A stretch of 35,903 nt of DNA, from the NCBI GenBank assembly GCA_028709585.1, contig JAQVWS010000006.1, forward strand, positions 1 through 35,903, given 5' to 3'. Below are positions 1 through 35,903 of this stretch, piece after piece. A program made the translations under genes and the position numbers. The stretch's first letter is position 1; each line of letters opens with the position of its first letter. The notes below the pieces were generated by a model that saw only the letters and a program-made list of their open reading frames with translations, ran no database searches and was not told the origin of the DNA. The DNA is from Syntrophomonas sp. (GTDB taxonomy: Bacteria > Bacillota > Syntrophomonadia > Syntrophomonadales > Syntrophomonadaceae).

Positions 1-1616
1 TCAATCATTTCCATATTGTTTATTTTAAAATTCCGGACATCTTTGCCTAATAATATATTTGCTTTCTTTTGGAACAACCATAGACAGGGGGCATCATCAA
101 CAATAATCTCTTCCGCCCGCTTGAGAAGTTTTAGCCTGGCTTTTTCATCCTGGTATTCCGCACGGGACGCGTCTAATAATTGATCTACCTGAGGGTTGCG
201 ATAGCCGGTCAGATTACTGCTGCCGGCCGCAGTACTGCTGAACAAGGTGTAGAGGAAATTATCCGCATCAGGGTAGTCCGCTTGCCATCCCAAACGAAAG
301 AAACTGAGCTGTTTATAACTTAGCTGTCTGGTGAAATAATCCCAATCACAATCCTGAATACGCACCGTAATTCCCAGCAATGCCAATTGCCGGGCAACCT
401 CCTGGGCTATTTGGTTATGTCCGGGATCTCGATTATATGTAAGGGTCAATACGTTTAGCCCTCTTCCCTTGGGGTAGCCGGCCTCAGTAAGAAGCTGGGC
501 CGCTTTTTCGGGATCATAAGTATAGCCGCGCATTTGCTCATTATATGCTGCCGAGCCTATGGGGATAGCGCCCCTGGCTGGCAGGTAAGCACCGCCTAGC
601 AGGTTATTGATAATAGATTCCCGGTCAATAGCATAATTCAATGCGCGGCGCAGGAGATAATTATTAGCATAAGGATCGCGGCTAAGATTAAAACCCAACC
701 AGTATACCTCCATTACCGGCTGGCTTATAAAAAGATCCTTATATTCAGGATTATCTTTAATAGGTGGCAGTTCTTGGAGAAGGAAGCTCTCCAAATAATC
801 AACTTTACCTTCTTTATATGCGGCCAGGGCTTCGCTTTCATCTTTATAAGATAGTACTTTTAACGCAGTGAGATGAGGCTTGCCGCGGTGGTATGCTTCA
901 TTTCTAATCAAGATCAGATCTTCCGAGTTAATTTCCTGGGGTATAAATGGCCCGGTACCACAGGCTATGGCGTCTTTAGGCCGGTCAGATACCCAAAAGT
1001 TAGGGCTGGTAAGTGAATGGATAAAAGCCGCATCTGGCTTTGTCAATCCAATCTTCAGCGTATACTTATCAATAGCCTGGATGCCGGATATCTCCATGCT
1101 CTTTCCCTGGATGCGTTCAGCAACACCTTGGATAGGCATAAACATACTGATATTGGACCATTCCTGGTCTTTAGAAAAGCTATCCTCCCAGGAAGATTTC
1201 ACGTCCGAGGCTAGCAATTCTTTGCCGTTGCTGAACATAATCCCATCCTTCAGATTAATTACTATCGTTTTGCCCTCATCAGCATAACTCCAGTTCTTAG
1301 CCAGCAAAGGCTTTACTTCATGCTTTTGGTCATCATAATAAAATAATCCTTCATATATAGCACTAGTAATCAGTTGTTGAGCTCGGCTTTTAAGCGGAGA
1401 CGGGTCCAAACTGTCTATAGGGCCAATAACTGCCATCTGCAGAGGTCGTCCATTCATATTGATTGAAAATATTGCTTTCTGCAGATAAAACCCAGACCAT
1501 ATGAAAATCAAAGTTCCAGCTATCAAGCCTAATAAAACTATTAAACGTGACTTGGGGACAAAACCAAAGCGCTTGCCCAGGGTATTGCAGCCTCTTCGCC
1601 TGGAGCTAAACCGCAA
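1..1616 (-). CDS. ABC transporter substrate-binding protein, family 5 (oligopeptide/dipeptide type), C-terminus cut by window edge
   Basis: The reading frame is open from a TTG at 1616 to the window edge (538 codons, no stop), so the C-terminus is missing. The TTG is chosen because GAGGAGG lies 8 nt upstream; an in-frame GTG at 1625 overlaps that ribosome site. Around residues 25-45 is one hydrophobic helix with no lipobox cysteine, so the protein is probably tethered by an uncleaved N-terminal anchor on the outer face of the membrane. The rest reads as an SBP_bac_5 (OppA/DppA-like) receptor: an early IDSLDPSP segment, YEGLF, a GTGPF motif, RRALNYAIDRE in the middle, and a late GWQADYPDADNF segment. 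Such proteins deliver peptides or nickel chelates to an ABC permease, but no permease is in view. A TATAAT lies at 1653-1658 (minus strand) without a good -35. The substrate cannot be told from sequence. Confidence 0.85.
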   Translation of the reverse strand, partial: MRFSSRRRGCNTLGKRFGFVPKSRLIVLLGLIAGTLIFIWSGFYLQKAIFSINMNGRPLQMAVIGPIDSLDPSPLKSRAQQLITSAIYEGLFYYDDQKHEVKPLLAKNWSYADEGKTIVINLKDGIMFSNGKELLASDVKSSWEDSFSKDQEWSNISMFMPIQGVAERIQGKSMEISGIQAIDKYTLKIGLTKPDAAFIHSLTSPNFWVSDRPKDAIACGTGPFIPQEINSEDLILIRNEAYHRGKPHLTALKVLSYKDESEALAAYKEGKVDYLESFLLQELPPIKDNPEYKDLFISQPVMEVYWLGFNLSRDPYANNYLLRRALNYAIDRESIINNLLGGAYLPARGAIPIGSAAYNEQMRGYTYDPEKAAQLLTEAGYPKGRGLNVLTLTYNRDPGHNQIAQEVARQLALLGITVRIQDCDWDYFTRQLSYKQLSFFRLGWQADYPDADNFLYTLFSSTAAGSSNLTGYRNPQVDQLLDASRAEYQDEKARLKLLKRAEEIIVDDAPCLWLFQKKANILLGKDVRNFKINNMEMI

Positions 1617-1749
1617 TGTGAACACCTCCTCAATCCCGGATTAATCTTGGCTATTATATATGCGGAAGGCTGTCCCGTTATTCTTATTTTCTTGTTTTGA
1701 GGCTGTTGATCTTCATGAGGGAGCAGTAATTTCTATGTTTGAGGATGTT

Positions 1750-1776
1750 AAAAAAAAATAACCGGTTTCCCGGTTA
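1750..1776 (-). terminator. Rho-independent terminator after the polA-slt operon
   Basis: A 7-bp stem (TAACCGG at 1759-1765 with CCGGTTA at 1770-1776) is followed, on the minus strand, by a run of T residues (the A-run at 1750-1758). It lies 29 nt beyond the stop of the lytic transglycosylase gene. It separates that operon from the solute-binding protein gene. Confidence 0.8.
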
Positions 1777-1804
1777 CTCAATCGACTTGCTGGCGAAGCT
1801 ATCT

Positions 1805-2377
1805 CTACTTGACTCGATCATATATGGCTTTATATGCTTCGTAGTTTTGCATTACGTTTTTAACATATTGCCTTGTTTCTGCAAAAGGTATTGATCCCAA
1901 ATTATCAGGGTTGCCGTCCCACTGGCCTTCATGAATCCATTGCTTCACCTTGCCTCGGCCAGCGTTATATGAAGCAACCATTAACGGAAGGTTACCTTTA
2001 AATTCATCGCTTAGATTTCTAAGATACCAGCAGCCAAATCGGATATTAACCTCTGGCTTGTGCAGATCATCATTTTTAAATCCCTGTACCTTTATCTGTC
2101 CTGCAATCCATTGAGCGGTATCGGGCATGATTTGCATAAGACCTTTGGCGCCTACCGGAGATTCTGCCGCAGTTTGATATTTACTTTCAGCGCGGATGAT
2201 GGCGAAGACCAGATACGGATCTACGTTATATTCCTGGGCGGCGGAAAAAACTATATCACTGTGAGGCAAAGGATAGAAAATCATAATCCATTTGGGGAAA
2301 GAAATAACAATTACTAGAAACAAAAATATTATTGACCATAAAAACATGGGAATTTTATTTTTAGCCTTTCGTGTCAA
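1805..2377 (-). CDS. Lytic murein transglycosylase, SLT domain (GH23)
   Basis: This is a small, membrane-anchored soluble-lytic-transglycosylase-type enzyme of 190 residues. It would cleave the MurNAc-GlcNAc bond of peptidoglycan to give 1,6-anhydro ends. A hydrophobic helix spans about residues 11-35, and the SLT domain follows. The catalytic glutamate is E64 in IIRAESKY, then come GAKGLMQIMP and the late SYNAGRGKV and ETRQYVKNV motifs of family 1 transglycosylases. Start: an ATG at 2392 is in frame, but GGAGGT follows it and sits 7 nt before a TTG at 2377, so the TTG is preferred. It is the last gene of the polA-mutM-ytaF-coaE group, 47 nt after coaE. A role in wall remodelling, perhaps in sporulation because of ytaF, is inference. 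Confidence 0.88.
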   Translation of the reverse strand: MTRKAKNKIPMFLWSIIFLFLVIVISFPKWIMIFYPLPHSDIVFSAAQEYNVDPYLVFAIIRAESKYQTAAESPVGAKGLMQIMPDTAQWIAGQIKVQGFKNDDLHKPEVNIRFGCWYLRNLSDEFKGNLPLMVASYNAGRGKVKQWIHEGQWDGNPDNLGSIPFAETRQYVKNVMQNYEAYKAIYDRVK

Positions 2378-2424
2378 AAAGATGACCTCCATAAGAGCAT
2401 TTGGTTAATTTATATAAAAAAAAT

Positions 2425-3018
2425 TTACAAAATACTATTGTAGTTTTTGGTAACAGCATGAATCGTGTCGTCAATGCTGTTGGTGTTATTTATAATCACA
2501 TCTGCCCGTTCGGCCTTTTCATCCAAAGACATCTGGGAGTCAATCCTTCTCAAAGCCTCTTGCCGGGTAAATCCATCGCGCTTTATTAACCGGTTGAGCT
2601 GGGTTTCGCGATCAACCCAGACTACCCATACCTGATCAGACTTTTTATCCATATTGGTTTCATATAGTAATGGAACATCTAAAAAAATAACAGCCTCAGG
2701 GTGACTAGACCGTATTTGCTTGATTTGTTGCCGCATGCTCTGGCCAATCAGCGGATGAGTAATATCGTTGAGCATCTGGAGCTTTTGATGGTCAGAAAAA
2801 ACAATAGACCCTAGATGCAAACGATTAATAGTCATATCAGGGTTTAAAATTTCTGGCCCGAAGGTTTGGACAATGGCTTTCCATGCAGACTGATAAGGTT
2901 CCATGAGGCGATGACCTGTCTTATCAGCATCAATAACCCAAGCCCCCAGATCGGTCAGGATTTTGGCGACTGTGCTCTTCCCGCTGGCAATTCCGCCGGT
3001 TAAACCAATAATTTTCAT
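2425..3018 (-). CDS. coaE: Dephospho-CoA kinase
   Basis: This 197-residue enzyme catalyses the last step of coenzyme A synthesis, phosphorylating the 3'-hydroxyl of dephospho-CoA with ATP in the cytoplasm. The N-terminus has the P-loop GGIASGKST (about residues 8-16), then the DAD segment, DITHP, and a lid region with LIKRDGFTRQEA and RIDSQMS, all typical of CoaE. The length is normal for the family. The gene starts 13 nt after ytaF with a GGTGAT-type ribosome site. The polA-mutM-ytaF-coaE order is the same as in Bacillus subtilis, which supports all four assignments. Confidence 0.95.
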   Translation of the reverse strand: MKIIGLTGGIASGKSTVAKILTDLGAWVIDADKTGHRLMEPYQSAWKAIVQTFGPEILNPDMTINRLHLGSIVFSDHQKLQMLNDITHPLIGQSMRQQIKQIRSSHPEAVIFLDVPLLYETNMDKKSDQVWVVWVDRETQLNRLIKRDGFTRQEALRRIDSQMSLDEKAERADVIINNTNSIDDTIHAVTKNYNSIL

Positions 3019-3031
3019 TTAAATCACCACA

Positions 3032-3667
3032 TTATATAAACTCATATATTCCTAAAAATATAAAAATTAAGCCGGTTAAAAGCGAAGCAAAATGTTGCCA
3101 GCTTTCATTTTTTACCCTTTGCCCTATAATCAGACCGCTCTTGACTAATAAGAATTTTAGCACACCCACGCTTAAAGCAGTGAAAAAAATATTATATCCA
3201 GCCATAGCAATACCTATCCCTGCCCCCAGAGCATCCATAGCCAGAGCCAGGCCTAAAAAAAATGCTTCCTGGGTACCAATTTCACCTGATTGATCAAAAT
3301 CAGCCGCTGATGGTTCCTTAAGGATTTGAATTATTATACCCAGTGGTTTTACCTTGATTGAAACCAGCGGGTCTACCTCATTGTTCTCAATCATGCCCAG
3401 CTTCTGGCGCAGGGATTGCAGCAAAAAGAAAAAGCCTATAAATATTATCGTGATTGCTCCTAAACGCGAGGCTGCTATCGGGCTGAAAAAGCTGGTCAGC
3501 CCCTTGCCTAAAAGCATAGCTACGGTCACGGCCGCTGCTGACGCCAAACATATAAGCAGCAATGATAAAAAGGGCAGTTTAATTTTTCTGATCCCATAGC
3601 TTATCCCAACCATGAACCCATCAGCACTAACTGCCAATGCAAACAACAAGACCGCTAACAGCTCCAA
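3032..3667 (-). CDS. ytaF: Sporulation membrane protein YtaF (MntP-like)
   Basis: This is a polytopic membrane protein of about 211 residues, related to the MntP manganese exporter family and found mainly in spore-forming Firmicutes. Six hydrophobic helices can be seen. The two family repeats carry acidic residues in the membrane, ALAVSADGFMVG near the N-terminus and LALAMDALGAGIG in the second half. Between them is a soluble loop (about residues 90-130). An ATG at 3685 is in frame, but TAGGAG lies just after it and 8 nt before a TTG at 3667, and the B. subtilis protein begins at the equivalent place, so the TTG is preferred. Its exact sporulation function is not known to me. It sits between mutM and coaE, as in Bacillus. 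Confidence 0.88.
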   Translation of the reverse strand: MELLAVLLFALAVSADGFMVGISYGIRKIKLPFLSLLLICLASAAAVTVAMLLGKGLTSFFSPIAASRLGAITIIFIGFFFLLQSLRQKLGMIENNEVDPLVSIKVKPLGIIIQILKEPSAADFDQSGEIGTQEAFFLGLALAMDALGAGIGIAMAGYNIFFTALSVGVLKFLLVKSGLIIGQRVKNESWQHFASLLTGLIFIFLGIYEFI

Positions 3668-3758
3668 AACAGCCACTCCTATCATATATTAGGTATATAG
3701 CTACTATATGAATAATGATAGAAAGTGTGCAGCTAACGAGGCGTGTTGATGTTTCGGG

Positions 3759-4565
3759 CTATTTCTGGCAGTGCTCGCAGAAATGGCTGCTTCTGCCGCC
3801 AATCTGTTCCTTCTTTATAACCGTTCCACATACACAGCAGCATTGCTTGTCTTTTCCGTATACCTGCAAAGATTTTTGAAAGTTTCCGCTCTGATTAAAG
3901 CCATCCCGGAAATCTCGGAAGGTGGTACCTCTTGCTTCAATACTTTTCTTTAAGACTTTGACAATAGCACGATGCAGCCGCTTTATTTCTGCAGCGGTAA
4001 GGGAACCGGCCGGCCGGTCACCTCTGATTCCGGCAGCAAAAAGGGATTCATCTGCGTAAATATTACCAATGCCTGATATTAATTGCTGGTTCAGTAAAAG
4101 GGTCTTAATAGCGACTTTGCGATTTTGGGAAATCTTAGTCAGGTAACCGGAATTAAACTGAGATGAAAGGGGTTCCACTCCCATAAGCGCAAAAATCTTT
4201 TTCGTATCATGACATAGCCATATTCCCCCAAAACGGCGAGGGTCCTGATACAACAACTTAAAGCTGTTATCCAGGTGAATAATAAAGTGAACATGAGGCG
4301 CGCTTATAGCTTCGCTTTCAGGCTGCATATAAAAGCGGCCGCTCATGCCCAGGTGAACTACCAGATGGTGATCTGTTCCCAGCGATAAGGCCAGATATTT
4401 CCCCCGCCTGCTAATGTCAGTGATTCTCTGGCCATATAATTCTTCCGGCGGAAAATCTTGTCTCCTTATTATATCGCTGCGATTGACTTCAATACGGGTT
4501 ATTAAGGCTCCAATATTTATAGCCAGTGAATTTTTTATTGTTTCGATCTCCGGAAGTTCCGGCAT
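3759..4565 (-). CDS. mutM: Formamidopyrimidine-DNA glycosylase (Fpg/MutM)
   Basis: This base-excision repair enzyme removes 8-oxoguanine and formamidopyrimidines and nicks the abasic site by beta,delta-elimination. The mature N-terminus PELPEIE carries the catalytic proline and glutamate. The conserved lysine is in SRRGKYLAL, and the helix-two-turn-helix has GIGNIYADE. The C-terminal zinc finger has a CxxCG pair (CCVCG) and a FCEHCQ pair, with the finger arginine in GGRSSHFC. Start: an ATG at 4571 lies directly against AGGAGG, whereas the ATG at 4565 has 6-nt spacing and gives the required Met-Pro-Glu start, so 4565 is used. It lies 148 nt after polA on the same strand, probably in the same operon. 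Confidence 0.96.
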   Translation of the reverse strand: MPELPEIETIKNSLAINIGALITRIEVNRSDIIRRQDFPPEELYGQRITDISRRGKYLALSLGTDHHLVVHLGMSGRFYMQPESEAISAPHVHFIIHLDNSFKLLYQDPRRFGGIWLCHDTKKIFALMGVEPLSSQFNSGYLTKISQNRKVAIKTLLLNQQLISGIGNIYADESLFAAGIRGDRPAGSLTAAEIKRLHRAIVKVLKKSIEARGTTFRDFRDGFNQSGNFQKSLQVYGKDKQCCCVCGTVIKKEQIGGRSSHFCEHCQK

Positions 4566-4713
4566 CAGCATCCTCCTAACATTATAATAGACGCGGCTGT
4601 GCGCGAATTATTTGATCTAAGCGTATTTTCTCGAGTAAAGACTTCATTGGGTATTTTCTCAAATCGTTAAAAGTTTGCGACAAGCAAATAAGTCAGTGTT
4701 AAGGGCGTCTATA

Positions 4714-7338
4714 TTATTCCCAGTTTTGCATATCATACCAGTTGGGGCCTGCCTTCATGGAAACGATCAGAGGCACTTTCAAGTCATATGCTGTTTCCAT
4801 ACAGTTTTTCACCATGTAAGCAACTTCCTCCAGCTCATCCTTGCGAACTTCAAGCACCAGGTCATCATGAACCTGCAGCAGCAGACGGGAAGTTAACTGG
4901 CGCTCTTTCAGTTCGTAGGCTACCTTGATCATAGCAATCTTAATAATATCAGCAGAAGTTCCCTGTATGGGGGTATTGAGAGCCATGCGCCGGGCAAAGG
5001 CCTGCACATTTTTATTCTTGGCCCGGAGGTCGGGCAAATATCTGCGCCTCTTTAAAAGAGTCTCAACATAGCCTTTTTCAATCCCAAACTGAACCACGTC
5101 CTCCATATATTTTTTAACCCCCGGATAGGAATCCAGATATTCTTTAATATAGCGGCCTGCTTCCTGGCGGCTTACCCCTGTACCTCGAGCCAATCCAAAA
5201 TCGCTGATGCCGTATATAATGCCAAAGTTTACGGCTTTGGCTCGGCGGCGTAATTCGTTGTCCACTTTTTCCACAGGAATGTCAAAAATCTCCGCTGCGG
5301 TGCGGGCATGAATATCAATACCTTTATTAAATGTATCGATCAGGATCTGATCTCCACTGATATGGGCCAGAGAGCGTAAATCTATCTGCGAGTAATCGGC
5401 TGAAAAAATAAGCCAATCTTTATCCGCAGCTACGAAAGCCCGCCTGATCCTGCGCCCTTCCTCCATCCGAATCGGAATATTCTGGAGGTTGGGTTCCACA
5501 CTGGAAAGCCTGCCGGTAGCAGTAATAGCCTGTTTAAAAATAGTATGCACCCGCCCGGTTTCAGAATGAATGAGATTAGGCAGGGCATCAGCATAGGTGG
5601 ATTTCAGTTTGCTTAATTGTCTGTATTCCATGATGTGGGCGATAATCTCATGCTCGCCGTACAGCATCTCCAAGACTTCTTGGCCGGTAGAATAACCGCT
5701 TTTTGTCTTTTTGGCGGTTTTAAGCCCCAAATCCTCAAAAAGGATCTTGCCCAACTGTTTGGGTGAATTGATGTTAAAGCTGCACCCGGCCAGCTCATGG
5801 ATACAAGCTTCAGCACGGGCAATGCGCTCTCCCAAATCGGAAGATATAGACAACAGTATTTTTTTGTCCACTTTTACGCCGCAATACTCCATCAATCCTA
5901 AAATATCCGACAAGGGCAGTTCGATCTCATCCAGAAGCTTTTTTAATTCGGGCTCACACTGACTCGCTAATAAACGATATACCGGTTTTAGCTGTGATAC
6001 CAGATAAGCAGTGCTGCTGCCGGAAGTATCTACCTGCAGATGGTGGGCTATGGTATCCCTCAGTTCCTCGCTCTTAAAAGATGGGTCCAGCACGTATGTA
6101 AAGAGTAAAGTGTCTCCTTTTATACCCCGCAGATGGATGCCGTGGCGCAGTAAAACAACTTGAGCGAACTTGGCATTATGTAGATATTTGGGGATATTCC
6201 CATCCTCTAACCAGGACTTAAGCCAGTTTAGCTTGTGCCAGTGCTGTCCGGCAACATTCAGGCATAGCACCTCATTCAGGCAGTCAATATAAATATTCTG
6301 GATTTTCCCCCACATGGGATGGTGATAATCTGTTTCTATATGTATAGAAATCCCTTCCGCTGCATCCCAACCATCTAAAGCGCTCTGCACTTCTTTTTCG
6401 TCTTTTAATTCCCGTGCCTCAGGGCCAGTGGCGATAGGTTTTATTGTCAAAGCGGGATCAGCAGTTGGTATTGATGCCTGTAATGCGTTAAGAAAGTTGT
6501 TAAACTGGAGCCGCTGATAAAGGGGAATTAACTCGGTAAGATTCGCCTCTTGAACCAAATAATCATCCAGTTGGCCGGCAAGGTCTATATCCCTTACAAT
6601 AGTAGCTAATTCTCGGCTCATAAAAGCTTGTGCCTTATTTTCCGCCAGTTTTTCCACCAGTTTTTTCCCTTTTATTATGTCCAGGTTTTCATATAAATTT
6701 TCCAGATTACCATATTCCTTAATCAACTTGACAGCGGTTTTGGGTCCTACCCCTGGCACGCCTGGAATATTATCCGAACTATCACCCATCAGCGCTTTGA
6801 TCTCAATCATTTGACAAGGTTCGGCCTCCCATTTTTCCAGTACCTTGGCAGGATCATAGACCTCTATCTCGCTGATACCTTTTTTGGTCATGTACACCAG
6901 GGTATGATCAGAAACCAGCTGCAGGGAATCACCGTCGCCGGTTACTATAATAGCATCAAGCCCTTCATTTTCAGCTTTAAGGCTTAAGGTTCCAATAATA
7001 TCATCTGCCTCATAATTCTGAATCTCGATATAGCTAATGTTAAGAGCTGCCAGAACGTCACGTATAATCTGAAACTGCCCGCATAGTTCTTCCGGGGTAG
7101 CTGAACGATTAGCCTTATAGTCGCTATAGGTTTCATTTCGAAAGGTTTTGCGGTCCATGTCAAAGGCCACAACAATATGAGTGGGCTTTAACTCTCGGGT
7201 TGCACGGTTTAACATGGTTAAAAAGCCATATACTGCATTAGTGTATATCCCTTCCCGGGTTTTCAGGAGAGGGAGGGCATAGAAAGCCCGGAACAGAAGG
7301 CTGTTGCCATCTATTAGCATGATTTTTTTATTAGTCAT
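4714..7338 (-). CDS. polA: DNA polymerase I, proofreading residues missing
   Basis: This 874-residue family A polymerase is used for Okazaki fragment processing and repair synthesis. Domains in order: a 5'-nuclease (MLIDGNSLLFRAFYALP at the start, then FDMDRKTFR and GDSSDNIPGVPGVGPKTA), a degenerate 3'-5' exonuclease domain (about residues 320-490), and the polymerase domain. Polymerase motif A is FSADYSQIDLR, motif B is RRRAKAVNFGIIYG, and motif C is LQVHDDLVLEV. In the exonuclease domain the E. coli DTETD motif reads IHIETD, the second aspartate site reads NAKFAQ, and the YxxxD motif is absent. Proofreading is therefore probably lost, as in Bacillus enzymes. The ribosome site AAGGGGTG is 8 nt before the ATG. 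It is the first gene of its operon. Confidence 0.97.
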   Translation of the reverse strand: MTNKKIMLIDGNSLLFRAFYALPLLKTREGIYTNAVYGFLTMLNRATRELKPTHIVVAFDMDRKTFRNETYSDYKANRSATPEELCGQFQIIRDVLAALNISYIEIQNYEADDIIGTLSLKAENEGLDAIIVTGDGDSLQLVSDHTLVYMTKKGISEIEVYDPAKVLEKWEAEPCQMIEIKALMGDSSDNIPGVPGVGPKTAVKLIKEYGNLENLYENLDIIKGKKLVEKLAENKAQAFMSRELATIVRDIDLAGQLDDYLVQEANLTELIPLYQRLQFNNFLNALQASIPTADPALTIKPIATGPEARELKDEKEVQSALDGWDAAEGISIHIETDYHHPMWGKIQNIYIDCLNEVLCLNVAGQHWHKLNWLKSWLEDGNIPKYLHNAKFAQVVLLRHGIHLRGIKGDTLLFTYVLDPSFKSEELRDTIAHHLQVDTSGSSTAYLVSQLKPVYRLLASQCEPELKKLLDEIELPLSDILGLMEYCGVKVDKKILLSISSDLGERIARAEACIHELAGCSFNINSPKQLGKILFEDLGLKTAKKTKSGYSTGQEVLEMLYGEHEIIAHIMEYRQLSKLKSTYADALPNLIHSETGRVHTIFKQAITATGRLSSVEPNLQNIPIRMEEGRRIRRAFVAADKDWLIFSADYSQIDLRSLAHISGDQILIDTFNKGIDIHARTAAEIFDIPVEKVDNELRRRAKAVNFGIIYGISDFGLARGTGVSRQEAGRYIKEYLDSYPGVKKYMEDVVQFGIEKGYVETLLKRRRYLPDLRAKNKNVQAFARRMALNTPIQGTSADIIKIAMIKVAYELKERQLTSRLLLQVHDDLVLEVRKDELEEVAYMVKNCMETAYDLKVPLIVSMKAGPNWYDMQNWE

Positions 7339-7369
7339 CAGCAGTTCACCCCTTATATATCCTCTATTT

Positions 7370-7398
7370 ATTATAGCCGGTTTGGGTTTTTTATTAAA
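7370..7398 (-). promoter_or_regulatory. Putative sigma-A promoter of polA
   Basis: On the minus strand a perfect TATAAT (7375 to 7370) lies 17 nt from a weak -35 TTTAAT (7398 to 7393). It is about 30 nt upstream of the polA start. The -10 is convincing and the -35 is poor. Confidence 0.5.
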
Positions 7399-7446
7399 AT
7401 CAACCTATAAGAATGGCTTAATTATAGAACGCTGATTTCCCATACC

Positions 7447-7475
7447 TTGACATTAAAATCATATCCCAGTATAAT
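7447..7475 (+). promoter_or_regulatory. Consensus sigma-A promoter of tRNA-Leu
   Basis: Perfect TTGACA (7447-7452) and perfect TATAAT (7470-7475) are separated by 17 nt. The expected start of transcription is near 7482, about 30 nt before the mature tRNA. An exact consensus is usual for a stable RNA gene. Confidence 0.85.
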
Positions 7476-7510
7476 AATTTTTGCATCACTTTAGGTGCAG
7501 GGAAATATAA

Positions 7511-7596
7511 GCCGATGTGGCGGAATTGGCAGACGCACCGCACTCAAAATGCGGCGGATAACCTCCATGCCGGTTCGACTCCGGCCATCGGCACCA
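7511..7596 (+). tRNA. tRNA-Leu (anticodon CAA)
   Basis: This 86-nt class II tRNA has a 7-bp acceptor stem (GCCGATG with CATCGGC). The anticodon stem is CCGCA/TGCGG around a CTCAAAA loop, which gives anticodon CAA (codon UUG). It also has a long variable arm, a T-loop GGTTCGACTCC, and an encoded CCA end at 7594-7596. It is a single gene, divergent from polA. The window uses UUG as a start codon several times, but decoding those uses initiator tRNA, not this one. Confidence 0.96.
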
Positions 7597-7623
7597 GAAA
7601 CAATTGCTCTTGAAACGCGATAT

Positions 7624-7645
7624 AAGCTGATTCGAGAGCTTTTTT
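7624..7645 (+). terminator. Weak possible terminator of tRNA-Leu
   Basis: A 5-bp stem (AAGCT 7624-7628 with AGCTT 7637-7641) has an 8-nt loop and runs into a stretch of T ending at 7645. The stem is short, so this is only a candidate. It lies 27 nt beyond the tRNA 3' end. Confidence 0.35.
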
Positions 7646-7895
7646 CTGGCAACATCCTTCTGTTTGCCACCCCGCATACCATCACATGAACCATGTTAAC
7701 ATATTTGAAATGCTATCAGCTTTCTTTTTGCCTGGCATACCGCCCGCTTGGGAGGCTGGATTATTCGTTCCGTTTTCCAGGGGGCTGATAATGGATTCCT
7801 GGATAATATTTTGGTTGGTAAGTGGTTCAATGATTTGCGAAATCCACCCTATTATACGCTTGGGGGCACCGGTTTCTAGGTTCATAAATTATATA
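7646..7895. other. Stretch without a supported gene
   Basis: No convincing gene is seen. A 67-codon frame on the minus strand (7682-7885) has an ATG but no ribosome site and no recognisable motif. A plus frame across the same DNA (7686-7967) would run through the two Ctc promoters. A perfect 10-bp palindrome ATGTTAACAT lies near 7694-7703, and a CCAGG/CCTGG pair is near 7780-7802. The stretch may simply be decayed DNA. Confidence 0.4.
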
Positions 7896-7925
7896 TTGAC
7901 AAGTAGATCTATTAAAGGATATACT
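7896..7925 (+). promoter_or_regulatory. Upstream sigma-A promoter of the L25/Ctc gene
   Basis: Perfect TTGACA (7896-7901) lies 18 nt from TATACT (7920-7925). It is the first of two tandem promoters ahead of the gene at 8018. Confidence 0.6.
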
Positions 7926-7939
7926 AATAATTTCATAAT

Positions 7940-7968
7940 TTGTACAACTCTTTATTCTGTGTTATAAT
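7940..7968 (+). promoter_or_regulatory. Downstream sigma-A promoter of the L25/Ctc gene
   Basis: TTGTAC (7940-7945) lies 17 nt from a perfect TATAAT (7963-7968), predicting a start near 7975 and a leader of about 40 nt. Neither promoter resembles the sigma-B consensus that drives ctc in Bacillus subtilis. Confidence 0.6.
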
Positions 7969-8017
7969 TACTTGATTTTAAAAAATATTAAACGGTCTAA
8001 CGTTGAAAGGAGTATTT

Positions 8018-8599
8018 ATGGCTATTCTAAAAGCTGAAGAGCGTAATACGAGTTTAAAAGCTAAGCAACTCAGGAAAATAGGTATCATTCCTGGAGTTCT
8101 GTATGACAATCATCCTAACGAGTCTTTAAGTATACAATTTTCCCGAAAAGATGTGGAAATCTTATTAAGGACCCATTCTATAGGCAACGCAGTGGATTTA
8201 ATGCTAGGTGAAAAAAAGCGGATGGTATTATTGAAAGAAATCACTTACACGACGGTAACTAATCAAGTAGAACATATGTCACTTATGCCGCTTATAAAAG
8301 GAAAAAAGATCACAAGTGTGGCACAGATTGTACTTCTCAACCAAGAAGAAGTATTAGGTAACGTTCAGCAATCACTTTTTGAAATTTCCTATAAAGCGAT
8401 TCCCTCTGATTTAATTGAAAAAATAGAAATTGATTTAAAAACAATTGCAGTTGGGGATAGTATAAGAGTTGCTGATCTTGAAATCTCAAAAAATGAAGCT
8501 ATTGAGATTCTTACTTCACCTGACAACATGGTTTGTTCTATTATGCCTTTCAAGACAGCACCAGAGGAAGTATTAGAATCAGACCAAGAAGAACAATAA
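8018..8599 (+). CDS. Ribosomal protein L25 / general stress protein Ctc family
   Basis: This 193-residue protein of the bL25 (TL5/CTC) family binds 5S rRNA through its N-terminal beta-barrel and is part of, or associates with, the 50S subunit. The N-terminal domain shows LKAKQLRKIGIIPGVLYDN, the usual RxxGxIPxVxYG segment. The C-terminal TL5-like domain (about residues 95-180) has the conserved GDSIRVADLE segment and a ILTSPDNMVCSI strand. The tail is acidic. A TTG at 8003 is in frame, but AAAGGAG overlaps it and lies 5-6 nt before the ATG at 8018, which is used. In many Firmicutes ctc is followed by pth; here it is not. Two tandem sigma-A promoters precede it. Confidence 0.93.
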   Translation: MAILKAEERNTSLKAKQLRKIGIIPGVLYDNHPNESLSIQFSRKDVEILLRTHSIGNAVDLMLGEKKRMVLLKEITYTTVTNQVEHMSLMPLIKGKKITSVAQIVLLNQEEVLGNVQQSLFEISYKAIPSDLIEKIEIDLKTIAVGDSIRVADLEISKNEAIEILTSPDNMVCSIMPFKTAPEEVLESDQEEQ

Positions 8600-8893
8600 T
8601 GCTGGCGCAAGAAATTTATTTGTAGACATTTCACCACGGTTTTAATTATGTGTGCAGTTTCAGTTCATGCTGCTTTTGTGGGGATCATTATCCAATTTTC
8701 TGGCAACTGATTAATCTGTTCGGTATCTTGCCGGCAGTATTAATCAGTTTATGCATACAGATATTAACCATGAATATGGTGGCCATTATATATCCTTTCT
8801 TCTTTCACGTCATATCTCAGCCTGTCCTATTTATTTATTGACAATTTTTTGAATATCTCATTCCTACATTTTTATTATTAGTGGCCATTATTA
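8600..8893. other. Intergenic stretch after L25/Ctc
   Basis: No supported gene. Short frames exist on both strands, for example a minus-strand one of about 32 codons beginning near 8779, but they lack family signals. The stretch holds the inverted repeat at 8705-8749 and a TTGACA at 8838-8843 with no good -10 at the right spacing. No clear terminator for the L25 gene was found. Confidence 0.5.
8705..8749. repeat. Long imperfect hairpin (inverted repeat)
   Basis: Perfect 10-bp arms AACTGATTAA (8705-8714) and TTAATCAGTT (8740-8749) enclose 25 nt. The enclosed segment can extend the helix through CTG/CAG (8716-8718 with 8735-8737) and CGG/CCG (8721-8723 with 8731-8733). There is no T-run, so it does not look like a terminator. 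It could be a structured RNA or a remnant of a miniature element. Confidence 0.5.
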
Positions 8894-9000
8894 AAGCCCG
8901 GCTTCTACTAAAATCGGAAGATAGGAATAAGATAAGAGTATCTGGGGCTTAGCGGGGGTAAGGTCACCATTACCTTAAGTACATAGGGAGGCTGTCTGCC
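8894..9000 (+). other. Possible structured leader RNA upstream of the LysE-type gene
   Basis: AAGCCC (8894-8899) pairs with GGGCTT (8945-8950). It encloses two smaller hairpins, CTTC/GAAG (8902-8905 with 8917-8920) and GATA/TATC (8931-8934 with 8939-8942), which makes a three-way junction. Downstream are TAAGGT/ACCTTA (8959-8964 with 8972-8977) and a GGC/GCC hairpin near 8990-9000. I could not match it to a riboswitch class I know. The leader is 80-190 nt upstream of the exporter start. Confidence 0.3.
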
Positions 9001-9080
9001 AGTATTGTCTTATTGCAGTATTATAATTCCAATGATAAAATCAAGTAATTTCCTAATATTTTTTTATGGGTGGATATGTA

Positions 9081-9722
9081 ATGGTTGTGCTTTTTTTGAC
9101 TGCACTGGCCATAGCTTTTTCTGGTGCGATGATGCCAGGGCCTCTGCTTACCTATACTATCAGGCAATCTTTAAGCACTGGCCCCTGGTCGGGATTTATT
9201 ATTATCACTGGCCATGCCCTGCTGGAGATAATTCTAATCGCCTTGATATTGGCAGGATTTGATGTCATATTGCAATCCAGTCCCGCGCAAATAAGCATTG
9301 GTATAATTGGCGGTTTATTGCTTGTTTATATGGGCTATGACATGTTCTACGGCTCTCTCAGAAACAAGATTAAGATTGAGATGGACAACAACAGCCAACC
9401 TAACCCAAGAAACATGGTGCTATCCGGCTTCATAGTAAGTGCTGCCAACCCTTATTTCCTTTTGTGGTGGGCAATTATTGGCCTGGGATTTCTCATCCAA
9501 GCCTATAAATCCTTTGCGGTAGCAGGAATAATCATATTCTTTTTAGGGCATATTTCAGCCGATTTCATATGGTACGGGTTAATCTCTGTAATTGTGGGCA
9601 CAACTCGCAGATTCATTAAAGAAAAGTTGTACCGCATTATAATTGCCGGGCTGGGCGCTTTGTTGGTTTTCTTCGGCGGCAGTTTCTTTTATAGTGCAGT
9701 TTTATCTCTGTTAAAAGGTTAA
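9081..9722 (+). CDS. LysE/RhtB family amino-acid or metabolite exporter
   Basis: This 213-residue inner-membrane protein has about six hydrophobic helices and the LysE/RhtB hallmarks. The N-terminus contains FSGAMMPGPLLTYTIRQSL, followed by GHALLE, a GGLLLVYMGYDM helix, a hydrophilic loop, then SAANPYFLLWW (the family's NPK/NPYF-like motif). Members export basic or neutral amino acids and related compounds; the substrate cannot be read from sequence. Start: an ATG at 9066 has no ribosome site, whereas GGGTGG lies about 8 nt before the ATG at 9081, so 9081 is used. The 9-nt gap to the convergent thioesterase gene leaves no room for a terminator hairpin of its own. Upstream lies a possible structured leader. 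Confidence 0.88.
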   Translation: MVVLFLTALAIAFSGAMMPGPLLTYTIRQSLSTGPWSGFIIITGHALLEIILIALILAGFDVILQSSPAQISIGIIGGLLLVYMGYDMFYGSLRNKIKIEMDNNSQPNPRNMVLSGFIVSAANPYFLLWWAIIGLGFLIQAYKSFAVAGIIIFFLGHISADFIWYGLISVIVGTTRRFIKEKLYRIIIAGLGALLVFFGGSFFYSAVLSLLKG

Positions 9723-9730
9723 GGTCATAT

Positions 9731-10123
9731 TTATTCTTCAATTAGATGTTCTTCCAGCTTGTGAACAATGGCCGGGGGTATAATCTCTGATTTATGTGCT
9801 GAGTAATTAAAGTTTATGTAGGTAAGGAGTCCCCTTGCGCAAAGTTTTCCATCCTGGCAGATGTTTTGTTGCAAAACGAAGCTGGAGTTGCCAATTCTTT
9901 TAACACTGGTAGCAACCTCAACCTCCTTGCCGAAAACCATCTCATTGATAAAGTCAATATTAATGTTAGCAACAATCAAACTAAGTTCTTCTTGCAGGTC
10001 CGGGGTAAAAAAATTTTGAATTTCCAGCGAACCTTCCACCATCCAGACAGCTACCACGTCCTGTCTAATGTGTTTTGCAGCATTGATTTCGGATATTCTT
10101 GGTATAAATGTGCTTTTAAACAT
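9731..10123 (-). CDS. Hot-dog fold thioesterase-like protein (4HBT family), altered acid residue
   Basis: This 130-residue protein looks like the YbgC/4-hydroxybenzoyl-CoA thioesterase type of hot-dog enzymes, which hydrolyse acyl-CoA thioesters. The N-terminal segment FIPRISEINAAKHI aligns with the usual R-x-S-D-x-D-A-x-G-H motif, but the catalytic aspartate position is asparagine and the glycine is lysine. The second motif (YFExAR in relatives) reads VWMVEGSLE. Later IANINIDFINEM and SFVLQQNIC match the central strands. Activity may be changed or lost, so the substrate is open. Start: the ATG at 10123 has TGAGGAG 7-8 nt upstream; the ATG at 10147 has no site and would overlap the ribosome site. 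It is transcribed toward the LysE gene and away from the gene at 10504. Confidence 0.75.
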   Translation of the reverse strand: MFKSTFIPRISEINAAKHIRQDVVAVWMVEGSLEIQNFFTPDLQEELSLIVANINIDFINEMVFGKEVEVATSVKRIGNSSFVLQQNICQDGKLCARGLLTYINFNYSAHKSEIIPPAIVHKLEEHLIEE

Positions 10124-10503
10124 GGTGTCACTCCTCAAATTTATCAATTATGCGGACGTAATAATATGGGTTATTCATTATCCTATTTATGCCAACCTGC
10201 GATAAATGCCTCCCCTAAAGTCAGGCAGGTACGCTTCCGTACTGATGCCAGCCTCCGTAACTACCACAGTATTATGAGAATAGGCACCATCTGAAAAACA
10301 TTTCTATTCATAATTCTACTATCTCACAACACTTTTTATTATGCCATCGGTTATTAGCCTAATCAAATGATTAGTTCATATAGAAAGATATCTATATGAA
10401 CTAATTTTCTTATATAACGCTTTCTTTTTACAGTTTTATTAAGCAGTTATCTTTCCATTTCAGGTTATAATAGGGTTAAAAATAAGAGCGAGGAGGATTA
10501 TAT
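10124..10503. other. Divergent intergenic region between two hot-dog genes
   Basis: No supported gene lies in this 380-nt region. It carries the overlapping palindromes at 10359-10405 and a TATAAT at 10466-10471 about 30 nt before the GTG start at 10504, with only a poor -35 (GCAGTT). A plus-strand frame (9866-10294) overlaps the opposite thioesterase gene and is an unlikely gene. Confidence 0.5.
10359..10405. repeat. Overlapping palindromes that can form alternative hairpins
   Basis: A perfect 15-bp inverted repeat (ATTAGTTCATATAGA at 10370-10384 with its complement at 10391-10405) has a 6-nt loop. Its left arm shares the ATTAG segment (10370-10374) with a second palindrome, CTAATCA/TGATTAG (10359-10365 with 10368-10374, 2-nt gap). 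The two structures exclude each other. The region lies between divergent genes, so a terminator for either is unlikely; an operator or a leader switch is possible. Confidence 0.6.
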
Positions 10504-10938
10504 GTGAACAGATCAATAACCGTACCTATGCTGGTCAGCCCTGCTCTGGCCAACAAAGCGGGGATATTTCCCGGCAGCGAAATCCTGAAGTTTATGGGGG
10601 TAACAGCAGGAATGGCCGGTTTCCGCTATTGTAAAAAAAGGGTAGTAACAGCTATGGTCGGTCCGGTAAGCTTCCCTAAATCGGTATCTTTAGGTGAATT
10701 AGTCTATTGTACCGCAGATGTAATCTATACCGGCACGACCTCAATGGGAATTCAGGTTAGGCTGGAGATAGAAAAAGACGATAGTCCAATTGTGGTTGCG
10801 CAAGGTTTCTGGGTAATGGTAGCCGTGGATGCGGATGGACATCCCCAAACCGTAGAATCTTTGCCGCTGGAGAATGAGGAACAGAAATGGCTTAGCGTAA
10901 AAGCAATAACGATTATTAAAACCTTGCGCGGCATATGA
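10504..10938 (+). CDS. Hot-dog fold acyl-CoA thioesterase-like protein (YciA type)
   Basis: This 144-residue protein resembles the cytosolic acyl-CoA hydrolases of the YciA/BFIT group. ANKAGIFPGSEILKFM aligns with the N-x-x-G-x-I-x-G-G motif, then RVVTAMV, the SFPKSVSLGELVYC strand (relatives: F-x-x-P-V-x-x-G-D), GTTSMGIQVRLEIE, and a VAVDADGHPQ segment close to the family's VAVDxxGxP end. The family's catalytic aspartate (M-D-x-A-G) reads MGVTAG, so the acid is missing. It may bind rather than hydrolyse acyl-CoA, or use another residue. Start: GTG with GAGGAGG 7 nt upstream; the ATG two bases earlier runs straight into TGA. It is followed at 77 nt by sbcD on the same strand, possibly co-transcribed. 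Confidence 0.75.
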   Translation: MNRSITVPMLVSPALANKAGIFPGSEILKFMGVTAGMAGFRYCKKRVVTAMVGPVSFPKSVSLGELVYCTADVIYTGTTSMGIQVRLEIEKDDSPIVVAQGFWVMVAVDADGHPQTVESLPLENEEQKWLSVKAITIIKTLRGI

Positions 10939-11014
10939 GGGCCCACAACAGTGGAATATCAGACTTATTTGCGGCTGGTTGGCATTGTAAGCAGCCTAAA
11001 AAGGAGTCGGCTGT

Positions 11015-12169
11015 ATGAGATTATTGCATATTGCAGATCTGCATATTGGCAAACGCATCAGCGAATTCAGTATGTTAGAGGAACAAAAGCATATTTTAAA
11101 AGAAGTCTTAAGATTAACGGACGAGGTGGAGCCATCGGGTATTCTGATGGCAGGAGACATTTATGATAAAAGCGTTCCTGCCGGTGATGCGGTAGAGGTT
11201 TTTGATGAATTTTTAACGGAACTTGTTAGCCGTAATATACCGGTGTTCATTGTTAGCGGCAACCATGACTCACCTGAACGTTTGAATTTCGGTAGCCGAA
11301 TTATGAAAAATAATGGTGTCCATATTGCAGGGAGTTTTAATGGCGTTCTGAAGCATATAGAGATGAGGGACGAGTTTGGGCCGGTGAATATTTATCTGCT
11401 GCCCTTTGTTAAACCGGCCATGGTAAAACAATATTATACTGATAAAGAAATTCAATCTTATGAGGACGCGGTTAAGGTCGTCATTGAAAATACCCAGCTT
11501 GAAGAACAGAGCCGCAACATCCTGGTAGCCCACCAGTTTATAACCAGTGGCGGGCAGCAGCCGGAACGTTCGGATTCTGAAACCATTAATATCGGCGGGC
11601 TGGATAATATTGATGCTTCCATATTCGCTGATTTTGATTATGTGGCATTGGGTCATTTACATGGTCCGCAATCTATTGGCAGACAAACGGTTCGCTATGC
11701 CGGTTCGCCCCTTAAGTATTCATTTTCCGAGGTCCGCCAAAATAAATCAGTTACTATCCTGGATCTGTGTGCCAAGGGACAACTGGAGATCAAGACCGTT
11801 TCATTGCCGGTGTTACATGACATGAGAGAGATTAAGGGGCCACTGCAAGAATTAATTCGGGCAGGTAATTCGTTGTCCGAGATTTCAAGGGATTATGTTC
11901 ATGCTATTTTAACAGATGAGGATGAGACTTATGACGCTATCGGGCAGCTGCGCCAGGTATATCCCAATGTGATGCGAATTGATTTTGTTAACAGCCGCAG
12001 TCGGCAGGAAATAGATTCGGAATTGGCCACTTCAGGAGATGTGGCTCGTAAAAATCCTCTGGAATTGTTTGCGGAATTCTATTTTAAACAAAACAACCTG
12101 GAAATGACAGATGAACAGCTGCATATTATGCAGGGAGTCTTGGAGGAAGCGGGGGGTATTAAGCAATGA
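11015..12169 (+). CDS. sbcD: Exonuclease SbcD (Mre11-type nuclease subunit)
   Basis: This 384-residue calcineurin-like phosphoesterase is the nuclease of the SbcCD complex, which opens DNA hairpins and protein-blocked ends during repair and replication. All metal-binding motifs are present: ADLHIGK at the N-terminus (D8, H10), MAGDIYD, SGNHDSPER, HQFIT and ALGHLHGPQ. The C-terminal part (about residues 270-384) is the capping domain and SbcC-binding tail. AAGGAG lies 8 nt before the ATG. The stop overlaps the sbcC start in an ATGA arrangement, indicating translational coupling and the usual SbcC:SbcD pairing. Confidence 0.96.
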   Translation: MRLLHIADLHIGKRISEFSMLEEQKHILKEVLRLTDEVEPSGILMAGDIYDKSVPAGDAVEVFDEFLTELVSRNIPVFIVSGNHDSPERLNFGSRIMKNNGVHIAGSFNGVLKHIEMRDEFGPVNIYLLPFVKPAMVKQYYTDKEIQSYEDAVKVVIENTQLEEQSRNILVAHQFITSGGQQPERSDSETINIGGLDNIDASIFADFDYVALGHLHGPQSIGRQTVRYAGSPLKYSFSEVRQNKSVTILDLCAKGQLEIKTVSLPVLHDMREIKGPLQELIRAGNSLSEISRDYVHAILTDEDETYDAIGQLRQVYPNVMRIDFVNSRSRQEIDSELATSGDVARKNPLELFAEFYFKQNNLEMTDEQLHIMQGVLEEAGGIKQ

Positions 12170-15100
12170 GACCGCTAAAAGTAGTGATGAGCGCCTTTGG
12201 GCCCTACCCTGATAAAGTTGAAATTCCTCTGCATCAGCTGGGAAAAGAGGGTTTGTTTTTAATTACCGGGGAGACAGGCGCTGGTAAAACAACCATATTT
12301 GACGCCATTGCCTTTGCTCTCTTTGATGGTGCCAGTGGCTCGGTGCGCCCCGTGGATACTCTCAGAAGCGACTTTGCGGCCGCCGATACCAGAACCTATG
12401 TAGAGCTTGAGTTCTTGCATAAGGGACAACCATTCCACATAACCCGCAATCCCAAATATTTGCGTCCTAAAAAAAGCGGTACAGGTTTTACCTATGAAAA
12501 TGCTGATGCAAATCTGGTTTTGCCCGATGGAAAGATTGTGACCGGTAACAATAAAGTTACTGATAAAATAGTGGAATTGCTGGGTATTGATTTTAAACAG
12601 TTTAAGCAGATAGCTATGATTCCCCAAGGCGAGTTTCTGAAACTGCTGTTGGCGGAAAGCAATGAACGGGTGGGTATATTTCGCAAGGTATTTAATACTG
12701 ATATTTATTTAAATATTCAGGAATCTTTGAAGAAAAGGGAAAAAGGTCTAAAAGTCCAGTATGAAGAAAAAATACGCAGCATTTTACAATATGTGGACAG
12801 TATTCAATGTGATGAAGAAGATGAAAGATATCAGCAGCTGGCTGAAATGTTATCGAAACGCAGCATTCATGGAACAGAGCCAATAATCACGTTATTGCAG
12901 GATGTGATTGCGGAAGATAGATTAATTCATGATCAAGCCAAGCAACAATCGGATGAATTAGCTAATGACATTATGAACAAGTCTGCCGAATTAAAAGAAG
13001 CGGAGTACATGAATAAATTTCTGCAAGATTTAGAAACGGCTCAAGAAAAGCTGAGGGAACTAATGCAGAAAAATGATGAGGTAAAACTAAAAGAAACAGT
13101 TGTCAGCGCGGCAGAAAAAGCACTGCGTTTAGTTAAGCCCCTGGAAGACATATATATGCTGGAGAAAAGAAACCAGGCTACACTTGTCACCAGCATTCAT
13201 AAGCTTAAAAATGACATTGATGTGCAAACGCCCATTATGAAAAAGCTTCATAACGCCTTAATTGCTGAACAGCAAAAAGAGGGGCTCAGGGAAAAGCTGG
13301 CCAATGATATCATGAGAGTCAAAAGTGCCCTGCCCCAATATGATAAAGTGGAAAACCTCAAGCAGAGAAGAAACAGGCAGACTCATACTATGCAGGTGCT
13401 GGAAAGATCACTGGCCTCATTGGTTATACAAAAAGAAGAGCTTGGGAAAAGGAAGGTTATATTAAGCCAGGAGCGTGATGGGATAGGTGAGGTAGAAACG
13501 CGTCTCATCGAACATAAAAATACCATAGAGAATTTGGAGTATTTGGCAGTCCGTTTACAGAATATTGCTACAGGCATAGAATCTGTACAAAAGATGTATT
13601 TGGAGCATGCCGAACTGCAACGAAATTACCTTATTAAGGAGAAAAAATATAATACCGCCAATGCGGAATACATCAGCAAAGAGGAAGCTTTTTTTCGTGA
13701 GCAGGCAGGGATTTTAGCCGCTGGTCTGAGAGATGAACAACCCTGCCCGGTTTGCGGTTCCACCATCCACCCTCAGAAAGCTAAACCGACAGCAGATGCG
13801 CCCAGTGAGGCTGAAATCCAGAGGTTAAAAACAGAGCGGGAGCGAAGACAGCAGTCTATGCAAAAAGCCAGCGAGATTGCCAGTCAGAAAAAAGCCCAAC
13901 TGGAGATCTCAGCCGCACATTTATATCAAACCGCACGAGATTTATTTGCACAAGACAGTCCGGAAAATATAACTGAACTGAAACAGTTCATTCAAAGCAA
14001 ACTTGCGGCTTCTACCCGCAATAAAGAGGAGAAATCGGCTCAGTTGCTTATTCTGCAAGGGCAGAGCAAGCGCAAAACAGAGTGTTCAGAAGAGCTCCGC
14101 CAGATAGAGGAAAAGCTGCAGGAGACAGGAGAAAGTCACACCCGTCAATTAGAGCAGAAAGGCAATCTGGCCATATCGCTAAGCTCTATTGACAGCGAAA
14201 TAAAAACCCTGCAAGAGGTATTGGATTATCCATCGCTGGAAAAGGCGAGGCTGATGCTTGATTCCACTTCAGCAGAACTGGAGCAGCTGAAGATTGGCCT
14301 GCAAAAAGCGGAGCAAGTATATCTGGAGAGTAAGCAGATGCTGGACAGCTATCATGCACTGGTTGATGACCAGGAACTTAGGCTGCAAGCTCTGGCGGAA
14401 GCGGTTGATAAAGCTCATGCTGACTACATTTGTCAATATAAAAAACAAGGTTTTGCAGACGAAAATGAATATCATGCATCACTATTAACAGAGCCGGAGA
14501 TTACTGATATCAAGCTAAAAATTGCTGATCATAAAGAGACATACGGGAGAACCAATTCAGATATTTTAAGATTAGAAGCTGAAACAAAGGGTAAAAAAAA
14601 TAAGGATATCACCTGGATTATAAATATACAAAGAGATATACAACATAAAAAGGAGGTTTTGGATCGCAAGGTACAAAGAGTTGCAGTTAGGATTAACAAT
14701 AATGAAAAGATCGCCTTAATAATAACCGAGGCAGAAAAACAGCGGATTCAATTAGAAAAAGATTATTTAATAGTAAGTAAATTATCGAAAACAGCCAGCG
14801 GAGAACTGACCGGAAAGCAAAAAATTGCTTTTGAACAATATGTACAGGCTTTTTACTTTAGCCAGATTATTGCTGAAGCCAACCAACGACTGACAGTCAT
14901 GTCTAATGGAAGATTTGAACTGCTGCGCCAAAAAAATGCTTCCGATTATCGTTCCCAATCGGGGTTGGAACTGGATGTGCTGGACAATTACACCGGTAAA
15001 AAACGCACCGTAAAATCATTGTCCGGGGGGGAGTCTTTTAAAGCCTCCCTGGCTCTGGCCTTAGGCCTTGCCGATATTATCCAAAGTTATGCAGGTGGTG

Positions 15101-15309
15101 TAGAGATTGACACCATGTTCGTTGATGAGGGTTTTGGAGCCTTGGATGCGGAATCTCTGGAACAGGCAATTTTGACGCTCAATAATCTAACCTTTGGGAA
15201 CAGGCTGGTTGGTATAATATCCCATGTAAGTGAATTAAAAGATAGAATAGAAAAGAAAATAGTAATAAAAAAGGGCCTTGGCGGCAGCACAATTGAATTA
15301 ATAAATTAA
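12166..15309 (+). CDS. sbcC: Exonuclease SbcC (Rad50-type SMC ATPase)
   Basis: This 1047-residue SMC-like ATPase is the partner of SbcD. The N-terminal ATPase half has Walker A GETGAGKTT (residues 35-43) and a Q-loop near MIPQGEFLKLLL. Two very long coiled coils flank a zinc hook, CPVCG (C527 and C530), through which two molecules dimerise. The C-terminal half carries the signature LSGGESF (about residue 952) and Walker B with MFVDEGFGALD (about 985), followed by a conserved histidine in IISHVSEL. Length and layout are normal for the family, with no damage visible. It ends in a strong hairpin at 15330-15366 shared with the convergent gene. Confidence 0.96.
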   Translation: MRPLKVVMSAFGPYPDKVEIPLHQLGKEGLFLITGETGAGKTTIFDAIAFALFDGASGSVRPVDTLRSDFAAADTRTYVELEFLHKGQPFHITRNPKYLRPKKSGTGFTYENADANLVLPDGKIVTGNNKVTDKIVELLGIDFKQFKQIAMIPQGEFLKLLLAESNERVGIFRKVFNTDIYLNIQESLKKREKGLKVQYEEKIRSILQYVDSIQCDEEDERYQQLAEMLSKRSIHGTEPIITLLQDVIAEDRLIHDQAKQQSDELANDIMNKSAELKEAEYMNKFLQDLETAQEKLRELMQKNDEVKLKETVVSAAEKALRLVKPLEDIYMLEKRNQATLVTSIHKLKNDIDVQTPIMKKLHNALIAEQQKEGLREKLANDIMRVKSALPQYDKVENLKQRRNRQTHTMQVLERSLASLVIQKEELGKRKVILSQERDGIGEVETRLIEHKNTIENLEYLAVRLQNIATGIESVQKMYLEHAELQRNYLIKEKKYNTANAEYISKEEAFFREQAGILAAGLRDEQPCPVCGSTIHPQKAKPTADAPSEAEIQRLKTERERRQQSMQKASEIASQKKAQLEISAAHLYQTARDLFAQDSPENITELKQFIQSKLAASTRNKEEKSAQLLILQGQSKRKTECSEELRQIEEKLQETGESHTRQLEQKGNLAISLSSIDSEIKTLQEVLDYPSLEKARLMLDSTSAELEQLKIGLQKAEQVYLESKQMLDSYHALVDDQELRLQALAEAVDKAHADYICQYKKQGFADENEYHASLLTEPEITDIKLKIADHKETYGRTNSDILRLEAETKGKKNKDITWIINIQRDIQHKKEVLDRKVQRVAVRINNNEKIALIITEAEKQRIQLEKDYLIVSKLSKTASGELTGKQKIAFEQYVQAFYFSQIIAEANQRLTVMSNGRFELLRQKNASDYRSQSGLELDVLDNYTGKKRTVKSLSGGESFKASLALALGLADIIQSYAGGVEIDTMFVDEGFGALDAESLEQAILTLNNLTFGNRLVGIISHVSELKDRIEKKIVIKKGLGGSTIELIN

Positions 15310-15329
15310 GGATGCTATAACGAACAAGA

Positions 15330-15366
15330 GCCCTTGGCTCATGCTTTATATGCATGACCCAAGGGC
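15330..15366 (+). terminator. Hairpin between convergent sbcC and the DUF4489 gene
   Basis: GCCCTTGG (15330-15337) pairs with CCAAGGGC (15359-15366). The helix continues after one mismatch through TCATGC/GCATGA (15339-15344 with 15352-15357), leaving a 7-nt loop. The following T-stretch (TTAATTATG) is weak. It lies 20 nt after the sbcC stop and 23 nt from the stop of the opposite gene, so it may end both transcripts. Confidence 0.7.
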
Positions 15367-15389
15367 TTAATTATGCCCGGGGGATATTA

Positions 15390-16019
15390 TCAGTCACGGC
15401 AATGGATCTTTTTTTTGCCGACTGCCAGAGCATTCAGGAATACATTTGAAATTGCCAAACATTCGACATTATATAATTGCTGATCAACAAGTTCAACTAT
15501 ATAGCGGCAACAATCAGGGCAGTCTCCGCATTCACACCAACTAAAGCCGAAGGAATTAGTTTCCTGAACAAATCTGTCTATTTGCAGTTGTTCAGACACA
15601 GCTCCATTCAGACCTTCGTTGCTGGACTGCACAAATCTCCAGGTGCCCAGGGGTATACAACTTTTATCACAGATCTTGCTTAATTTGAATTCAAGGCTGA
15701 TACAATAGTTGTCTTCGTTAGTTGTTTTATATGAGATTAGGGAACTGAAATCTAACTTGACAGTAGGGTTGATTAGTTCACTGGTATCGAGGACTACAGT
15801 TGCTTGTACCTGGGGCTGAAATCCATTAGAATTCAAAGAACTTACCGCCAAAGGAAGGCTGCTTCCAAATACGGGAGCTGACCCCACTACTGTACCACAC
15901 TTTAAAATGGTCTCCGTCTGATAACAAGGTTTACATTTGGGTTCCTTTTTTTCTGGTTTCTCTGGATAGATATCGATCTGTTCAGAGCAATCATAGCAAT
16001 TCATTTTACCTCTGTTCAT
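15390..16019 (-). CDS. DUF4489-type protein, cysteine-rich
   Basis: This 209-residue protein has no signal peptide or membrane helix. The N-terminus has paired cysteines (CYDCSEQ and CKPCYQTE), then ILKCG and a beta-rich domain with VVLDTSELINPTVKLDF. That pattern, LKCG followed by LDTS..L..P.vKLeF, is what I know from DUF4489 proteins of Clostridia. Near the C-terminus is a second cysteine cluster (WCECGDCPDCCR). The function is not known; cysteine-rich proteins of this kind in spore-formers often belong to the spore surface, which is inference. AGGGGGAG lies 7 nt before the ATG. Its neighbour at 16191 is on the same strand and may be related in function. Confidence 0.75.
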   Translation of the reverse strand: MNRGKMNCYDCSEQIDIYPEKPEKKEPKCKPCYQTETILKCGTVVGSAPVFGSSLPLAVSSLNSNGFQPQVQATVVLDTSELINPTVKLDFSSLISYKTTNEDNYCISLEFKLSKICDKSCIPLGTWRFVQSSNEGLNGAVSEQLQIDRFVQETNSFGFSWCECGDCPDCCRYIVELVDQQLYNVECLAISNVFLNALAVGKKKIHCRD

Positions 16020-16190
16020 AAAAAAACTCCCCCTAATAAAAATTTGGTTCCAGATGATGCCATGAAGTAATTACCTATATATCTAAATTATGTTATTCAT
16101 AAACTGGTAAACTTGTTCCCGCGAATGATTGTTTTAAAGAAAAATTTATTAAAATTAAAGTGATGAGGCAGATTTTTTGTAGAACTATTT

Positions 16191-16937
16191 TTAAATTGCA
16201 ATCAGAGAGACATCATCCAGGTGTACAAAACTGGAGGGATGAGCAGTGCTGTCTGTTTGAAAACTAACCCGTGCATAACGAGTCTCAGGCGGTGCAGGAA
16301 TTTCGGTGGCATTATTAAAGCCAGTAAAAAACAGCCGATCCAGACTGGATTCCGGTATAGTAAATTCCAGCGCCGGTTTCCCCAGCCGGTTTTTGAATTT
16401 ATCCAGAAAGTCCATACGGATATTGATACAGCTATTTTCATGTTTTGTTGCAGCACTCATATAAAAATTTAACTGAAAGAAAAAACCCGGGTAAACTCCG
16501 GCTACATCCTGATAAATATCGGCTCGATGACAACTGAGTCGGGCCGCATTACAGCCTTGATGAGCAATATCGCCGATTCCAGGGTCTATTTGATCGACCC
16601 CTGTTTTAATTATCCAACCCATGAAGGTATCAGGATTTTCAAAACTGCCATTAATAATTAATTCGCCTCGTCGAGGAATAAAATTGCTATGTTCGGGGGA
16701 ATTTTGCATACAGACAGGTTCAAATGCAGTTGGTTTAGTTGTATGGCTTTCAATATGCTTATTAATATGCCCCTCTTGGCTGTAATTCTTATTGCAATTC
16801 AGTTTGTTTTTTTTGACGTTAGTGCAGCAGTTATTAATAAATACCGTAAAATGAGTGACTGGAATTTTACAGGAAATTGACATGGAGTGACGTTTGTTTT
16901 TAGAACTGGAATGTCGGCGATAGGAAACCTTAGACAT
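16191..16937 (-). CDS. Jelly-roll (carbohydrate-binding-like) protein with a basic cysteine-rich N-terminus; possible spore surface protein
   Basis: This 248-residue protein has two parts. Residues 1-95 are rich in Lys, Ser, His, Asn and Cys, with no signal peptide, and look disordered. From about residue 90 onward is a beta-sandwich domain that opens with GELIINGSFENP and closes with HLDDVSLIAI. This opening and ending is shared by CBM4/9-like and DUF642-like jelly rolls that bind carbohydrate. The exact family could not be fixed. ATG at 16937 is chosen because AGGAGG lies 7 nt upstream; the ATG at 16943 touches that site. A sigma-K-like promoter at 16981-17008 and the lack of an export signal suggest synthesis in the mother cell and assembly on the spore, which is inference. 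Confidence 0.6.
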   Translation of the reverse strand: MSKVSYRRHSSSKNKRHSMSISCKIPVTHFTVFINNCCTNVKKNKLNCNKNYSQEGHINKHIESHTTKPTAFEPVCMQNSPEHSNFIPRRGELIINGSFENPDTFMGWIIKTGVDQIDPGIGDIAHQGCNAARLSCHRADIYQDVAGVYPGFFFQLNFYMSAATKHENSCINIRMDFLDKFKNRLGKPALEFTIPESSLDRLFFTGFNNATEIPAPPETRYARVSFQTDSTAHPSSFVHLDDVSLIAI

Positions 16938-16980
16938 AACCATTCCTCCTATTTGAAAAAAGATACCAATTTGGCTAATT

Positions 16981-17008
16981 TAGTATATGTAGGGGGTTTT
17001 ATTGGTGT
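16981..17008 (-). promoter_or_regulatory. Candidate sigma-K-type (mother-cell) promoter
   Basis: On the minus strand CATATACTA (16989 to 16981) fits the CATAnnnTA -10 of sigma-K. An AC (17008 to 17007) stands 17 nt upstream of it, the expected -35 position. The predicted transcript would start near 16974, just ahead of the ribosome site at 16945-16950. The motif is short and AT-rich, so a chance match is possible. Confidence 0.35.
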
Positions 17009-17114
17009 TACTGGAATTGATTACGGGGGCGGGAATAAAATTTTACTGATTGGGAGAGGTCACGCAAGGGCAGGGCAGGTCTGCCGCTTTTTGGCTACGA
17101 TATTGATAATCGTT

Positions 17115-18326
17115 TTAATCAACACAAATACTATGCACTATATTATCGGGGTATAATGTTACCCGGATTTCTTTGTTGACAGGATCCATTTCCAGATCTC
17201 TTACAAAATATCTAACCAATTGTTTGCGGTGAGAAATGTCCGCTTTGTAGAAGGTGGCAGAAAAACTAGCCGAGAATTGGAGAATATTATTTTTCCCAGT
17301 GGGTAAAGCCCGGGGAGGATTATTTTTGAGGGATCTAATTTTTGATTCCAGTTTGTTTATTTTCATAAGCAAATCTGCATCAGTAAGTTCCTGTGCCTCA
17401 TTTTCCAGCTGGTTTTTTACTCGGGACAGATTATTAAGTATATCATGGTACCCTTTATAAACGGCATTTATATCATTTTGCACCTGGTGTACTATCTCAT
17501 TTAGGGAATAAGGTGCCGGATATTTTTTATCTATTAATTCAACAATAGTATCTTCGAGCCAATTCTGATCAACCATAAATCTATTAGGGCAGAGGGCTTC
17601 TCCTTTGTAACGAGAAGGACCGCAGATATATTTGGTCCAGTTGCGGGAGCTGGATCGATAGCCGATAATATTGCCGCCGCACTGTGCACAAACGAACATG
17701 GGTTGTTCTTCCAGATTAGTTCCGGTAAATAGATAAGGGCTTTTGATAGTTTTACCGGTACCAGCTTTATTTTGCGCTCTCTTCTTACGATCCAGTACCA
17801 CATCCAACTCCTGAAGGCTTATTATAGCTGGATGAGCATCGACAACCTTTATCCATTCGTTTTGGGGATTAAACCGTCCTGGAGAATGACGGGTTTCTTT
17901 ATTCCAAAAGGCCATCCCAGCGTACTGTTCCAGGCGGGTTTCTCTTAACATTTCGACTATTGTAGGTATTCGCCAGGGTTTATTCGCCGGCCCGGCAATA
18001 TTTTTGCCGTTAAGGTATTCACAGATATCCTTATATGACATTTCACGATGCAAATATAGTTCAATAATTATCATTCTGGCTAATTTAGCATTTTCGGGAT
18101 GCAGACCCCAAATGCTTTTAATAATAGGTTTGCCTTTGGAATTGGTGCCCCTGTTCAGGTGGATTATCTGATATCCGTATGCTGGACGGCCGCCGTTTTT
18201 ATAGCACCAGCCAGTTTCCTGATCGCGGCTTTGAATATTTATGCTCATACCGTCAAATATATTATGAGAGGGTTTTTTTATCGGTGGGTTTTCTTTAGTA
18301 TCTTTTCTTTCGTTGCGGTTATTCAT
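17115..18326 (-). CDS. Serine recombinase C-terminal part without catalytic domain
   Basis: This 403-residue frame begins where large serine recombinases have just left the resolvase domain: GWCYKNGGRPAYGYQ opens a 'Recombinase' DNA-binding domain (about residues 40-170, with SYKDICEYLNGKNI and WRIPTIVEML). Then comes a zinc ribbon with CAQCGG and later cysteines in YICGPS and LCPNRF (about 213-250), a coiled coil (about 300-340) and a C-terminal strand domain. The serine-bearing catalytic domain is absent, and an in-frame stop lies upstream, so it is not simply mis-started. AGGTGAT precedes the ATG at close spacing, so it may be translated. It could be a decayed integrase remnant or a catalytically dead DNA-binding protein. 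No att-like flanking repeats were found. Confidence 0.7.
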   Translation of the reverse strand: MNNRNERKDTKENPPIKKPSHNIFDGMSINIQSRDQETGWCYKNGGRPAYGYQIIHLNRGTNSKGKPIIKSIWGLHPENAKLARMIIIELYLHREMSYKDICEYLNGKNIAGPANKPWRIPTIVEMLRETRLEQYAGMAFWNKETRHSPGRFNPQNEWIKVVDAHPAIISLQELDVVLDRKKRAQNKAGTGKTIKSPYLFTGTNLEEQPMFVCAQCGGNIIGYRSSSRNWTKYICGPSRYKGEALCPNRFMVDQNWLEDTIVELIDKKYPAPYSLNEIVHQVQNDINAVYKGYHDILNNLSRVKNQLENEAQELTDADLLMKINKLESKIRSLKNNPPRALPTGKNNILQFSASFSATFYKADISHRKQLVRYFVRDLEMDPVNKEIRVTLYPDNIVHSICVD

Positions 18327-18455
18327 ATTATCACCTGCCTTATTTCCTAAGCATTGCAGTTAAACATTTATATTCTACATTTATTTTAATCACCCTTTTA
18401 TATTGTAGACATATTTTATAATAAACTCTTATTGGGGTATTTAGGGGAGAAATAA

Positions 18456-18707
18456 TTGATTACATATAATACATCCCAAAAGTTAACGAAGATGGGCATT
18501 GATCCTAATTCAAGCATTGAGGACCTCATTGAAAAAATCGAAGGCCTGGGATATAACGGTATTAATTTATCACGTAATGATAAGGGCTACAAACTGACTA
18601 TTTTGTATAGGGAAAATATTTATGTGTATAAGCAAGTATTAGCAGAAAACCGCAAAGAGGCCATGGCTCTTGCACTTGTAATCAATGATTTTTTAGAATA
18701 CGCTTAA
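18456..18707 (+). CDS. Unknown small protein, 83 residues
   Basis: I do not recognise this protein. It starts at a TTG with AGGGGAG 6-7 nt upstream. It is predicted soluble, with a helical N-terminus (SIEDLIEKIEGLGYNG), two beta strands (GYKLTILYRENIYVYKQ) and a closing helix. It lies divergently to the recombinase remnant. Between them is an inverted TCTACA/TGTAGA pair (18374-18379 and 18404-18409) that could be an operator. Such orphan proteins are common next to phage or mobile-element remains. Confidence 0.55.
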   Translation: MITYNTSQKLTKMGIDPNSSIEDLIEKIEGLGYNGINLSRNDKGYKLTILYRENIYVYKQVLAENRKEAMALALVINDFLEYA

Positions 18708-18907
18708 TGGAGAATAGGGCTCTTTTTACAATAAAATTTTTATTTTGTGATAGCCAAGCTGTACAGTATGTGTATTATATATATTCGGCTGATAGATTAC
18801 CTTTAATTAGAAAAGTTACTGACTAAATACATTAAAAGGAATTTCGCTTTGTATAACGAATTATGTTACCGAAATATTAAACTATTTAACTTGGAAAGGG
18901 ATGCGTA

Positions 18908-19309
18908 ATGAGTGGGGAAATTCATAAAGGGAAGTTTATAGAGAATTTTTATAGCATAATAGCATTAATAGTAGGGGTTATATTTATAATTGGTCTGGTG
19001 GGGCAGGAGATTATGCTTAGCAAGGACATGCCTGCAAATATGATAGTATATGTGGATGAGAGCCGAAGTATTTATTATGCTCCTCCATATATTGACGGAA
19101 AAAAATATCCGGATAATTTGAAAATAAATGCAATAAAAGCCCTGACTGCTGCCGAGGCCCAAAATAAAAAATTTATGGCCGATAATGATTGTATTGAGCT
19201 GGGATATTTCGAAGAAAAAACAACCTTAACCCATAATATTTTAGTGAAATTAGGACTGACAGATCCGAATCCAAGCAGATGGAATCCAGATGGCTCATGG
19301 AATTGGTAA
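18908..19309 (+). CDS. Unknown membrane-anchored protein, 133 residues
   Basis: I do not recognise this protein. One hydrophobic helix (about residues 14-36, SIIALIVGVIFIIGLVG) anchors it, and the remaining 95 residues probably face outside. The soluble part has IVYVDESRSIYYAPPYI, a helix with IKALTAAEAQNKKF, and a C-terminal end rich in Asn, Trp and Pro (NPSRWNPDGSWNW). AAAGGG lies about 7 nt before the ATG. It stands alone, 200 nt after the preceding small gene and 54 nt before a thioesterase gene. Confidence 0.65.
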   Translation: MSGEIHKGKFIENFYSIIALIVGVIFIIGLVGQEIMLSKDMPANMIVYVDESRSIYYAPPYIDGKKYPDNLKINAIKALTAAEAQNKKFMADNDCIELGYFEEKTTLTHNILVKLGLTDPNPSRWNPDGSWNW

Positions 19310-19363
19310 AAAAACACTGGATTTTATGTTATGATATAAAAAATATTATGGAGTTGATGGTGT

Positions 19364-19765
19364 GTGGTACGAATAGCTGATCTGCAAATGGGCGCATTCT
19401 GGAAACATATAAACATGACTACGGTAACCGACGAAAATGGGATAATCAGGGTCATTCTGGATGTAACTGAAGAATTAAAACAGATTTATGGAAATATACA
19501 CGGGGGTGTTATTTCCAGTATGATGGACTCAACTATTGCGGTGGCACTTAACCAGCAGTTGGATCCAAGTGAAGGCGCTTCAACGGTGGAGCTGAAAGTG
19601 AATTACTTCCGCCCGGTTAACGCGGGCAGGCTTTGGGGAGAAGGAAAGGTTATCCATAGGGGTAAAAGATTATTGGTGGGGCAAGGAGAGATTAAGGATG
19701 AGGCAGGCCGAATGGTAGCCTTTGGTACGGCAACTTTTATGATTGTTAAACTTGAGCGTGATTGA
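19364..19765 (+). CDS. PaaI-family hot-dog thioesterase
   Basis: This 133-residue hot-dog enzyme of the PaaI/YdiI type hydrolyses aryl- or acyl-CoA thioesters. The family motif is intact: GNIHGGVISSMMDSTIAVAL, with the HGG turn and the catalytic Asp in the central helix. It is followed by TVELKVNYFRPV and a GEGKVIHRGKRL strand typical of the family. The start is a GTG with GGAG 10 nt upstream, slightly long; the nearby ATG at 19357 is out of frame. The physiological substrate is not evident. It is the third hot-dog gene in the window and the only one with a standard active site. Confidence 0.88.
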   Translation: MVRIADLQMGAFWKHINMTTVTDENGIIRVILDVTEELKQIYGNIHGGVISSMMDSTIAVALNQQLDPSEGASTVELKVNYFRPVNAGRLWGEGKVIHRGKRLLVGQGEIKDEAGRMVAFGTATFMIVKLERD

Positions 19766-19819
19766 GTAAGGTTAGCGTACCATTGACGTTACGGGACATA
19801 AGCCATTATTGCCGGTTTT

Positions 19820-20611
19820 TTATTCTATTAGTTCAAAGCGGTTGACAATGCCATTTACATCATAAGGCCATTCCTTTTTGCCGCAAAACAGTTCATATGG
19901 GCGGGCATATAGCTGGTTGGTTTTTATGTTGCGGTAGACCACCATAGGACTAAGTGTTTCAGTATTTTCAACCAGATCCAGTACCACTTCAAAGATTTCT
20001 CCTTTAAAATGTTTGTATCTCTGCCCTGGCTTTATTTCTCTCTCCAGGGCTTTTGAATTTATTTCCTTCTTAATAATATCTATTAACTGCTGCGAAGCAT
20101 CAGTTATTGATGAAATATTGTAGACGACATGATCACAGCTGGTTATATCCCGCATTTCTCTTTTGGCCATTTCAAATCGTTGGCTGGCTTTTGTGCTGTC
20201 CGTATGTATTTCATTGATTGTTTTCAAGATAGTCGTGAGATCGCGATATATAAAAATACTTACTAACTTTTGATAGCCAACGTTTTGTTTAAGCAGCCGA
20301 ATTCCTTCTGATGTCATGATGGCAATACCATTTTTACCGGTTTTCTCCACCCGTTTTAATTCATCGCGGGTTACACCATAGATATTACCCAGGTAATTGA
20401 TCTGTTCAATAATCTGATCAGCTTTTTGCAGGGCTAGATATTGGTCAGTGGAAATAAAATAATATTCTTTGCCATGGCGCTCCCCGGTTCTGGCGCGACG
20501 GGTAGTAAACGATTTTATAGGCTCCAAAAAATCATCGTTATTGTGAAGCAGAAAATCCAATAATAGTGTTTTGCCAGCAGCACTGGGGCCGTTTAAAATA
20601 AAATACTTCAT
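19820..20611 (-). CDS. Guanylate kinase-like domain fused to DUF1653
   Basis: This is a 263-residue two-domain protein. Residues 1 to about 185 read as a guanylate kinase-type P-loop domain: Walker A GPSAAGKT at the N-terminus, then the GMP-binding signature from FTTRRARTGER to YYF (about residues 35-52), which fits the PROSITE-type guanylate kinase pattern. The segment after that diverges from housekeeping Gmk. Residues about 192-262 match DUF1653 (GQRYKHFKGEIFEVV, then ENTETLSPMVVYRN, ARPYELF and a final RFELI), normally a stand-alone protein of about 70 residues. Enzymatic GMP kinase activity is plausible but unproven, and the role of DUF1653 is unknown to me. AGGGGAG lies 8 nt before the ATG. 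It converges on the PaaI gene. Confidence 0.8.
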   Translation of the reverse strand: MKYFILNGPSAAGKTLLLDFLLHNNDDFLEPIKSFTTRRARTGERHGKEYYFISTDQYLALQKADQIIEQINYLGNIYGVTRDELKRVEKTGKNGIAIMTSEGIRLLKQNVGYQKLVSIFIYRDLTTILKTINEIHTDSTKASQRFEMAKREMRDITSCDHVVYNISSITDASQQLIDIIKKEINSKALEREIKPGQRYKHFKGEIFEVVLDLVENTETLSPMVVYRNIKTNQLYARPYELFCGKKEWPYDVNGIVNRFELIE

Positions 20612-20805
20612 TTAAAAATCTCCCCTCCGCTCATCATCTTGTTTATTAGCTGAATAACATCACATATTATTATTATCGCATATGGTATCGATTAATTTAG
20701 TGTTATTAAGCATTTTCGTAACATAAATGACGATAATATTTGACATGACCCCAGCAAATAGCTATTAGCGATGCGACTATGTTTATTGAACCTGGCTTAC
20801 CATGC

Positions 20806-21165
20806 TTAGATAAAAAGCTTATATAAATAAACTATATATCCTATACATATTGCAGCTTCAATCAGGCGAAATGACAGGGCTAGAAATGTATACGCGTACA
20901 AATCAAAAAACTTTATATGTTTAGGGCTATTTTTGAGAGTAACGGGAATTCCCTTAATAGTATAAACAATGAATAATAGCAGGGTTACAATACTGACTAC
21001 CATAATAAAGGTTACTACCGCAGCAATTATCATTAAAGGGATATCTATACCCGAGTGTGTTGCCATGTAACCGATAAAAGCAGTAGCCAATCCAAAACCT
21101 ATAATATTTTTAAAAGCTCCTAAAGCAATTTTAATAAAAACCTTTTTCTGCTCATTACTATCCAT
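20806..21165 (-). CDS. Small membrane protein, translationally coupled to the histidine kinase
   Basis: This 119-residue protein has three predicted membrane helices (about residues 17-37, 42-70 and 85-118) and a charged N-terminus (MDSNEQKK). The family is not recognised. The ATG at 21165 overlaps the stop of the upstream histidine kinase by 8 nt, and GGAGGG inside the kinase gene is correctly placed. An in-frame ATG at 21195 has no such site. The overlap implies dosage or functional linkage to the two-component system, possibly as an accessory sensor or a target of it. Confidence 0.75.
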   Translation of the reverse strand: MDSNEQKKVFIKIALGAFKNIIGFGLATAFIGYMATHSGIDIPLMIIAAVVTFIMVVSIVTLLLFIVYTIKGIPVTLKNSPKHIKFFDLYAYTFLALSFRLIEAAICIGYIVYLYKLFI

Positions 21166-22672
21166 GTGTTCCCTCCAGTTTAAATATGTTTGCAACAGGT
21201 AAGGTAACCATAATCCGGGTGCCTTTATTTTTTATGCTTTCAACTACGATGTTACCATGATGCTGATCAATAATCCACTTGGCAATAGACAGACCCAAGC
21301 CAACTCCTCCCACTGCCCTATTTCTGGATTTGTCGGCTTTATAAAAGCGGTCAAATATATATGGCAAATCCTCTTGTGATATGCCGATACCCTCATCATT
21401 GATGCTAATAAGCGCATTTTTGTTTTTAAGGCAGCTATCAATGGCGATAGTACCGCCTGCCGGGGTATATTTTCTGCTGTTGTCCAAGAAGATTCTAAAG
21501 GCTTGTTTTATTAAAGCTCTATCTCCATTAAGGGTAATGACTTCATTTATTTCAGATCTAAATTGGTGTTCTGAATCAATTAAAATGCTCTCTTTTAATA
21601 TTTCGTTAATAAGTTCATTTAAGGCAAAAGGACTGGTTGCCAGGTCTTGACTATTTTTATCGGTACTGGCTAGAAACAGAAGCTTTTCCACTAGTTCTTT
21701 CATATATTCTGATTCACTTCTTATTGCAGAAATAGATTCCTGAAGCACAGCATTATCTTCTTTGCCCCAACGCTGCAGCAGGTTAGCATAACCCTGAATT
21801 ACTGAAATTGGAGTTTTTAGTTCATGCGATGCATCAGAAACGAAAATATTTTGCTTGTCAAAGGATATCTGAATGCGATCCAGCATGTCATTGAAGGTCA
21901 AGGCAAGTTCTTTTAGCTCATCATGAGAATCTACTATAACCAAACGGGTATTAAGATCCCCCACGGCAATAGACCGGGCTGTTCGGGTCATATTATCGAT
22001 GGGGTTTAACATTCTTCGGCTGGTTCTGGAGCCAATAATAATAATTATTATAATGGCGAATAAAAAGCCTATACAAACAGATGCCAGCAAAGCTGCCAAA
22101 TATGTTTTTTCATAATATAGATTCTGAGATACGTCTATTTTGCTGATGCCATTAAGGTTGACTCGTGTTTCATAATGTAAATACTCCAGATTATAATCCA
22201 GGGAACTGCCTGGAAAAAAATCTAGTTGAAAGTAAGATGCTCGATGTGGGCTGCTTTCGTTGGTACTGTAAATAGGGTTTTTATGTTCATCAGACAGGGT
22301 AACAGAAATTCCTTGAATATCGGCAAAGCTCTTAATTTGCTCATCGGGTAGGGCAGGTTGTTGGTTAATCATATTCATAATAACCAAGCTGTTTTTGGTC
22401 AGGGTTTGATTGGAGTTATACAGAAGGAAAAAGCCGAAGGCACTGATGATTAAAGTGCTGCATAATAAAAATATTACCGAAAAAAGCAAGGTATATGTAA
22501 CGGTTGTTTTGAAAGTTATTGAAAAGCGTAAGCGCTTGTTTATTACCTGAAAGACTGCTCTAAACAAACGGGGCACAAAAGTTAAAATGAGTTTTAGAAT
22601 GACAGATAATACTAAGAAAATGCTTTTAATAGTGATAATCAATATTTTAAAGAAATTTCTTATTCTACTCAT
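21158..22672 (-). CDS. Sensor histidine kinase (ArlS-like)
   Basis: This 504-residue membrane kinase pairs with the regulator encoded just upstream. It has an unusual extra hydrophobic stretch at residues 8-35, a first standard helix (about 55-80), an extracellular domain of about 110 residues, a second helix (about 193-213), HAMP with RRMLNPID, HisKA with the phospho-acceptor H283 in SHELKTP, and an HATPase domain with N-box FLDNSRKYT, DEGIGIS and GVGLGLSIAK. The organisation resembles ArlS of Firmicutes. The signal is not evident. Its ATG overlaps the regulator stop by 8 nt (ATGAGTAG), so the genes are translationally coupled. Confidence 0.92.
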   Translation of the reverse strand: MSRIRNFFKILIITIKSIFLVLSVILKLILTFVPRLFRAVFQVINKRLRFSITFKTTVTYTLLFSVIFLLCSTLIISAFGFFLLYNSNQTLTKNSLVIMNMINQQPALPDEQIKSFADIQGISVTLSDEHKNPIYSTNESSPHRASYFQLDFFPGSSLDYNLEYLHYETRVNLNGISKIDVSQNLYYEKTYLAALLASVCIGFLFAIIIIIIIGSRTSRRMLNPIDNMTRTARSIAVGDLNTRLVIVDSHDELKELALTFNDMLDRIQISFDKQNIFVSDASHELKTPISVIQGYANLLQRWGKEDNAVLQESISAIRSESEYMKELVEKLLFLASTDKNSQDLATSPFALNELINEILKESILIDSEHQFRSEINEVITLNGDRALIKQAFRIFLDNSRKYTPAGGTIAIDSCLKNKNALISINDEGIGISQEDLPYIFDRFYKADKSRNRAVGGVGLGLSIAKWIIDQHHGNIVVESIKNKGTRIMVTLPVANIFKLEGTHG

Positions 22673-23345
22673 GCTTTAATACATAACCTACCCCGCGTAC
22701 AGTATGAATGAGTTTTATATGATATTTGTCATCAATTTTACCCCGTAAATATCTAATGTACACATCCACTATATTGGTGTCGCCATAGTAGGTATAGCCC
22801 CATACGTTTTGCAGGATTTTCTCCCGGCTTAGAACTATATTCTCGTTCTCGGCCAGATATTTGAGCAAATCATATTCCTTTTTGGTTAGTTCGACCTCTT
22901 CACTGCCATAATTAACGGAGTGTTTGCAAAGGTCCATTGTTAAACTGCCTAGAGCAATCATATCAGACTTAAAATGATTTTTTTTACGTTTAAGAGCGCT
23001 TCTTATCCTGGCTAGCAGTTCTTCAATGTCAAAGGGTTTGGTCATATAATCATCGGCGCCGATGTCCAGACCCATTACTTTATCAGTAACATGATCTTTG
23101 GCAGTTAGCATAATAACCAGCGTCTCCGACGATTGTCGAAGACGCCTTAATACCTCCATGCCATTTAGAGAAGGCAACATTACGTCAAGTATTACCAGGT
23201 CAAATATGCCGCTTTCAGCTTTTTCCAACCCTTCACGGCCATCGTAGGCATGTTCAACCAGGTAGCCTTCATGGGTAAGTTCCAACTCCAAAAATCTTGC
23301 AATCTTAACTTCATCTTCTATAATTAGTATTTTTTCGGCATCCAT
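22665..23345 (-). CDS. OmpR/PhoB-family response regulator (ArlR-like)
   Basis: This 226-residue regulator has an N-terminal receiver with acidic residues E10/D11, phospho-acceptor D54 (ILDVMLP) and the conserved lysine in DDYMTKPF. It also has a C-terminal winged helix (about residues 128-224) with LTKKEYDLLKYLAE and VDVYIRYLRGKID. GGAG precedes the ATG at 23345 by a short spacer. It is followed by the kinase (8-nt overlap) and a small membrane protein, and preceded at 95 nt by the DUF4342 gene in the same direction. Targets cannot be told from the sequence. Confidence 0.93.
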   Translation of the reverse strand: MDAEKILIIEDEVKIARFLELELTHEGYLVEHAYDGREGLEKAESGIFDLVILDVMLPSLNGMEVLRRLRQSSETLVIMLTAKDHVTDKVMGLDIGADDYMTKPFDIEELLARIRSALKRKKNHFKSDMIALGSLTMDLCKHSVNYGSEEVELTKKEYDLLKYLAENENIVLSREKILQNVWGYTYYGDTNIVDVYIRYLRGKIDDKYHIKLIHTVRGVGYVLKHE

Positions 23346-23440
23346 TTTTGCTCCAACTCTCTATGAATAACGAAAGGTAATAAAAAAGTTATATGTTTTA
23401 TTTCTGTAAAATATATAAGATACCTTTTTTAGGGCTATTA

Positions 23441-23905
23441 TTAGTTTTTATTTATAGCATCCGCAACCTGTTCACTTACTTTTGATGCAGCTGATGATAT
23501 ATTATCCAAGGTTTTATTGATTTTCATATTATCACAACCTGGCTTTTCCAAGCGGATTTTATGGTTCGTAAATAGAGCAGCTAACAAACCTATGATTGTT
23601 AAAGGCAGTGCTATAATCGTTGCCAGGATAACAACAGTCAGAGATAGATCTATAATGGGTTTGCCATTTTTGCTAATTATAAGTCTGGTAGTATTGCATG
23701 TCCTTACCAGCTTTTTAATACTTACCCACAAACCTGACTGAGCAGTAGAATCATGAAGAGGTGCTTTAATCTTATTCTGTTTTTCCAAATAAATCAGCGC
23801 TTCCACAATATCATTATTACATTTTTCCAGTGTTTCCTTGGCTTCCTCATAGGAAACATGAGCTCTTTCTCTAATACTCTCAATCAGTTCTAAACTAACG
23901 GCCAT
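23441..23905 (-). CDS. DUF4342 protein with UBA-like N-terminus
   Basis: This 154-residue protein begins with a UBA-like three-helix segment, VSYEEAKETLEKCNNDIVEALIYLE (about residues 17-41). The middle part fits DUF4342: an amphipathic region (about 60-75), a strand with TRLIISKNGKPIIDL, and a conserved hydrophobic segment of about 30 residues (LSLTVVILATIIALPL onward) that may insert into the membrane. The C-terminus is helical and charged. AGGGGG lies about 7 nt before the ATG. It stands 95 nt ahead of the ArlR-like regulator, on the same strand. The function is unknown to me, but its position next to a two-component system makes a membrane-stress role possible. Confidence 0.75.
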   Translation of the reverse strand: MAVSLELIESIRERAHVSYEEAKETLEKCNNDIVEALIYLEKQNKIKAPLHDSTAQSGLWVSIKKLVRTCNTTRLIISKNGKPIIDLSLTVVILATIIALPLTIIGLLAALFTNHKIRLEKPGCDNMKINKTLDNISSAASKVSEQVADAINKN

Positions 23906-23989
23906 ATTTATTCCCCCTAAAATTTATTAGTACCGTTATTTTAAATCACGATAATTAGAGCACTATTAAACCAACATTAGAATTGTATT

Positions 23990-24017
23990 AAAAAGGGTGG
24001 AATCAAAAATTCCACCC
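23990..24017 (-). terminator. Rho-independent terminator of the HesB-like gene
   Basis: A perfect 9-bp stem (GGGTGGAAT 23995-24003 with ATTCCACCC 24009-24017) and 5-nt loop are followed, on the minus strand, by a run of five T. It lies 42 nt beyond the TAG/TAA end of the HesB-like gene and shows that the gene is a single-gene transcript. Confidence 0.85.
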
Positions 24018-24059
24018 ACATATAAATACATTATAAAAATAATTAAAACTCAATGTAAA

Positions 24060-24389
24060 CTAACTGCATGAATTGCAGGAAGAGCATCCTGCATCACTGG
24101 CTGATTCTTTCTCAGGAATAATATTAAAATAGGTTTGTCCTCCTTGCTGAATAGAACTAATTGTAAATCCTTGGCTCATTTCCAGAAGGTTATTATCAAT
24201 TACAAAATGGAGTCCGTCGTGTTCTTCGACTTTATCATTTTTAGCTGGTTCATCCAGAACCAGATTATATGACATCCCTCCTCAGCCAATACTGGCGTCG
24301 ATTCTTAAATGCTGAGATTCTTTATTCATCTTTTTCAAGATTTCTTTTATATCTTGAATGGACTCAGCTGATAGTCTTACCATTTCCAT
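24060..24389 (-). CDS. HesB-like selenoprotein; in-frame UGA at 24282-24284 read as selenocysteine
   Basis: The full reading frame is 109 residues if the UGA at codon 36 is decoded as selenocysteine. Before it is MEMVRLSAESIQDIK... with a helix and LRIDASIG; after it is GGMSYNLVLDEP, the core of HesB/IscA-like A-type Fe-S carrier proteins. In relatives the sequence is GCGG, so UGA replaces the first conserved, ligand-binding cysteine. The tail is GCSSCNSCS. A 7-bp stem with UGGAU loop follows 18 nt after the UGA (SECIS candidate). Starting at the later ATG (24275) is unlikely: GGAGGG touches it and half the domain would be lost. Start: ATG at 24389 with AAAGGAG at 11 nt; a second in-frame ATG at 24383 is possible. 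Known family: HesB-like selenoproteins. The alternative is a nonsense mutation. Confidence 0.85.
24245..24284 (-). promoter_or_regulatory. UGA codon and bacterial SECIS hairpin of the HesB-like gene
   Basis: The UGA (24284 to 24282) is followed after 18 nt by CTGGTTC (24263 to 24257), loop TGGAT (24256 to 24252) and GAACCAG (24251 to 24245), a perfect 7-bp stem. Bacterial SECIS elements are inside the coding region just after UGA, with a guanine-containing small apical loop contacted by SelB; this one fits in position, stem length and GG loop. Confidence 0.75.
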
Positions 24390-24424
24390 AATAAAGTCAC
24401 TCTCCTTTCTAAAATTCAATTTTT

Positions 24425-24454
24425 ATTATATACCTGCATGTCTAGTTTAACCAA
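24425..24454 (-). promoter_or_regulatory. Second possible promoter of the HesB-like gene
   Basis: On the minus strand perfect TATAAT (24430 to 24425) lies 18 nt from TTGGTT (24454 to 24449). It would start transcription about 30 nt before the ATG and, unlike the upstream promoter, is free of the palindrome. Confidence 0.45.
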
Positions 24455-24466
24455 AAAAGCTAACCT

Positions 24467-24496
24467 AACATACCCCTTGAGGGTATTTTATGTCAA
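24467..24496 (-). promoter_or_regulatory. Promoter with CsoR/CstR-like operator, HesB-like gene
   Basis: TTGACA (24496 to 24491) and TATGTT (24472 to 24467) are separated by 18 nt on the minus strand. The palindrome ATACCC-CTTGA-GGGTAT (24470-24486) fills the spacer and overlaps the -10. TACCC...GGGTA operators are typical of CsoR-family repressors, which sense copper (CsoR) or persulfides (CstR). A repressor gene is not in the window. Confidence 0.6.
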
Positions 24497-24570
24497 AAAG
24501 AATGATTTTACAAGTAATATTTTAACAAAAATATAATGCTATACTAGCAAATGTTTGGGGTTTTTAATGC

Positions 24571-24610
24571 AAAAAAAGTGAGGCGTACAATTGAATTGAG
24601 TACGCCCCAC
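24571..24610 (-). terminator. Rho-independent terminator after the C1 peptidase gene
   Basis: GGCGTAC (24582-24588) pairs with GTACGCC (24600-24606). The stem is extended after one mismatch by GTG/CAC (24578-24580 with 24608-24610). On the minus strand seven T follow (the A-run at 24571-24577). It lies 15 nt past the stop of the peptidase gene. Confidence 0.85.
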
Positions 24611-24624
24611 AAATCTATTTTTTA

Positions 24625-25689
24625 TTATTTCCAGTTAAACCCTTGCCTGCTTACAATTATCTTATGATTATCGCCTTCCACCTGGTAGCCCATATTATTG
24701 AGTATTGCTCTGAGGGATAGCAGGGGAATAGTTCCTTTGTTTAAAACAATAGGCTGATTCAGATTTACCCGTTTGCCATCAACCCTTATATATTTTAAAC
24801 CGGGAGCAATTTCTATATATTTAGCTAATTGAGGAGGTTTTAAATCTGTTGCGGTCCAGGCCTCAAATAAACACCACATGAATTGACTCTTTATAGTTAT
24901 CCATTCGTAGGGCAGATAAGCATAGCCATTGTCGCCCCAGTTTGTACCCCAGGAATTTCTCAAGATGAAGCAGCCTTTATTCGGCAGATCACCCACTATA
25001 CCCACGGCATGCCCGCCTCTGACGGCGCCATCAGGAAGGGGCAAAAAGTAATTTTTATCTGGTTCGAAATTATCGCAAACCAGCAAAGCTATCATAAAAG
25101 GGCCTTCTCTCTTTAAGGCCTGGCGCATGGCATCTAGGACATGATCTCGCTGCAGATCGTAAGATGAGCAAAGTTGGGCGTAAGTCTTAATACGAAATAT
25201 AGTGCCGGCATTGAGGGCATTATCTGAAATAGACGGAACTTGAGGTATAGGCAAATTTGTCAGAGTAGAGTAAGGCATGATAGTTTCAGGACAAACGCCA
25301 TATTTTTGTAATAGTTGCAGGGCTGTTTTGGGATGGGTGCCTTCTTCAGAGGGCAAGCCATCGTTTTGTTTGCACAGGCTGTATAGGAAAGCTGCCGATA
25401 AGCCTTCGTTGGGATAATCACCTTGTTTGATTTCCTGATAAGCCTTAATTGTCCACACGGAGGCACAAGCCACACAACTCCCCCGCTGTTCCTGGTCGAA
25501 AACCACAGGCAGATTCGGTCTGTAATCAATGGAAACGGGAGGCTCTTGCGCAAAAGAGCCCATAAGTTTGGTATATATATAATCCCTGGGGTCATAGGGA
25601 GACGGAATATAATTTAGAGGGTGGTTATTATATTCTTTGGGGAGATTCTCCATAAACCTGCGCAGTTGATAAATAATTTCAAATGACAT
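24625..25689 (-). CDS. Papain-type (C1A) cysteine peptidase with C-terminal copper-amine-oxidase-like domain
   Basis: This 354-residue protein has three parts. Residues about 25-60 act as a pro-like lead (YIPSPYDPRDYIYT). The C1A catalytic domain has Q66 and catalytic C72 (QEQRGSCVACAS, where Val replaces the usual Trp), the catalytic His in GGHAVGIVG, and the Asn in RNSWGTNWGDNGYAYLPY. From about residue 300 is a short copper-amine-oxidase N-like domain (VDGKRVNLNQP, then PLLSLRAILNNMGYQV), a wall- or surface-associated module in Clostridia. No signal peptide is visible, so location is uncertain. AAGGAGG lies about 7 nt before the ATG. It is divergent to phoP and has its own terminator. Target unknown. 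Confidence 0.85.
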   Translation of the reverse strand: MSFEIIYQLRRFMENLPKEYNNHPLNYIPSPYDPRDYIYTKLMGSFAQEPPVSIDYRPNLPVVFDQEQRGSCVACASVWTIKAYQEIKQGDYPNEGLSAAFLYSLCKQNDGLPSEEGTHPKTALQLLQKYGVCPETIMPYSTLTNLPIPQVPSISDNALNAGTIFRIKTYAQLCSSYDLQRDHVLDAMRQALKREGPFMIALLVCDNFEPDKNYFLPLPDGAVRGGHAVGIVGDLPNKGCFILRNSWGTNWGDNGYAYLPYEWITIKSQFMWCLFEAWTATDLKPPQLAKYIEIAPGLKYIRVDGKRVNLNQPIVLNKGTIPLLSLRAILNNMGYQVEGDNHKIIVSRQGFNWK

Positions 25690-25922
25690 TAAGCTTCCTC
25701 CTTAAAAAGTCTTTTATATACTGACAGTCTGATGATTGGGGCTAGAGATTTTATCCTTGTCACAGGAAATATATTGGTTATTCATCACAATCTATGCTAA
25801 AAATAGATATAAAATTCCAGTGATAAAGAAATCCACAGAATACTGATTGAAAGAATTGATTTATGGTTTAATTTGGAGTAATAATTTGTAAAAGTTGTTT
25901 TATGAAAAGAGGGGGTTAAGCA

Positions 25923-26627
25923 ATGCAAGGCAAAATCATGGTAGTGGATGATGAGGAAGCTCTGGTAAGGTTAATTACCTATAACCTTAGTAAAGAGGGA
26001 TTTTCGCCTATTGCCGCCTGTGAAGGCAATGAAGCCTGGCAATTAATTATGCAGGAGAAGCCGGATCTTATTATCCTGGATTTGATGCTGCCGGGTAAAG
26101 ACGGATTGGAGATATGCCGCGATCTAAGACATGAAAGCATCAAGACTCCGATTATTATGCTGACCGCCAAGGACGATGAAATTGACCGGATACTGGGATT
26201 GGAATTAGGTGCAGACGACTATGTTACAAAACCTTTTAGTGTTCGTGAGTTAATAGCCCGAGTAAAGGCGGTTTTAAGAAGAAATTCAGGCAACAAGGAA
26301 CCGGTTGACCCAGATCGGGATTTGGTAGCAGGTGAATTTACGATTAAACCTGAAAAGTATGAGATTCACTTTAACGGAGTACAATTGGATCTAACCCTTA
26401 AGGAATATGAATTGCTGGAACTGCTGATCAGAAATAGAGGACGAGTCTTGAAACGCGATTATCTTTTGCAGATATTGTGGGATTATGCAGACAGCGTGAA
26501 TACCAGAGTCCTTGATGTTCATATCAGCAAGCTGCGGGATAAGATCGAAAAAGACAGCCGGGAGCCTAAATATATTAAAACCATACGCGGATTAGGTTAT
26601 AAGTTTGAGGAGCAGACCGATGTTTAA
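25923..26627 (+). CDS. phoP: Phosphate response regulator PhoP/PhoB
   Basis: This 234-residue OmpR-family regulator has a receiver with D9/D10, phospho-acceptor D53 (ILDLMLPG), the TAKDDE region and the conserved lysine in DDYVTKPF. Its DNA-binding domain has LTLKEYELLELLIR and the recognition part VDSVNTRVLDVHISKLRDK-like region ending in TIRGLGYKFEE. Called PhoP because the next gene is a PhoR-type kinase and the genes after it are the Pst phosphate importer. AGAGGGGG lies before the ATG. A possible promoter (TTGATT 25856-25861, TAATAA 25879-25884, 17 nt apart) lies upstream. The stop overlaps phoR by 8 nt. Confidence 0.93.
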   Translation: MQGKIMVVDDEEALVRLITYNLSKEGFSPIAACEGNEAWQLIMQEKPDLIILDLMLPGKDGLEICRDLRHESIKTPIIMLTAKDDEIDRILGLELGADDYVTKPFSVRELIARVKAVLRRNSGNKEPVDPDRDLVAGEFTIKPEKYEIHFNGVQLDLTLKEYELLELLIRNRGRVLKRDYLLQILWDYADSVNTRVLDVHISKLRDKIEKDSREPKYIKTIRGLGYKFEEQTDV

Positions 26628-28380
26628 AAGCTATCGCAGCAAGCTAATCGCCGGTTATTTACTCTTAGTAACCATTATTCTCACCCTTTTGGGAAGTATC
26701 GTTTATGTTCAATTAAAGGATTTTTATTTAATTAATATAGAACAAAGGCTTACCAAGGAGGCTATTTTGGTAGCTGAAATGGCTAAATACCGCCGGGGAG
26801 ATGGTAATGCAGTAAGAAGTTACCAGGATATATGCAACTTTGCCGCCCAAGATAGCGAGGCTAGAGTTACTATTATTGATGGGAATGGTGTCGTATTAGG
26901 GGATTCATCAGCCCAATCAGAAACGATGGAAAGCCATGCCAACCGCCCTGAGTTTTATAAGGCTTTGCACGGTCAGGTCGGCATGGAAATGCGTTACAGT
27001 GATACTGTACAAATGAACATGCTTTATGTGGCAGTACCATTCGATAATCAAGAAATAGAGGGCGCTGTAAGAATGGCTAAGCCCCTGGCCGAGCTGCAAA
27101 CCATTTATCATAATGTTCTTGCAATAATAATTATCGCTGCAGTTATTTGCGGTGTGATTGCCATTATTCTGAGTTTTATTCTGGCGCGTTATTTTTCCCG
27201 TCCCATTCAGGATATTACTGAAGCCGTAAAAGATATGGCCAACGGACATTTAAAAAGTCGTTCAGCTTACCATTCTGCTGATGAATTGGGGACATTGGCT
27301 ATGGCGTTTAATGAGATGGGTCATAGTATTGAAATGAATATGAATGAGATCTACGCAATCAAAAACCGTCTGGAGGCAGTTCTGAATAATACGGTAAATG
27401 GTATTTTTATGATTGGGGCTCAAGGAAGGATTGCTTATGCCAACCCGGTTGCCGTTTCCCTGCTTAATATGGGTAATGATTTTATCGGTAGAAACTATGT
27501 GGAAATAATTAACGCCTATGAGCTTCTGGAGGTTATTGACAATGGAAAAAGCAGCAAGAAACCAGTGCACAAGAATATTGTTTTATATGCAATCGGAGCT
27601 AAAAACATTGAGGTCAATGTAGTTCCATTAAAGAATGATAATTATGCATTTAAGGATGTCTTGGTGGTATTAAATGATATAACTGAGATTAAACGTCTGG
27701 AAAAGGTGCGTAAAGAATTTGTTGCCAATGTATCCCATGAGTTAAAGACACCAGTTGCTAGCATCAGTGGTTTTGCAGAGACTCTTCTATATGATGGTGG
27801 AAAAAGCCCGGCAAACGTAGCAGAGTTTACTCGGATTATTTACGATGAGGCTCAGCGTCTTTCGCGTCTCATCAACAGATTGTTGGAACTGTCAAAGTTG
27901 GAATATGACGAGGTTAAAATAAATATTGAAACGATAAATTTAGCTTATTTGGTTCGAGAAACAGCGGAGATAATGCGTAAGACAAGCAAACTTAGAAACA
28001 TAAGCATTCTATATGATGAACCATCATATTTTCCCAGCCTGGATAGTGATGGGGACATGATCAAGCAGATTCTTATGAATATTATGGATAATGCAATTAA
28101 GTATAGTGCGGATGGAGGTCAGATAGAAATCAAACTGGAAGACTTGGGCGATAAGGTTAAGATAAGTGTGAGGGATTCCGGCATTGGAATTGCCAGCAAT
28201 GAAATACCACGGATATTTGAACGGTTCTATCGAGTTGATAAGGCCAGATCTAGAAAAACAGGAGGAAGCGGCCTGGGATTGGCAATTGTGAAGCACCTGG
28301 CAGAGAGTCTGGGCGGTCAGGTGTCAGTAGAAAGCACTCTGGGACAGGGCTCTATCTTTTCCTTTATCATGTCTAAATAG
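26620..28380 (+). CDS. phoR: Phosphate sensor histidine kinase PhoR
   Basis: This 586-residue kinase has a first membrane helix (about residues 9-30), an extracytoplasmic sensor region of about 130 residues, a second helix (about 165-190), HAMP (YFSRPIQDITEAVKDM), a PAS domain (about 245-355, with NGIFMIGAQGRIAYANP), HisKA with H373 in SHELKTP, and HATPase with MDNAIKYS, DSGIGIA and GSGLGLAIVK. The layout is that of Gram-positive PhoR. The ATG at 26620 with GAGGAG 7 nt upstream is preferred over the in-frame start at 26605 inside phoP. It overlaps the phoP stop by 8 nt (ATGTTTAA). Its activity is expected to be set by the Pst system and PhoU. Confidence 0.93.
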   Translation: MFKSYRSKLIAGYLLLVTIILTLLGSIVYVQLKDFYLINIEQRLTKEAILVAEMAKYRRGDGNAVRSYQDICNFAAQDSEARVTIIDGNGVVLGDSSAQSETMESHANRPEFYKALHGQVGMEMRYSDTVQMNMLYVAVPFDNQEIEGAVRMAKPLAELQTIYHNVLAIIIIAAVICGVIAIILSFILARYFSRPIQDITEAVKDMANGHLKSRSAYHSADELGTLAMAFNEMGHSIEMNMNEIYAIKNRLEAVLNNTVNGIFMIGAQGRIAYANPVAVSLLNMGNDFIGRNYVEIINAYELLEVIDNGKSSKKPVHKNIVLYAIGAKNIEVNVVPLKNDNYAFKDVLVVLNDITEIKRLEKVRKEFVANVSHELKTPVASISGFAETLLYDGGKSPANVAEFTRIIYDEAQRLSRLINRLLELSKLEYDEVKINIETINLAYLVRETAEIMRKTSKLRNISILYDEPSYFPSLDSDGDMIKQILMNIMDNAIKYSADGGQIEIKLEDLGDKVKISVRDSGIGIASNEIPRIFERFYRVDKARSRKTGGSGLGLAIVKHLAESLGGQVSVESTLGQGSIFSFIMSK

Positions 28381-28473
28381 AGATATAATTCAAATTTAAT
28401 CAATAATTTTTAATGCGTTTTACTCTGATGAGACAGGTGTAGACGCATTTTCATTTTCTCTTTTCTATCATCA

Positions 28474-28513
28474 TTTACATAAATTTTACATAAAATAAAG
28501 GCTTGCTTATATT
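28474..28513 (+). promoter_or_regulatory. PhoP box and promoter of the pst operon
   Basis: Two direct TTTACA repeats (28474-28479 and 28485-28490) are 5 nt apart, the 11-bp period of Bacillus PhoP boxes (TTwACA-N5-TTwACA). The second repeat serves as -35 for a -10 TATATT (28508-28513) at 17 nt. A third TTTACA at 28529-28534 is 44 bp on, in the same phase. The predicted start is about 28520. Confidence 0.8.
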
Positions 28514-28588
28514 TGAGGCAGGAAACACTTTACATACGGGTAGTAAGCTTATCAATAGATAATTAAACAAATAAAAGGAGGAAATTCG

Positions 28589-29452
28589 ATGCAATATCAA
28601 AACACGAGAAGAATCTCCAGTTTTATACTTCTTGGATTATTGCTGTTAGGAGCCGCATTGGTGTCCGGATGCAGTAAAGAAGAAGCCAAAGAGACTCCTA
28701 AGTCTCCAGAGCTTGTTCCCGTGCTTACAGGCACTCTAACTATTGCGGGTTCAACCTCGGTACAGCCTTTTAGCGAAGTACTGGCTGAAAAGTTCATGGC
28801 TGAAAACCAGAGAGTCAAGGTTAACGTACAGGGTGGAGGTTCCAGTCAGGGAATTGAAGCAGCTATATCTGGAGCTGCCAATATAGGAGCATCTTCTCGG
28901 GATTTAAAAACTGAGGAGAAAAGCAAAGTCGTGGATACCAAGATTGCTTTGGATGGAATTGCTATTGTAGTTAATCCAGCCAATACGATGAAATCATTAA
29001 AAACTGAAGAAGTCAGGAATATTTATATGGGTAACATTAAGAACTGGAAAGAACTTGGCGGCCCTGATGCGCCCATAACTGTCGTTTCCAGAGAAGACGG
29101 TTCCGGAACCAGGGAAGCTTTTACCACGCTTATTATGGATAAAAAGGATATCATTAAAACAGCTATCATCCAGAATTCAACAGGTGCAGTAAGAACAACG
29201 GTGGCCGGTGACAAGAACGCTATTGGCTATATATCACTGGCCAACCTGAATAATGAGATTAAAGCTGTGGAGATAGATGGAGTAGCAGCTACGGTGGATA
29301 ATGTAAAAACGGGAATCTATAAAGTACAAAGACCCTTCCTTTACGTAACCAAGGAAGCCCCCACAGGACTTGCCAAAGTTTTTATGGATTTCGTACTAAG
29401 CCCGGAAGGACAAAAGATTATGGTTGAGGAAGGGGCTATCAGTATTAAGTAG
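28589..29452 (+). CDS. pstS: Phosphate-binding lipoprotein PstS
   Basis: This 287-residue phosphate ABC transporter receptor has a signal peptide ending in a lipobox (LVSGC, lipidated C28), so it is tethered to the outer face of the membrane. Phosphate-binding motifs are present: IAGSTSVQPFSE, GGGSSQGIEAA, ASSRD and SREDGSGTREAF. Its length is normal for the family. AAAAGGAGG lies about 7 nt before the ATG. The promoter carries a PhoP box, so transcription should rise in phosphate starvation. A hairpin and T-run 27 nt after the stop probably lowers the expression of pstC and the genes behind it. Confidence 0.95.
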   Translation: MQYQNTRRISSFILLGLLLLGAALVSGCSKEEAKETPKSPELVPVLTGTLTIAGSTSVQPFSEVLAEKFMAENQRVKVNVQGGGSSQGIEAAISGAANIGASSRDLKTEEKSKVVDTKIALDGIAIVVNPANTMKSLKTEEVRNIYMGNIKNWKELGGPDAPITVVSREDGSGTREAFTTLIMDKKDIIKTAIIQNSTGAVRTTVAGDKNAIGYISLANLNNEIKAVEIDGVAATVDNVKTGIYKVQRPFLYVTKEAPTGLAKVFMDFVLSPEGQKIMVEEGAISIK

Positions 29453-29479
29453 TTTAAGATATAACTGCCCAATCACAGA

Positions 29480-29506
29480 CCGTGCCGGAAACGGCAGCGG
29501 TTTTTT
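29480..29506 (+). terminator. Intercistronic terminator between pstS and pstC
   Basis: A GC-rich stem CCG-T-GCCG (29480-29487) pairs with CGGC-A-g-CGG (29492-29500, one bulge) around a GAAA loop, and six T follow (29501-29506). It lies 27 nt after pstS, where partial termination is known to raise PstS over the permease. Confidence 0.8.
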
Positions 29507-29661
29507 GGGCTGCAAACACATTGCAAAGAAATGCGCTGACGCTTATTATTTTACGAATTATTTACAAATATAAAAGATTATATTATCAAAACTGCATATT
29601 GGGTTTAACAATAAGGTGTTATCTTGAGATTAAGAATAAAAACAAACGGAAGGGTAAACAA

Positions 29662-30600
29662 ATGGAGAAAATTGTTGAGATAGACATGATTAAATCAAAA
29701 AAATATAAAGATAAAGCAGGTTTTAGGAAGCGTAATAATGCAATGCTTAAAAATATTAACGCAGAAAAACTGATCGAGACTATTCTGTTGCTTAGCGCAG
29801 CTGCATTTATATTGGTTATCGTACTTATAACACTCTTCATTTTTGCCAAAGGTGTGCCGCTGGTTATGCAGGTTGGGATCGACGATTTCCTGTTTAATTC
29901 TGACTGGAGACCGATGAAAGGTGCATTTGGAATTTGGGCCATGTTTGTCGGTTCTTTGACTGTCACCTTCAGTTCCATGTTATGGGCTGTGCCCTTGGGA
30001 ATTATAACGGCTGTTTTCATGGCTGAGATTGCGCCGCCAGTTATAGGAAGATGGCTAGGCAGACTGATTGAGCTTCTGGCTGGTATTCCTTCGGTTGTTT
30101 ATGGCTTTATCGGTTTGATTGTAATAGTTCCTTTTATTCGGGAGGTATTAGGCGGCAATGGGTTAAGCGTACTGGCAGGAGCAATAATATTGGGAATTAT
30201 GATCCTGCCTACTATTATAAATATTGCCCGAGATGCAATTATGGCTGTTCCCCAAGAATATAAAGAGAGTTCCCTGGCTTTGGGAGCCACTCACTATCAG
30301 ACCATTGCCCGCGTAATTATCCCGGCTGCCCGCTCAGGAATAATTACTGCTGTTGTTCTGGGTATGGGCCGGGCCATAGGAGAGACTATGGCGGTAGTCA
30401 TGGTAACCGGCAACTCTACAGTAATACCTGAGAATATTTTGTCTCCGGTTAGAACCATGACCAGTAATATTGTTCTGGAAATGGGTTATGCAGCTGGTGA
30501 CCACCAGGCAGCACTTTTTGCTACCGGGATGGTTTTATTCATATTTATCGTATGCTTAAACCTGATGGTTACTATTTCAGCAAAGGCAGGCAGAAAATGA
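29662..30600 (+). CDS. pstC: Phosphate ABC transporter permease PstC
   Basis: This 312-residue membrane permease forms the channel with PstA. It has six hydrophobic helices; a first helix at about residues 35-60 follows a charged N-terminus. The PBP-transporter loop EAA-type motif is at DAIMAVPQEYKESSLALGAT, and GIPSVVYGFIGL and GRAIGETMAVVMVTG are typical of PstC. Start: ATG at 29662 with GGAAGGG about 7 nt upstream. An earlier in-frame start at 29482 lies inside the intercistronic terminator and is rejected. The stop overlaps pstA (ATGA). Confidence 0.95.
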   Translation: MEKIVEIDMIKSKKYKDKAGFRKRNNAMLKNINAEKLIETILLLSAAAFILVIVLITLFIFAKGVPLVMQVGIDDFLFNSDWRPMKGAFGIWAMFVGSLTVTFSSMLWAVPLGIITAVFMAEIAPPVIGRWLGRLIELLAGIPSVVYGFIGLIVIVPFIREVLGGNGLSVLAGAIILGIMILPTIINIARDAIMAVPQEYKESSLALGATHYQTIARVIIPAARSGIITAVVLGMGRAIGETMAVVMVTGNSTVIPENILSPVRTMTSNIVLEMGYAAGDHQAALFATGMVLFIFIVCLNLMVTISAKAGRK

Positions 30601-31433
30601 TGGCAAATAACTGGCAGGACAGGGTTGCTACGGCTATATTCTGGCTGTCGGCTCTGTTCATTGTGGCAATATTAGCGGGTATCATAGGGTATATCATTAT
30701 CAAGGGTATATCCAGCATAAATCTTGATTTTATTTTACAGCCTCCCAGTAAAGCGGGCCGAGAAGGAGGAATATCCACAACTATAGTCAGTACAGGGTAT
30801 CTCACCTTGATGTCCCTTTTAATAGCCGTACCTATTGGAGCGGGAAGTGCTATCTATCTGGAGGAATATGCCCGCAGCAAAAACAGATTTGCCCGTTTGG
30901 TGAACCTGACCTCGGAAACTTTGGCAGGAATCCCTTCGATTATATTTGGATTATTTGGCTTTGTTTTCTTTGTGCTTTTCCTGGAAATGGGCTGGTCCAT
31001 ATTATCCGGCAGCATGACCCTGGCAATTATGATATTGCCAACCATTACCCGTACTTCTCAGGAAGCCATATCGGCAGTGCCGTATGAGTATCGGGACAAT
31101 AGTCTGGCGTTAGGCGCCAGCAAGTGGCAGACCGTATGGAAAGTTATCTTGCCTTCTTCCTTACCAGGTATTATAACCGGCATCATATTATCAATTGGCA
31201 GAGCCGTAGGCGAGACTGCTGCCTTAATCCTCACTGCAGGAAGTTCGCTGGGTATGCCTTTATCACCGGCTGACCCTGCCCGAACCATGTCAGTGCATCT
31301 TTACGTGCTGGTAGCGGAAGGAATATCGATGGAGAGAGCTTTCGGTACCGCTTTTTTAATAGTAGTACTGATAATGATTATTAATTATTTTGCCAACCTT
31401 AGTCTCAGCAAGATCGCTAAATCAATGCGGTAA
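30597..31433 (+). CDS. pstA: Phosphate ABC transporter permease PstA
   Basis: This 278-residue permease has six hydrophobic helices. It shows [26 protein letters not shown] and the loop motif [20 protein letters not shown] that docks on PstB. Start: the ATG at 30597 overlaps the pstC stop (ATGA); a second ATG follows immediately at 30600, and either could be used. An in-frame start at 30552 lies inside pstC and is rejected. It is followed at 17 nt by pstB. Confidence 0.95.
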
Positions 31434-31450
31434 AAAGAGGGAGGATTATA

Positions 31451-32212
31451 ATGGAAAATCATATCAAAATTAAGAGCAGGAATATGGAGGTTTACTATCA
31501 GGATTTTCAGGCTCTGCATGGAATAAACATGGATATCAAGGAACATAAGGTTACTGCCTTAATAGGCCCATCCGGCTGCGGAAAATCTACTTACCTGAGA
31601 ACCCTTAATCGCTTGAATGAATTAATTGAAGGTACTACCATTAATGGTCAGGTGTATCTCGATGGTATTTCTATCTATGACAAAGACGTGGATGTGGTGA
31701 AATTGAGGAAAAGAGTAGGGATGGTGTTTCAAAAGCCGTCAGTTTTTCCAATGTCCATTTATGATAATGTGGCTTATGGTCCAAGAATTCACGGTATAAA
31801 AAACAAGAGCCGGCTCGATGAAATCGTTGAGAAAAGCCTCAAGGCCGCAAATTTGTGGAATGAAATGGGTAATCGTCTGAACTCACCTGCTGCCCGCATG
31901 TCGGGAGGGCAGCAACAAAGACTGGTAATTGCCCGGGTCCTCGCAGTGAATCCGGAGGTCATTCTGATGGATGAACCTGCATCAGCTCTTGATCCTATAT
32001 CTACCTCCAAGCTGGAGGAATTAATTGGGGAGCTGAAAAAGAATTATACCATAGTTATAGTGACTCACAATATGCAGCAGGCTGCAAGAGTATCTGATTT
32101 TACGGGTTTTTTCCTGAATGGATATTTAATTGAGTTTAATCGCACCAACGAACTATTTCTTAATCCGGTCGTCAAAAAGACGGAGGATTATATAACCGGC
32201 AGATTTGGATGA
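31451..32212 (+). CDS. pstB: Phosphate ABC transporter ATPase PstB
   Basis: This 253-residue ATPase drives phosphate import through PstCA. It has Walker [10 protein letters not shown], the Q-loop region [19 protein letters not shown], signature MSGGQQQRL, Walker [14 protein letters not shown], and the H-loop in IVTHNMQQA. The N-terminus is longer than minimal ABC ATPases and typical for PstB. AAAGAGGGAGG lies close before the ATG. It is followed by phoU, as in other pst operons. Confidence 0.96.
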
Positions 32213-32270
32213 ATAAAATGCCGCAAAAAATATTTAGTGGTAAAAATTTTAACAGGTGAGGTGTTCGCTT

Positions 32271-32939
32271 TTGTCAACAGATTCTTTGGAAATTCAATTA
32301 CGCTTATTAAAAGAAGATATAATGAAAATGGGCAGACTGCTGCAGGAACAGATTTATAAATCTATTCGCTCCCTGACGGATAAAAACCTTGAATTGGCTC
32401 AGGAGGTAATTAAAAAAGATGATATTCTTGATAAAATGGAGTTGGACATAGAAAAAAAATGCTTGTATTTGATTGCCTTAAAGCAGCCTCTGGCAGGTGA
32501 TCTGCGTTTTATTGGCACAAACCTGAGAATCATTGTGGATTTGGAAAGGATGGGAGATCATGCGGAAGATATTGCCAAAATAGCTATTGATCTCTATGAG
32601 CAGGCCTATATAAAACCCTTGATTGATATACCTAAGATGACCGAGATTACAGAAAATATGGTGAAGACGGCTATGAAAGCCCTTATTGACGGAGATGTTT
32701 CGCTGGCTATGGAACTGGTGGAAATGGAGAAACAGGTTGATAGTCTCTATGATGAAGTATTTAAAGAATTATTAACCTATATGATGCGGGATCATGACAA
32801 TATTCCACAGGCAACCTCTTTACTGCTGGTGGCAGGTCATCTGGAAAGGATTGCGGATCATGCTACCAATTTAGGGGAGATGGTTATCTACATCGTGGAA
32901 GGCAGACGGGTGGATATAAACGTTATGGCCCGCAGCTAG
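32271..32939 (+). CDS. phoU: Phosphate signalling protein PhoU
   Basis: This 222-residue all-helical protein has two repeats of the PhoU type, each with the metal-binding E/DxxxD pattern: DLRFIGTNLRIIVDLERMGDHAEDIA in the first half and SLLLVAGHLERIADHATNLGE in the second. PhoU links Pst to PhoR and represses the Pho response when phosphate is high. The start is TTG at 32271, with GAGGTG 7 nt upstream; a GTG at 32256 overlaps the ribosome site. It is the last gene of the pst operon, ending in the terminator at 32977-33020. Confidence 0.94.
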   Translation: MSTDSLEIQLRLLKEDIMKMGRLLQEQIYKSIRSLTDKNLELAQEVIKKDDILDKMELDIEKKCLYLIALKQPLAGDLRFIGTNLRIIVDLERMGDHAEDIAKIAIDLYEQAYIKPLIDIPKMTEITENMVKTAMKALIDGDVSLAMELVEMEKQVDSLYDEVFKELLTYMMRDHDNIPQATSLLLVAGHLERIADHATNLGEMVIYIVEGRRVDINVMARS

Positions 32940-32976
32940 AGGTCTTCTCAGTATCAATAGCCGAATATTAACGTTT

Positions 32977-33020
32977 TCTGTGCGGACGTGTCTTGGAACC
33001 CTTCCGCACAGATGTTTTTT
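32977..33020 (+). terminator. Rho-independent terminator of the pst-phoU operon
   Basis: A 9-bp stem (TCTGTGCGG 32977-32985 with CCGCACAGA 33004-33012) encloses an 18-nt loop, and six T follow at 33015-33020. It lies 38 nt after the phoU stop. Confidence 0.85.
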
Positions 33021-33034
33021 CATGGGCAAAATCG

Positions 33035-33064
33035 TTGTAGATAATGCGATTAAATGATTATATA
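33035..33064 (+). promoter_or_regulatory. Weak candidate promoter ahead of the efflux operon
   Basis: TTGTAG (33035-33040) lies 18 nt from TATATA (33059-33064); an overlapping TATAAT is at 33061-33066 with an overlong 20-nt spacer. It is the best match between the pst terminator and the start at 33243. Confidence 0.3.
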
Positions 33065-33242
33065 ATAATATCACCGATCTAGAATATATTGTCATAATTG
33101 TATGCAGGCATGAAGAAGCCAGTACTGAAAACGAGATGAAACAGTGTGTTATTGAAAGAAAATTACTGATTGCTCATATTTAGTAGAAGAGGAGGAATTA
33201 TTCCAGATTAGGAATACATTAAAAATAGGGGGATTTAGTGAA

Positions 33243-34589
33243 ATGGCAGGAAATGACACTGAATTAATGAATGCAGCAGGAACTGGAAAGCCTTGGCCTA
33301 AGCCAGTTAAGTATGGCCTTATTATCATGTTGCTGGCAGGAGTAATTGCCGGTGCTTATTATACATACCAATCATTAAACCAAAAGGAACCAGTCAGTTT
33401 GACCATGCCAGTCTCTACAGGTGCTATTATTGATCAAATTCAAGCTACGGGTACTGTGAAGCCCTTGCAAGAAGTAGATCTTTTTTTCAGACAACAGGGG
33501 ACCTTAAAAGTACTAAATGCTCGCAGCGGTGATCCAGTACAGGCTGGTCAGCTTCTAGCCATGCAAGATGATTCGAGTTTGCAGGCGCAGGTACAGCAGG
33601 CCAAGTCCGATTTACTTCTGGCTGAATACAGGCTGGAACAGACCCGGCTTAATTATGAAAAGGCCATTGCTGCAGCTGCCCGGCAGGATGACTTGTATAA
33701 CCAAGGGGCAGTAACCAAGGTTGAGTGGGAACAGGCTATGCGTGATAGAGATACTGAAGCTATCAATATTAAGACATCTGAGGTTTCAATCGAGACTGCC
33801 AGGGCAAAGCTGATTATAGCTGAAACAAATCTCAAGAATGCCCAATTGACAGCGCCTTTTTCCGGAGTAGCTGCTCAGGTTAACGGAGAGGTAGGGCAGG
33901 AAACCGGTAATTCTTCATCACCTATGTTCCACCTTATTAGCAATGATCTAAAGATATTGGCTATGGTTAACGAAGCGGATGTTGGCCGGGTTAAAGAGGG
34001 TCAAGAGGTATTATTCGCAGTGACCAGTTATCCCGGCCAGTCTTTCCAGGGTACAGTTGCCCGGATAAGTCCCCAGTCCATTACTGTGAGCAATGTACAA
34101 GTATATGAGGTAGATATTGCCACTAAAGATTTATCAAATAAGCTGCGGGCTGGTATGTCGGTAACAGCAAATATTATTATTGATAAACGGGATAATGCTA
34201 CCATGGTACCCAATATAGCATTCTCATATGCTCAGAACTTCATGAAGAATAATAGTCAGAATAATACGACGAAATCAACCAAGCCAGATAATCAAAAATC
34301 CACCGCCGAACAAGGAAATTCAAAACTAACTGAAAATGCTGCCCCCAAAAACGATAAAAATTTAAAGCAGGTAGTTATTCTTCAGGATGGCAAGCCGGTT
34401 TTAAAACAGATTGCGGTAGGTTTGAGTGATGGACAAAATACCGAAGTTATCGAAGGTTTAGATCCAGGTGACAAGGTGGTAGTTGGTACCAGTGGAATTG
34501 CTCAGAATAATTCGTCGGGTCAGCAAAACAGCTCACAGCAGCGTGCACCTGGACCGGTGAGCGGCGGTGTACGTATTCAGAGCAGATAG
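33243..34589 (+). CDS. Efflux periplasmic-adaptor-type (MacA/YknX, HlyD family) subunit
   Basis: This 448-residue membrane-anchored adaptor protein carries substrate or regulates an ABC exporter in a MacAB/YknXYZ-type system. It has one N-terminal helix (about residues 24-42), a lipoyl/barrel-sandwich half (IDQIQATGTVKPLQEV, then GDPVQAGQLLA), a helical hairpin coiled coil (about 115-195), the second lipoyl half (LTAPFSGVAAQVNGEVGQ), and a beta-barrel (LAMVNEADVGRVKEGQ). A low-complexity Asn/Lys/Ser-rich insert sits at about residues 330-380, before a final domain that ends in an Asn/Gln-rich tail. AGGGGG lies about 11 nt before the ATG. It heads an operon with the ATPase (34621) and permease (35355). 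Confidence 0.88.
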   Translation: MAGNDTELMNAAGTGKPWPKPVKYGLIIMLLAGVIAGAYYTYQSLNQKEPVSLTMPVSTGAIIDQIQATGTVKPLQEVDLFFRQQGTLKVLNARSGDPVQAGQLLAMQDDSSLQAQVQQAKSDLLLAEYRLEQTRLNYEKAIAAAARQDDLYNQGAVTKVEWEQAMRDRDTEAINIKTSEVSIETARAKLIIAETNLKNAQLTAPFSGVAAQVNGEVGQETGNSSSPMFHLISNDLKILAMVNEADVGRVKEGQEVLFAVTSYPGQSFQGTVARISPQSITVSNVQVYEVDIATKDLSNKLRAGMSVTANIIIDKRDNATMVPNIAFSYAQNFMKNNSQNNTTKSTKPDNQKSTAEQGNSKLTENAAPKNDKNLKQVVILQDGKPVLKQIAVGLSDGQNTEVIEGLDPGDKVVVGTSGIAQNNSSGQQNSSQQRAPGPVSGGVRIQSR

Positions 34590-34620
34590 TATCTGGATCT
34601 TGTCCGGAAGGGGTTTTTTA

Positions 34621-35304
34621 ATGGCTGATATTAATATTAGAATCGAGCAAATAACCAAGACTTATTATGGAACAGATACGCCGGTTCACGCTTTGCGCGG
34701 TATATCTCTGGTACTGGACAAGCCGGAGATGGTAGCTATTATGGGTCAATCCGGGTCGGGCAAATCGACTTTGATGAATATATTAGGCTGTCTGGATAAA
34801 CCAGACGGTGGTGTATATACCTTTGCCGGTTTAAATGTAATGCAGATGAACCGGGAGCAGTTGGCTTACCTGCGTAACCGTCGCATAGGTTTTGTTTTTC
34901 AAAATTTTAACCTGCTGGCTCGTACTACTGCACTGGAAAACGTTTGTTTGCCACTGAGCTATGCAGGGGTACGCGGAGCTGCAGCCGAGAAACGTGCAAG
35001 GGAGATGCTGGAAATGGTAGGGTTGGCTGGCCGTGAACACCACCGCTCCACCCAGATGTCTGGCGGGCAGCAGCAGCGGGTAGCCATAGCCAGAGCTCTG
35101 GTCAATGATCCCGATTTATTGCTGGCGGATGAGCCTACCGGGGCTCTTGACAGCAAGACCTCCATAGAGATTATGACCCTGCTGCAACAATTAAACCGGG
35201 AACAGTCCTTGAGCATAATAATCGTTACGCATGATCCGGAAATTGCCAGGTACTGTGGCCGCACTATTCGTCTCCGTGACGGGCTTATTATAGATGAAGA
35301 ATAA
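34621..35304 (+). CDS. MacB/LolD-type ABC transporter ATPase
   Basis: This 227-residue ATPase belongs to the group that serves MacB-like mechanotransducing permeases. Walker A is GQSGSGKST, followed by the group's typical NILGCLDKPDGG, the Q-loop VFQNFNLLAR, signature [15 protein letters not shown], Walker B LLLADEPTGALD and the H-loop IVTHDPEIA. Start: ATG at 34621 with GGAAGGGG about 8 nt upstream. An in-frame GTG at 34567 lies inside the preceding gene. It is followed at 50 nt by the permease. Confidence 0.93.
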   Translation: MADINIRIEQITKTYYGTDTPVHALRGISLVLDKPEMVAIMGQSGSGKSTLMNILGCLDKPDGGVYTFAGLNVMQMNREQLAYLRNRRIGFVFQNFNLLARTTALENVCLPLSYAGVRGAAAEKRAREMLEMVGLAGREHHRSTQMSGGQQQRVAIARALVNDPDLLLADEPTGALDSKTSIEIMTLLQQLNREQSLSIIIVTHDPEIARYCGRTIRLRDGLIIDEE

Positions 35305-35354
35305 CCTGCCAGTTCCGCGAGATATTTATACAGTCAACTAAGGAGGCTTTCTGG

Positions 35355-35903
35355 ATGGATCTTTTAGCCATATTTCGCACCGCCTGGCGCAGCCTGGCTG
35401 TAAATAAAATGCGTTCGATACTAACGGCATTAGGAATTATTATTGGAGTAGCGTCAGTAATTATGATGGTATCTTTAAGTCAGGGAGCAACTGCCGGAAT
35501 TACTAACCGCATTGCCAGCATGGGTACCAATATTATTCAGATAATGCCCAGCTGGGGGCGTGCCGCGGGAGGCGCGGGAGTTTTGCGGCTCGAAGACGCC
35601 CAGGCCCTGGCGCAGCTTCCGTATGTAAACAATGTTGCGCCTTTGGTAGAAAGCAATGTTACGGCTGCAGTAGGCAGCTTAACCTGGAATGCTACAGTTG
35701 CAGGAACAACCCCGGAAATGGAAGCAATAAAGGGATGGCAGTTATCCACGGGAGGTTTTTTTACCCAGGCAGATGTAGATAATATGGCCTTGTCGGCTGT
35801 TATTGGACATACCGTAGCGGAAAATCTATTTCCCGGAGTAGAAGTGCCGATTGGCACTGGGTTACGCATAAATGGCTTGTCTTTTACAATTGTGGGGGTG
35901 CTG
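35355..35903 (+). CDS. MacB/FtsX-type ABC transporter permease, cut by window end
   Basis: Only the first 183 codons are in the window. The N-terminal helix AWRSLAVNKMRSILTALGIIIGVASVIMMV (about residues 10-40) with the SLSQGATAG start of the extracytoplasmic loop is the signature of MacB-type permeases. The following domain (MacB_PCD, about 45 on) has GTNIIQIMP, VAPLVESN and GHTVAENLFPG. AGGAGG lies 8 nt before the ATG. With the adaptor and ATPase it makes a complete efflux system, likely for an antibiotic, peptide or lipid; the substrate is unknown. Confidence 0.92.
   Translation, partial: MDLLAIFRTAWRSLAVNKMRSILTALGIIIGVASVIMMVSLSQGATAGITNRIASMGTNIIQIMPSWGRAAGGAGVLRLEDAQALAQLPYVNNVAPLVESNVTAAVGSLTWNATVAGTTPEMEAIKGWQLSTGGFFTQADVDNMALSAVIGHTVAENLFPGVEVPIGTGLRINGLSFTIVGVL

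Follow-up and report, generated by a model that had tools for sequence, protein, structure and literature searches.

For the HesB-like selenoproteins, the motif UxGP has been listed as a family feature (PMC13188914), and their function has been called unclear in recent papers (PMC13188914, PMC11097638). The type-2 operator of CsoR regulators has been defined as an inverted repeat, TAC-N9-GTA, that contains two G/C tracts (PMC3902906). In this work, a selenoprotein gene preceded by a site of this type was analysed in a 35,903-nucleotide stretch of DNA from a Syntrophomonas sp. (contig JAQVWS010000006.1; hereafter the window), whose source genome is 2.28 Mb in size and listed as 100% complete. 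The gene, the conservation of its UGA codon, the covariation of the SECIS-like hairpin, the selenocysteine (Sec) machinery, the predicted fold, and the operator together with its association were computed directly. The family of the selenoprotein is known; what is new is a member of a divergent branch and the link to the promoter operator. A literature search found no paper naming HesB and CsoR together, which is no proof of novelty.

The HesB-like (A-type Fe-S carrier) selenoprotein gene at 24060..24389 on the minus strand was recognized by translation, family models, fold, and presence in 26 genomes of the order. Translation of 24389..24060 (minus strand) with TGA read as U gave a product of 109 residues followed by a TAG stop, MEMVRLSAESIQDIKEILKKMNKESQHLRIDASIG-U-GGMSYNLVLDEPAKNDKVEEHDGLHFVIDNNLLEMSQGFTISSIQQGGQTYFNIIPEKESASDAGCSSCNSCS. 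The single in-frame UGA is codon 36 (24282..24284, minus strand), in the context LRIDASIG-U-GGMSYNLVLDEP. Translation and orthologue alignment showed that this codon takes the place of the family's first conserved Cys, and U36 matched the first conserved Cys in IscA/SufA, as a preliminary description of this DNA had claimed. The same description had stated that ordinary gene calling would yield only a 71-residue fragment, and the ORF list indeed showed, under the standard code, just one ORF of 71 aa (24060..24275), which is the 3′ part of the gene. Annotation pipelines break or miss such genes. A Shine-Dalgarno-like sequence, AGAAAGGAGA, was read 5′ of the ATG at 24401..24410 (minus strand), and terminator scoring revealed an intrinsic-terminator-like hairpin 3′ of the gene at 23995..24017 (minus strand). 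The neighbouring genes encode a DUF4342/UBA-like protein (23441-23905, minus strand) and a papain-family (C1) peptidase (24625-25689, minus strand), and the local context gave no evident link of either to the selenoprotein.

Because Pfam gave no match to the read-through product at 0.001, NCBIfam and fold comparison were used. Alignment of the 109-residue product with HesB/IscA and selenoprotein models, a check proposed in the preliminary description, showed that the two best NCBIfam models were the HesB/IscA selenoprotein pair IscA_HesB_Se (NF038090; E 1.5e-15) and HesB_rel_seleno (TIGR01911; 1.6e-14), followed by TIGR00049 (1.3e-11). Both top models scored below the curated NCBI cut-offs (57.3 vs 85 bits and 54.2 vs 66.35 bits, respectively). 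However, a typical GUGGP paralogue (P0002) and other Sec-HesB proteins likewise fell below these cut-offs, indicating that the cut-offs do not rule out family membership. A structure model, for which a 25-sequence alignment was the input, had a mean pLDDT of 86 and the IscA fold, which together with the NCBIfam E-values identifies a HesB/IscA domain. The top PDB match of the model was 1x0g, an IscA with [2Fe-2S] (E 4.5e-07), and SufA and ErpA-like proteins were also matched (fold matches 1x0g, 2d2a, and 1s98). In the comparison with Escherichia coli IscA (1s98), GCGGMSF was aligned to GCSGMAY, so that the UGA site corresponds to the first ligand Cys of IscA. By its predicted fold, the product is a putative A-type Fe-S carrier. 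The motif at the UGA is GUGGM instead of UxGP, and the branch carries M, A, V, S, T, or I after GUGG, suggesting that this is a divergent subfamily; a long stem (1.17) leads to the order-wide branch in the protein tree. Judged from its sequence, the gene is a member of the established HesB-like selenoprotein family, in a divergent branch where M or another residue than proline stands after GUGG and the tail is GGCxxCxxCG. Degenerate HesB-like paralogues with neither Cys nor Sec at the ligand position (IAARIDLDGDK and IVGSLGFGDIP; L050 and L051) also occur in the order and are not under the operator.

The gene was carried by 26 of the 63 genomes of the order, and TGA stood at the Sec codon in 26/26 gene copies covering that codon (one such copy per genome), which excludes chance. 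One copy ends at a contig end, a further contig of that genome (G051) holding a 3′ fragment only, and in G014 the end of the copy is damaged and followed by a second TGA. UGA was also found in relatives from other families of the phylum and in one relative in Candidatus Falkowbacteria. A protein-only contig scan gave two relatives; the whole-genome searches were far more sensitive. When the parts 3′ of the UGA were compared between the window gene and its nearest relative, dN was 0.07 and dS was 0.96, showing strong purifying selection.

A bSECIS-like hairpin of 19 nt (CUGGUU-CUGGAUG-AACCAG; 24245..24263, minus strand; CUGGUUCUGGAUGAACCAG) begins 18 nt 3′ of the UGA, as identified by covariation and RNAalifold. 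The results showed that, among 27 sequences, 96.9% of the cells were paired with 12 double-change cells, that the covariation score was reached by none of 500 shuffles, and that RNAalifold gave −10.7 kcal/mol for the hairpin. Taken as a single sequence, the hairpin was only mildly stabler than its shuffles (z −1.38). A covarying stem of 6-7 bp with GG in the loop, as looked for in a bacterial SECIS-like hairpin, was present. The hairpin region encodes LVLDEP, so its conservation is partly protein-driven, and the weight is carried by third-position and compensatory changes. A search of Rfam around the gene gave nothing at gathering level, bacterial SECIS elements varying too much for models of this type. 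This SECIS evidence and the promoter operator described below were absent from the preliminary description. A contig of a metagenome-assembled genome (L004), labelled Candidatus Falkowbacteria after the MAG, carries a Sec-HesB gene with a like SECIS hairpin, and no operator was found at this gene.

The machinery for Sec insertion was searched for in the same genome. The results showed selA (570.6 bits; cut-off 267.9), selB (367.6 bits; cut-off 242.25), selC (70.2 bits; called by ARAGORN as tRNA-SeC with anticodon tca), and selD (362.5 bits). The genes selA and selB are adjacent on contig C121, which also holds selC, and selD lies on C142 (L012) with an in-frame UGA of its own in a GUAAK motif, which indicates independently that this organism reads UGA as Sec. 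Reading the UGA as a nonsense mutation in an ordinary Cys-type HesB gene, that is, as a pseudogene or a sequencing error, would fit the breakage of the gene by standard gene calling. This reading is contradicted by the presence of UGA in every covering copy as well as in other families and phyla, by the low dN/dS after the UGA, by the covariation of the hairpin, and by the complete set of selA, selB, tRNA-Sec, and selD. Taken together, these data exclude a nonsense mutation for practical purposes and leave it a negligible probability; UGA conservation and purifying selection in themselves rule out a pseudogene or a sequencing error. The preliminary description had predicted all four sel genes, had noted that conservation runs on past the stop, and had named a Cys codon in close strains, with other frame damage, as evidence against its reading; the close relatives carry UGA, not Cys, and every computable check that it proposed supports a HesB-like selenoprotein. 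The sequence evidence implies that the UGA almost certainly inserts selenocysteine, and Sec would be expected to be incorporated in vivo.

Upstream of the gene lies a sigma-70-like promoter, TTGACA-18-TATGTT (24467..24496, minus strand), which is weak evidence alone, as promoter matches were no more numerous than in shuffles. A pattern search based on the published definition (PMC3902906) revealed a putative operator, ATACCCTCAAGGGGTA (24471..24486, minus strand), with the type-2 CsoR-family signature TACC-N7-GGTA. The palindrome TACCC-N5-GGGTA (24485-24471) sits between the −35 and −10 elements, filling the spacer; nearly all of it lies there, and the −10 hexamer shares its first two bases with it. 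The site was present within 150 nt 5′ of the start codon in 22 of the 26 orthologues (shuffle mean 0.10); the figure for the other Sec-HesB genes, which come from many families of the phylum and include the genus paralogues, was 22 of 49 (shuffle mean 0.16). The distances from the start codon were 35-127 nt. Several further Sec-HesB genes have a 14-nt form of the site, and Sec-HesB genes of several families are without it. The reversed-motif control gave 0 matches upstream of Sec-HesB genes, and none of seven Cys-type homologues sampled in the phylum had the site; the background of 16/446 is inflated, many of those loci having been fetched because they have the site. On the protein tree, presence and absence of the site change at least eight times, indicating that the association does not go back to one inherited event but has been gained or lost repeatedly. 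A type-2 operator in the promoter is a feature expected of a CsoR/CstR-family regulon, and the conserved promoter site suggests that the gene is switched on via a thiol/sulfur-stress sensor of the CsoR family. A terminator-like hairpin was scored at the palindrome on the plus strand, but a terminator was judged unlikely, given the CsoR signature and the way the palindrome fills the −35/−10 spacer.

The genome holds a sole CsoR-family gene (C103:3920-4156, minus strand; L053), which encodes an 88-aa protein with the RLRR motif and a Cys-His-Cys set and whose best PDB match is a CsoR. This csoR has a TACCTATCAGGGGTA site upstream and a thioredoxin gene (trxA) downstream, so that a CsoR-family gene with the same site before itself is present, as looked for in a member of the regulon. 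Such csoR-trxA pairs are found repeatedly in the order and also in further families of the phylum. In a hand count, the site was found shortly upstream of csoR in 35 of 39 such pairs. The site and CsoR go together in 20 of the 26 genomes with the hesB gene and are both missing from four, although these four belong to one genus (g7) and, as one lineage, amount to about one event; in two (G030 and G032) the site stands without a detected CsoR, and the converse was seen in no genome. An ordinary HesB-like selenoprotein whose palindrome has another function, serving a different regulator or as a terminator, would suit the plus-strand hairpin and the two genomes with the site but no CsoR match. This is improbable, because the TACC-N7-GGTA signature is kept across unrelated families at 35-127 nt before the start codon, because the site also precedes csoR itself, and because the g7 genomes without the site on the gene are also without any CsoR. 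In other genomes, CsoR-family genes were found close to Sec-HesB: in G373 such a gene is divergent from Sec-HesB, and in G108 (L285:3852-5019) a CstR-like regulator (Cys...Asn...Cys, no His), a CsoR-type site, Sec-HesB, and a rhodanese lie in a row.

Across the 63 genomes, ATACCC-N4-GGGGTA gave about 90 strand matches, of which about 15 are expected by chance, as judged from about 15 for the reversed control. The exact sequence occurs three times in the source genome: before the present gene, before a second Sec-HesB gene, and before a 4Fe-4S/cytochrome b operon. The second Sec-HesB gene (C112:2814-3110; L059:1550-1846, plus strand) was missed by the first protein search; it is of the GUGGP type, has a TTG start and a UGA, and carries the operator 48 nt upstream. 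Genes of this type are present in relatives of the genus, G035 having two in tandem. A family profile found just two A-type proteins in the source genome, both Sec-HesB, although the same profile finds Cys carriers elsewhere. The 4Fe-4S/cytochrome b operon (C44; L158:1660-3355) encodes a TAT-signal 4Fe-4S protein and a cytochrome b561, and occurs behind the same operator in about nine genomes including this one. In the order, the site also precedes genes for a YeeE-type sulfur transporter, a thioredoxin-reductase-like protein, and a TehA-type exporter, as well as a small (seleno)protein with a CC/Se motif (CSU or CGU with UGA; L139:1539-1823, L140, and L149), which in two genomes has a DsbD/CcdA-type gene directly downstream of it. 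A CsoR-type site also lies 70-150 nt upstream of TldD in three genomes of three genera (L136, L144, and L147); TldD and the 4Fe-4S/cytochrome b genes are the operator-bearing genes not obviously related to sulfur.

The explanation that we favour overall, and consider probable, is that of a Sec-HesB protein made by SelB recoding, repressed by a CsoR-family protein, and used in Fe-S/persulfide (or soft-metal) handling. SelB-type recoding at UGA 36 would be directed by the hairpin just downstream and would place Sec at the first metal- or cluster-ligand position, with the Cys residues of the C-terminal GCxxCxxC tail as further candidate ligands. Transcription is probably repressed by a CsoR-family protein that occupies the site between −35 and −10. 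The candidate repressor is the C103 CsoR encoded beside thioredoxin, the only family member in the genome, which would bind this site and probably dissociate in response to reactive sulfur species or thiol stress. Sec-HesB might then serve its handling role together with thioredoxin and sulfur-handling partners.

With thioredoxin as the partner and sulfur-handling genes among the targets, release by reactive sulfur or thiol stress is favoured, whereas the Cys-His-Cys set of the regulator speaks for release by Cu(I). Copper is the main alternative: with the same selenoprotein and operator, the csoR-trxA protein would be a true copper sensor, and Sec-HesB would replace or protect copper-sensitive A-type carriers or bind Cu(I). 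Besides the Cys-His-Cys set, the RLRR motif, and the PDB match to a CsoR, the operator itself is shaped like published copper CsoR sites (PMC3902906; PMC5947656). However, the copZ-linked CsoR clade of the order has no site before itself, and the site-bearing clade adjoins thioredoxin rather than copZ/copA. In addition, its first Cys is preceded by Asp/Glu instead of Tyr, and the other targets identified are thiol/sulfur genes, not copper efflux genes. On balance, a copper signal appears rather unlikely, and reactive sulfur or thiol stress is preferred as the signal. A broader proposal, for which we see about even chances, is that HesB-like selenoproteins act as the Sec-bearing effectors in a widespread regulon of Bacillota, with repressors of the CsoR/CstR family and with reactive sulfur or thiol stress as the inducer. 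The two A-type carrier genes detected in this organism both encode such selenoproteins.

With this gene, a known selenoprotein family gains a divergent branch. It is the link to the operator that deserves to be followed up, since it offers a way to test what HesB-like selenoproteins do. The presence of the operator before many Sec forms and none of the tested Cys forms names a regulator and, as candidate inducers, persulfide/polysulfide, disulfide stress, and Cu(I).

Compared with described systems, the product shares with the HesB-like selenoproteins (TIGR01911/NF038090; Zhang et al., 2006, PMC1794560; PMC13188914) the A-type carrier fold, a size near 100 aa, Sec in place of the first conserved Cys, a SECIS-like hairpin 3′ of the UGA, and anaerobic Sec-decoding hosts. 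It differs from them in the residue after GUGG, the GGCxxCxxCG end, the sub-cut-off scores, and the long stem of its branch. With the A-type carriers IscA, SufA, and ErpA it shares the fold and the first-ligand position, but it has Sec for Cys and a C-terminal CxxCxxC for CxC; the sampled Cys homologues, unlike this gene, have no operator. The site resembles the type-2 CsoR operators of Streptomyces lividans, Bacillus, and Staphylococcus (PMC3902906, PMC5947656) in the TAC-N9-GTA repeat, the two G/C tracts, and the placement in the core promoter, whereas it precedes a selenoprotein gene and csoR-trxA rather than copper-efflux genes. The CstR-cst operon of Staphylococcus aureus (PMC5480029) likewise places sulfur genes under a CsoR-family persulfide sensor, a likeness shared by the adjacent CstR-like, Sec-HesB, and rhodanese genes of G108; the regulator of the window genome, in contrast, keeps in ...NHARRC the Cu(I)-ligand His that CstR, with its two Cys, lacks.
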